A stretch of 50,385 nt of DNA from an uncultured Collinsella sp. (GTDB lineage: Bacteria > Actinomycetota > Coriobacteriia > Coriobacteriales > Coriobacteriaceae): contig CAKUGA010000007.1 of assembly GCA_934654515.1 (NCBI GenBank), positions 1 through 50,385 of the forward strand, in the 5' to 3' direction. Each line of letters starts with the position of its first letter. The first letter of the stretch is position 1. This document shows, in pieces, positions 1-50,385 of this stretch. The position numbers and the translations under genes were made by a program. The notes beneath the pieces were generated by a model that saw only the letters and a list, made by a program, of their open reading frames with translations, ran no database searches and was not told the DNA's origin.

Positions 1-2006
1 TGACCGTCAAGGCGACCGACAACGGCGACGGCACGCTCTCCTGCGACGTCTCCTACGACGGCGGCTCCGCCCCGACGTTCACCAACACCTACGAGGCGCC
101 CAAGGGCTCGCTCGCCTTCACCAAGAAGGTCGAGGGCGCGCCCGAGAGCGATGCCGGCAAAAGCTTCAAGTTCCGCATCGACTGGGACACCGCGCGCGAG
201 AGCGAGGAGTTTAAGCTCGCGGCCGGCGAGTCCAAGACCTGGGAGAACCTCGACCCCGGTCTTGGCTACACCATCACCGAGCTCGACGTCCCCGCGGGCT
301 ATAAGGCGAGCGGCACGGTGACGGGCTCGATCGCGGCCGACAGGCAGTCCAAGGAGAGCATCACCAACGTCTACGCCGCAAAGCCGGAGGGCGCGTTCGT
401 TGCCAGGGCGACCAAGACGCTCAAGGGCCGCAAGCTTAAGGATCGTGAGTTCACTTTCGAACTCGTGAAGGTTAAGTCCGACGGTTCCGACGGCAAGGTC
501 GTCGCCAGCGCCGAGAACGATGCTGCGGGCAACGTGACGTTCCCCGGCGTGACCGTGACCTCCGCAGGCGAGCACCGCTACCGCATCCGCGAGGCTAAGG
601 GTAGCGAATCCGGTATCACTTACGATGCGGGCGAACACGACGTGATCGTCAAGGCCGCACCGACCGATGACCCTTCCAAGCTCTCCTGTACCGTTAGCTA
701 TGCGGACGGTGGCATCCTCAACGCTTCTCCGAAGTTTGAGAACACCTACACGGCGCCCACGGGCAGCTTCAAGGCGGGCGCCAAGAAGACCCTCGACGGC
801 CGCGGCCTCAAGGCAGGCGAGTTCGAGTTCGAGCTGCTCAAGGTCAAGTCTGACGGATCCGACGGCAAGGTGGTCGCCACCGCGAAGAGCGATGCCGACG
901 GCAAGGTCTCGTTCCCCGAGGTCGAGTTGAACGCCGCGGGCGAGTACCGTTACCGCATCCGCGAGAAGGCCGGCTCCAAGCGCGGCGTCACCTATGACGC
1001 CTCGGCGTACGACCTGACGGTCACAGCCGTCGACAACGGCGACGGCAAACTGGAGTGCACCGTCTCCTACGACGGCGGCGAGGCCCCGACGTTCACCAAC
1101 CGCTACGAGGCCAAGGGCTCATTCAGGGCCCAGGCGATCAAGAGGCTCGACGGCCGCGGCCTCAAGGACAAGGAGTTCTCCTTCGAGCTCATCGATAAGG
1201 ACGGAAACGTTGTCGCGACCGCGAAGAACGGCGCTGACGGCAAGGTCGAGTTCCCCGAGGTCGAGCTGAACGCCGCGGGCACCTACGCCTACAGCATCCG
1301 CGAGGTTGCGGGCGACGACTCCGGTGTGGTCTACGACATCGCTGTCCGCAACCTGACGGTTACGGCCACCGACAACGGCGACGGCACCCTCAAGTGCGAG
1401 GTCGCATACGAGGGCAGCGCTATGCCCGAGTTTGTCAACGTGCTCCGGAAGCCCGGAATTTTTGTGGCACGCGCGCATAAGGTGCTCAACGGACGTGAGC
1501 TCAAGGCCGGCGAATTCACCTTCGAGCTCGTGGGGCTCGGTGATGACGGCTCCGAGGGCGAGGTACTCGCTACTGCTGAGAATGACGCCGCGGGCAACGT
1601 GGTGTTCCCGGCCGTGGAAGTCGCCTCTGCCGGTACGTATCGCTATCGCGTCCGTGAGAAGGCCGGGTCCGAGTCCGGCGTCATCTACGACACCGCGACG
1701 TACGATCTGACAGTCACGGCCGCCGACAACGGCGACGGCACGCTCACCTGCAGCATCGCCTACGCGAATGAGTCGGAACCGCAGTTCGTGAACACGTACA
1801 CGCCGCCGACCGTTCCGCCATCGAACCCGCCTGCCAACCCGCCATCGACCACGACGACCACGCAGACGACGACTACGCACAAGCGGAAGCGCGGCACGAT
1901 GCCTTCGATGGGCGACGATACATGGGCGCTCGCCTGCGGTATGGCGCTTGCGGGTTCCGTGACCTGCGCGCTCGGCATTGTCTCCCGCCGTCGTAAGCGT
2001 CGGTAG
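1..2006 (+). CDS. Pilin-like / FctA-repeat surface protein, 3' part only
   Basis: The gene enters from the left edge, open in frame from base 3, and ends at TAG 2004-2006; about 667 residues are visible. It holds tandem beta-sandwich repeats of about 100-115 residues (ends of each near nt 100, 750, 1110, 1430 and 1800). Each has the pattern K-x-L-x-G-R-x-L-K-x-x-E-F-x-F-E-L, then Y-x-Y-x-I-R-E, then D-N-G-D-G and a closing F-x-N-x-Y. These resemble Spy0128/FctA pilin domains, which form intramolecular Lys-Asn isopeptide bonds. A different, Cna-B-like domain lies between the first two (nt 105-390). The C-terminus has a Pro/Thr linker, the sorting-like motif MPSMG (nt 1899-1913), a hydrophobic helix and a KRR tail. 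It is probably a sortase-linked adhesin or pilus subunit. The motif departs from LPXTG. Confidence 0.85.
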   Translation, partial: TVKATDNGDGTLSCDVSYDGGSAPTFTNTYEAPKGSLAFTKKVEGAPESDAGKSFKFRIDWDTARESEEFKLAAGESKTWENLDPGLGYTITELDVPAGYKASGTVTGSIAADRQSKESITNVYAAKPEGAFVARATKTLKGRKLKDREFTFELVKVKSDGSDGKVVASAENDAAGNVTFPGVTVTSAGEHRYRIREAKGSESGITYDAGEHDVIVKAAPTDDPSKLSCTVSYADGGILNASPKFENTYTAPTGSFKAGAKKTLDGRGLKAGEFEFELLKVKSDGSDGKVVATAKSDADGKVSFPEVELNAAGEYRYRIREKAGSKRGVTYDASAYDLTVTAVDNGDGKLECTVSYDGGEAPTFTNRYEAKGSFRAQAIKRLDGRGLKDKEFSFELIDKDGNVVATAKNGADGKVEFPEVELNAAGTYAYSIREVAGDDSGVVYDIAVRNLTVTATDNGDGTLKCEVAYEGSAMPEFVNVLRKPGIFVARAHKVLNGRELKAGEFTFELVGLGDDGSEGEVLATAENDAAGNVVFPAVEVASAGTYRYRVREKAGSESGVIYDTATYDLTVTAADNGDGTLTCSIAYANESEPQFVNTYTPPTVPPSNPPANPPSTTTTTQTTTTHKRKRGTMPSMGDDTWALACGMALAGSVTCALGIVSRRRKRR

Positions 2007-2075
2007 GATCTGACCGGCGGGCAGCCATGCGAGTGCACACGGCTGCCCGCCGGCTAACCGGTTCAGTTGCCAAAG

Positions 2076-2109
2076 AAAACCCGGTTCCGTTGCTGCGGAA
2101 CCGGGTTTT
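2076..2109 (+). terminator. Intrinsic terminator of the surface-protein gene
   Basis: A 14-bp perfect stem (AAAACCCGGTTCCG with its complement) closes a 6-base loop about 70 bp after the stop codon. The right arm ends in TTTT. Confidence 0.85.
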
Positions 2110-2173
2110 CTATTCCGTTTGTCTCATCACAAAGAGGTTTGTCTGCGAGGCTCTGTGCTTCGAACCGGCAAAC

Positions 2174-2309
2174 ATCTCGATCTGTAACATCTGGACGGTA
2201 AAAATGCCTCTAACTGTTACAGATTGAGATTTTCGGTTTCGTTATCGTGGTTAATCTCGATCTGTAACATCTAGCCGAGTATTTGGGTTCTTACTGTTAC
2301 AGATTGAGA
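2174..2309. repeat. Two tandem inverted-repeat units, 80-bp period
   Basis: Unit 1 (2174-2230) and unit 2 (2254-2309) share left arm TCTCGATCTGTAACATCT and right arm ACTGTTACAGATTGAGA. The arms pair over 15 bases with a single G-T pair at the same place in both units. The roughly 20-base interior differs between units, and the units start exactly 80 bp apart. They lie in a gene-free stretch between convergent genes. Function unknown; they could be tandem hairpins or paired binding sites. Confidence 0.8.
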
Positions 2310-2340
2310 CAAACCGGCGGAACGACCTGGACAAGCCGGT

Positions 2341-2383
2341 CAAAACCACCACAAAGGTACCTGTCCCCTTTGCGGTGGTTTTG
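2341..2383 (-). repeat. Family-3 hairpin (terminator-like), copy 1
   Basis: A 17-bp stem with one mismatch encloses a loop read on the minus strand as GGACAGGTAC. It begins 5 bp after the stop codon of the metallophosphoesterase gene on the minus strand. Nearly the same stem and loop recur at 5069-5107 and 8056-8095, each time at the end of a minus-strand gene. Confidence 0.8.
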
Positions 2384-2388
2384 GCTTG

Positions 2389-3099
2389 TTACCAGGGAGT
2401 CTTGCCGAATGAGGACTCGATGGCGTCGTGGCGTTTGAGTTCGCGGCGCATGGTTTGCGAATTGAGCCAGGCTGCCTGCCAGCCGCGGATAGGGTAGCGC
2501 GTCTCGTCGAGTTCAAACTGCGTATAGCCGCAGGCGTTAATAATCGTCGTTCCACACACATGATGCCGCTCGCGCTGAAAATCGTAACCGTAGCTTTGGT
2601 GTACATGCCCATGCACCATGTAGTCGACCCCCCAGGACTCAAGCGCCGTGTTAAAGCACTCAAACCCTCGATGCGGCAGATCGTCCAAATCACCCATACC
2701 GGCGGCGGGCGCATGGGTAAGCAGAATGTCGCACCCGCCGACCATCCTAACCTTACGCGACAGCTTACGCATGCGCTTGGACATCTCGCGTTCGGTGTAC
2801 ATGTTGGCGCCGTCGCGATAACGCATGGACCCGCCAAGGCCCGCAATGCGAATCCCTCGGTACGTGTACACGCTGTCTTCCACGCAGATACATCCGCCCG
2901 GTGCATGACGTGCGTAGCGGTCGTCGTGGTTGCCGCGAACGTAGATGAGCGGTTTGTTGATGACGGTGACCAAAAACTCAAGATAGTCCGGGTCCAGATC
3001 GCCGGCAGACAGAATCAGGTCGACACCCTCAAAGCGCTCCTTGCGAAAGCACTCCCAAAGGCATCGTTCTTCGGTATCTGCTATGGCAAGGATCTTCAT
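2389..3099 (-). CDS. YfcE/MJ0936-type metallophosphoesterase
   Basis: A 236-residue cytoplasmic protein of the calcineurin-like fold. Visible metal-binding blocks are the N-terminal ILAIADTEE strand (Asp but no following His), AGDLD, the central GNHDD, THAPAAG and the C-terminal GHVHQSYG. It probably hydrolyses phosphodiesters or phosphomonoesters with a dinuclear metal centre; the substrate cannot be read from sequence. Its ATG overlaps the stop of the upstream BMP-family gene as ATGA (3096-3099), so the two are translationally coupled and probably work together. A family-3 hairpin follows the stop. Confidence 0.85.
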   Translation of the reverse strand: MKILAIADTEERCLWECFRKERFEGVDLILSAGDLDPDYLEFLVTVINKPLIYVRGNHDDRYARHAPGGCICVEDSVYTYRGIRIAGLGGSMRYRDGANMYTEREMSKRMRKLSRKVRMVGGCDILLTHAPAAGMGDLDDLPHRGFECFNTALESWGVDYMVHGHVHQSYGYDFQRERHHVCGTTIINACGYTQFELDETRYPIRGWQAAWLNSQTMRRELKRHDAIESSFGKTPW

Positions 3100-5012
3100 A
3101 GGGCGGTAACTCCCGGCTCATCGTCGAGCTGCGGAATGGTGCCTACCACGTTGTCCGCCAGCCAATTCATCTCGACAATCTGCGCACTCGGCAGTGGGGG
3201 AAAGCCCTCGATCTGCACCACGCCGTCTTGGCTATGAAGCTCGCCGCCAAATGGATTGATGGAGCCCTCGACGATGCCATTGCGGAGCAGCTGCACCAGT
3301 TTGCGCGTCTGATAGGGCAGGCCCGGAGCGTAACGGATGTCGATGACGCCCGAGCTCATGCCATACCAGTAGTTGACGGCGCGAACCTGGCTGTCGTCAC
3401 TGGTCTCATCCCAGGTGCCATGCAGCAGGCTTCGCACGATAAGCTCGTAGTATCGGCCCCAGTTCCAGAGCGGCATGGCGATGCCGACGACCTTGCCATC
3501 GACCAGGCGGTGGAGTCCGTAGGCCGTAGGGTCTACGAGCGACTTTGACATGTCAGCGCCGGTCATGACGCTCACGCCTTCGCGGCACATGGCCTCGGCA
3601 AGGCCTCCGGCGGGCACATCGCCCCAGGTCAGGATAATTTGCGCGCGGGGGTCGAGCAGCGAGGCGCCGATGGCAAAGGCGTTGATCTCGCTAAGCGCGC
3701 CCGAGGCGAAGACCGACGCGTGGTAGCCGATACGGTGGTTGTCCGCCATGCTGGCGGCAAGGGCGCCCAGGAGGAACTTGGCCTCGTACATCTTGCCAAA
3801 GTACGAACGGACGCTTTGGTGGGGAAGGCCGATAGAGCAGTTAAGGAACCGCACCTGGGGATACTCAACGGCAGCTCTGAGCGTGTATTCCATCAGGCGG
3901 TGCGAGGTCGAGAAGATGACGTTAGCTCCATGTTTGACAGCCGTTTCCACGGCGGCGTAGAACACGTCCGGATTGTGACAGTCCTCGAACGCCTCGGTGC
4001 GCACGATGCCGCCAAAGTGCTCATCGAGATACTGACGCCCTTGGTCGTGCAGGCTGTCCCAGCTCGACGTCGCACAGGGGAACTCATGGATAAAGGCGAT
4101 GCGCAGGGGGTTGGCCGCCGAGTAGACGGTCTTGCCCATAAAGAAGTTGAGCACGCCGGAGGTGGACTTGGCGGGCGCCTCTTCCTCATCTACACTCGGT
4201 GCCTCGACAAGATCGACCTTCTCCTCATCACTTTTGCCGGCAATGACCAACTCGCGCCAAATCTTGCACAGGCGGTTTACGACGATATCCGTCGGCGTGT
4301 CCAGCAGGCGGTCTTGGTTGTACACGTTGAGGTAAACGAGCATAGCGTCGGCGGGCGTAATGTCCAGATGGTCGCCGCCGGCGCGCAGGTAGGCGCGCTT
4401 AAAGAGCAGGAAGGTATGGCGCAGGTAGTCGACCTTTTTCTGCGGCCATTTTTCGATAAGGTTCTGACCGAGCATCTTGGCGAGCGTTTCGTAGCTTCCC
4501 TCACGCGAGAACTCGATCTCGTATAGGGGGCAGACGCGCCAAAACGCGCAGAACTCGCCATAGAGGCGGCTTTCGACGGAATCCCATTTTCCGGGATAGA
4601 GGCGGGTGACCTTGGCCGAAACCGTCGGGGCGTCCAGGAATTTGAGGACACTGACGCGCTTGTTGCCCTCTTGGACGTAAAACCGATGCATGAACTCGGT
4701 GACGATGATGGGGTCGCGATAGCCCTCGGTCACCTGGATGTCGTAGAGGTTGGACCACTTGCGGGCGAACTCGGTGTTAAACGGCAGCAGGGGCATAAAG
4801 TTGCACGAAAAGGCAGACTGACGGCCCTTAGTAACCGTGCCGACGACCATTTCGAGCGGAATATCCCTTAGGCCGACATTCTCTCGCTGACCTAAGGGGA
4901 GCTGGGCAACCAAGCTGTCGAGGTCCGTGAGGTACGGGTGCTCGCTTTGGCTGATGGCGCGACGGCGTCCCTGCTCGCCGCGCTTGCGTGCTTGACGATA
5001 GGCCTCTTCCAT
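3096..5012 (-). CDS. ParB-like / BMP-family (PnrA-like) fusion protein
   Basis: 638 residues, starting at ATG 5012 with AAGGGAG 8 bases upstream. The N-terminal third contains VGTVTKGRQ, FSCNFMPLL and FYVQEGNKRVSVLKF, resembling a ParB/sulfiredoxin-type domain. A linker rich in Glu and Ala follows around residues 265-285. The C-terminal half has the layout of the basic membrane protein (PnrA/Med) periplasmic-binding fold: IAFIHEFP, ANVIFSTS, GALAASM, IGYHAS, AFAIGA and GVSVMTGAD. There is no signal peptide or lipobox, so unlike transport BMPs it should be cytoplasmic and may act as a ligand sensor, possibly for nucleosides. It is coupled to the downstream metallophosphoesterase by a 4-base overlap. 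Similar long fusions exist in Firmicutes, but I know of no established function. Confidence 0.75.
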   Translation of the reverse strand: MEEAYRQARKRGEQGRRRAISQSEHPYLTDLDSLVAQLPLGQRENVGLRDIPLEMVVGTVTKGRQSAFSCNFMPLLPFNTEFARKWSNLYDIQVTEGYRDPIIVTEFMHRFYVQEGNKRVSVLKFLDAPTVSAKVTRLYPGKWDSVESRLYGEFCAFWRVCPLYEIEFSREGSYETLAKMLGQNLIEKWPQKKVDYLRHTFLLFKRAYLRAGGDHLDITPADAMLVYLNVYNQDRLLDTPTDIVVNRLCKIWRELVIAGKSDEEKVDLVEAPSVDEEEAPAKSTSGVLNFFMGKTVYSAANPLRIAFIHEFPCATSSWDSLHDQGRQYLDEHFGGIVRTEAFEDCHNPDVFYAAVETAVKHGANVIFSTSHRLMEYTLRAAVEYPQVRFLNCSIGLPHQSVRSYFGKMYEAKFLLGALAASMADNHRIGYHASVFASGALSEINAFAIGASLLDPRAQIILTWGDVPAGGLAEAMCREGVSVMTGADMSKSLVDPTAYGLHRLVDGKVVGIAMPLWNWGRYYELIVRSLLHGTWDETSDDSQVRAVNYWYGMSSGVIDIRYAPGLPYQTRKLVQLLRNGIVEGSINPFGGELHSQDGVVQIEGFPPLPSAQIVEMNWLADNVVGTIPQLDDEPGVTAL

Positions 5013-5068
5013 GGTGTCTACTCCCTTAGTCGTTTAAACAACGATATGAACCATGGTACCACGATGCG

Positions 5069-5107
5069 AAACCACCACAAAGGTGCCTGTCCCCTTTGTG
5101 GTGGTTT
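5069..5107 (-). repeat. Family-3 hairpin (terminator-like), copy 2
   Basis: A perfect 15-bp stem AAACCACCACAAAGG/CCTTTGTGGTGGTTT with a 9-base loop. One arm includes two bases of the MscS-gene stop codon (5106-5108). The minus-strand loop carries GGGACAGGCAC, as in copy 3. Confidence 0.85.
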
Positions 5108-5873
5108 AGGCGATGATGGGGGCGATGGCACGAATGCAGGCGTCGGCTGCCGTAAAAGTGGTGCTATCGTCGCTGACGATAAAGATGATTTTGCCCTTAA
5201 TGCCAAAGTCGCCGATTTCGCTAAAGAGCACGTACGGCTCCTTGTCAAAGCCAGAGATGGGCGAGACGGCCGTTTTGGTTGCGCTCGTGAGCTCGTCTGC
5301 CAGCGCGTCAAGGGAAGCCCACTTAGACGTGTCCTTTACGGCAACGGGCACGGCCACGCGCCCAAAGGGCATCAGATGCACGAGTGTGTTCTTGGAGATG
5401 TTGGAGTTGGGCACAATGATGGTCTGCCCGCAGGCGTCCTCGATGGTCGTGTGGCGCCAGGTGATGTCTTGGACCACGCCGGATACGCCGCCGACCTCGA
5501 TATTGTCGCCGGGTTTGATAATGCCCATAAACGTCACCTGCATACCGCCGATAAGGTTCGACAGCGTGTCCTGAAAGCCGAGCGAGATGGCGATGCCGCC
5601 GACGCCAAGAGCGGCGACGAGGGCGTTTGCATTAATGCCAAAACAGTTGTCGAGGATAAAGCTGCCGCCGATCATCCAGATGACGGCGCGCGCGATGTTG
5701 ATGAAGATGCTCGATGCTGGGAGCGGGTTATCATCGCGGTTAAGCAGGTGGTGCAGGGTCTTGGACGCGATTTTGGCGGCAACGGCGGTGCCGATGGCCA
5801 AGATACCGGCCCAGATGATGTTGTGGACCCATCGTTGTGCAAAGAAATGAAGAATTGGCTCAAACAATTCCAT
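5106..5873 (-). CDS. Small-conductance mechanosensitive channel, MscS family
   Basis: I place the start at ATG 5873 (protein begins MELFEP, 255 residues), because AGGAGG at 5884-5889 serves it with a 10-base spacing; an ATG further upstream would translate the ribosome binding site itself. There are three hydrophobic helices (about residues 14-36, 56-75 and 80-110). The last carries the glycine/alanine-rich MscS pore pattern ALVAALGVGGIAISLGFQ. The beta domain follows with F-M-G-I-I-K-P-G-D-N-I-E-V and the IVPNSN motif. It should open as a membrane valve under hypo-osmotic tension. It looks monocistronic, with a family-3 hairpin at its end. Confidence 0.92.
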   Translation of the reverse strand: MELFEPILHFFAQRWVHNIIWAGILAIGTAVAAKIASKTLHHLLNRDDNPLPASSIFINIARAVIWMIGGSFILDNCFGINANALVAALGVGGIAISLGFQDTLSNLIGGMQVTFMGIIKPGDNIEVGGVSGVVQDITWRHTTIEDACGQTIIVPNSNISKNTLVHLMPFGRVAVPVAVKDTSKWASLDALADELTSATKTAVSPISGFDKEPYVLFSEIGDFGIKGKIIFIVSDDSTTFTAADACIRAIAPIIA

Positions 5874-5916
5874 GTAGGGAAACCTCCTCATGATCATCCA
5901 ACCATGATACCCACCA

Positions 5917-5950
5917 AGAAGCCCGTCCGATCAAATTCGGACGGGCTTCT
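5917..5950 (-). terminator. Terminator of the 5'-nucleotidase gene
   Basis: A 14-bp stem AGAAGCCCGTCCGA/TCGGACGGGCTTCT with a 6-base loop, 50 bp beyond the stop of the minus-strand 5'-nucleotidase gene. The T-run is short, so termination may be moderate. Confidence 0.75.
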
Positions 5951-6001
5951 GTGCTCGATATAAGGTTTACGCGGCGGGGCTGCAAGGCCCGGCGGTGTCG
6001 C

Positions 6002-8032
6002 TTAACGTCGACGCTTCCAGATAATGCCGAGAATGATGATGACGATGCCGCCGATGAGGCATGCGCCGATCACGGCTAGCGTGCGGTCTCCCGTTGCGGC
6101 GAGCTTGCCGGTCGTCTTCTTGGTGATGACCTTCGTGGTCGTCGCGTCCGTCTTAGGCGAGGGTTCAGGCGTCGGGGCCGGTGTGGGCGTGGGGTCCACG
6201 GCAGCGGAGCCAAAGCTGATGGTGCCCGCGAGCGAGGCCATCTTGCTCTCCCAGCCGTTCTGCCCAATTAGCGCCCTTAGCGCTGACTCGCAGGTACCCC
6301 ACTCGGTGTGCTTGGTGGCGTTTGCGAAGGTGGGGAAGTCGGTCGTGTTGGTGATGATGTAGTTGTTGGTGGCGACGGTATAGGTCTTGGCGGGGTCGAG
6401 CGTGCTGCCATCCTTGGTGAGCGTGGCGCTCACGATGCGCTTGCCTTCGGGCTGCGCCCAATCGATTGTCACGTTGATTCCGCCGAAGGAAAGGACACTG
6501 CCGGAGTCGTCGCGCCACTTGTACATGTCTTGCGCCTCCTGCTCGGTGTGGCCGGCCGCTACGTAGGCTTGCTGAAGCTCGTAGCTGTGATTGCACTCGT
6601 CGCTGATCTGCAGCGAATGCTCGAGCGCTGCCAGGAAGTCCGCACCAGTCATGGTCCAGGTCTCCACGGTGTTGCCGTAGGGCGAGATAGCGATGACGTT
6701 GCCGGCGGTCACATCGCCCGCAGCGATGCCGCCGCGGATGCCGCCCGCGTTCTCGATGGCAAGGTCCGCGCCCGTCAGGTCAAGATAGGAACCGCAGATC
6801 ACATGTCCGATGGTCTGGGCCTTGGTGGTGTCGCCCTCCTTGCTGGGGCGGAGATCGGTGGTGCGCACCATCTCCCAGCCGTGCGTGCCAGATGCGTTCT
6901 CGCCGTAGAAATAATTGGTAGAGCTCGTGCCGAGCACCTCGCTCGATGCGGCGCTAAAGGCATCGTCGAGCGGCTTGATCTTGTTGTCGTGGACCTCATC
7001 AAGGATGCTCTGATAGGTGGAGCCCTTGTTGGGATCGGTCAAAAGAACGTTTACATCCTTGGCGGTATAGAGCTTCTCGTCGCTTTTGCCTGCGTATACC
7101 GCCACTGTGTCATCGTCGGTGCTTTCGGTGCCCTTGGTGTCGTACTCGTAGGGGACGGAAAGCAGTCCCACTTCGGCAAAGGCGCTGCCCGCCTCGACAA
7201 CGTGGATTGTCTTGCCGTCGGCTCCCGTCACCTTCTCGTTAAGGTTGATGTGCTCGTGGCCTGCGATAAGGGCATCGACGCCACGGAGCCGCGTGGCAAA
7301 GGTCTTGGCGTCGAGCGTGTGCGCGATACAAACAACAACATCGCAGCCCTCCTTGCGCAGCTGCTCTGCCTCGGCATTGATGGCGTTCGTGGCACTCGAG
7401 AAGTTGGTGCCCGCGACTAGGTCCGCACGCAGCGAGGAGCCAAGCGACTCATCCATGGCTCCTACAACGCCGACCTTGATCTGGTAGGCGAACGTTGAGT
7501 GATTTTCACTGTCCTCCCAGGTGCGGTTGAGCGTCTTCGTGATGCTCGAGCTCCATACGCCGTTCGAGGACGTTGCATTCGCGCAAAGCATGGCGAAGGG
7601 TGTGCTGGTGGTGCTGGAGCCGGTCATGGTGCGAAGCTTGTCCGCGCCATAGCTCCAGTCGTGGTTGCCTGGCGTGGTCGCGTCGTAGCCATCGGCGTAG
7701 AAGGTGTCCATGAGCTCGGCGATGCTCTTGCCCTCGCTCATGGTGGCGAAGGACTGTCCGTGGAAGGTATCACCCGCATCGAGCAAAAGATCGGGGGCGT
7801 TGCCCTGGGCGCTATAGAGAACCGCCAGTCCGTCAAAGCCGACGGTGCCGGTGCCCTTGCTTTCGTTGTAGCTGTACTTGTAGCTGCCGTGGATGTCGTT
7901 GGTGTGCATGACGGTCACGGTGCCGTCAATAGCGGCGGGCAGGTTCCCCGCGAAAGCGAGGCTGGGTGCGCCAGTGAGCACGCCGGCAAGCAGCGCGGCG
8001 GTTAACGCAAGGCGGGGGACGAATCTTTTCAC
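6002..8032 (-). CDS. Cell-wall-anchored bifunctional metallophosphatase / 5'-nucleotidase
   Basis: Start GTG 8032 is chosen because AAGGAG lies 6 bases upstream; an earlier in-frame ATG would fall inside the repeat hairpin. The product is 676 residues. A signal peptide (about 1-28, ending AFA-G) is followed by the metallophosphoesterase domain with HTNDIHG, LLDAGDTF, GNHDWSYG, CIAHT and GHEH. The 5'-nucleotidase C-terminal domain has N-A-G-G-I-R-G and the substrate-stacking FLAALEHSL region. A Pro/Thr linker precedes LAATGD, a hydrophobic helix and a basic KRRR tail, a sortase signal with Ala where LPXTG has Pro. The enzyme probably releases nucleosides and phosphate from extracellular nucleotides at the cell surface. 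Confidence 0.9.
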   Translation of the reverse strand: MKRFVPRLALTAALLAGVLTGAPSLAFAGNLPAAIDGTVTVMHTNDIHGSYKYSYNESKGTGTVGFDGLAVLYSAQGNAPDLLLDAGDTFHGQSFATMSEGKSIAELMDTFYADGYDATTPGNHDWSYGADKLRTMTGSSTTSTPFAMLCANATSSNGVWSSSITKTLNRTWEDSENHSTFAYQIKVGVVGAMDESLGSSLRADLVAGTNFSSATNAINAEAEQLRKEGCDVVVCIAHTLDAKTFATRLRGVDALIAGHEHINLNEKVTGADGKTIHVVEAGSAFAEVGLLSVPYEYDTKGTESTDDDTVAVYAGKSDEKLYTAKDVNVLLTDPNKGSTYQSILDEVHDNKIKPLDDAFSAASSEVLGTSSTNYFYGENASGTHGWEMVRTTDLRPSKEGDTTKAQTIGHVICGSYLDLTGADLAIENAGGIRGGIAAGDVTAGNVIAISPYGNTVETWTMTGADFLAALEHSLQISDECNHSYELQQAYVAAGHTEQEAQDMYKWRDDSGSVLSFGGINVTIDWAQPEGKRIVSATLTKDGSTLDPAKTYTVATNNYIITNTTDFPTFANATKHTEWGTCESALRALIGQNGWESKMASLAGTISFGSAAVDPTPTPAPTPEPSPKTDATTTKVITKKTTGKLAATGDRTLAVIGACLIGGIVIIILGIIWKRRR

Positions 8033-8055
8033 GGCAGTCTCCTTAGTCCTTAACA

Positions 8056-8095
8056 AAAACCACCACAAAGGTGCCTGTCCCCTTGTGGTGGTTTT
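8056..8095 (-). repeat. Family-3 hairpin (terminator-like), copy 3
   Basis: Stem AAAACCACCACAA(A)GG/CCTTGTGGTGGTTTT with one unpaired A and the same loop as copy 2. It lies between the stop of the ABC ATPase gene (8104) and the start of the nucleotidase gene (8032), so it separates two minus-strand transcription units. Confidence 0.85.
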
Positions 8096-8103
8096 CTAAG
8101 TCG

Positions 8104-8898
8104 TTAGCTTAGTAGCATGCGGTCGTTGGCGAGCTCGCCGCCCGAGACCTCCTCAAACTTCTGAAGCAGGTCGGCCACGGTGAGCGACTTTTTCTCGTCG
8201 CCCGCCACGTCGTAGATCACGTGGCCCTCGTGCATCATGATCAGACGGTTGCCCAGACGGATGGCGTCGTTCATGTTGTGCGTGACCATGAGCGTGGTCA
8301 GGCGGTTCTCGTCGACGATCTCCTCGGTCAGGTTGAGCACCTTAGAGGCCGTCTTGGGGTCGAGGGCCGCCGTGTGCTCGTCGAGCAGTAGCAGGCGCGG
8401 CTTGGTGAGCGTGGCCATCAGCAGGGTGAGTGCCTGGCGCTGGCCGCCCGAGAGCAGGCCGACCTTGGCGTTGAGACGCGTGTCCAGACCGAGGTCCAGG
8501 CGCTTGAGCAGTTCAACGTACTCGTCCTTCTCGGCCTTGGTGACGCCCCACGAAAGACCGCGACGCTGGCCGCGGCGCTTGGCGAGGGCCAGGTTTTCGG
8601 CAATTTGCATGTCGGCAGCGGTGCCGCGCATGGGGTCCTGGAACACACGGCCCAGGTACTTGGCGCGCTGTGACTCGCTCAGACGCGAGATGTCGGTGCC
8701 GTCGAGCTCAATAACACCCGAATCGAGTGGATACACGCCGGCGATCATATTGAGCAGCGTGGACTTGCCGGCGCCGTTGCCGCCAATCACGGTTACAAAG
8801 TCGCCATCGTTGAGGGTGAGGTCGACGCCGGTGAGCGCGCGCTTCTCGGTGACGGTGCCCTTGTTAAAGGTCTTCTTGACGTGCGAGAGCTTAAGCAT
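8104..8898 (-). CDS. ABC transporter ATP-binding protein (TrpZ-like)
   Basis: 264 residues from ATG 8898; the ATG nine bases earlier sits too close to the GAAGGGAG binding site. Walker A GGNGAGKST, signature LSGGQRQAL and Walker B LLLLDEHTAALDP are all present, followed by the switch histidine in VTHNMND. It powers import by the adjacent permease. The gene overlaps the permease gene by 8 bp. Together with the substrate-binding gene upstream it forms a three-gene importer of the ABC_sub_bind class, usually annotated as tryptophan or generic amino-acid/purine uptake; the real substrate is not evident here. Confidence 0.88.
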   Translation of the reverse strand: MLKLSHVKKTFNKGTVTEKRALTGVDLTLNDGDFVTVIGGNGAGKSTLLNMIAGVYPLDSGVIELDGTDISRLSESQRAKYLGRVFQDPMRGTAADMQIAENLALAKRRGQRRGLSWGVTKAEKDEYVELLKRLDLGLDTRLNAKVGLLSGGQRQALTLLMATLTKPRLLLLDEHTAALDPKTASKVLNLTEEIVDENRLTTLMVTHNMNDAIRLGNRLIMMHEGHVIYDVAGDEKKSLTVADLLQKFEEVSGGELANDRMLLS

Positions 8899-9814
8899 CT
8901 GCCTCATCTCCCTTCGTGTAGGAGCTGCGGAGCTTATAGCGCTCCCAAACCACGGGCACGCACAGGGCCACGGCGACGATCACGGCGGAGAGCAGCTTCA
9001 TGTCGTTGGCGTCCATGCCCAGCTGCAGCACGATGGCGCGGATAAGGAAGTACACCACGGAGCCAAAGACGGCGGAAGCAAGACGGACGCTAAACTGCGT
9101 GAGGCCGCCGGGCAGCAGGCGACCGAGCACCTCGCCGATGACGATGGCGGCAAGACCGATAACGATGGCGCCGGTGCCCATGCCAATGTCGGCATACTTC
9201 TGGCTCTGGCAGATGAGCGCACCCGAAAGGCCAATGAGGGCGTTGGAGAGCACGAGGGCGATCATTTTGGTGGTGTTGGTGTTAACGCCCAGGGCGCGGA
9301 TCATGTACTCGTTGTTGCCGGTGGCACGCAGCGCCGAGCCGATTTCGGTGCCAAAGAACCAGTACAGGATGGCGACGATGGCCACGGCCAGCACAATGCC
9401 TAGGATAATGGCAACAGTGGACTGCGGCAGGCCCGTCATGTTGCTGACGGATGAGAAGATAGTGCCCTTGGCAAGGATGGGCGTGTTGGACTTGCCCATG
9501 ATGCGCAGGTTGATGGACCACAGACTGATCTGCGTAAGGATTCCGGCGAGGATTGCGGGAATCTCAAAGACGGTGGTCAAGATGCCCGTGACGGCGCCCG
9601 CGATGGCGCCGGCGCACATGCCGGCCAGCACGGCGAGCAAGGGGTCGACGTTATTGTTGACGATGAGCACGGCGCAGACACAGCCGCCGAGGGCAAAGCT
9701 GCCGTCGCAGGTCATATCGGGGATGTCGAGCAGGCGGAACGTGATAAACACGCCAAGCACCATAATGCCCCAGAGGACGCCCTGCGAAACGGCGCCCTGC
9801 AATGCAATGAGCAT
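8891..9814 (-). CDS. ABC transporter permease (TrpY-like, branched-chain type)
   Basis: 307 residues, with about eight or nine hydrophobic helices and the BPD_transp_2 layout. Recognisable are the G-x-F-x-x-x-R-L-L-D-I-P-D-M-T-C-D-G-S-F start and the central E-I-G-S-A-L-R-A-T-G-N-N coupling segment that contacts the ATPase. AGGAGG lies 8 bases before ATG 9814. It forms the membrane channel of the importer. About 200 bp separate it from the binding-protein gene upstream, with a strong hairpin between, suggesting it is made in lower amounts than the binding protein. Confidence 0.88.
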   Translation of the reverse strand: MLIALQGAVSQGVLWGIMVLGVFITFRLLDIPDMTCDGSFALGGCVCAVLIVNNNVDPLLAVLAGMCAGAIAGAVTGILTTVFEIPAILAGILTQISLWSINLRIMGKSNTPILAKGTIFSSVSNMTGLPQSTVAIILGIVLAVAIVAILYWFFGTEIGSALRATGNNEYMIRALGVNTNTTKMIALVLSNALIGLSGALICQSQKYADIGMGTGAIVIGLAAIVIGEVLGRLLPGGLTQFSVRLASAVFGSVVYFLIRAIVLQLGMDANDMKLLSAVIVAVALCVPVVWERYKLRSSYTKGDEADA

Positions 9815-9918
9815 GCTTCATACCTCCTAGGATAGGGTGGACACGTGATTTTCCATAATAGCGGTACCAGTGCATAAAAGAGCTGCGGACGGATGTTTTG
9901 TCTCATCCGAAACAAGTA

Positions 9919-9947
9919 GGGCGAACGCCGGTCTTTAGCGTTCGCCC
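9919..9947 (-). other. Intercistronic hairpin in the importer operon
   Basis: A perfect 10-bp stem GGGCGAACGC/GCGTTCGCCC with a 9-base loop, placed between the binding-protein stop (10019) and the permease start (9814). No T-run follows on the minus strand, so it looks more like an mRNA-stabilising element or a partial terminator than a full stop. Nothing else stands out in the 204-bp gap. Confidence 0.6.
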
Positions 9948-10018
9948 CAAGGACTCAGATATTGAATAACGCGGCTGTGGCGCGCGTGCGGGCCCTAGAC
10001 GCGTTACCGCGCATGGCG

Positions 10019-10999
10019 CTACTCGTCCAGAGCGGAAAGGTCGATACCCAGGGCCTCGGCCATCTCGTCGTTCTTGACGACGACCAGGTCCTTGCTCGAG
10101 AGGTGCTTGATCGGCATATCCTCGGGCTTGGCTTCGCCCTTCAGGATCTTAACGGCCATCTCGCCCGCAGCGTGGCCCAGATCCTCATAGTTGATGGAGA
10201 GGGTGAACAGGCCGCCGGCCATGCACATACCCTCCTCGCCGGTCACGAAGGGGAGCTTGTTCTCCTTGCAGATCTGGCCGACCTGCGAAGCGCCCGCGGC
10301 GATGGTGTTGTCGGTGGGGGAGTAGAGCGCGTCGACCTTGCCCACGGCGGACTCGACGACGGACTGGATCTCGTTGGAGCTCGAGACGGTGAAATCGGTG
10401 TACTCCAGGCCCAGCTTGTCGAGCTCCTTCTTGGCGGCCTTGATCTGGACGTCGGAGTTGGACTCGGCGGTGCAGTAGAGCAGGCCGACCTTTTTAACGT
10501 CGGGCAGGACCTTCTGCATCATCTCGAGCTGCTCGGCGACCGGGGTGAGGTCGGAAGCACCCGTGACGTTGGTGCCGGGCTTGTCGTTGTCCTGGACCAG
10601 GCCGGAGGCGGCGTAGTCGGTGATGGCACAGCCCACGATGGGGATATCGGCCGTGGCGCCGGCGGCAGCCTGCGCGGCGGGCGTGGCGATGGCATAAATC
10701 AGGTTGACGTTGTCGCCCACAAACTTGTCGGCAATGGACTTACACGTGGACTGGTCGTTCTGGGCGTTCTTCTGGTCGATCTTGACCTTAAGGCCGCTCT
10801 CCTTGATGGCCTTGACAAAGCCATCATTGGCGGCGTCGAGTGCGGAGTGCTCGGTGAGCTGCAGAACGCCGATGGTGTAGTCGGACCCGGCGGCAGCAGA
10901 GCCGGAACCAGAGTTGCCGCCGCATCCGGCGAGCGGGGCGAGCGCGAGCAGGCCGGCGGAGACCAGAAGGCTCCTGCGGCTGATGGTGATGTCCTTCAT
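10019..10999 (-). CDS. ABC transporter substrate-binding lipoprotein (TrpX-like)
   Basis: 326 residues from ATG 10999, preceded by GGGGGT. The N-terminus has a twin-arginine-like SRRSLL, a hydrophobic stretch and the lipobox LAGC, so it should be a lipid-anchored extracellular receptor; the RR pair suggests Tat export. The mature part has the ABC_sub_bind fold: YTIGVLQLTEH, AIATPAAQAA, IVGCAITDY, VGLLYCTAESNS and YSPTDNTIAAG. A Gly/Ser-rich tether follows the cysteine. It is the first gene of the importer operon, with a promoter and a small palindrome just upstream. Confidence 0.88.
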   Translation of the reverse strand: MKDITISRRSLLVSAGLLALAPLAGCGGNSGSGSAAAGSDYTIGVLQLTEHSALDAANDGFVKAIKESGLKVKIDQKNAQNDQSTCKSIADKFVGDNVNLIYAIATPAAQAAAGATADIPIVGCAITDYAASGLVQDNDKPGTNVTGASDLTPVAEQLEMMQKVLPDVKKVGLLYCTAESNSDVQIKAAKKELDKLGLEYTDFTVSSSNEIQSVVESAVGKVDALYSPTDNTIAAGASQVGQICKENKLPFVTGEEGMCMAGGLFTLSINYEDLGHAAGEMAVKILKGEAKPEDMPIKHLSSKDLVVVKNDEMAEALGIDLSALDE

Positions 11000-11034
11000 A
11001 TCATTACCCCCAGTATAAAAATGGCTGGAAACAC

Positions 11035-11053
11035 TGCACTGGGACAAAGTGCA
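11035..11053. promoter_or_regulatory. Palindrome between promoter and start of the importer operon
   Basis: TGCACT and AGTGCA are perfect inverted repeats 7 bases apart. They lie in the predicted 5' untranslated region 9 bp downstream of the -10 box. This is a plausible repressor operator or short leader hairpin; no regulator is identified. Confidence 0.5.
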
Positions 11054-11062
11054 AGTGGGACT

Positions 11063-11090
11063 ATAGTAGCGCTGATGTCCATTTTTACAA
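11063..11090 (-). promoter_or_regulatory. Sigma-70-type promoter of the importer operon
   Basis: On the minus strand: -35 TTGTAA (11090-11085), a 16-base spacer, and -10 TACTAT (11068-11063), 64 bp before the start codon of the binding-protein gene. Confidence 0.65.
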
Positions 11091-11159
11091 CAGCCTGGCG
11101 GGTTTTTTAATACAGAATCGGATGGGCGGTACGGGTAGTCGAATGGGCGGCGGAGGGTC

Positions 11160-11945
11160 TTATGCGGCGGAGGAGGCGTCGTCCTCGTCCAAGGCGGCGA
11201 AGAGCTTCTTGCCATCGAGGAGACGTGTGGTGACGTTTCTCATGCGGCCGATCTCAACGGTGCGCAGCGTGTCGTCGGCGCCTCGGGCGTCATAGACCGT
11301 TCCCAGCAAATACGAGATGCCGTCTCGTTGCTTGATGGCAAAGGGCCGGAGTGTCATCCGTGCCACTTCGACCTCTCCGCGTGCCGTGACACTCGAAATA
11401 TCAAAACTCACCGTGGTTCCGTGGTCGATGGCCTGCTCGATGAGCTCGCAGGCATCGATGCGCTTGATGGGCGTGCGCGTTGCCTTGGTAGCCTTGCCGC
11501 CCACGCTTGGAGCGGGCTCGGGTGCATCGAGGTAGCCGCGAACGTCGGCGCTCGCCATGGCGACCAAGTGCTGCGCCATGCTCTTTCGAATGGCGATGGG
11601 CGTGGAGCGGTTGCGCATGACCATACCGTGGAGCCGGATGATCTCTTCGTCGGTGAGCGGACGGGTCAAGAGCCGATAACCCTCGCCGCGCTTGTACTCA
11701 ATTTCGTATCCGGCATGGCGAAGCGCGGAGACGGCGGTGTAGATGCTGCGCCGCGCCGCCGAGATGGGCATGCGGGCGGGGTCGTCGGGATGGGCGAGGC
11801 GCCGGATCAACTCATCGGAAAGCATGGCCTTGTCCTCGCCGGTGTTTTCGCTTAATAGTTGCAGGATGCGAACGGCGCGATAGGCTGCCATCGAGGCGGC
11901 GCCCCTCGTCGTGGTCTCGTAAGTTTCAACAGCGGTTTCGGTCAT
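11160..11945 (-). CDS. WYL-domain transcriptional regulator
   Basis: 261 residues from ATG 11945; AAAGGA lies 10 bases upstream, whereas a GTG nine bases earlier lacks spacing. The N-terminal half is a winged-helix region (RAVRILQLLSENTGEDKAMLSDELIRRL, then SIYTAVSALRHAGYEIEYKRGEGYRL, typical of HTH plus wing). The C-terminal half matches a WYL-type ligand/nucleotide-binding module with D-G-I-S-Y-L-L-G-T-V-Y and a basic strand VEIGRMRNV. It may regulate the divergently spaced importer operon downstream on the same strand, but that is only a positional inference. The stop falls 161 bp before the importer start. Confidence 0.75.
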   Translation of the reverse strand: MTETAVETYETTTRGAASMAAYRAVRILQLLSENTGEDKAMLSDELIRRLAHPDDPARMPISAARRSIYTAVSALRHAGYEIEYKRGEGYRLLTRPLTDEEIIRLHGMVMRNRSTPIAIRKSMAQHLVAMASADVRGYLDAPEPAPSVGGKATKATRTPIKRIDACELIEQAIDHGTTVSFDISSVTARGEVEVARMTLRPFAIKQRDGISYLLGTVYDARGADDTLRTVEIGRMRNVTTRLLDGKKLFAALDEDDASSAA

Positions 11946-12121
11946 GGCGCCCACGTCCTTTCCGTTTTGGGTGGCGACGGTATGGAGCCTAGGACGCGGG
12001 GCTTTCCCAGGGGTGCAGGACGCCCTGGGCGGTCGGTAGCCGTCGGCAAGCGGCGGGTCGAGTTTTCAACGGCCCTGCCCAACTGACCAAAAACTTGCCA
12101 AAAGCTTGACGGATGCTGTTG

Positions 12122-12154
12122 AAAAAAGCGCCCCTCGGCTTGCCGAGAGGCGCT
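12122..12154 (-). terminator. Terminator of asnS
   Basis: On the minus strand a GC-rich stem AGCGCC-CTCGGC with a short AAG loop and one mismatch is followed directly by TTTTTT, 40 bp past the asnS stop. The stretch 11946-12121 beyond it, upstream of the WYL gene, holds no gene. A weak 8-base inverted repeat (TTTTCAAC/GTTGAAAA, 12063-12126) is its only other visible structure. Confidence 0.9.
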
Positions 12155-12194
12155 GGCGTGATGCGCTGGAACGCGTTTGGTGGCGCTGTGGCGA

Positions 12195-13598
12195 TTAGAA
12201 GTCGGCGTTGCCCACGGTGCGCGGGTGCGGCAGGACGTCGCGGATGTTGCCCACACCGGTCAGATACATGACCAAGCGCTCGAAGCCCAGACCGTAGCCG
12301 GCGTGCTTGCAGGAACCGTAGCGGCGAAGGTCAAGGTAGTACTTGTACTGCTCGGGATTCATGCCCAGGTCCTTGATGCGGGCCTCGAGCAGATCCAGGC
12401 GCTCCTCGCGCTGGGAGCCGCCGATAATCTCGCCGATGCCCGGCACCAGGCAGTCGGCGGCGGCGACGGTCTTGCCGTCCTCGTTCATGCGCATGTAGAA
12501 CGCCTTGATCTCGGCCGGGTAGTCGGTCACAAAAGTCGGTCGCTTAAAGTGCTCCTCGGTCAGGAAACGCTCGTGCTCGGTCTGCAGGTCGATGCCCCAG
12601 CTCACGGGATAGTCAAACTTGTGACCGGCGGCGACTGCCTGCTCCAGGATTTCGACGGCCTCGGTATAGGTGACGCGGGCAAAGTCGGAGTTTGCCACGT
12701 GGTCCAGGCGCTCGAGCAGACCCTTGTCCACAAACTTGTTGAGCATATTGAGCTCGTCGGGGCAGGTTGCCATGACGTCCTTAAGGACGTACTTGAGCAT
12801 GGCCTCGGCGTTGTCCATGTAGTCGTTCAGATCGGCAAAGGCCATCTCGGGCTCGATCATCCAAAACTCGGCGGCGTGGCGCGTGGTGTTGGAGTTTTCG
12901 GCGCGGAAGGTGGGGCCAAAGGTGTACACGTCGCCAAAGGCCATGGCGAAGTTCTCGGCGTTGAGCTGGCCAGATACGGTAAGGCTCGCGTGTTTTCCAA
13001 AGAAGTCCTGGCTCCAGTCAACCTCGCCGGATTCGGTGAGGGGCGGATTTTTGGGGTCGAGCGTGGTCACGCGGAACATCTCGCCGGCGCCCTCGCAGTC
13101 ACTCGTGGTGATGATGGGGGTGTTGACGTAGACAAAGCCCTGCTCCTGGAAGAAGCGGTGGATGGCGGCAGCCGCGACAGAACGGATGCGGAACACGGCG
13201 CGGAACAGGTTGGTGCGCGGGCGCAGGTGCTGCTGGGTGCGCAGGAACTCGACGGTTGCGCGCTTCTTCTGCAGCGGATAATCCGGGGCGCTCGTGCCCT
13301 CGACCTCGATGGAGGTGGCAGAAAGCTCGAAAGGCTGGGGCGCATCGGGGGTCAGCTTGACGGTGCCGGTGCAAATGAGTGCGGCCGAGACGTTTTGATG
13401 GGCGATCTCGTCGTAGTTGTCGAGTGCCTCGCGGTTCATGACGACCTGCAGGTCGCGGAAGCAGCTGCCGTCGTTGAGCGTAACAAAGCCAAAGTTCTTC
13501 ATGTCGCGGACGGACTTGACCCAGCCGGCGACGGTGACGGTCTGGCCGCCGAGCGACTCGGCATCGGCGTAAAGCTGCGCGATTTTGGTGCGGTTCAC
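12195..13598 (-). CDS. asnS: Asparaginyl-tRNA synthetase
   Basis: 467 residues, the usual AsnRS length, from GTG 13598 with GGGAGG 4 bases upstream; the ATG 12 bases earlier lacks a binding site. The N-terminal OB-fold anticodon domain ([24 protein letters not shown]) is followed by the class II core: motif 2 region [29 protein letters not shown] and motif 3 [11 protein letters not shown] near the C-terminus. It charges tRNA-Asn with asparagine, so this organism has a direct route rather than relying only on the amidotransferase route. It appears monocistronic with its own terminator. Confidence 0.96.
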
Positions 13599-13710
13599 GT
13601 ATCCTCCCATAACGGTTGAATGATAGTTATCCATACAGTTCGATATTCTAGCAGCTCGGCTCATTTGGGCTATACAGATAAGGCATTGGCGGGATGGTTT
13701 TTCAAACGAA

Positions 13711-13742
13711 AAGCGCCCGCGGCCAAATGGTCGCGGGCGCTT
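13711..13742 (-). terminator. Terminator of the PTS IIA gene
   Basis: An 11-bp perfect stem AAGCGCCCGCG/CGCGGGCGCTT lies 37 bp past the minus-strand stop and is followed by TTCGTTT. Confidence 0.85.
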
Positions 13743-13779
13743 GACGAGGTGCCTTTTGGCTGTGTGGCGCGGGGCCTGG

Positions 13780-14343
13780 CTACTTGGTCTTGGCTACCAG
13801 CAGCGGGTCGCCCAGCTTGACGAGCGGGTTGCCGCCGATAAGCGTTCCGGACTCGCCGACATGGTCGATGCTCTTAAGACGATCGAGCTCGGAGACGATG
13901 ACGGTCACGATGTCCTCGTGGCCGGCGGCCTTGATGGCCTCGCGATCGAAGCTGATGAGCGGCTGGCCTGCCTTGACCACATCGCCCATCTCGACAAAGC
14001 GGGCAAAACCCTTGCCGTTCATTTCCACGGTGCCCAGGCCGACATGGATGAACACGCGAAGACCGTCCTCGGTAATCATGCCGATGGAGTGGTTGGTGAT
14101 GGTGGTGGCACCGATGCGGCCGTTGGCGGGCGCATAGATGGTGCCGGTAATGGGCTCGATGCCATAGCCCTGGCCAAGCATGCCCGAGGCGATCGTCTCG
14201 TCGGGAACCTCGTCCAGGTTGACGAGCACGCCGTTGACGGGGGCATAGATGACGCCTTCGCGGGTGGCGAAGCTTGCTGCGGGCGGAACGGACGCCTCGC
14301 CGGTCGAGGTGAAGGTGGACTTAAGCGAATCGAGCAGACCCAT
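13780..14343 (-). CDS. PTS glucose-type IIA component (Crr-like)
   Basis: 187 residues from ATG 14343, with GGAGG 6 bases upstream. The domain shows I-Y-A-P-x-N-G, the first active-site histidine in TNHSIGM and the phosphorylated histidine in [17 protein letters not shown], followed by V-K-A-G-Q-P-L. It carries phosphate from HPr to a sugar permease IIB domain and may also signal carbon status. It is a free-standing EIIA, with no EIIBC gene in view. A C-terminal extension beyond the canonical domain (about residues 145-187) is rich in Gly/Leu/Val. A LacI-type palindrome lies upstream. Confidence 0.93.
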
Positions 14344-14390
14344 AGTTGCCTCCAACTTAAATAGGCGCATATCGCGCGTTTGGTTTGCCG

Positions 14391-14400
14391 GAAACGTTTC
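14391..14400. promoter_or_regulatory. LacI/CcpA-like palindrome upstream of the PTS IIA gene
   Basis: GAAACGTTTC is a perfect 10-base palindrome with the central CG typical of LacI-family operators. It sits 48 bp upstream of the PTS IIA start. TTGACC (minus strand, 14422-14417) a little upstream may be the -35 of its promoter. The rest of the gap 14344-14587 shows nothing clear. Confidence 0.45.
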
Positions 14401-14587
14401 ATATCTGTTTCGCGGCTTGGTCAACACCCCCTATTCTACGCTGCTCATCGATACCTCTGAGCTGGGATTATGTGATATATCAGTTGAAGGGAAACTTATT
14501 GCTGGCGTGTTTCTGCGTCACGGGTTCAAGTGGGGTACGCTTGAAGGCGAAAAACAAGGGCGCTTAATTTGCGCGAAGGGAGCACAT

Positions 14588-15490
14588 ATGATTGTCGAGA
14601 ACCATGCGCTGTGGGGCGAGGAGCCGACCGAGGAATATCCGGCGACGTTTACGTATTTGGGTGCCGAGCCGCTGCCCGATAAACCGAATGGCCGCCGCCC
14701 TGCCGTGATTATCTGCGGCGGAGGTGCGTTTACGCATATCGCTCCGCATGAGCAGGATCCCGTGGCGTTTGCGTTTTTGGATCACGGTTACCAGGCCTTT
14801 GTGCTCAACTATGTCACAAGTTCTACGGGTGACGTGAGCTTTCCGCACCCCCAGGCAGATCTTGCCAAGATGGTCGCCACGGTGCGTGCGAATGCCGACG
14901 AGTGGCATGTCGATCCCAAGCGCGTGTGCGTCGTGGGCTTTTCTGCTGGCGGCATGATTTGCGCCTCGCTGGCAACACAGTGGAAGACCGGCCCCTTCGC
15001 GGCGCTTGCCGGGGCGCGTCCGGACGACATTCGTCCCGATGCCGTGGTGCTGGGCTATCCATTGCTCGACTTTGCCTATGTGCGCGACATGCAGACGCGC
15101 GATCCGCGCATTGACTTGCGTGTGCCCAAGACGGGCGGCAAGACGGGGCGCGATCTGCTCAACGACTATCTGTCGATGGTGACGGGTGGCGAGGCAACTG
15201 ACGAGCATTTGGCCGATATCTGCCCCACCACACATGTTTCGCGCCAGATGCCGCCGACTTTTGTGTGGGGCGTGTCCGACGACAAGACGGCGCCGATTGC
15301 GCAGGTCTACCCGTTTGCACAGCGCATGGCCGAGGAAGGCGTCGCATGCGAGATGCACGTCTTTGACCAGGGCGGCCACGGCCTTTCGCTCGGCAACGCC
15401 AACACCGCGGTCGACAACGAGGACAAGCAGGTGGCGGTCCGTCCATGGATTCGCTTGGCCTTCCGCTTCCTGGAGCGCCACGGCTTCTAG
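14588..15490 (+). CDS. Alpha/beta hydrolase (acetyl-esterase / BD-FAE-like)
   Basis: 300 residues from ATG 14588, with GAAGGGA 6 bases upstream. The oxyanion segment is ICGGGAF, where many esterases have HGGG. The nucleophile elbow is GFSAGG, the acid is probably the Asp of WGVSDDKT and the catalytic His lies in FDQGGHGLS. This is the arrangement of prolyl-oligopeptidase-like acetyl/xylan esterases. There is no signal peptide, so it acts in the cytoplasm, perhaps deacetylating imported glycosides. It is followed at once by a short hairpin whose stem begins with the last base of the stop codon. Confidence 0.85.
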   Translation: MIVENHALWGEEPTEEYPATFTYLGAEPLPDKPNGRRPAVIICGGGAFTHIAPHEQDPVAFAFLDHGYQAFVLNYVTSSTGDVSFPHPQADLAKMVATVRANADEWHVDPKRVCVVGFSAGGMICASLATQWKTGPFAALAGARPDDIRPDAVVLGYPLLDFAYVRDMQTRDPRIDLRVPKTGGKTGRDLLNDYLSMVTGGEATDEHLADICPTTHVSRQMPPTFVWGVSDDKTAPIAQVYPFAQRMAEEGVACEMHVFDQGGHGLSLGNANTAVDNEDKQVAVRPWIRLAFRFLERHGF

Positions 15491-15563
15491 TTACGCGGTT
15501 TTACCAAACCGCGTAACAGCTCGACGCTGCGCCTTTGGTTCCGCCGTTCTAACGAACGGCGGA
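15490..15563 (+). terminator. Two tandem short hairpins after the hydrolase gene
   Basis: Hairpin A1 (15490-15517) has a perfect 12-bp stem and TACC loop. Hairpin A2 (15540-15563) has a perfect 10-bp stem TCCGCCGTTC and a TAAC loop. A1 recurs after galU (26327-26348) and A2 after rpoC (34784-34806), in each case directly ahead of a family-1 element. Neither has a T-run, so rho-independent termination is uncertain. Confidence 0.65.
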
Positions 15564-15570
15564 CCGGTCG

Positions 15571-15685
15571 ACGCTGCAAGCCCGCCAGAGCGGCAATCTG
15601 ACGTTCAGCTTCGGCGGCATGACCAGAAGGTCAATGCCGCCTCGCTTCGCGTCACCTTGCTCGCTCTGGCGGGCTTTCGCTGTCC
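15571..15685 (+). repeat. Family-1 covarying hairpin element, copy A
   Basis: The outer stem 15578-15591 pairs with 15663-15676 (14 bp, perfect). The inner stem GGCGGCAT/ATGCCGCC (15613-15620 with 15634-15641) is capped by GACC-AGAA-GGTC with one bulged A. The left flank is CGACGCTGC. It shares loop and architecture with copies B (26355) and C (34814) but has different stem sequences. Confidence 0.85.
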
Positions 15686-15819
15686 GCGCCAAAACATCGG
15701 CGTTGCCATGGCCCAGATGCGGCGCTCGGGGACGTTCCTTTTGTGCCGGTACTTGGGGACGGCCCTTGCACCGATCTGTTGATTGAACGTCGCTGTGTGT
15801 TCGCGCTATCATGCATGGT

Positions 15820-15860
15820 TACAATTGGTTAGCCATGGCAAACGGTTAGCCATGGTGAAC
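15820..15860 (+). promoter_or_regulatory. Tandem palindromes (candidate metal-regulator operator) before feoAB
   Basis: Two 16-bp dyads of form GTTNNCCATGGNNAAC occupy 15828-15843 and 15845-15860, a 17-bp period. They begin just after a good -10 box TACAAT (15820-15825), and the -35 is weak. A repressor bound here would block transcription of feoAB. The site is a reasonable candidate for a DtxR- or Fur-type iron regulator, though the sequence is not the classical box of either. Confidence 0.6.
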
Positions 15861-15902
15861 ATAAATACAACGCCCTGTGGGCGCCGGGGGAGGAACGCGG
15901 AC

Positions 15903-18263
15903 GTGAAGCTCGATACACTCGAGATCGGAAAGGACGCCGTTGTCGCATCGGTGGCATCGGACGATCAGGCACTCCGACAGCATATTTTGGACATGGGCCT
16001 AACGCCGGGCACCGAAGTCACCATGATGAAGTACGCCCCTATGGGCGACCCGCTCGAGATTCGCCTGCGTGGCTACGAGTTGACGCTGCGCAAGGACGAT
16101 GCCGCTCGTATCGAGCTCGTGGATGTGCACGACACCGATGCCGGCCCGCGCGTTAACGCCGCAATCGGTACGACGGAGCACCCGGCACTTGGCGAGGGGA
16201 CGTATTCGCCCCGTGCGGCAAAGACGGCCGTGCCCGAGGGCGCGCCGCTGCACTTTGCCCTCGCCGGCAACCAAAACTGCGGCAAGACCACGTTATTCAA
16301 CCAGCTGACGGGCTCCAACCAGCATGTCGGTAACTTTCCCGGCGTGACGGTCGACCGCAAGGACGGCACTATCCGTAACCACCCCGAGGCGAGCGTTACC
16401 GACCTGCCCGGCATCTATTCGCTGTCGCCGTACACAGGCGAAGAGGTTGTGAGCCGTCAGTTCATCCTCGACGAGCGCCCGGACGCCATCATCGACATCA
16501 TCGACGCCACCAACATCGAGCGTAACCTGTACCTGACGCTGCAGCTTATGGAGCTTGACCGTCCTATGGTCATCGCGCTCAACATGATGGACGAGGTGAC
16601 GGCCAACGGCGGCGCCGTGGACGTCAACCTGCTCGAGAGCCTGCTGGGCGTGCCTGTTGTTCCCATTAGCGCTGCTCGCAACGAGGGTATTGGCGAGTTG
16701 GTGGATCATGCCTTGCACGTGGCGCGGTTCCGCGAGCGCCCCGGTCGCTTGGACTTCTGCGCGCCCGATGGTCCAGACGGCGGCGCGCTGCATCGCTGCA
16801 TTCACGGCATCGCCAACCTTATCGAGGACCATGCCGCGACGGCGCATATCCCGGTGCGTTTTGCGGCGACCAAGCTGGTTGAGGGCGACGAGCTGGTGAC
16901 CGAGGCGCTTCATCTGGACCGTAACGAACTTGACGCCATCGAGCACATCATTACCCAGATGGAGGGTGAGGCCGGTACCGACCGTCTATCTGCACTGGCC
17001 GACATGCGCTTCGGCTTTATCGGCGACGTGTGTGGGCGCTGCGTCGTCAAGCCGCACGAGAGCCGCGAGCACGTGCGTTCCGTCAAGATCGACCGCATCC
17101 TGACGGGTCGCTACACGGCCATTCCGGCGTTCCTGGTGATCATGGGTCTCGTCTTTTGGCTGACATTTGGCGTGATCGGCGCGGCGTTGCAGGGACTTAT
17201 GGAGGACGGCATCGCTGCCATCATCGCCTCGGCCGATGCGGGCCTCAAGGCGTTCGGCACCAACGACGTGGTGCGCTCGCTGGCTGTCGACGGCGTGCTT
17301 ACGGGCGTGGGCAGCGTACTGACCTTCCTGCCGATTATCGTCGTGCTCTTTTTGTTCCTCTCCATTCTGGAAGACTCCGGCTACATGGCGCGCGTGGCCT
17401 TTGTCATGGATAAAGTGCTGCGTCGCTTTGGCCTGTCGGGCCGCAGCTTCGTGCCCATGCTTGTCGGTTTTGGCTGCACCGTGCCGGCTATCATGTCGAC
17501 CCGTACGCTCCCATCCGAGCACGACCGCAAGATGACGGTCATGCTCACGCCGTTCATGAGCTGTTCGGCCAAGTTGCCGGTCTACGGTCTGCTGTGCGGG
17601 GCGTTTTTCCCGCAGGCGACGGTCCCCGCCATGGTCTCGCTCTATCTGATTGGCATTGCGGTCGGTTGCATCGCGGCTTTGGTGCTCAATCGCACGGCAT
17701 TTAAGGGTGACCCGGTGCCGTTTATCATGGAGCTTCCCAATTACCGCCTGCCGAGCGTCAAGACGACAGTGATGCTGGCATGGGATAAGGCCAAGGACTT
17801 CATCACCAAGGCCTTCACCATTATCTTTGCCGCTACGGTGGTCATTTGGTTTCTCCAGACGTTCGATATCCGCTTTAATGTGGTCGCCGATCAGTCGCAG
17901 AGTCTACTTGCCGGTTTGGGTAGCATTATCGCCCCGCTGCTGGCGCCGCTCGGCTTTGGCGACTGGCGTGCATCCACGGCGCTCGTCACCGGACTTATTG
18001 CCAAAGAGAGTGTCATCTCGACCCTCACCGTGCTTTTGGGTGCAACGTCGCCCGCGGCACTGTCGAGCATGTTTTCGCCGTTCACTGCCTATGTGTTCCT
18101 GGTCTTTACGCTGCTGTACCCGCCCTGCGTGGCTGCCATCGGCGCCGTCAAGAGCGAGCTGGGTGCGCGCTATGCCGTTGCCGTGTTCGCGTTTCAGGTG
18201 ATGGTCGCCTGGATCGTGGCGTTTGTCGTGCATTCGGCGGGTATATTGCTGGGGTTGGCTTAG
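15903..18263 (+). CDS. feoB: Ferrous iron transporter, FeoA-FeoB fusion
   Basis: 786 residues from GTG 15903, with GGGGAGGA about 8 bases upstream. Residues 1-75 form a FeoA-like SH3 domain (HILDMGLTPGTEV, RLRGYELTLRKDDA). The G domain has G1 GNQNCGKTT (about 122), G2 region with VTVDRKDGT, G3 DLPG and G4 NMMD. The membrane part contains two Gate-type repeats, including SGRSFVPMLVGFGCTVPAIMS-type and SCSAKLPVYG segments, and about ten helices. It imports Fe2+ across the cytoplasmic membrane. FeoA is usually a separate gene, so this is a natural fusion. It is probably iron-regulated through the tandem palindromes. Confidence 0.95.
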   Translation: MKLDTLEIGKDAVVASVASDDQALRQHILDMGLTPGTEVTMMKYAPMGDPLEIRLRGYELTLRKDDAARIELVDVHDTDAGPRVNAAIGTTEHPALGEGTYSPRAAKTAVPEGAPLHFALAGNQNCGKTTLFNQLTGSNQHVGNFPGVTVDRKDGTIRNHPEASVTDLPGIYSLSPYTGEEVVSRQFILDERPDAIIDIIDATNIERNLYLTLQLMELDRPMVIALNMMDEVTANGGAVDVNLLESLLGVPVVPISAARNEGIGELVDHALHVARFRERPGRLDFCAPDGPDGGALHRCIHGIANLIEDHAATAHIPVRFAATKLVEGDELVTEALHLDRNELDAIEHIITQMEGEAGTDRLSALADMRFGFIGDVCGRCVVKPHESREHVRSVKIDRILTGRYTAIPAFLVIMGLVFWLTFGVIGAALQGLMEDGIAAIIASADAGLKAFGTNDVVRSLAVDGVLTGVGSVLTFLPIIVVLFLFLSILEDSGYMARVAFVMDKVLRRFGLSGRSFVPMLVGFGCTVPAIMSTRTLPSEHDRKMTVMLTPFMSCSAKLPVYGLLCGAFFPQATVPAMVSLYLIGIAVGCIAALVLNRTAFKGDPVPFIMELPNYRLPSVKTTVMLAWDKAKDFITKAFTIIFAATVVIWFLQTFDIRFNVVADQSQSLLAGLGSIIAPLLAPLGFGDWRASTALVTGLIAKESVISTLTVLLGATSPAALSSMFSPFTAYVFLVFTLLYPPCVAAIGAVKSELGARYAVAVFAFQVMVAWIVAFVVHSAGILLGLA

Positions 18264-18304
18264 CTATTTATTGATGGCGTAACCTCTGTATATCAAGTTG
18301 ATTG

Positions 18305-18339
18305 CGGCCCCGCATCTGTTACTGACGGATGCGGGGCCG
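18305..18339 (+). terminator. Terminator of feoAB
   Basis: A perfect 12-bp stem CGGCCCCGCATC/GATGCGGGGCCG with an 11-base loop, 41 bp after the stop. Only a TTG follows, so the T-run is short. Confidence 0.8.
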
Positions 18340-18384
18340 TTGCTATATAATCGCCTCCGCTCAAAATGATTGGAGACGTTATAT

Positions 18385-19581
18385 ATGAGTCAGGCAAGGC
18401 AAGACGGCATCACGCTTAAGCAGTGGCTCCCGCTCATCGGGCTCACCTGCTGCGCGTTCGTGTTCAACACGTCGGAGTTCATGCCCATCGGCCTGCTGAC
18501 CGACATCGCCGCGTCGTTCTCGCTCACCGAGGCCCAGGCAGGCATCATGATTTCGGTCTACGCCTGGGGCGTCATGCTGCTGTCGCTGCCGCTCATGGTG
18601 TTCGCATCGCGCTTTGAGTTCAAGCGGATGCTGCTGGGCGTGCTTGCCGTGTTCTCGCTGGGCCAGTTCCTGTCCGCCGTGGCGCCGACCTACCCCATCT
18701 TGGTCTGCGCACGCCTGGTGGTCGCCTGCGCGCATGCCGTGTTCTGGTCGGTCGCCTCGATCATGGCGTCGCGCCTGGTTGACACGCGCCACGGGGCGCT
18801 CGCCATCAGCATGATCGCCACGGGCTCGTCCATCGCGCAGATCTTCGGCCTGCCCCTCGGCCGCGCCATTGGCCTGGCCGTGGGCTGGCGTATGACGTTT
18901 GCCGTGGTCGGGGCCCTCTCTGCCGCTGCGGTGGTGTACCAGGCCGCCGTGTTCCCGGCCATGCCGGCGGGCGAGCGCTTTACGCTTAAGCAACTGCCCG
19001 AGCTGCTCAAGAACCCGTTCCTCATTGCGCTTTATGCGGTTACGGTGTTCATGGCAACCGGCTACTACGCGGGTTACAGCTATATCGAGCCGTTCCTGGC
19101 GCAAGTCGCGCATGTCGACGCGGGCGCCATCACCATGACGCTGACGGCGTTCGGCTGCTCTGGTCTGCTCGGAAGCTGGCTGTTCGGCCGCCTGTTCGAC
19201 GGGCACCGGTTCCCGTTCTTGGCTATCACGCTCTCCGGCGTGCCGGTGGCTCTGCTGCTCATGGGTCCGGTCGCATTGTCGCTCGTGGCAGTGCTTGCCG
19301 TCTGCGCACTATGGGGCTGCTGCGCCACGGCCTTTAACGTGGCGTTTCAGGCCGAGCTCATCAAGTACACGCCGGCGGATTCGTCGGCTGTCGCCATGTC
19401 GATCTTCTCGGGCCTGTTCAATTTGGGTATCGGCACCGGTACGGCGATCGGCGGCGCCGTGGTGTCGGGCCCTGGCATCACCTGGATCGGCTACGCAGGC
19501 GGCACGATCACTGTCGTGGGCGTCATCCTCGCCATCACGGTGCTATTCCCAACCATACGCCGCGCAAAGCCTGTCGCCTAA
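18385..19581 (+). CDS. MFS transporter, sugar-efflux (SotB/YdeA-like) type
   Basis: 398 residues from ATG 18385, 9 bases after GGAG. Twelve hydrophobic helices are visible. The start FVFNTSEFMPIGLLTDIA and the motif between helices 4 and 5 follow the DHA1 sugar-efflux/arabinose-exporter subgroup, where N-T-(S/T)-E-F-x-P-x-G-L-L is characteristic. It probably uses proton antiport to export sugars or drug-like compounds. It has no operon partner: a terminator precedes it and a 22-bp hairpin follows. Confidence 0.85.
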   Translation: MSQARQDGITLKQWLPLIGLTCCAFVFNTSEFMPIGLLTDIAASFSLTEAQAGIMISVYAWGVMLLSLPLMVFASRFEFKRMLLGVLAVFSLGQFLSAVAPTYPILVCARLVVACAHAVFWSVASIMASRLVDTRHGALAISMIATGSSIAQIFGLPLGRAIGLAVGWRMTFAVVGALSAAAVVYQAAVFPAMPAGERFTLKQLPELLKNPFLIALYAVTVFMATGYYAGYSYIEPFLAQVAHVDAGAITMTLTAFGCSGLLGSWLFGRLFDGHRFPFLAITLSGVPVALLLMGPVALSLVAVLAVCALWGCCATAFNVAFQAELIKYTPADSSAVAMSIFSGLFNLGIGTGTAIGGAVVSGPGITWIGYAGGTITVVGVILAITVLFPTIRRAKPVA

Positions 19582-19596
19582 TCACGTTCCCTCATC

Positions 19597-19663
19597 AGTT
19601 GCGGTGAAATACGGACTGCTGGGCCCAATAAACCCGGCAAACAGTCCGTATTTCACCGCAACT
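19597..19663. repeat. Perfect 22-bp inverted repeat hairpin
   Basis: The left arm 19597-19618 is exactly complementary to 19642-19663, with a 23-base middle that contains a smaller GGG/CCC pairing. It lies 16 bp after the MFS gene. The stem is far longer than a terminator needs and no T-run follows. It may be a repetitive hairpin of the same general kind as the others in this window. Confidence 0.8.
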
Positions 19664-19670
19664 TAGAAAG

Positions 19671-19713
19671 GGGCTGGGGTAGCTAAAAGAGCCCCGTCCC
19701 AAATTAGCTACCC
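19671..19713 (+). other. Overlapping alternative hairpins ahead of the GH13 gene
   Basis: GGGTAGCTAA (19677-19686) pairs perfectly with TTAGCTACCC (19704-19713). A GGGGCT run at the left (19670-19675) can instead pair with AGCCCC (19689-19694), which lies in the loop of the first hairpin. The two foldings exclude each other in part. It ends 50 bp before the glycosidase start, so it could be a leader or a terminator. Confidence 0.45.
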
Positions 19714-19763
19714 TGCTGGGCATACAATGGATGTCGTTGTGTTGAGCTTACCGGGAGGTTGCT

Positions 19764-21140
19764 ATGTGGGCATACGAGACGACGTTCTACCAGATCTATC
19801 CGCTGGGCTTTTGTGGAGCTCCGCGCGAAAACGCCGCACCCGTTGCCGAGGATGAGCTTGCCCAAGCTGCCGGCATCGCGCCCAACCCCGATGCGCCCAT
19901 CATGAAAATCGCCCAATGGGCTGACTACCTGCAGGAACTCGGCGTTGGCGCTGTGTTGATCAACCCGCCGCTCGAGTCTGATAGCCACGGCTACGACACG
20001 CGCAGCCTGCGCCATATCGACCGCCGCCTGGGCGGGGATGCCGATTTTGCCGCCGTATGCGAGACGCTGCATGCCCATGGCATTCGCGTGGTGCTCGATG
20101 CCGTCTTTAACCATGTGGGCCGCGGTTTCTGGGCATTCCGCGACGTGCAGGAACGCAAGTGGGACTCGCCTTACAAGGACTGGTTCCACATCAGTTTTGA
20201 CGGCGATTCCTGCTATGGCGACGGCTTTTGGTACGAGGGCTGGGAAGGCCATTTTGAGCTTGTGAAGCTCAACCTGCAAAATCCCGCCGTGGTCGATTAC
20301 CTGCTTGAGTCCGTGCGTCGCTGGGCCGACGTCTTTGGCGTCGACGGCCTGCGCCTGGACGTTGCCTATATGCTCGACCGCGATTTCATGCGTCGTCTGC
20401 ATAGCTTTGCCCGTGAGCTCAAGCCCGACTTTGTGCTGATCGGCGAGACGCTCCACGGCGACTACAACCAGATCGTCAACGACGAGATGCTCGACTCCTG
20501 CACCAACTACGAGTGCTACAAGGGCCTGTACTCCAGCTTTAACTCGGTCAACATGTTCGAGATCGCCCATTCGTTGCACCGTCAGTTTGGTGGCGACCCG
20601 TGGTGCATCTACCGCGGCAAGCATCTGCTGTCGTTTGTCGACAACCACGACGTGCCGCGCCTGGCGAGCATCCTGACGGACAAGTCCTGCCTGCGCCCCG
20701 CCTACGGCATGCTGTTTGGCATGCCGGGCATCCCGTGCGTCTACTATGGCAGCGAGTGGGGGATTGCCGGCGAAAAGGGCGGCCCCGATGGTGACTGGGC
20801 GCTGCGACCTGCGCTCGATGAGCCTGCGCCCAACGAGCTGACGGCATTTGTCAAGCAGCTCGCGCACCTGCGCTCGGCAAACGACGCGGCAGCCCGTGCT
20901 CTCAACTACGGTGCATATCGCAACGTGGTGATCCAGAACAAGCAGCTGCTGTTCGAGCGCACTTGCGACGATGCGACGGTGCTCGTGGCGGTGAACGCCG
21001 TGGGCGAGCCTTACACCTTTGGCGCCGGCGAGCTCAACGGGTCCTTTGCCGACCTGCTTGCCGACGATGCGCCCAATGTCGAGCTGACGGGTACCCTTGA
21101 GCTTGCACCCTACGAGGTGCGCTATCTGTTGAGAGCCTAG
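19764..21140 (+). CDS. GH13 alpha-amylase-family glycosidase
   Basis: 458 residues, with GGGAGG 5 bases before ATG 19764. The four GH13 regions are visible: I DAVFNHVG, II DGLRLDVAY (catalytic Asp near 198), III IGETLHGD (catalytic Glu near 229) and IV FVDNHDVPR (near 293). The N-terminal YQIYPLGFCGAP and short length suit a cytoplasmic cyclomaltodextrinase/neopullulanase-like enzyme, though it lacks the usual N-terminal extra domain. There is no signal peptide. It is closely followed (3 bp) by the DNA glycosylase gene, so the two share a transcript despite unrelated roles. Confidence 0.88.
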   Translation: MWAYETTFYQIYPLGFCGAPRENAAPVAEDELAQAAGIAPNPDAPIMKIAQWADYLQELGVGAVLINPPLESDSHGYDTRSLRHIDRRLGGDADFAAVCETLHAHGIRVVLDAVFNHVGRGFWAFRDVQERKWDSPYKDWFHISFDGDSCYGDGFWYEGWEGHFELVKLNLQNPAVVDYLLESVRRWADVFGVDGLRLDVAYMLDRDFMRRLHSFARELKPDFVLIGETLHGDYNQIVNDEMLDSCTNYECYKGLYSSFNSVNMFEIAHSLHRQFGGDPWCIYRGKHLLSFVDNHDVPRLASILTDKSCLRPAYGMLFGMPGIPCVYYGSEWGIAGEKGGPDGDWALRPALDEPAPNELTAFVKQLAHLRSANDAAARALNYGAYRNVVIQNKQLLFERTCDDATVLVAVNAVGEPYTFGAGELNGSFADLLADDAPNVELTGTLELAPYEVRYLLRA

Positions 21141-21143
21141 CCC

Positions 21144-21707
21144 ATGGCCGTGTCTGACGAGGACTATCAACATATTGAGCATGGGTTTGAGCCTGTGTTC
21201 GACCAGCGCTCGCGCGTTTTGGTGCTGGGGTCGTTTCCCTCGGTGCTCTCGCGTGCCAATGCCTTCTACTATGGCAATCCGCAGAACCGCTTTTGGCGCG
21301 TGATGGCCGCGTGCCTCGGTGTATCCGTGCCGTCCAACGAGGGCGATCCTTTGGCAAACGGTGAGCCCGCGACGCTCGATGCCTCCATTGCCGCCAAGCG
21401 GGCCATGCTGCTGAACGGCGGCGTGGCCCTGTGGGATGTGATCGAGAGCTGCGACATTAAGGGCTCGAGCGACGCGAGCATTCGTAACGTCGTGCCGGCA
21501 CATATCGAGCGCATTACCGATGTCACGCCGATTGAGGTCGTTATCTGCAACGGCGGCGCGGCCGGGCGGCTCTACAAACGCTATCTACAAGAGCGGACGG
21601 GGCTACCCGCCATCGTGCTGCCGTCGACGAGTCCTGCCAACGCGGCGTGGCGTTTGGAGCGGCTTGTCGAGCGTTGGAGTGAAGCCGTTGACTGGGCAGC
21701 TCATTAA
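21144..21707 (+). CDS. DNA-deoxyinosine glycosylase (UDG superfamily)
   Basis: 187 residues. The UDG-fold motifs are VLVLGSFPS (residues 25-33), YYGNPQNRFW (42-51) and the C-terminal PSTSPAN. This matches the family that removes hypoxanthine (deaminated adenine) from DNA for base-excision repair. No catalytic Asp is apparent in motif 1, as expected for the hypoxanthine group where an Asn in motif N-P-Q-N is important. It starts 3 bp after the GH13 stop with only a weak binding site, which suggests translational coupling. Its stop lies 1 bp from the converging gene on the other strand. Confidence 0.85.
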   Translation: MAVSDEDYQHIEHGFEPVFDQRSRVLVLGSFPSVLSRANAFYYGNPQNRFWRVMAACLGVSVPSNEGDPLANGEPATLDASIAAKRAMLLNGGVALWDVIESCDIKGSSDASIRNVVPAHIERITDVTPIEVVICNGGAAGRLYKRYLQERTGLPAIVLPSTSPANAAWRLERLVERWSEAVDWAAH

Positions 21708-21708
21708 T

Positions 21709-22368
21709 TTAGATTATTGATTGAGTGTGGGCGCCGAGGTGTTTCAGAACGCCTCGCCAGACCGGAGCGGGCACGGCTGGCTCGGCAAAAACCATGCCAT
21801 TGGTGTCGACGTCCTCGGCACTGCCGCCGCCGAGTCGCTGCGCATGCCCAACCGAGCAGCCCATACGCACCGCACCCACGAGCTTGTCCATAGCTTCCGA
21901 AAACGGTCGGCGCAAGAGGCCCATGCGCGGGGAGTGGCGAAGCGCCGCGATGCCGCTGCCGGCGCAGATGGCAACGCCGCCACACCATGGCAGGTCACGT
22001 AGAATACATGCCCGGTACAGGCGGTCGAGGACTTCGTCCGCCTGCTTGTTGTTTTTGGACAGGGCCTGGACGACGACATAGACTCGTGTCTCTGTATTCC
22101 CAAGGCGATCGAGTATCTGCTCGACAGCGATCATAGCCTCATCATCAAATGTATCGTCAACAGCAAGCACCATGCCATCGACTGCACCGGCATCATCCGC
22201 CTCCAAGTCCACCGGGCGGGGGAGTGCGGTGCCGGAAAGCTGTGCATAGGCGGCGATGGCATCCTGCAGGTCCCAAAGCAAAAACTCAAGATCGGCGCTC
22301 TTGGGAATACTGATATACGCAATGGTCTGCAGCGTTTTGGGTTTATCGCCGCGTGCGATCGCCTCCAT
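21709..22368 (-). CDS. Conserved-looking protein of unknown function
   Basis: 219 residues from ATG 22368, with AAAGGAG 5 bases upstream. I do not recognise the family. It contains alternating strands and helices (TIAYISI, VDGMVLAVDD, TRVYVVVQAL), a middle stretch WCGGVAICAGSGIAAL and then HSPRMGLLRRPFSEAMDKLVGAVRMG. These resemble flavodoxin/FMN-reductase-like proteins, where a glycine-rich loop precedes a helix, but no cofactor motif is decisive. It has no membrane segment. It is transcribed divergently from the aminotransferase gene and converges on the DNA glycosylase gene with a 1-bp gap. Confidence 0.7.
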   Translation of the reverse strand: MEAIARGDKPKTLQTIAYISIPKSADLEFLLWDLQDAIAAYAQLSGTALPRPVDLEADDAGAVDGMVLAVDDTFDDEAMIAVEQILDRLGNTETRVYVVVQALSKNNKQADEVLDRLYRACILRDLPWCGGVAICAGSGIAALRHSPRMGLLRRPFSEAMDKLVGAVRMGCSVGHAQRLGGGSAEDVDTNGMVFAEPAVPAPVWRGVLKHLGAHTQSII

Positions 22369-22461
22369 GCCATCTCCTTTCCAGTCCGTTTCCGTTTAGG
22401 TTACACCGTCTGGCGGTGCCTCGCCGCGCTATCCTAGTGCAACCCTTACGAAAGGAACGCC

Positions 22462-23598
22462 ATGCGCCTGCCCATGAATACCTCGCTTGCCACGCTCAAG
22501 CCCTCCGGCATCCGCCGAATCAACGCGCTCGCCGCCCAGCACCCAGGATGCATTGCGCTCGCGCTCGGCGAGCCCGATTTTCCCACGCCCGATGTGATTA
22601 GCGCCGAGGTGACCGCCGCACTGGGCCGCGGTGACACGCACTATCCGCCCAACAACGGTCGCCCTGCCCTGCGCGAGGCGCTATCCGCATATATGGGCGA
22701 AGCGGGCCTTGCGTTTTCGGCCGACGAGGTCATCCTGACCGATGGTGCGACCGAGGCCCTGTCGGCTGCGTTTATGGCCATGCTCAATCCCGGCGACGAG
22801 GTTATTATCCCCACGCCGGCCTTTGGCCTGTACGAGAGCATCGTCGTAGCCAATCACGCCAAAGCGGTCTTTTTGGATACGGAGCCCGCGCAATTCCAGA
22901 TTGACGAGGAAGCGCTTCGCGCCTGTGTGACCCCGGCGACCAAGGCCATCGTTATCTGCTCGCCTAACAATCCTACGGGCTGCATCCTCGACGCAGCATC
23001 GCTCGATGCCGTGGCGCGCGTGGCAGAGCAGGCGGGCATATACGTAATCTGCGACGACGTATACAACCGCCTGGTCTACGTGGATGGCTACGAGCGCTTT
23101 GCCCAGCGCCACCCGGAGCTTCGCGAGCAGACGGTCGTCATCGAGAGCTTCTCCAAGCCCTGGGCCATGACCGGCTGGCGCTTGGGTTGGCTCGCAGCCG
23201 CAGCCCCCGTCATCGCCGAGATTGCCAAGGCTCACCAATACCTAGTATCGAGCGCCGTCTCCTTCGAAATGGACGCCGCAGCCCGAGCCCTCACCGTCGA
23301 CCCCACCCCCATGCTCAACGTCTACCGAGCCCGCCGCGAACGCGTGCTCGCAGTCCTAGACGCCATGGGACTCGACGTAGTGGAGCCCGCAGGAGCCTTC
23401 TACGCCTTCCCGAGCATCAAACAATTCGGCCTAACAAGCGAAGCCTTCTGCATCAAAGCCATCAAAGAGGCAAACGTAGCCCTAGTCCCGGGCGACTGCT
23501 TCGGCACCGAAGGCCACATCCGCCTAAGCTACTGCGTCTCCGACCAAGATCTGGACGAAGGCCTCCGCCGCCTGTCCACCTTCGTTTCAACGTTGTAG
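22462..23598 (+). CDS. PLP-dependent aminotransferase, class I (aspartate/aromatic type)
   Basis: 378 residues from ATG 22462, with AAAGGA 5 bases upstream. Fold-type I features are ALGEPDFPTP, the NNGRPALREA segment, ICSPNNPTG, the Asp of VICDDVYNRLVY that contacts the pyridine nitrogen, the PLP lysine in SFSKPWAMTGWRLGW and the C-terminal arginine in HIRLSYC. Substrate is not determined; AspC/PatA-type enzymes fit. From about nt 23240 the codons change: CTA, GTA and GAA become common where the first two-thirds use CTG/CTC, GTG/GTC and GAG. A family-2 hairpin follows the gene. Confidence 0.92.
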   Translation: MRLPMNTSLATLKPSGIRRINALAAQHPGCIALALGEPDFPTPDVISAEVTAALGRGDTHYPPNNGRPALREALSAYMGEAGLAFSADEVILTDGATEALSAAFMAMLNPGDEVIIPTPAFGLYESIVVANHAKAVFLDTEPAQFQIDEEALRACVTPATKAIVICSPNNPTGCILDAASLDAVARVAEQAGIYVICDDVYNRLVYVDGYERFAQRHPELREQTVVIESFSKPWAMTGWRLGWLAAAAPVIAEIAKAHQYLVSSAVSFEMDAAARALTVDPTPMLNVYRARRERVLAVLDAMGLDVVEPAGAFYAFPSIKQFGLTSEAFCIKAIKEANVALVPGDCFGTEGHIRLSYCVSDQDLDEGLRRLSTFVSTL

Positions 23599-23692
23599 TC
23601 ACTGGGGACCCAACCCATCAGCCCATCGACTTAAGGCTTATGAGTGGGGCGCGCCGCCCAACGGAAACCCGGACTGCCCCATAGTTGACGCA

Positions 23693-23827
23693 GGCACGCG
23701 CCGCCGAAGGCCAGGCGCAAGGTTTTCGTAGATTCCGCACGAGCCGAAGAGCACTTAATGTGCTCTTCGTGCGAGCCAGGACTTGACCGAGCGAAAACCT
23801 TGCGCCTGGCCTTCGGCGGAGCGTGCC
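23693..23827. repeat. Family-2 covarying hairpin element, copy D
   Basis: The 36-base outer arms (23693-23728 and 23792-23827) pair with one mismatch. The inner stem CGAAGAGCAC/GTGCTCTTCG closes a TTAAT loop. Conserved segments TTCCGCACG and CAGGACT lie between the stems and are shared with copy E (36970). Flanking ACGGAAACCCGG (about 23661-23672) and CCGGTTTTCCGT (about 23850-23861) extend the dyad with a mismatch, so the whole palindrome spans roughly 200 bp. Confidence 0.85.
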
Positions 23828-23860
23828 GGATGGTGGAATTGTGTGCAGCCCGGTTTTCCG

Positions 23861-23889
23861 TTGACCGACGCCGGGGTCCCCGCCATAAT
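23861..23889 (+). promoter_or_regulatory. Promoter of rplJ-rplL
   Basis: -35 TTGACC (23861-23866), a 17-base spacer and -10 CATAAT (23884-23889). It leaves a leader of about 210 bases before rplJ and lies at the right margin of the family-2 palindrome. Confidence 0.7.
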
Positions 23890-24003
23890 ACTTTCGGTTC
23901 ACGCACGAATCCGCTGCCAGAGACAGCCGGTGCAAACGGGCATCGCCCGCGAGCTTAATGGGACATCCCGCCAGCCGAGGTGGTCGAGTAGATATGTCTT
24001 CTC

Positions 24004-24053
24004 GCCCCCGTCGCTCATGCAGCGCGGGGGCTTTCTTTTTGGACATGCCCCCG
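24004..24053 (+). promoter_or_regulatory. rplJ leader with attenuator-like terminator
   Basis: GCCCCCG(T)CGCT pairs with AGCGCGGGGGC (24004-24031) and is followed by TTTCTTTTT, an intrinsic terminator inside the leader. The arm CGGGGGC can also pair with a second GCCCCCG downstream (24047-24053), a mutually exclusive fold. L10 leaders are known to bind L10-L7/L12 for autoregulation, and this may be that element; the match to the known family has not been tested. Confidence 0.55.
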
Positions 24054-24105
24054 TCACGTCCTTGTGGCGGACCGTGCCCGGAAAGAATTCGAGGAGGTGT
24101 AATTC

Positions 24106-24627
24106 ATGCCCCAGCAGTACAAAATCGACAAGGTTGCAGAGATCGAGTCCCGTATCGCCGAGAACGCCGGTCTGTTCGTCGTTAACTACAACGGTCTGAC
24201 GGTTAAGCAGGCTCAGGAGCTGCGTCATCAGCTTCGCGAGTGCGGCGCCGAGATGAAGGTCTACAAGAACAACCTGGTCAAGATCGCTCTCAAGAACCAG
24301 GAGCAGCCCGAGATCGACGAGATCCTCGCCGGCCCCGTCGCTTATGTGTTCTACGAGACCGAGCCGGTCGAGGCCGCTAAGGCCCTTAAGGACTTCTCCG
24401 CTAAGTCCAAGGGCGTCCTTGAGATCAAGGGCGGTATCTCCGACGGCAAGGCCGTTTCCGCTGATGACGTTAAGGCTATCGCCGAGCTGCCCACCAAGGA
24501 TCAGCTTCTCGGCCAGATCGCCGGTCTCATCTCCGGTTTCGCTCGCGACATCGCTGTCTGCGTCAACGGCGTTTCCTCTGGTCTCGCTCGTTCGATCCAG
24601 CAGGTCTCCGAGCAGAAGGCAGCCTAG
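24106..24627 (+). CDS. rplJ: Ribosomal protein L10 (uL10)
   Basis: 173 residues, with GAGGAGG 7 bases upstream of ATG 24106. It shows the L10 start (KVAEIESRIAENAGLFVVNYNGLTVKQAQELR) and the C-terminal helix region that binds L7/L12 dimers. It forms the base of the ribosomal stalk. rplK and rplA are not in the window upstream; instead an aminotransferase and a hairpin precede it. It is probably autoregulated through the leader. Confidence 0.97.
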   Translation: MPQQYKIDKVAEIESRIAENAGLFVVNYNGLTVKQAQELRHQLRECGAEMKVYKNNLVKIALKNQEQPEIDEILAGPVAYVFYETEPVEAAKALKDFSAKSKGVLEIKGGISDGKAVSADDVKAIAELPTKDQLLGQIAGLISGFARDIAVCVNGVSSGLARSIQQVSEQKAA

Positions 24628-24729
24628 TTGCTGTTTTCACCTGCGGCGGCAACGCCGCACCCCTGGCGCATTCGCGCTGTGTTTTAACTGATCTCCGTGC
24701 ATCCGCACGGAAACCGAAAGGACTTAGAA

Positions 24730-25107
24730 ATGGCTAAGCTTACCACCGATGAGATCATCGATGCTCTTAAGGAAATGACCCTTCTCGAGGCTTCCGAGCT
24801 CGTTAAGGCTATCGAGGACACCTTCGGCGTTTCCGCCGCTGCTCCTGCCGCTGTTGTCGCCGCTCCCGCTGCTGGCGCTGCTGAGGCCGAGGAGAAGACC
24901 GAGTTTGACGTCGTGCTCGAGGGCTTCGGCGACAACAAGATCCAGGTCATCAAGGCCGTCCGTGAGCTCACCAACCTTGGCCTGAAGGAGGCCAAGGAGG
25001 TCGTCGAGGGCGCTCCTAAGGCTGTTCTCGAGGGTGCCAAGAAGGAGGACGCCGAGGCTGCCAAGGAGAAGCTCGAGGCTGCTGGCGCTGCTGTCACCCT
25101 CAAGTAA
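24730..25107 (+). CDS. rplL: Ribosomal protein L7/L12 (bL12)
   Basis: 125 residues from ATG 24730, with GAAAGGA 8 bases upstream. The N-terminal dimerisation domain ([27 protein letters not shown]) is joined by an Ala-rich hinge to the factor-binding C-terminal domain ([35 protein letters not shown]). It recruits translation GTPases. The 102-bp gap from rplJ holds a GCGGC hairpin with a GCAA loop that may modulate the excess of L12 over L10. Confidence 0.97.
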
Positions 25108-25134
25108 TCAGGCTTTCTCGCCAGATTTCTTTGC

Positions 25135-25170
25135 AGACGGGGTTCGCATTGCGAGCCCCGTCTTTTTTGT
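25135..25170 (+). terminator. Terminator of rplJ-rplL
   Basis: A 13-bp stem AGACGGGGTTCGC/GCGAGCCCCGTCT (one mismatch) followed by a TTTTTT run, 28 bp after the rplL stop. It cuts rplJL off from rpoBC. Confidence 0.95.
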
Positions 25171-25297
25171 TTTTCGGTCCCTCGGCATCGGTTACTCAAA
25201 CTGCCATGTTCTGTGATTTGCGTCGTATCGGGTGCCCTGCCGTTGGGCAATAAAATTGCACCATTCGAGCAATAATTTGCGTTGACCTGCTGAAGAA

Positions 25298-25325
25298 TTG
25301 TCTCTGCTTTGTAGCGACATATAGT
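25298..25325 (+). promoter_or_regulatory. Candidate promoter of galU
   Basis: -35 TTGTCT (25298-25303), a 16-base spacer and -10 TATAGT (25320-25325). The leader to the start codon is about 90 bases and includes a small hairpin TGCGGC/GCCGCA. Confidence 0.55.
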
Positions 25326-25421
25326 TCCAGCGGTAAGATGCTTGGGTATCGCAATTTGGTCTGCGGCTGTGTGCCGCACGCATGGGGCGCTTTTGCGCCT
25401 GCGAAAGGATCTTTGAATAAC

Positions 25422-26327
25422 ATGAAGGCAATCATCCCCGCCGCCGGTCTTGGCACGCGTTTTCTGCCTGGCACCAAGTGCACGCCTAAAGAGATGCTGC
25501 CGGTGCTCGACAAGCCGGTCATCCAGTACGTCGTCGAGGAGGCACTCGACCCCGAGGAGGTCGACGATGCCATCATCGTTACCTCTCCTGGTAAGCCCGA
25601 GCTGCTGAGCTACTTCCAGCCCGATCGCTCGCTCGAGAACCTGCTGCGCGAGCGCGGCAAGAACGCCTATGCCGATGCCGTCGCCCACGCGGGCGGTATG
25701 CCGGTCGACTTCCGTTATCAGTACGAGCCCAAGGGCCTCGGCCATGCTATCCGCTCTGCCGCCGACGCTGTGGCAGGGGAGAACTTCCTGGTTCTTCTGG
25801 GCGACTACGTTGTGCCCAACCGCGACATCTGCGACAAGATGCTCGCCGTCTCCAAGGAGCACGGTGGCGCTTCGGTTATCGCCGTCGCCGCGTGCGCTCC
25901 CGAGGAAGTCAGCCGTTACGGCGTTATCGCCGGTGACCGTGTGGGCTCGCTCGAGGGCTTCGAGAATGTTGCCGATGCCGAGCCGGGCGCTGTCTGGCGT
26001 ATCGGCGGTCTGGTTGAGAAGCCTGCCCCCGAGGCGGCTCCCTCCAACCTGTACATCGTCGGCCGTTACCTGCTGAGCCCGCTGGTCATGGACCTGCTGG
26101 CCGATCAGCAGGCCGGCAAGGGCGGCGAGATCCAACTCACCGACGCCATGGCCCGTTCGCTCGACCGCGAAGCCATGTACGCCGTCGTCATCGACCCGCT
26201 GTCGGGCTACGACACCGGCACTCCCTCTGGTTGGATGGCCACTAACGCTCTCATGGCTGCAAGCGACCCCCGCTTTGCCGATGCCTTCTGGGACGCCATC
26301 GACGAGCGCGGCGGCTTAAAGCGTTAA
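25422..26327 (+). CDS. galU: UTP-glucose-1-phosphate uridylyltransferase
   Basis: 301 residues from ATG 25422. It begins with the nucleotidyltransferase signature IIPAAGLGTRFLPGTKCTPKEMLP-type segment and shows KPVIQYVVEEA, PKGLGHAI, LLGDYVV and the GGLVEKP segment. It makes UDP-glucose for capsule, teichoic acid and galactose metabolism. GAAAGGA lies 12 bases before the ATG, a long spacing. The gene interrupts the usual rplL-rpoB junction and carries its own promoter and terminators, so it is an insertion in an otherwise conserved cluster. Confidence 0.95.
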   Translation: MKAIIPAAGLGTRFLPGTKCTPKEMLPVLDKPVIQYVVEEALDPEEVDDAIIVTSPGKPELLSYFQPDRSLENLLRERGKNAYADAVAHAGGMPVDFRYQYEPKGLGHAIRSAADAVAGENFLVLLGDYVVPNRDICDKMLAVSKEHGGASVIAVAACAPEEVSRYGVIAGDRVGSLEGFENVADAEPGAVWRIGGLVEKPAPEAAPSNLYIVGRYLLSPLVMDLLADQQAGKGGEIQLTDAMARSLDREAMYAVVIDPLSGYDTGTPSGWMATNALMAASDPRFADAFWDAIDERGGLKR

Positions 26328-26348
26328 CGCGGTTTTACCAAACCGCGT
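26327..26348 (+). terminator. Short hairpin after galU (A1 type)
   Basis: A perfect 9-bp stem ACGCGGTTT/AAACCGCGT with a TACC loop, starting in the last base of the galU stop codon. The same hairpin follows the hydrolase gene at 15490. Confidence 0.65.
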
Positions 26349-26354
26349 AACTGC

Positions 26355-26471
26355 TCGACGCTGCACGGGCATCAGAGCGACAATTTGCCATTCAAAGAGG
26401 ACGGCATGACCAGAAGGTCAATGCCGTCCTCTTTTCATGTCAACTTGTCGCTCTGATGCCCGTTCGCTGTT
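26355..26471 (+). repeat. Family-1 covarying hairpin element, copy B
   Basis: The outer stem 26366-26383/26445-26462 is 18 bp and perfect. The inner stem 26394-26407/26421-26434 is 14 bp, capped by GACC-AGAA-GGTC with one bulged A. Left flank CGACGCTGC and right flank TTCGCTGT match copy A. Confidence 0.88.
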
Positions 26472-26501
26472 CGTCCTCTACCTGCGAAGCCGTCATGGCC
26501 G

Positions 26502-26538
26502 AAACGGGTGCGGACTTCGGTCTGCACCCGTTTTTTTA
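26502..26538 (+). terminator. Intrinsic terminator between galU and rpoB
   Basis: AAACGGGTGC pairs with GCACCCGTTT and is followed by a long T-run. It isolates rpoBC from galU. Confidence 0.9.
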
Positions 26539-26700
26539 TGCGTGCTGTTGTCTCTCTTCCGTTCCGATGTCAACCGCGTGCATCCTCAGCTTCGTTCACA
26601 GAAAATATATGAACAGATGTTCGATGCATAGCTATCTACCTGCGCGTTTTCTGTCGAAAAACTTTGCTACTCCAAAAACTCAATCGCGTCAAGGCTTTTC

Positions 26701-26728
26701 TTGCCCAACGGTCGGTACCTGATAAACT
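26701..26728 (+). promoter_or_regulatory. Candidate rpoBC promoter
   Basis: -35 TTGCCC (26701-26706), a 16-base spacer and -10 TAAACT (26723-26728), about 75 bp before the rpoB start. The stretch 26540-26700 contains no gene and no clear structure. Confidence 0.5.
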
Positions 26729-26801
26729 ATTAGGTTGCGATAACTGGCGAAGCTATGCCTCGCCAACCCACCGAGCATTTCCGTGAAGGAGGAAAAACCT
26801 G

Positions 26802-30293
<3,492 letters not shown>

Positions 30294-30299
30294 TTGACT

Positions 30300-34778
<4,479 letters not shown>

Positions 34779-34783
34779 CTAGT

Positions 34784-34806
34784 TCCGCCGTTCTAACGAA
34801 CGGCGG
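34784..34806 (+). terminator. Short hairpin after rpoC (A2 type)
   Basis: A perfect 9-bp stem CCGCCGTTC/GAACGGCGG with a TAAC loop, starting 5 bp after the stop codon. It matches the A2 hairpin at 15540 base for base. Confidence 0.65.
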
Positions 34807-34813
34807 CGACCTC

Positions 34814-34930
34814 CGTCGCTGCGCGGCCCCCAGAGCTACAATCTGTCATTCAAAAGGCAGGGCATGACCAAAAGGTCAATGCCCTGCCTTTTTCATGCCA
34901 CCTTGTACGCTCTGGGGGCCGCTCGCTTGC
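34814..34930 (+). repeat. Family-1 covarying hairpin element, copy C
   Basis: The outer stem 34823-34836/34909-34922 is 14 bp and perfect. The inner stem GGCAGGGCAT/ATGCCCTGCC (34856-34865 with 34879-34888) is capped by GACC-AAAA-GGTC with one bulged A. Both stems differ from copies A and B at several positions with matching changes on the other arm. The remainder of the gap up to 35011 shows nothing recognisable. Confidence 0.87.
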
Positions 34931-35011
34931 GTATGCTCAACCTGTTGCGTTCCGTTGATCCCTTACCAAAAAGGGACGGATTAATTTTGGTAGGTTTTTC
35001 CTGCTTGGATT

Positions 35012-35040
35012 TGAAACATTTCACTCGGTCAAAGCGTATC
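35012..35040 (+). promoter_or_regulatory. ECF-type promoter of the sigma/anti-sigma pair
   Basis: -35 TGAAAC (35012-35017) and -10 CGTATC (35035-35040) with a 17-base spacer match the SigW/SigX-like ECF pattern. It lies 49 bp before the sigma start, which suggests the sigma factor transcribes its own operon. Confidence 0.75.
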
Positions 35041-35088
35041 TATGGTGAGGGCCTCATCGAGAACCAATAACGTCACCGGGAGGTGATT

Positions 35089-35607
35089 ATGGAAGAACAA
35101 GCATTTAGACAGGCGGTCGAAGATCACCGGGATGTCGTGTTTCGGATCGCATTGACGTACCTGCGCGATCGCGCCGATGCCGACGATGTTGCACAAGACG
35201 TCTTTCTTAAGTTGCTCAAAAGCGATACGCATTTTGAAGGCTGGGAGCATCTTCGTCGCTGGCTTATCCGGGTCACGATTAATGAATGCAAATCGCTCTT
35301 TCGAAAGCCATGGAGGCGCGTGGAGGATATTGAGAACCTGGCCGATTCGCTTTCGATGGCGCAGGAAGAGACCAAGGCCGTCCTGTCGGACGTCATGCGG
35401 CTTCCGGAACGATTCCGTATCCCCATCGTGCTCTATTACTATCTGGGCTTCTCGACTTCAGAGATTGCCGAGTTATTGCATGTGCCAGCCGCGACCGTTC
35501 GAACGCGTTTAGCTCGCGGTAGATCGAAGCTCAAATTCATCCTAGAGGAGGGCGACCGTGAAATCCAATCAAATCAAGCAGGCCTTCGAGTCCATCCAAG
35601 CCGATAG
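35089..35607 (+). CDS. ECF-family RNA polymerase sigma factor
   Basis: 172 residues from ATG 35089, with GGGAGG 5 bases upstream. Region 2 is DVVFRIALTYLRDRADADDVAQDVFLKLL (residues 17-45) and region 4 is LPERFRIPIVLYYYLGFSTSEIAELLHVPAATVRTRLARGR (near 105-150). There is no region 1 or 3. It directs core polymerase to ECF promoters, starting with its own. The anti-sigma gene begins inside its 3' end (50-bp overlap), giving tight coupling. Which stress it answers is not evident. Confidence 0.92.
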   Translation: MEEQAFRQAVEDHRDVVFRIALTYLRDRADADDVAQDVFLKLLKSDTHFEGWEHLRRWLIRVTINECKSLFRKPWRRVEDIENLADSLSMAQEETKAVLSDVMRLPERFRIPIVLYYYLGFSTSEIAELLHVPAATVRTRLARGRSKLKFILEEGDREIQSNQAGLRVHPSR

Positions 35608-36634
35608 CGATCTTGCCGACCGTGTTATTGATGCTGCTGCGGGTGAGCCGCTTCATCGAAAGGGCCACGCGAAGCCTCTCTATGTTGCCGTAATCGGATG
35701 CCTTGCCGGAGTGCTGGCGACCGGAGGGGTCGCCTACGCCGTCGTCAATTCCAGCTATTTTGCCTCTGCTTGGGGAAACCATGGCAACGGAGAGTCCATT
35801 ACCTGGACTCAAGGTGGCTCGTCGGGGACTAAATATACCTACACCAGAGAGTTTGGTGACGGCATTGCGCCCCAAAGCTTGGAGGGTTCAGTACAGAAGG
35901 TCAATCTGTCCGTCGAGGGCAACGGCTATACACTCGACATTCATGATATGGCTATCGATAAAAACGGTTGCGGTGCCGTGACGTTTACGTTGTCCAATCC
36001 AAATGGTGTTAACTACTACAAGCCGGCAGCAGAGACTGGCGAACTTGTTCTCTATGGTGAAGAAGAAGGGGGCGTCAGTACACCCAGCATGAACTTCGGC
36101 GAGGAATGGGCTGATACACGCTGCACCATTGATAAAGACACATCAAGCGACACGGTCATTAACGGCACGATGTACTTTGCCTCTATGGATCGCGAGCGAG
36201 GTTTGCAACATGCGGTCACCTGGAATATCTCGTGGACCGAGGGCGAAGGCGAAGATGCGAGGCAGTTTGAGGCATCGACGCCCGAGTTTAGCGTCGGAAC
36301 ATACGTCGATACCAAGGAACTTCACTCCGATGATTCGTCTCTCGAGATCAGCCCATTTTCAATCCAGACGCACATCCCCGATCTGGGCTATGAAGCAGTT
36401 GATAATAAACTGACCGTCACCTACAAGGATGGATCGGAGCAGATTATCGAAGATGACGACGCAGGGGTGTTCAACTTATATTTTTCTTATGCGCGCAATA
36501 GCGGAGAGAACATCTGGGTGCCAACGAAGTTGATTGATGTCGACCAAGTGGTTTCAGTAACGCTTGAGGGCACAAGGTGCACCTCAACAGGAAAGACCGA
36601 AACGAAAGTACCCTTTACCATCGTCTATTCGTAA
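35558..36634 (+). CDS. Membrane-bound anti-sigma factor (DUF4179-like)
   Basis: 358 residues from GTG 35558, with GAGGAGGG 6 bases upstream. The cytoplasmic N-terminus (about 1-40; sigma-binding by position) is followed by one transmembrane helix (about 41-65, VAVIGCLAGVLATGGVAYAVV). The large outer part is beta-rich with strands such as VNLSVEGNGYTLDIHDM, VTFTLSNPNG and VTWNISW. Such proteins hold the ECF factor at the membrane until an outside signal releases it. A recognisable anti-sigma zinc motif (HxxxCxxC) is absent. No protease site can be identified from sequence. Confidence 0.75.
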   Translation: MKSNQIKQAFESIQADSDLADRVIDAAAGEPLHRKGHAKPLYVAVIGCLAGVLATGGVAYAVVNSSYFASAWGNHGNGESITWTQGGSSGTKYTYTREFGDGIAPQSLEGSVQKVNLSVEGNGYTLDIHDMAIDKNGCGAVTFTLSNPNGVNYYKPAAETGELVLYGEEEGGVSTPSMNFGEEWADTRCTIDKDTSSDTVINGTMYFASMDRERGLQHAVTWNISWTEGEGEDARQFEASTPEFSVGTYVDTKELHSDDSSLEISPFSIQTHIPDLGYEAVDNKLTVTYKDGSEQIIEDDDAGVFNLYFSYARNSGENIWVPTKLIDVDQVVSVTLEGTRCTSTGKTETKVPFTIVYS

Positions 36635-36637
36635 CGA

Positions 36638-36675
36638 CTAGGGCCGCTTCCTACGAGGGGAGGCGGCCTATTTTG
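36638..36675 (+). terminator. Terminator after the anti-sigma gene
   Basis: TAGGGCCGCTTCC pairs imperfectly with GGGAGGCGGCCTA and is followed by TTTT, a few bases past the stop codon. Confidence 0.75.
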
Positions 36676-36714
36676 CGTTAAATGGGCGGTTATTTTGAGC
36701 GATATTCGACTGAA

Positions 36715-36845
36715 TTTCGGAAGTATGCGGCAAAATCCCGATAGTCCGACCACACCGGATATGTCCAAGCGTTCTACCTGCTGGTTTGTTATTGCAAAAC
36801 CCCTGTGTGCTCGGCAAGTTCATTTTTTACCGCATACTTCCGAAA
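36715..36845. repeat. 131-bp element with perfect 16-bp terminal inverted repeats
   Basis: The ends TTTCGGAAGTATGCGG (36715-36730) and CCGCATACTTCCGAAA (36830-36845) are exact complements, 99 bp apart. The interior is AT-richer than the surroundings and has no good coding frame. It resembles a MITE-like or hairpin element. A clear target duplication is not visible. Confidence 0.65.
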
Positions 36846-36969
36846 GCACCTACGATTTGCATACAACAGGGAGAGCAGGAAAACGCCGGAGCGCGACGTT
36901 TCCCCAGATAAAACCGACCAAAATAAACCTGTCCCTTTTTGGCAGGTAACGTTGCCCCGACGAGTACGT

Positions 36970-37110
36970 CGGATTCCCGGTCCGGGCGGCCCGCTGTTTA
37001 AGTTTGTCGCGAGTTCCGCACGCAAAGGAAAGCACTTAATGTGCTTTCCGTCTTGCGCAGGACTGTAGAGCAGCAAACTTAAACAGCCGGCCGCCCGGCC
37101 CGGGAATCCG
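36970..37110. repeat. Family-2 covarying hairpin element, copy E
   Basis: The 37-base outer arms (36970-37006 and 37074-37110) pair with two mismatches. The inner stem GGAAAGCAC/GTGCTTTCC closes a TTAAT loop. GTTCCGCACG and CAGGACTG match copy D although the outer stems share no sequence with it. It lies 84 bp upstream of the rpsL -35 box. Confidence 0.85.
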
Positions 37111-37193
37111 CCCCCGCGCACAGAAGGGGATTCCATTTGTGTAGGGTTTGCGGAAATGTGCCAATTTTGGGATACGCCCGGCGGCGTGGTCTG

Positions 37194-37222
37194 TTGACGG
37201 CACAGCTAACGCCACGTATCCT
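37194..37222 (+). promoter_or_regulatory. Promoter of rpsL-rpsG-fusA-rpsJ
   Basis: -35 TTGACG (37194-37199), a 17-base spacer and -10 TATCCT (37217-37222). The leader to rpsL is about 90 bases. Confidence 0.8.
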
Positions 37223-37315
37223 ATCGAACTGCGTGTTTCGTAGGGGGATGCTGACCCCTCGATTCAAGCCGTTGCACTTTACAGAAAGCTGGAATCATTC
37301 GAGAAGGAGTACGCT

Positions 37316-37693
37316 TTGCCTACTATTAACCAGCTGGTTCGCCAGGGCCGTCGTTCCGTGCCCAAGAAGTCCAAGAACGCTGCTCTGCAGCACAACTCCC
37401 AGAAGCGCGGCGTGTGCACCCGCGTCTTCACCACGAGCCCCAAGAAGCCGAACTCGGCTCTTCGTAAGGTTGCCCGTGTTCGCCTTGTCAACGGCATCGA
37501 AGTTACTGCTTACATCCCGGGTGAGGGCCACAACCTGCAGGAGCACTCCATCGTGCTCGTCCGCGGCGGTCGTGTCCGTGACCTCCCTGGTGTCCGTTAT
37601 CACGTCATCCGTGGCGCCTACGACGCTGCTCCGGTCCAGAACCGTATGCAGGCCCGTTCCAAGTACGGTGCTAAGCGCCCCAAGGCTAAATAA
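37316..37693 (+). CDS. rpsL: Ribosomal protein S12 (uS12)
   Basis: 125 residues, starting at TTG 37316 with AAGGAG 6 bases upstream. [11 protein letters not shown] and the decoding loops [11 protein letters not shown] (Lys43 kept) and [12 protein letters not shown] are clear. Position 88, which is Lys in E. coli (87) and Mycobacterium, is Arg here; Lys-to-Arg there is a known streptomycin-resistance substitution in other bacteria. S12 sits in the decoding centre of the 30S subunit. It is first in the str operon. Confidence 0.98.
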
Positions 37694-37766
37694 GCCAGAT
37701 AACGTTTTGATACTTTCGCCGTGTGCCGCCTAAGCGCCGCACGGTAGACACTTAAGGAGATTTCAC

Positions 37767-38240
37767 ATGCCGCGTCGTGCAGCAGCTAATCGTCGTGAGG
37801 TTCAGCCTGACGCCGTTTACAACAACCGCCTGGTGACTCAGCTCATCAACAAGGTCCTTCTTGACGGCAAGAAGGCCACCGCTGAGCGCATCGTTTACAC
37901 CGCTTTCGAGATCGTTGCCGAGAAGTCCGAGGGTGGCGACGCTCTCGCTACCTTCAAGAAGGCTATGGACAACGTCAAGCCCACGCTCGAGGTTAAGCCC
38001 AAGCGTGTCGGTGGCGCTACCTATCAGGTCCCGATGGAGGTCAACTCCCGTCGTTCCACCGCTCTGGGTATCCGCTGGATCGTCAACTTCTCCCGCGCTC
38101 GCAAGGAGAAGACCATGGCCGAGCGTCTCGCTAACGAGATCCTCGACGCTTCCAACGGCCTGGGCGCTTCCGTCAAGAAGCGTGAGGACGTCTTCAAGAT
38201 GGCCGAGGCCAACCGCGCGTTCTCTCACTATCGTTGGTAA
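37767..38240 (+). CDS. rpsG: Ribosomal protein S7 (uS7)
   Basis: 157 residues from ATG 37767 with AAGGAG 7 bases upstream. [20 protein letters not shown] and the conserved [18 protein letters not shown] are clear. It nucleates the 30S head and contacts the E-site tRNA. The 73-bp spacer from rpsL and 19-bp spacer to fusA keep it in the operon; S7 is the usual translational autoregulator of str operons. Confidence 0.97.
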
Positions 38241-38259
38241 GTTAAGGTAAGGAACTAAC

Positions 38260-40359
38260 ATGGCTAAGCCTAAGTACAAGCTTTCCGATACCCGTAACAT
38301 CGGCATCATGGCCCACATCGATGCCGGTAAGACCACCACGACCGAGCGTATTCTTTACTACACCGGTAAGACCCACAAGATCGGTGAGGTCCATGAGGGC
38401 GCTGCCACCATGGACTGGATGGTTCAGGAGCAGGAGCGCGGCGTAACCATTACCTCCGCTGCTACCACGTGCTTCTGGAACAAGGACGGTAAGGACTACC
38501 GCATCCAGATCATCGACACCCCGGGCCACGTTGACTTCACCGCCGAGGTCGAGCGCTGCCTGCGCGTCCTCGATGGCGCTGTCGCCGTCTTCGACGCCGT
38601 TGCCGGCGTTCAGCCCCAGTCTGAGACCGTTTGGCGTCAGGCTTCTACCTTCAACGTCCCCCGCATCGCCTTTATCAACAAGTATGACCGCGTGGGCGCT
38701 GACTTCTTCAACGCTATCGAGACAATGAAGGATCGTCTCGACGCTAACGCCGTGGCCGCTCAGGTCCCGATGGGCGCCGAGGACAACTTCTGGGGCGTCA
38801 TCGACCTCGTTACCATGACTGCATGGGACTTCAAGGCCGACGAGAAGGGCATGACCTACCCCGAGCCGATGGACGAGATCCCGGCTGAGTTCGCCGACAT
38901 CGCTGCCACCAAGCGCGAGGAGCTCCTCGACGCCGCTGCCAGCTTTGATGACGAGCTCATGGAGAAGATCCTCATGGAGGAGGACTTCACCGTTGAGGAG
39001 CTCAAGGCTGCTCTGCGCAAGGGCGTTCTGGCCAACGAGCTCAACCTCGTCTTTGTGGGCTCCGCCTACAAGAACAAGGGCGTTCAGGAGCTGCTCGACG
39101 CTGTCGTCGACTACCTGCCCAGCCCGCTCGACGTCGAGGCCGTCACCGGTACCGATCCGGACACCGGCGAGGAGATCCAGCGTCATCCTTCCTTCGACGA
39201 GCCCTTCTCCGGCCTGGTCTTCAAGATCATGACCGACCCGTTCGTCGGTAAGCTCACCTATGTCCGTGTTTACTCCGGCCGCGCCGAGTCCGGCTCCTAC
39301 GTGGTCAACGCTTCCAACGGTCAGCGCGAGCGCCTCGGCCGCATCCTCGAGATGAACGCCGCCGAGCGTATCGACCGTGACGACGCTGCCGCCGGCGACA
39401 TCGTCGCTTGCGTCGGTTTCAAGAACTCCACCACCGGTGACACCCTGTGCGCCGAGGGCAAGGAGATCGTCCTCGAGAAGATCGAGTTCGCCAAGCCCGT
39501 TATCGACGTTGCCATCGAGCCCAAGACCAAGGCTGAGCAGGACAAGATGTCCCTGGCTCTGACCAAGCTCGCCGAGGAGGACCCGACCTTCCAGGTGTCC
39601 ACCAACCACGAGACCGGCCAGACCATCATCGCCGGCATGGGCGAGCTGCACCTCGAGATCATCGTCGACCGTCTGCTCCGCGAGTTCAAGGTTGACGCTA
39701 ACGTTGGTAAGCCCCAGGTCGCCTACCGCGAGACCGCTGGTCACGACGTCGAGAAGGCTGAGGGCAAGTTCGTCCGTCAGTCCGGTGGTCGCGGTCAGTA
39801 CGGCCACGCCGTCATCAAGCTCGAGAAGATGGAGGAGGGCTTCGGCTACGAGTTCGTCAACGCTATCGTCGGCGGCGTCGTGCCCAAGGAGTACATCCCG
39901 TCCATCGACAAGGGCATTCAGGAGGCCCTGAACACCGGTGTTATCGCCGGCTTCCCGGTCCTCGACGTCAAGGTCACCCTGTTCGACGGTTCTTACCACG
40001 AGGTCGACTCCTCCGAGGCCGCCTTTAAGATCGCCGGTTCCATGGCTATCAAGGACGCCCTCAAGAAGTCCGATCCGCAGCTGCTCGAGCCGATCATGGC
40101 TGTCGAGGTCGAGACTCCCGAGCAGTACATGGGCGACGTTATGGGCAACCTCTCCGGTCGCCGCGGCAAGATCGAGGGCATGGAGGATCGCAAGAACAGC
40201 AAGCTCATCCGTGCCAAGGTGCCGCTGGGCGAGATGTTCGGTTACGCTACCGACCTTCGCTCCCAGACCCAGGGCCGTGCATCCTACACGATGCAGTTCG
40301 ACTCTTATGAGCCCGCGCCCAAGTCCATCGTGGACGAGGTCATGAGCAAGAACGCCTAA
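38260..40359 (+). CDS. fusA: Elongation factor G
   Basis: 699 residues. The GTPase domain starts with [24 protein letters not shown] and has DTPGHVDF and [10 protein letters not shown]. Domain II and the C-terminal domains follow, including [26 protein letters not shown] and [16 protein letters not shown]. It drives translocation of tRNA and mRNA. Binding site AAGGAA is 6 bases upstream of ATG 38260. Confidence 0.98.
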
Positions 40360-40419
40360 GTTCGAGCTCCCTGTTACGTAATCCGCGAGAACATCTCTCG
40401 CACTCTTTGGAGGTTTAAG

Positions 40420-40728
40420 TTGGCTACCCAGAAGATCCGCATTCGCCTCAAGGGCTATGATCACGAGGTCGTCGATCAGTCCGCGAAGCTCATCGTCGAG
40501 ACCGCTCAGAAGACCGGCGCTCGCGTTTCCGGTCCTGTCCCCCTGCCCACCGAGCGTAACCTGTACACGGTTATCCGCTCCCCGCACGTGAACAAGGACT
40601 CCCGTGAGCAGTTCGAGATGCGCACCCACAAGCGCCTCATCGACATCCTCGACCCCACCTCGGGCACCGTTGATTCGCTCATGCGTCTCGACCTTCCCGC
40701 TGGCGTCGACATCGACATCAAGCTCTAA
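40420..40728 (+). CDS. rpsJ: Ribosomal protein S10 (uS10)
   Basis: 102 residues, starting at TTG 40420 with TGGAGG 6 bases upstream. [39 protein letters not shown] and the C-terminal [11 protein letters not shown] are typical. It directly follows fusA: no tuf gene lies between, and a strong terminator follows at once, so rpsJ is cut off from an S10-type operon here. S10 also serves in transcription antitermination (NusE). Confidence 0.97.
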
Positions 40729-40751
40729 GCGATATCGCTCATAGCATACAG

Positions 40752-40786
40752 AGCCCCGCTGCCGTTTTGGTAGCGGGGCTTTTTTG
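40752..40786 (+). terminator. Terminator of the str operon
   Basis: AGCCCCGCTGCC pairs with GTAGCGGGGCT and is followed by TTTTTT, 24 bp after the rpsJ stop. Confidence 0.95.
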
Positions 40787-40844
40787 GTTTGCATGATGGG
40801 TTTTGACTGCCGGGTAATGCTGCCGGGCAGGTGGCTGCGGTGCT

Positions 40845-41621
40845 CTATTTGCTCAAGGGGCGCAGCGATGCCTCCTCAAAATGGAAGGATCGCAAGCCGT
40901 CTTCCCCTTCGATACACGCGCGTCCAAAGGCATCTACGGTTTTAAAGATGCCTCGCGCCAGTTCGTCTCCTGCGGGGGAGCGGGCGATAACGTGTTCCCC
41001 AATCCAATTGAGGTGAGTGACATATTCGCCGTGGATGGGTGCGAGCGGTCCGGCGTTTTCTTCCATGGCGTTGAGCAGATCCGCCCACGCGTCCACAGCG
41101 TTTACGACGGTGCGATAGACCTCCTTGAGCAGCACATCGACGGCGGGAACGTTCTCGTTGAGGTCAGACAGGCCGATTGCCGGTAGGCCGCCATCGGGAA
41201 CCTCCGAGGGCACATAGTTCACATTGACGCCAAAGCCGCAGACGGCGAAAGTTTTGCCTTCGTTATCGCGTGCGGCCTCGACCAGAATGCCGCCGAGTTT
41301 GCGCCCTCGAGCGACCAAGTCGTTGGGCCATTTGAGGCCAATCTCGTTTGCAAGACCCTGCTTTTCGAGCGTCTCGAGTACCGCTAGGCCGCTGACGGCG
41401 GCAAGACCAGAGTACTTTGCAGGATTAACGCATGGACGCAGGACAATCGAAAGCAATAAGTTGCCGGCGGTTGAATCCCACTTGTGGCCGCGCCGGCCGC
41501 GTCCTGCTGTCTGAGCCCGGGCGGCAAGTCCTGTGCCGTGCGGAGCTCCCTGTTTTCCTGCTTCGAGCAGGTCATCGTTGGTCGATCCGGTTACGTCGAC
41601 TATCGTTAATTGGGTATCCAT
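40845..41621 (-). CDS. birA: Biotin-[acetyl-CoA carboxylase] ligase
   Basis: 258 residues from ATG 41621 with AAGGAGG 11 bases upstream. The catalytic domain is complete: TGSTNDDLLE, the biotinyl-adenylate loop AGRGRRGHKW, LKWPNDLVARGRKLGGILVE and the C-terminal EGEDGLRSFHFEEASLR. It has no N-terminal DNA-binding domain, so it is a monofunctional ligase and not a repressor. It lies divergent from the fatty-acid operon whose AccB it must biotinylate. Confidence 0.93.
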   Translation of the reverse strand: MDTQLTIVDVTGSTNDDLLEAGKQGAPHGTGLAARAQTAGRGRRGHKWDSTAGNLLLSIVLRPCVNPAKYSGLAAVSGLAVLETLEKQGLANEIGLKWPNDLVARGRKLGGILVEAARDNEGKTFAVCGFGVNVNYVPSEVPDGGLPAIGLSDLNENVPAVDVLLKEVYRTVVNAVDAWADLLNAMEENAGPLAPIHGEYVTHLNWIGEHVIARSPAGDELARGIFKTVDAFGRACIEGEDGLRSFHFEEASLRPLSK

Positions 41622-41716
41622 AACGGCTGCTACCTCCTTAATGAATAAGTGAATAACGCAATGGTGTCGAGAGGCAGACACAATGTGAAGCCTTTGTCGC
41701 ATTTGGACAATTTAAT

Positions 41717-41780
41717 GTTAACACGTCAACAATGACTGAAATGCGCTATCCTCTCTTGGTCGATGTAAACACGTCAACAA
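41717..41780. promoter_or_regulatory. Paired operator-like repeats between birA and fabH
   Basis: AACACGTCAACAA occurs twice in direct orientation (41720-41732 and 41768-41780), 48 bp apart. The first copy lies in the imperfect palindrome TTAACACGTCAA (form TTRACRYGTYAA). A -10 box TATCCT (41747-41752) for the fab operon lies between them, the first repeat falls over the -35 position and the second near +10. A dimeric repressor could control fab, and possibly birA, from here. The regulator is not in the window. Confidence 0.6.
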
Positions 41781-41797
41781 CTCAAAGGAGGTTAGTG

Positions 41798-42757
41798 ATG
41801 GGTTTCACGATTCTTGGAACAGGCTCGGCGCTTCCTAAGCGCAGTGTTTCCAATGACGAGCTGTCCGAGTTTCTCGATACCTCGGATGAGTGGATTTTTA
41901 CCCGCACAGGTATCAAGAGCCGCCATGTGTGCACCACCGAGTCACTCGACGACCTTGCCGTAGCGGCGAGCGAGCGGGCACTCCAGGTGTCCGGAATCGA
42001 CGCGAGCCAGCTGGATCTGATCGTCTGCTCGACGACGACGGGTGACCACCTTGTTCCCGCTGAGGCGTGTGCCGTTGCTGAGCGACTAGGCGCGACGTGC
42101 CCTGCCTTCGACGTTTCGGCGGCCTGCGCCGGCTTCGTATTTGCGCTCGATGTCGCCGAGGGCTATATCGCCCGCGGTCGCGCCAAACACGTGCTGGTCG
42201 TTGCAGCCGAGCAGATGACGCGCGCGCTCGATTGGACCGACCGTGCAACGTGCGTGCTCTTTGGCGATGGCGCGGGTGCTGCGGTCATAGAGGCCGGGGG
42301 AGAGAATCCCCTCGCCGTTGAGCTTTCGACGTCGCCTGACGTCGAAACACTGCGCGTCCCCGGATTGGCGGGCTCCTCGCCGTATAAGACGGCGCAGGAC
42401 CGCGAGAGCGTGCTCTCCATGAACGGCCGCCGCGTGTTCAAGTTTGGCGTCAATGCGATCTGCGACACGGTCAACAAGCTCGCGAGCGACGCAAGTATCG
42501 CGGTTGAGGACATCGACCATTTTGTATTCCATCAGGCCAACGAACGAATTTTGAGCCAGGCGGTCAAGCGCCTAGGCGTGCCGGACGACCGCGTGGTCCG
42601 TACGCTGCGCGAGACCGGCAACATCTCGAGCGCCTGCATTCCGCTTGCCCTCGACCGGCTGGCAGACACTGGCGCGCTTTGCCCGGGCGACACGATCGCC
42701 TTGGTTGGATTTGGCGCCGGTCTGGATATAGGTGGCTACCTGCTTCGCTGGAAGTAG
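41798..42757 (+). CDS. fabH: Beta-ketoacyl-ACP synthase III
   Basis: 319 residues from ATG 41798 (MGFTILGTG) with AAAGGAGG 6 bases upstream. The catalytic Cys is in DVSAACAGFVFALD, the His in FHQANERIL and the Asn in GNISSACIPLAL. It condenses acetyl-CoA with malonyl-ACP to start fatty-acid chains, and its substrate preference sets straight or branched chains. It is the first gene of the operon, next to the operator-like repeats. Confidence 0.96.
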   Translation: MGFTILGTGSALPKRSVSNDELSEFLDTSDEWIFTRTGIKSRHVCTTESLDDLAVAASERALQVSGIDASQLDLIVCSTTTGDHLVPAEACAVAERLGATCPAFDVSAACAGFVFALDVAEGYIARGRAKHVLVVAAEQMTRALDWTDRATCVLFGDGAGAAVIEAGGENPLAVELSTSPDVETLRVPGLAGSSPYKTAQDRESVLSMNGRRVFKFGVNAICDTVNKLASDASIAVEDIDHFVFHQANERILSQAVKRLGVPDDRVVRTLRETGNISSACIPLALDRLADTGALCPGDTIALVGFGAGLDIGGYLLRWK

Positions 42758-42809
42758 TTGCACATAGGACATAAAAACGCCCCCAGGGCACAAACAAAGG
42801 AGAACTACC

Positions 42810-43046
42810 ATGGCAGATCAGAAGACCTTCGAGCGCGTTTGCGACGTTATCCGCGAGACCGCCGGCCTTGATGATGTCGAGATGAAGCCCGAGTCCACGC
42901 TCGAGGAGATTGGCCTCGACAGCCTGGGTACCGTCGAGATCCTCGTCGCCGTCGAGGACGAGTTCGGCATTCAGCTCGATACCGAGGAGAACCCCAAGAC
43001 GGTCGGCGAGTTTGTCGATACGGTCGAGGCGGCATTGGAGAAGTAG
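42810..43046 (+). CDS. acpP: Acyl carrier protein
   Basis: 78 residues from ATG 42810, with AAAGGAG 8 bases upstream. The phosphopantetheine serine lies in LDSLGTVEIL. The protein is acidic, as expected. It carries the growing acyl chain between the enzymes encoded beside it. Confidence 0.96.
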   Translation: MADQKTFERVCDVIRETAGLDDVEMKPESTLEEIGLDSLGTVEILVAVEDEFGIQLDTEENPKTVGEFVDTVEAALEK

Positions 43047-43048
43047 TA

Positions 43049-43993
43049 ATGCTCAAGACTCCTCTCTGCGATCTGCTTGGCATCGAGAAGCCTGTGTTTC
43101 AGGGTGGCATGGCTTGGATTGCCGACGCCTCGCTGGCGTCGGCCGTGTCCGAGGCGGGTGGCCTAGGCATCATCGCGGCCATGAACGCCGATGCCAACTG
43201 GCTACGCGATCAGATCCACGAGCTGCGCGCTAAGACGGATAAGCCCTTTGGCGTCAACGTGATGCTCATGAGCCCGTTTGTCGACGAGGTGGCACAGGTT
43301 GTAATCGACGAGCAGGTGCCTGTTGTCGTGACGGGTGCCGGCAATCCCACCAAGTACATGAAGGCCTGGAGTGATGCGGGCATCAAGGTCATTCCCGTCG
43401 TGGCTTCGGTGGCATTGGCGCGTCTCGTGGCGCGTCGTGGAGCCACCGCCGTGGTTGCCGAGGGTACCGAATCAGGCGGTCATATTGGCGAGACCTCGAC
43501 GATGGCGCTCGTTCCGCAGGTGGTCGATGCGGTCGATATCCCCGTTGTGGCGGCAGGCGGCATCGCCGATGGTCGCGGCGTGGCAGCCTCCTTTATGCTG
43601 GGCGCCGCCGGCGTCCAGGTGGGCACGCGCTTTTTGGTTGCAAACGAGTGCACCGTATCCGAGCAGTACAAAGAGCTGGTGCTCAAGGCGGGCGACACGT
43701 CGACGCGTGCGACCGGTCGCTCGACGGGACATCCGGTTCGTGCCCTCAAGAGCCCCTTCACCAACGCCTATGCCAAGAACGAGGCGGCAGGCGCAAGCCC
43801 CGAGGAGCTCGGTGCCATGGGTACGGGTGCGCTTCGCAAGGCCGCAAAGGACGGTAATTACGAGGAGGGTTCGTACTTGTGCGGACAGATTGCCGGTTTG
43901 GTCAACGAGCGCCAAAGCGCGCGCGAGATTGTTGACGATCTGGTCGATGGCGCTGAGCGCGTCTTGAAGGGTGCGTCCGCATGGGTAGCGTAG
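43049..43993 (+). CDS. fabK: Enoyl-ACP reductase II (FMN-dependent)
   Basis: 314 residues. It starts 2 bp after acpP. The TIM barrel has the FabK/nitronate-monooxygenase features FQGGMAWIADASLASAVSEAGGLG, GVNVML, VVVTGAGNP, AVVAEGTESGGHIG and AAGGIADGRGVAASFMLGAAGVQVGTRFL. It reduces the double bond in the last step of each elongation cycle. FabK replaces the FabI/InhA type used by most actinobacteria, and so predicts low triclosan sensitivity. Operon position supports the FabK call over nitronate monooxygenase. Confidence 0.9.
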   Translation: MLKTPLCDLLGIEKPVFQGGMAWIADASLASAVSEAGGLGIIAAMNADANWLRDQIHELRAKTDKPFGVNVMLMSPFVDEVAQVVIDEQVPVVVTGAGNPTKYMKAWSDAGIKVIPVVASVALARLVARRGATAVVAEGTESGGHIGETSTMALVPQVVDAVDIPVVAAGGIADGRGVAASFMLGAAGVQVGTRFLVANECTVSEQYKELVLKAGDTSTRATGRSTGHPVRALKSPFTNAYAKNEAAGASPEELGAMGTGALRKAAKDGNYEEGSYLCGQIAGLVNERQSAREIVDDLVDGAERVLKGASAWVA

Positions 43994-44907
43994 CGTTTCT
44001 GTTTGCCGGCCAGGGTGCCCAGCATCCGGCGATGGGCGTCAACCTGATCGAGGCATCGCCGGCGGCTGCCGAGGTGTTCGCGATCGCCGATGAGGTACGC
44101 CCGGGGACCAGTGAACAGTGCCGGAGTGCCTCGAAGGAGGAGCTCTCGCGGACCGAGAACACGCAGCCTTGCGTGTTCGTGCACGACCTGGCCGTCGCCG
44201 CCGCCCTGCGCGAGCGCGGCGTGGTGCCTGCCGCCTGTGCGGGATTCTCGCTGGGCGAGGTCGCGGCACTCACCTTTGCGGGGGCATTCGATACGCGAGC
44301 GGGTTTTGAGCTCGTGTGCGAGCGTGCAGCATTGATGGCCGCGGCGGCCGAGCGTCACCCCGGCGGCATGCGCGCCGTCATCAAGCTCGATGCGGCGCAG
44401 GTCGAGGACCTGGCGGCAAAAGCCGGCGAAGACTGTTGGCCGGTCAACTACAACAGCCCCCAGCAGACCGTTGTGGCCGGAGCACCCGATGCGCTGCAGG
44501 CGCTCGACGTTCTGGTAAAAGAGGCGGGCGGCCGTGCCATGAAGGTCGCGGTGTCGGGTGCATTCCATAGCCCCTATATGGCCGAGGCGACCTGTGGCCT
44601 TGCGGCATATATCGAGGCCGGCCACGCACCGTCCCCGTTGCTGATCCCGGTCGTGGCGAATATGACGGCCGCGCCCTATCCGGCGGACCCTCAGGCAGCA
44701 TCCGATGTGCTGGCCCAGCAGGTAAGCCATGCCGTGCACTGGGTCGACACGCTGCATGCGCTGCAAGATCAAGGTATCGACACATTTATCGAGGTCGGTC
44801 CCGGCAAAACGCTGTCGGGCCTGGTTAAGCGCACGCTAAGCGACGTTTGCGTGTATTCGTGCGAGACGGCCGAGCAGGTCGCGGCCATCGCCGATGAGCT
44901 TGCGTAG
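43981..44907 (+). CDS. fabD: Malonyl-CoA:ACP transacylase
   Basis: 308 residues. ATG 43981 lies inside the end of fabK (13-bp overlap), suggesting translational coupling. FLFAGQGAQHPAMGV, the serine in GFSLGEVAAL, the arginine region around residue 115 and the histidine in GAFHSPYM are in place. It loads malonyl groups onto ACP for chain extension. Confidence 0.95.
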   Translation: MGSVAFLFAGQGAQHPAMGVNLIEASPAAAEVFAIADEVRPGTSEQCRSASKEELSRTENTQPCVFVHDLAVAAALRERGVVPAACAGFSLGEVAALTFAGAFDTRAGFELVCERAALMAAAAERHPGGMRAVIKLDAAQVEDLAAKAGEDCWPVNYNSPQQTVVAGAPDALQALDVLVKEAGGRAMKVAVSGAFHSPYMAEATCGLAAYIEAGHAPSPLLIPVVANMTAAPYPADPQAASDVLAQQVSHAVHWVDTLHALQDQGIDTFIEVGPGKTLSGLVKRTLSDVCVYSCETAEQVAAIADELA

Positions 44908-44936
44908 CGAATCGGTTTCTACCCGAAAGGAATGAC

Positions 44937-45710
44937 ATGGGCAATGTATGCGATGGCGCGCTCGAGCGCGACGGTTCGCGCCGCGTGGCGCTGGTCACGG
45001 GCGGATCGCGCGGCATCGGTCGCGCTTGTGCCGTGGGTCTGGCGGAGGATGGCTACGATATCGCCGTCGTCTATGCCGGCAGCGTCGATGCGGCGCACGA
45101 GACGTGCGAGACATGCGAAGTGGCCGGCGCCACGGCGCGCGCATATCAATGCGACGTGGCCGACCCCGATGCCGTCAATGCGTGCGTGGAAGCGGTTCTC
45201 AGCGACTTCGGTTCCATTTGGGCGCTCGTCAACAATGCCGGCATCACCCGCGATGGCTTGCTTATGCGCATGGGTGACGACGCGTTCGATCGCGTGCTCG
45301 ATGTCAATCTGAAGGGCACGTTCAACACGACGCGTGCGCTCACCAAGACCTTTATGCGCCAGCGCGGCGGTTGCGTCGTCAACATGAGCTCAGTCGTGGG
45401 CCTGATGGGCAATGCCGGACAAGCCAACTACGCCGCCTCCAAGGCGGGCGTCATCGGCCTGACCAAGGCGGTGGCGCGCGAGCTTGCGCCTCGCGGCGTG
45501 AGGGTAAACGCGGTCGCCCCCGGCTTTGTCGAGACCGATATGACGGCAAAGCTCTCGGATAAGGTGCGCGCGGCGTGTGAGGAGCAGATTCCCCTTAAGC
45601 GCATGGCGCGTCCCGAGGAAGTTGCCGGCGTGGTGCGCTTTTTGGCAAGCGATGCGGCGGCCTACATTACGGGCGAGGTCGTGCGCGTCGACGGCGGAAT
45701 GGCGATGTAG
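44937..45710 (+). CDS. fabG: 3-oxoacyl-ACP reductase
   Basis: 257 residues. The short-chain dehydrogenase fold shows the NADPH-binding TGGSRGIGRA (about 22-31), NNAGITRDGLLMRM and the catalytic S-x12-Y-x3-K (SSVVGLMGNAGQANYAASKAG). The first 15 residues precede the usual FabG start. It reduces the ketoacyl intermediate with NADPH. Confidence 0.95.
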   Translation: MGNVCDGALERDGSRRVALVTGGSRGIGRACAVGLAEDGYDIAVVYAGSVDAAHETCETCEVAGATARAYQCDVADPDAVNACVEAVLSDFGSIWALVNNAGITRDGLLMRMGDDAFDRVLDVNLKGTFNTTRALTKTFMRQRGGCVVNMSSVVGLMGNAGQANYAASKAGVIGLTKAVARELAPRGVRVNAVAPGFVETDMTAKLSDKVRAACEEQIPLKRMARPEEVAGVVRFLASDAAAYITGEVVRVDGGMAM

Positions 45711-45754
45711 AAATCAGAGCTGGCATATTCATCGGCTTGGATGAGGAGACCATG

Positions 45755-47002
45755 ATGGAACAGAGAGTTGCAATTACCGGCATCGGCGCCGTATCGCCAC
45801 TCGGCAACACCGCGCTTGCCACCTGGGCGGCCATGTGCGCCGGTACGTGTGGTATCGGCCCGATCACGCACTTCGATACGGACGCGTTTGCCGTCAAGGT
45901 GGCGGCCGAGGTCAAGGGCTTTGACGGTGCCGAATACTTTGGCAAACGTGACGCCAAACATCTCGACCCCTGCGTTCAGTTTGCGATGGCGGCTTCGGAC
46001 GAGGCCATGCACGATGCGGGGCTCGATGCCGAAGGTGCCGTCGACCACGAGCGCTTGGGCGTATACGTGGGATCGGGCGTGGGCGGCATGACGACGCTCG
46101 TCGATAACGTCCATACGATTGCCGATCGCGGACCCCGCCGCGCGTCCCCTTACATGATCGCGATGATGATTCCCAATATGGCTTCGGGCAACATTGCGAT
46201 CCGTCACAAGGCGAAAGGCCCAACCCTGCCCGTCGTGACTGCGTGCGCGACCTCGGCCCATGCGGTGGGCGAGGCGTTCCGCGCCATCAAACACGGCTAT
46301 GCCGACGCAATCCTTGCGGGTGGCAGCGAGGCGGCTATCATCCCCGACGCCGTTGCTGGCTTTACGTCCTGCCGCGCGCTCACCACCAACCCCGACCCTT
46401 TGACGGCGTGCCGCCCGTTCGATGCGAACCGCGACGGCTTTGTGATGGGCGAGGGTGCCTGCGTGCTCGTGCTCGAGGGCATGGAGCATGCACAGGCTCG
46501 CGGCGCCCATATTTACGCCGAGGTCGTGGGCTACGGCAACACCGACGATGCCTACCACATCACGAGCCCCGATCCCGAGGCGACCGGCATTGCCCGCGCG
46601 ATTTCGCAGGCCGTGGCCGAGGGCGACGTCAAACCGTCCGAGGGTCTCTACATCAACGCCCACGGCACGTCGACCAAGCTCAACGATTCGTCCGAGACGG
46701 CGGGCATCAAGCGAGCGCTTGGCGAGGATGCGGCGCGCGCCGCGCACGTCTCGTCAACCAAGTCGATGACCGGGCACATGATCGGTGCCACGGGCGCCAT
46801 CGAGGTCATGGCCTGTGCCATGGCGCTCGAGCAGGGCGTGGTGCCGCCGACCATTAACTGCAACACGCCCGATCCCGCCTGCGATCTCGATTACACGCCC
46901 AATCGCGCGGTTCGCGCCGACCTTACCTGGGCGCTTTCGACCAACCTGGGCTTTGGCGGCCACAACGCCGCCATTGCGCTGCGCAAATATGCAAGGAGCT
47001 AG
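45755..47002 (+). CDS. fabF: Beta-ketoacyl-ACP synthase II
   Basis: 415 residues. I prefer ATG 45755 (GAGGAG 6 bases upstream) over the ATG 3 bases earlier. The catalytic Cys is in VVTACATSAHAVG, and the histidines are in NAHGTSTKLND and SMTGHMIGATGAIEVM. It extends chains beyond the FabH step and is the site of cerulenin action in this class. Confidence 0.95.
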   Translation: MEQRVAITGIGAVSPLGNTALATWAAMCAGTCGIGPITHFDTDAFAVKVAAEVKGFDGAEYFGKRDAKHLDPCVQFAMAASDEAMHDAGLDAEGAVDHERLGVYVGSGVGGMTTLVDNVHTIADRGPRRASPYMIAMMIPNMASGNIAIRHKAKGPTLPVVTACATSAHAVGEAFRAIKHGYADAILAGGSEAAIIPDAVAGFTSCRALTTNPDPLTACRPFDANRDGFVMGEGACVLVLEGMEHAQARGAHIYAEVVGYGNTDDAYHITSPDPEATGIARAISQAVAEGDVKPSEGLYINAHGTSTKLNDSSETAGIKRALGEDAARAAHVSSTKSMTGHMIGATGAIEVMACAMALEQGVVPPTINCNTPDPACDLDYTPNRAVRADLTWALSTNLGFGGHNAAIALRKYARS

Positions 47003-47005
47003 AGC

Positions 47006-47479
47006 ATGGATTCCAAAAGACTTGCCGAGATAGCCGATGTTATGGAGGACCGCGGCCTCACGCGCGTGCGCGTGGAGGAGCCCGATGGCACCGCGGTCGA
47101 ACTTGAGCGTGCGAGTGCCGCGCAGCCGGTTGCCGTGCCCATGCCCATGCCAAGCGCCATGGCTGCTCCGGTTGCGGCTCCCGCAACCGCACCTGCCGCA
47201 CCGGAGCCTGCCGCGCAAGCGCCCGCTGCCGCACCGGAGCCCCAGGGCGTCGAGGTCACGGCTCCCATGGTCGGCGTCTTCTACGCTGCCCCGGCGCCGG
47301 GCGACGAGCCGTTTGTACGCGTGGGCTCCAAGGTCAAGGCCGGCGAGACGCTCTGCATCATTGAGGCCATGAAGGTCCTCAACGAGGTGACGGCAGAGGC
47401 GGATGGCGAGGTGCTCGAGATCTGCGTAGCCGACGGCGACCTTGTGGAATTCGGCAGCTGCCTCATGAGGATCGGATAG
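47006..47479 (+). CDS. accB: Biotin carboxyl carrier protein of acetyl-CoA carboxylase
   Basis: 157 residues, starting 3 bp after fabF. A basic N-terminal part is followed by an Ala/Pro-rich hinge (about 38-72). The biotinyl domain has the lysine in CIIEAMKVLNEV and ends DLVEFGSCLMRIG. The lysine is biotinylated by the ligase encoded across the promoter region. Confidence 0.96.
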   Translation: MDSKRLAEIADVMEDRGLTRVRVEEPDGTAVELERASAAQPVAVPMPMPSAMAAPVAAPATAPAAPEPAAQAPAAAPEPQGVEVTAPMVGVFYAAPAPGDEPFVRVGSKVKAGETLCIIEAMKVLNEVTAEADGEVLEICVADGDLVEFGSCLMRIG

Positions 47480-47488
47480 GTGATATCC

Positions 47489-47911
47489 ATGAACAAAGAA
47501 GAGCTCAAGAGGCTGTTGCCGCATCGCGAGCCGATGCTTTTGCTCGACGAAGCCGAGCTGGTGGGCGACGAGGCCCACGGCAAGATCAAGATTACGGGCG
47601 ATGAGTACTTTTTGCAGGGGCATTTTCCGGGAAACCCGGTCGTCCCCGGCGTGATTCAGTGCGAGATGCTCGCCCAAAACTGCTGCGTGCTGCTGATGGG
47701 CGATGAGGAGGCGCGCGGCGCGACGCCGTTCTACACGAGTCTGGACAAGGTGCGCTTTAAGCGTCCGGTGCGCCCGGGCGACACGGTGGATCTGGTGTGC
47801 TCCATCACGCGTGCGCACGGGCCGTTCCGCTTTGCGACGGGTACCGCGAGCGTCAACGGTGAGGTTTGCTGCCGCGCCGATATGTCTTTTGCACTCATGC
47901 ACGAAAGTTAA
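47489..47911 (+). CDS. fabZ: 3-hydroxyacyl-ACP dehydratase
   Basis: 140 residues from ATG 47489, just after accB. The hot-dog fold is marked by LLPHREPMLLLDEA and the catalytic helix start GHFPGNPVVPGVIQCEMLAQ. It dehydrates hydroxyacyl-ACP. No FabA or FabM isomerase gene is visible beside it, so any unsaturated-chain route lies elsewhere or is absent. Confidence 0.95.
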   Translation: MNKEELKRLLPHREPMLLLDEAELVGDEAHGKIKITGDEYFLQGHFPGNPVVPGVIQCEMLAQNCCVLLMGDEEARGATPFYTSLDKVRFKRPVRPGDTVDLVCSITRAHGPFRFATGTASVNGEVCCRADMSFALMHES

Positions 47912-47921
47912 GGAAGGCTTC

Positions 47922-49265
47922 ATGTTCGACAAAGTGCTCATCGCCAACCGCGGCGAAGTCGCGGTCCGTGTTATCCGCGCGTGCCGCGATATGGGCATCA
48001 AGACCGTCGCCGTTTATTCCACGGCCGATGCGGACGCGCTGCACGTGCAGCTTGCCGACGAGGCGTATTGCATCGGCGGCCCGCGTCTTGCCGAGAGCTA
48101 CCTCAACGACGATGCCGTGCTTACCTGTGCCGTAAAGTCGGGAGCTAAGGCGATCCATCCTGGCTACGGTTTCTTTTCCGAGAAGGCGAGCTTCGTGCGC
48201 GACTGCGACAAGTACGGTCTGGCGTTTGTTGGTCCCTCGGCTGAGGTCATCGACAGCATGGGCGACAAGGACGCCGCACGTCGAACGGCTGCCGCGGCGG
48301 GCGTGCCCATCGTGCCGGGCTGCGATTTGCTCAAAAGCCCCGAGGAGGCGACGGCCGAGGCCGAGCGCATCGGCTGCCCCGTGCTCATCAAGGCGCGCGC
48401 GGGCGGCGGCGGTCGCGGTATTCGCAAGGTCGAGCGCGTGGAAGACGCGGCAAAGGCCTTTATTGAAGCACGTGCCGAGGGCGAGGCCGTTTTTGGCGAC
48501 GGCGAGTGCTACATGGAGAAGTTCGTCGCGCCGGCGCATCACGTTGAGGTGCAGATTATGGCCGATAAGCAGGGCCATGTGTTTTCGCTCGGCGAGCGCG
48601 AGTGCTCGGTGCAGCGCCGCAACCAAAAGCTGATCGAGGAGAGTCCTGCACCGTGCCTCGACGGGCACGACGACATTCGTGCGCGCATGCATAAGGCCGC
48701 GCGCGACTTGGCGCGAGCCGTTGGCTACGAGGGCGCCGGCACCATCGAGTTTTTGTACTCGGACGACGGCAATTTCTACTTTATGGAAATGAACACGCGC
48801 CTGCAGGTAGAGCACCCGGTCACGGAGTTTGTGACCGATACCGACCTGGTCAAGTGGCAGCTGCGCGTGGCCGCCGGCCAGCCCCTGCCGTTTGAGCAGG
48901 AGGACGTACCGGTCCGCAACCACGCCATGGAATGCCGCATCAATGCTGAGACGCCGGACTTCCTTCCGTCGTGCGGAACGGTCACCACGCTGCGCGTGCC
49001 GGGCGGTCCGCGCGTGCGCTGGGACTCGGCCATGTTTACCGGTGCCGCCGTTCCGCCGTACTACGACTCCATGCTCGGTAAGCTCATCGTGTGCGCGCCT
49101 ACGCGCGACGGTGCCATTCGCAAAATGCGCTCGGCCCTGGGCGAGCTCTTGATCGAGGGCGTGAGCGAGAACAGCGAGCTTCAGCTTGACGTGCTGGCAA
49201 ACGACGAGTTCTTGTCGGGCATGTATCACACCGATCTGATGGGGCATCTCTATGCTGTTGAATAG
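47922..49265 (+). CDS. accC: Biotin carboxylase subunit of acetyl-CoA carboxylase
   Basis: 447 residues from ATG 47922 with AAGGAA 5 bases upstream. The N-terminal FDKVLIANRGEVAVRVIRACRDMG, HPGYGFFSE, the glycine-rich ATP loop KARAGGGGRGIRKV and the EMNTRLQVEHPVTE motif are present. It carboxylates the biotin of AccB with bicarbonate and ATP. The last 14 bp overlap the next gene. Confidence 0.97.
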   Translation: MFDKVLIANRGEVAVRVIRACRDMGIKTVAVYSTADADALHVQLADEAYCIGGPRLAESYLNDDAVLTCAVKSGAKAIHPGYGFFSEKASFVRDCDKYGLAFVGPSAEVIDSMGDKDAARRTAAAAGVPIVPGCDLLKSPEEATAEAERIGCPVLIKARAGGGGRGIRKVERVEDAAKAFIEARAEGEAVFGDGECYMEKFVAPAHHVEVQIMADKQGHVFSLGERECSVQRRNQKLIEESPAPCLDGHDDIRARMHKAARDLARAVGYEGAGTIEFLYSDDGNFYFMEMNTRLQVEHPVTEFVTDTDLVKWQLRVAAGQPLPFEQEDVPVRNHAMECRINAETPDFLPSCGTVTTLRVPGGPRVRWDSAMFTGAAVPPYYDSMLGKLIVCAPTRDGAIRKMRSALGELLIEGVSENSELQLDVLANDEFLSGMYHTDLMGHLYAVE

Positions 49266-50385
49266 AAAAGCGAAGACGGTTAATGTCCTTGAGGGGCCGA
49301 TAACCGAGTCGTGCGCCGAGTTTCCCGCGCGCCACGTGTTTATCAAGTGCCCGGAGTGCCGCCGCGTGATCGACGAGGCGCGTCTGCACGACAACCTCGA
49401 GGTGTGTCCCCGTTGCGGCAAGCACTTTCGTGTGAGCGGTCGCGCGCGCCTGCGCATGACGGTCGACGTGGGCACCTTTGAGGAATGGGATGCCCAGCTG
49501 GCGTCGGAGGATTTCCTCTCGTTTCCCGGCTATGCCGAAAAGCTCAAGAGCGCTGCCGAGCGCTCGGGCGAGCGCGATGCCGTCGTGTGCGGCAGGGGCA
49601 AGGTCTGCGGCTGCGATACGGCGCTCTTCTTTATGGACGCCAACTTTATGATGGGCTCGATGGGCTCCGTGGTGGGCGAGAAGATCTGCCGCGTCTTTGA
49701 GCGCGCGGCCGAGTTGGGATTGCCGGTTGTCGGCTTTACCGTGTCGGGCGGCGCCCGCATGCAAGAGGGCGTAACTTCGCTCATGCAGATGGCCAAGATC
49801 TCCGCGGCGGTTAGACGACATGGCGAGGCGGGCGGCCTGTACATCACGGTGCTCACCGATCCCACGACCGGTGGCGTGACTGCGAGCTTTGCCATGGAGG
49901 GCGACATCATCCTAGCCGAGCCCGATGCCCTGACGGCGTTTGCCGGCCCGCGCGTGATCGAGCAGAACATGCACAAACGCCTGCCCAAGGGATTCCAGCG
50001 CTCCGAGTTTTTGCTAGAGCACGGCTTTTGCGATGCGGTCGTTCCGCGTGGCGAGATCGCGCTCACGGTGGGCGAACTGTTGGCGCTGCACGAAGGACAC
50101 GCGCCTGGACTGGGCGCACCGCACGAGATCGTGCATACGGGGCGTCGCGGCAAAAAGCTGGGAAATCTGTTTAAACACACGCCCGCGCCAAAAACGGCGC
50201 TCGAGATCGTCAAGCAGACCCGCTCGGCGGATCGTGCCACGGCGGGCGAGATGATCTCGCTGGGCCTGGACGGATTTGTGGAGCTGCATGGCGACCGCTA
50301 CTTTGGTGACGACGCCGCCGTGGTGGGTGGCATTGGCTGGAAAGACGGGCGCCCTGTGACGGTTATCGCCATCGAGCGCGGCACC
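49252..50385 (+). CDS. accD: Acetyl-CoA carboxylase carboxyltransferase, AccD-AccA fusion (3' end missing)
   Basis: The frame stays open from ATG 49252 to the right edge (378 residues seen). Residues 33-55 form the AccD zinc ribbon CPEC/CPRC. The carboxyltransferase core follows with GSMGSVVGEKI, VSGGARMQEGV and LTDPTTGGVTASFAM. From about residue 306 the chain continues without a stop into AccA sequence (TALEIVKQTRS, then FVELHGDRYFGDDAAVVGGIG). Beta and alpha subunits, separate in E. coli, are therefore one polypeptide. It transfers the carboxyl group to acetyl-CoA, making malonyl-CoA. It overlaps accC by 14 bp, so stoichiometric coupling is likely. Confidence 0.93.
   Translation, partial: MLLNRKAKTVNVLEGPITESCAEFPARHVFIKCPECRRVIDEARLHDNLEVCPRCGKHFRVSGRARLRMTVDVGTFEEWDAQLASEDFLSFPGYAEKLKSAAERSGERDAVVCGRGKVCGCDTALFFMDANFMMGSMGSVVGEKICRVFERAAELGLPVVGFTVSGGARMQEGVTSLMQMAKISAAVRRHGEAGGLYITVLTDPTTGGVTASFAMEGDIILAEPDALTAFAGPRVIEQNMHKRLPKGFQRSEFLLEHGFCDAVVPRGEIALTVGELLALHEGHAPGLGAPHEIVHTGRRGKKLGNLFKHTPAPKTALEIVKQTRSADRATAGEMISLGLDGFVELHGDRYFGDDAAVVGGIGWKDGRPVTVIAIERGT

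Follow-up and report, generated by a model that had tools for sequence, protein, structure and literature searches.

A dispersed, REP-like hairpin element locked in sense behind gene stops in Collinsella and other Coriobacteriales, with a possible role at transcript 3′ ends

Introduction

REPs are short units that occur in hundreds of copies and in both orientations relative to genes. An integron attC site is defined by its R and L boxes and an accompanying integron integrase, and IS110 elements have guide RNAs. The motif Collinsella-1 (RF01700, a 196-position model) comes from the same bacterial group as the element described here. PMC2817692 gives REPs as usually exceeding 100 copies per genome, and REPs serve as targets of insertion sequences according to PMC1525189. 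A survey of the human microbiome lists palindromic candidate structured RNAs that are maybe terminators or REPs, with one Collinsella candidate in its main text (Fremin and Bhatt 2021, PMC8040213). This main-text Collinsella candidate, HMP2_254, is 51 bp long and lies upstream of the L7/L12 gene, in which it differs from our element.

Here we analyze a hairpin element with three copies in a stretch of 50,385 nucleotides from an uncultured Collinsella sp. (hereafter the window). As a dispersed extragenic palindrome near gene 3′ ends, a composite of several hairpins and a target of insertion sequences, it resembles REPs and BIMEs. It differs from them in its size (112 nt plus a short hairpin versus short REP units), its copy number (tens versus hundreds), its single orientation and the lack of any copy around 28 loci of Y1/REP transposases. 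The likeness to an intrinsic terminator lies in the T run that follows the stem in class A inner stems and in the place that the element takes at rpoC, and probably at queA. However, the element is much longer than such a terminator, is interrupted several times and has a short hairpin ahead of it; it is dispersed and homologous between unrelated genes, some of its subtypes have no T run, and termination is only predicted. As for a comparison with attC sites, the copies are dispersed single sites.

Results

Three copies in the window

The original prediction placed three related hairpins at 15571-15685, 26355-26471 and 34814-34930, and all three were confirmed by a covariance model (R1) at the positions given in Table 1. 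The E-values of 1.5e-28, 1.3e-26 and 2.6e-26 are not independent of the model, since two window copies and a relative's rpoC copy were among its 20 training copies; the next-best place in the window had an E-value of 0.15. Each copy was also matched on the minus strand at a weaker score. A search with the motif ATGACCARAAGGTCAATGCC, allowing up to three mismatches, returned three matches in the window, all on the plus strand, and none in 100 shuffles. The outer arms AAGCCCGCC, ACGGGCATC and GCGGCCCCC each have an exact partner, and the TTCA segments, the cap GACC-ARAA-GGTC and its bulged A are all as first described. The predicted location in sense behind gene stops was found as well, the genes being those for an alpha/beta hydrolase (stop ends at 15490), a nucleotidyl transferase (26327) and rpoC (34778). 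A short hairpin separates stop and long hairpin in all three copies, with two in tandem at the 15.5-kb copy. The unit reads stop codon, short hairpin, CGACGCTGC, long hairpin and TCGCTG.

Table 1. Positions of the hairpins and the neighboring terminator in the window.
Feature	Positions	Strand	Remark
First short hairpin, GTTACGCGGTTT-TACC-AAACCGCGTAAC	15490..15517	+	Directly at the alpha/beta hydrolase stop
Second, tandem short hairpin, TCCGCCGTTC-TAAC-GAACGGCGGA	15540..15563	+	
Long hairpin, class B, outer arm AAGC../..GCTTTCGCT	15570..15681	+	
Short hairpin, ACGCGGTTT-TACC-AAACCGCGT	26327..26348	+	Overlaps the end of the nucleotidyl transferase gene
Long hairpin, class A, inner stem AAAGAGGACGGCAT../..ATGCCGTCCTCTTTT	26357..26468	+	
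Ordinary intrinsic terminator, ACGGGTGCGGACTTCGGTCTGCACCCGTTTTTTT	26504..26537	+	Retained downstream of the inserted element
Short hairpin, CCGCCGTTC-TAAC-GAACGGCGG	34785..34806	+	6 nt past the rpoC stop
Long hairpin, class A	34815..34927	+	At the place of the rpoC intrinsic terminator in close relatives without the element

To establish the general anatomy, we used 135 unique core-pattern copies and inspected 30 diverged ones by eye. In a typical copy the stop codon is followed by a few nucleotides, the short hairpin (in most copies), NNN and YGACGCTGC, the long hairpin, TCGCTG and, among the copies listed, one of several tails. The stem letters of the short hairpin, for example GTTACGCGGTTT-TACC-AAACCGCGTAAC, vary while their partners match. 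The outer stem of the long hairpin is variable and leads to a 2x2 internal loop that lies within CAATCTGCC/GGCACCTTG. Six pairs separate this loop from the other 2x2 loop, TTCA/TTCA, beyond which come the inner stem and a cap carrying a single bulged A or T. The architecture is fixed, with a 9-nt left foot, the two 2x2 internal loops, the capped stem with its one bulged base and a 6-nt right foot. The outer arms are the most variable part of the element, and within subfamilies near-identical arms recur at many sites. Many of the most diverged copies have neither short hairpin nor feet, and by reading the first loop of a diverged copy can have its two strands exchanged between the arms.

In class A the inner stem is paired and contains A and T tracts. 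In class B an internal loop occupies this position and the outer stem is AAAC/GTTTT-like, and a third subtype is located at queA. By reading, the inner stem of class A has a U tract, but the stem is bulged; class B has only TTTTCG, and in one queA subtype the tract is weak. The terminator scans used below do not call the element's own bulged stem.

An order-wide family absent from the catalogues searched

A covariance model from 20 diverse copies found at least 32-46 places in each of 15 close genomes, which are taken to be the C. aerofaciens group, and 0-16 places in each of the other 20 congeners (up to 21 with laxer filters); these counts are possibly low, as at most 65 candidates were scored per genome. 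In an earlier sample a covariance model detected the element in 31 of 35 congeners and in 1 of 23 other genomes. The order-wide draw gave a match at E ≤ 1e-5 in 52 of 197 genomes, spread over 17 of 89 genera, and the three window copies thus belong to an order-wide family. Copies with the exact core (≤2 mismatches) were present in 18 of 58 relatives, all from the same genus (18 of its 35 congeners), at 1 to 19 per genome. The nearest genome compared, G001, has 40% of the window's sampled words. At least 120 stretches in GTDB contigs matched, and among the 80 matches listed all are from Collinsella, most of them named C. aerofaciens. A viral or phage origin was rejected, as the exact pattern hit 0 viral contigs and no phage record; in the plasmid collection the single matching record is an 899,693-base C. 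aerofaciens contig.

The window has no match at gathering score in Rfam release 15. At E ≤ 1 it has only four matches, of which mir-789 (31.6 bits, threshold 100) falls on the rpoC copy. Likewise, no Rfam family matched in five copy-bearing loci or in a set of 20 whose copies are diverged or lie at the queA or fabG site.

Membership in Collinsella-1, on which the original prediction was undecided, is excluded. RF01700 stayed below its gathering threshold in the window and in the same sets of five and 20 loci. It was located once in each of five close genomes, as a single strong copy away from the listed hairpins (G007, G024, G014, G001 and G011; L368-L372), and at four weaker places in a sixth, two of them above the cut-off. 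In the open PMC literature no description of the hairpin element was recognised, and it is apparently uncatalogued. Our confidence that this is a real element distinct from Collinsella-1 is high.

Copies lie in sense just past stop codons

To describe the genomic context, 141 copies with enough flank were grouped into 57 distinct upstream sites, with genes approximated by open frames of at least 110 codons, so that single cases can be wrong. A same-strand gene stop lies at most 46 nt before the left foot at 43 of the 57 sites, compared with 8.8% of random positions, and a convergent gene lies within 46 nt on the right at 8 of the 57. Counted per copy, the left stop is within 46 nt in 99 of 119 cases, some of these stops falling inside the short hairpin, and a convergent stop is near the right foot in 13 of 91. 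The element is orientation-locked, sense to the upstream gene. Together with the tens of places per close genome, this position matches the dispersed extragenic location of REPs; the presence of REPs in both orientations finds no counterpart, and even five loci with an inverted cap have their feet in sense. The stop codons TAG, TAA and TGA occur 63, 45 and 11 times at the element and 292, 223 and 109 times in long open frames, so that TGA is somewhat rarer and there is otherwise no bias.

The link of REPs to RAYT (Y1) transposases was not found for the element. No copy was detected at E ≤ 1 in 28 Y1_Tnp loci, which are part of all Y1 matches, and the core motif is absent from all of 20 regions around Y1 transposase genes. 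RAYT as the mover was rejected, as PF01797 is present in 37 of 58 genomes, several of them without exact-core copies. The 7-mer GGGGAC[GA] has at least one match in 13 of the 20 Y1 regions, which could be chance. Repeats of the GGGGACG type occur near several Y1 transposase genes (L053, L064, L068, L069) and are crowded in the tails behind hairpin elements; they are perhaps a separate RAYT-linked REP family. Conserved terminal inverted repeats, as in MITEs, were not seen either, the outer arms being the part that varies most. The CGCTG at both feet is constant across copies, which does not look like duplicated targets of varied sequence.

Filled and empty sites

Behind rpoC, the canonical terminator is absent from all eight close carriers of the element and present at +26 to +29 in all seven close non-carriers (carrier status by model). 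The eight carriers share one locus-specific element. The window is a ninth carrier and has no canonical terminator on the plus strand. At more distant rpoC loci the strict scan finds a terminator in 6 of 15 and none in 9 of 15, and behind queA in 13 more distant genomes, none of which has the element, it finds one in 4 of 13 and none in 9 of 13; at both sets of loci its silence is weak evidence. All 13 close genomes have the element behind queA, and the scan detected a canonical terminator there in none of them. The queA elements comprise at least three subtypes with several short hairpins; the carrier L301 was missed by the motif test of the scan and found by the covariance model, and L312 has one weak model place (E 0.0063), away from the queA end.

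The 26.4-kb site, behind the nucleotidyl transferase gene and before rpoB, is filled in the window and has no model match in any of 15 close relatives. Here the element took the place of about 25 nt, among them the former stop codon, and the former terminator still stands downstream. Similarly, in G028 a diverged family copy behind rpoC is followed by an ordinary terminator. These two cases indicate that the element is not always the terminator. In fabG-fabF of six congeners (genes named from L329) a family hairpin of differing subtype lies past the fabG stop. Different modules thus occupy the same gene end in different species, and the mismatched short-hairpin halves in L170 and L031 would fit recombination between copies.

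Covariation and template switching

The stem changes had been taken as compensatory within one family, and the alignment of 20 diverse copies bears this out. In it 97.1% of cells pair, and two-sided changes occur at 21 of 41 pairs versus 13.6 in shuffles. The covariation score is 0.374, compared with 0.133 for shuffles and no more than 0.081 with a slid partner, a control that favours the structure because the structure was derived from the alignment on which it is scored. Further pair types did not exceed the shuffles (37 versus 35.5).

The original prediction also held that such changes mean selection on folding, which is not safe by itself. Selection on the sense transcript should give more G.T than A.C mismatches. 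The per-pair counts, on which we rely, were 12:12, 15:19 and 38:43 in sets of 20, 32 and 35 sequences (the power of the test is uncalibrated), and this balance provides no support for selection on sense-strand RNA. A first count of 75:18 in class A and 17:9 in class B was skewed towards G.T by a single bulge-shifted pair that contributes 47 cells; once this is left out, class A gives 28:18, and a count from aligned arms ran in the opposite direction (37:69), which we attribute to recurrent fixed mismatches.

Two footprints point to a mutational source of pairing. Compared with its sister L101, L145 has four clustered changes in one arm that make the arms complementary and extend uninterrupted pairing from 18 to 32 bp. 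In L021, L094, L165, L177 and L188 the cap is the exact reverse complement, with the feet unturned; these five loci are probably one site in five genomes and one event. Judging by their pattern, both kinds of change are what replicational template switching makes, a process described as creating and maintaining RNA hairpins (Monttinen and Loytynoja, PMC8794818). Given these footprints and the G.T/A.C balance, covariation alone is no proof of selection on RNA, and the arms can stay complementary through mutation as well as selection.

The internal loops behave differently from the arms. Of 67 non-redundant copies, 64 have the TTCA loop in both arms, whereas 200 shuffles gave 1.7 such copies on average and never more than 5 (counts that ignore kinship); in a more diverged subset the loop is kept in both arms of 29 of 31 copies. 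L145 is one of the three exceptions among the 67. Since template switching would erase the interruptions, their retention is hard to explain without constraint. It looks as if the interruptions are constrained, although the arms turn over.

An IS110-family insertion sequence at the right foot

A sequence starting CATATGACCCAATCCG directly follows TCGCT in 18 loci, nearly all of them chosen for holding an element. L024 shows both ends of this insertion sequence, in the order TTTCG-CT, IS, CT-GTCGCTGCC. A 125-residue piece of it matched DEDD_Tnp_IS110 with an E-value of 4.1e-6 and 27.1 bits, just below the curated cut-off of 29. Of nine ends in four genomes that form an unselected set, six lie at the right foot, one at an element remnant, one at an ordinary terminator end and one in another sequence. 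The element is thus a preferred landing site, in keeping with REPs as insertion-sequence targets, and the preference probably works through the short sequence TTCGCT/GTCG. A specific place of insertion is thereby known for an IS110-family insertion sequence in a genus that is common in the gut.

Other features of the window

A second family of long hairpins lies at 23693-23827 and 36970-37110, with arms of 36-37 nt and an inner GCACTTAATGTGC hairpin, and a copy of it is also found behind the rpoC terminator in L198. A AAACCACCACAAAGGTGCCTGTCCCCTTTGTGGTGGTTT-like sequence forms a repeated symmetric, terminator-like hairpin in three copies (2343-2385, 5069-5111 and 8057-8099). At 2171-2315, paired near-identical inverted repeats surround CTCGATCTGTAACATCT / TGTTACAGATTGAGA. 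RpoC (30294-34778) has an RNA_pol_A_CTD match near its C terminus (residues 1345-1395, E 1.2e-8), that is, an alpha-subunit domain in the beta-prime subunit.

Discussion

Our preferred reading, which on the sequence evidence we consider evenly poised between right and wrong, is that the element would be a dispersed, orientation-locked REP-like composite palindrome of Coriobacteriales from which the mRNA of the upstream gene gets its 3′ untranslated end. Its hairpins may end or shield the transcript. The part of an intrinsic terminator could be played in class A by the inner stem, bulged and with A/U tracts (AAAAGGC..GCCTTTTT), and in class B by the outer stem with GTTTTCGCT; at other sites the hairpin would block 3′ exonucleases. 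The arms may be kept complementary by selection and template switching together, and the interruptions might persist either as features that are recognised or because an uninterrupted 45-bp palindrome would not be stable. The main support for a role at the 3′ end, at the same even level of confidence, comes from the order-wide family, the stop-linked polarity, the terminator swap seen in the rpoC and queA counts, the covariation and the retained TTCA loops. Weighing against it are the balanced G.T/A.C mismatches, the ordinary terminators kept at the 26.4-kb site and behind rpoC in G028, and the queA subtype which, by reading, has no good U tract in either stem; in addition, termination past fabG would come at the expense of fabF, unless this gene is transcribed from a promoter of its own. 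The claim that can be tested best is that of termination at rpoC and queA.

The best-surviving alternative, which we regard as rather unlikely, is a selfish REP- or MITE-like DNA repeat that is spread by a putative single-strand DNA transposase or by recombination, plays no part in the transcript and is found at the stop side because those copies survived. The tens of copies per genome, the subfamilies with near-identical arms at many sites and the difference in sites between close species, such as the 26.4-kb site filled in the window and in 0 of 15 relatives, would be expected of such a repeat, as would its use as an IS110-family target, a habit that PMC1525189 describes for REPs. Strict polarity and the fixed distance from the stop codon are not, and the 28 Y1/REP-associated transposase loci contain no copy at E ≤ 1. 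Moreover, variation is greatest in the outer arms, which would serve as terminal repeats if the element were a MITE, and at rpoC the element was exchanged with the terminator rather than simply inserted.

It is quite improbable, in our view, that the element is a functionless quasipalindrome, a neutral inverted repeat whose arms are homogenised by template switching, so that covariation would arise without selection. Template switching should erase the loops, yet TTCA stands in both arms of 64 of 67 copies, and the stop-side location and the terminator exchange would be left unexplained. This account draws on the arm changes between L101 and L145 (18 to 32 bp of pairing), the exactly inverted caps, the equal numbers of G.T and A.C mismatches and a mechanism already described for RNA hairpins (PMC8794818). 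About equally improbable is a DNA-level site whose extruded hairpin is bound or cut by a putative protein (recombinase, nucleoid protein or hairpin nuclease) and whose gene-end position reflects access: mismatches without strand asymmetry, loop-1 strands swapped between arms in diverged copies, which a two-fold DNA site could tolerate, and the landing of an IS110-family element at the foot would suit it, but it conflicts with the strict gene-sense polarity, the insertion target is explained by TTCGCT/GTCG, which is used also at a terminator and in another non-element sequence, and a search for a partner gene among Y1 transposases found none.

The 3′-end reading has a bolder form, which we put forward as doubtful speculation. 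The element would be an order-wide mobile transcript-end module that moves between genes, inserts itself in sense right behind stops, displaces the native terminator even at rpoC and swaps parts with other copies; its stems would be paired largely by template switching, and selection would hold only the internal loops and the bulge, as features recognised by a dedicated partner.

The case limits the use of covariation as proof of RNA function, since strong two-sided changes occur here together with template-switch footprints and without an excess of G.T. If true, selfish or neutral DNA would gain a way into gene expression through repeats that come to occupy the 3′ ends of core genes, and the filled and empty pairs at rpoC make this takeover of gene ends directly testable.
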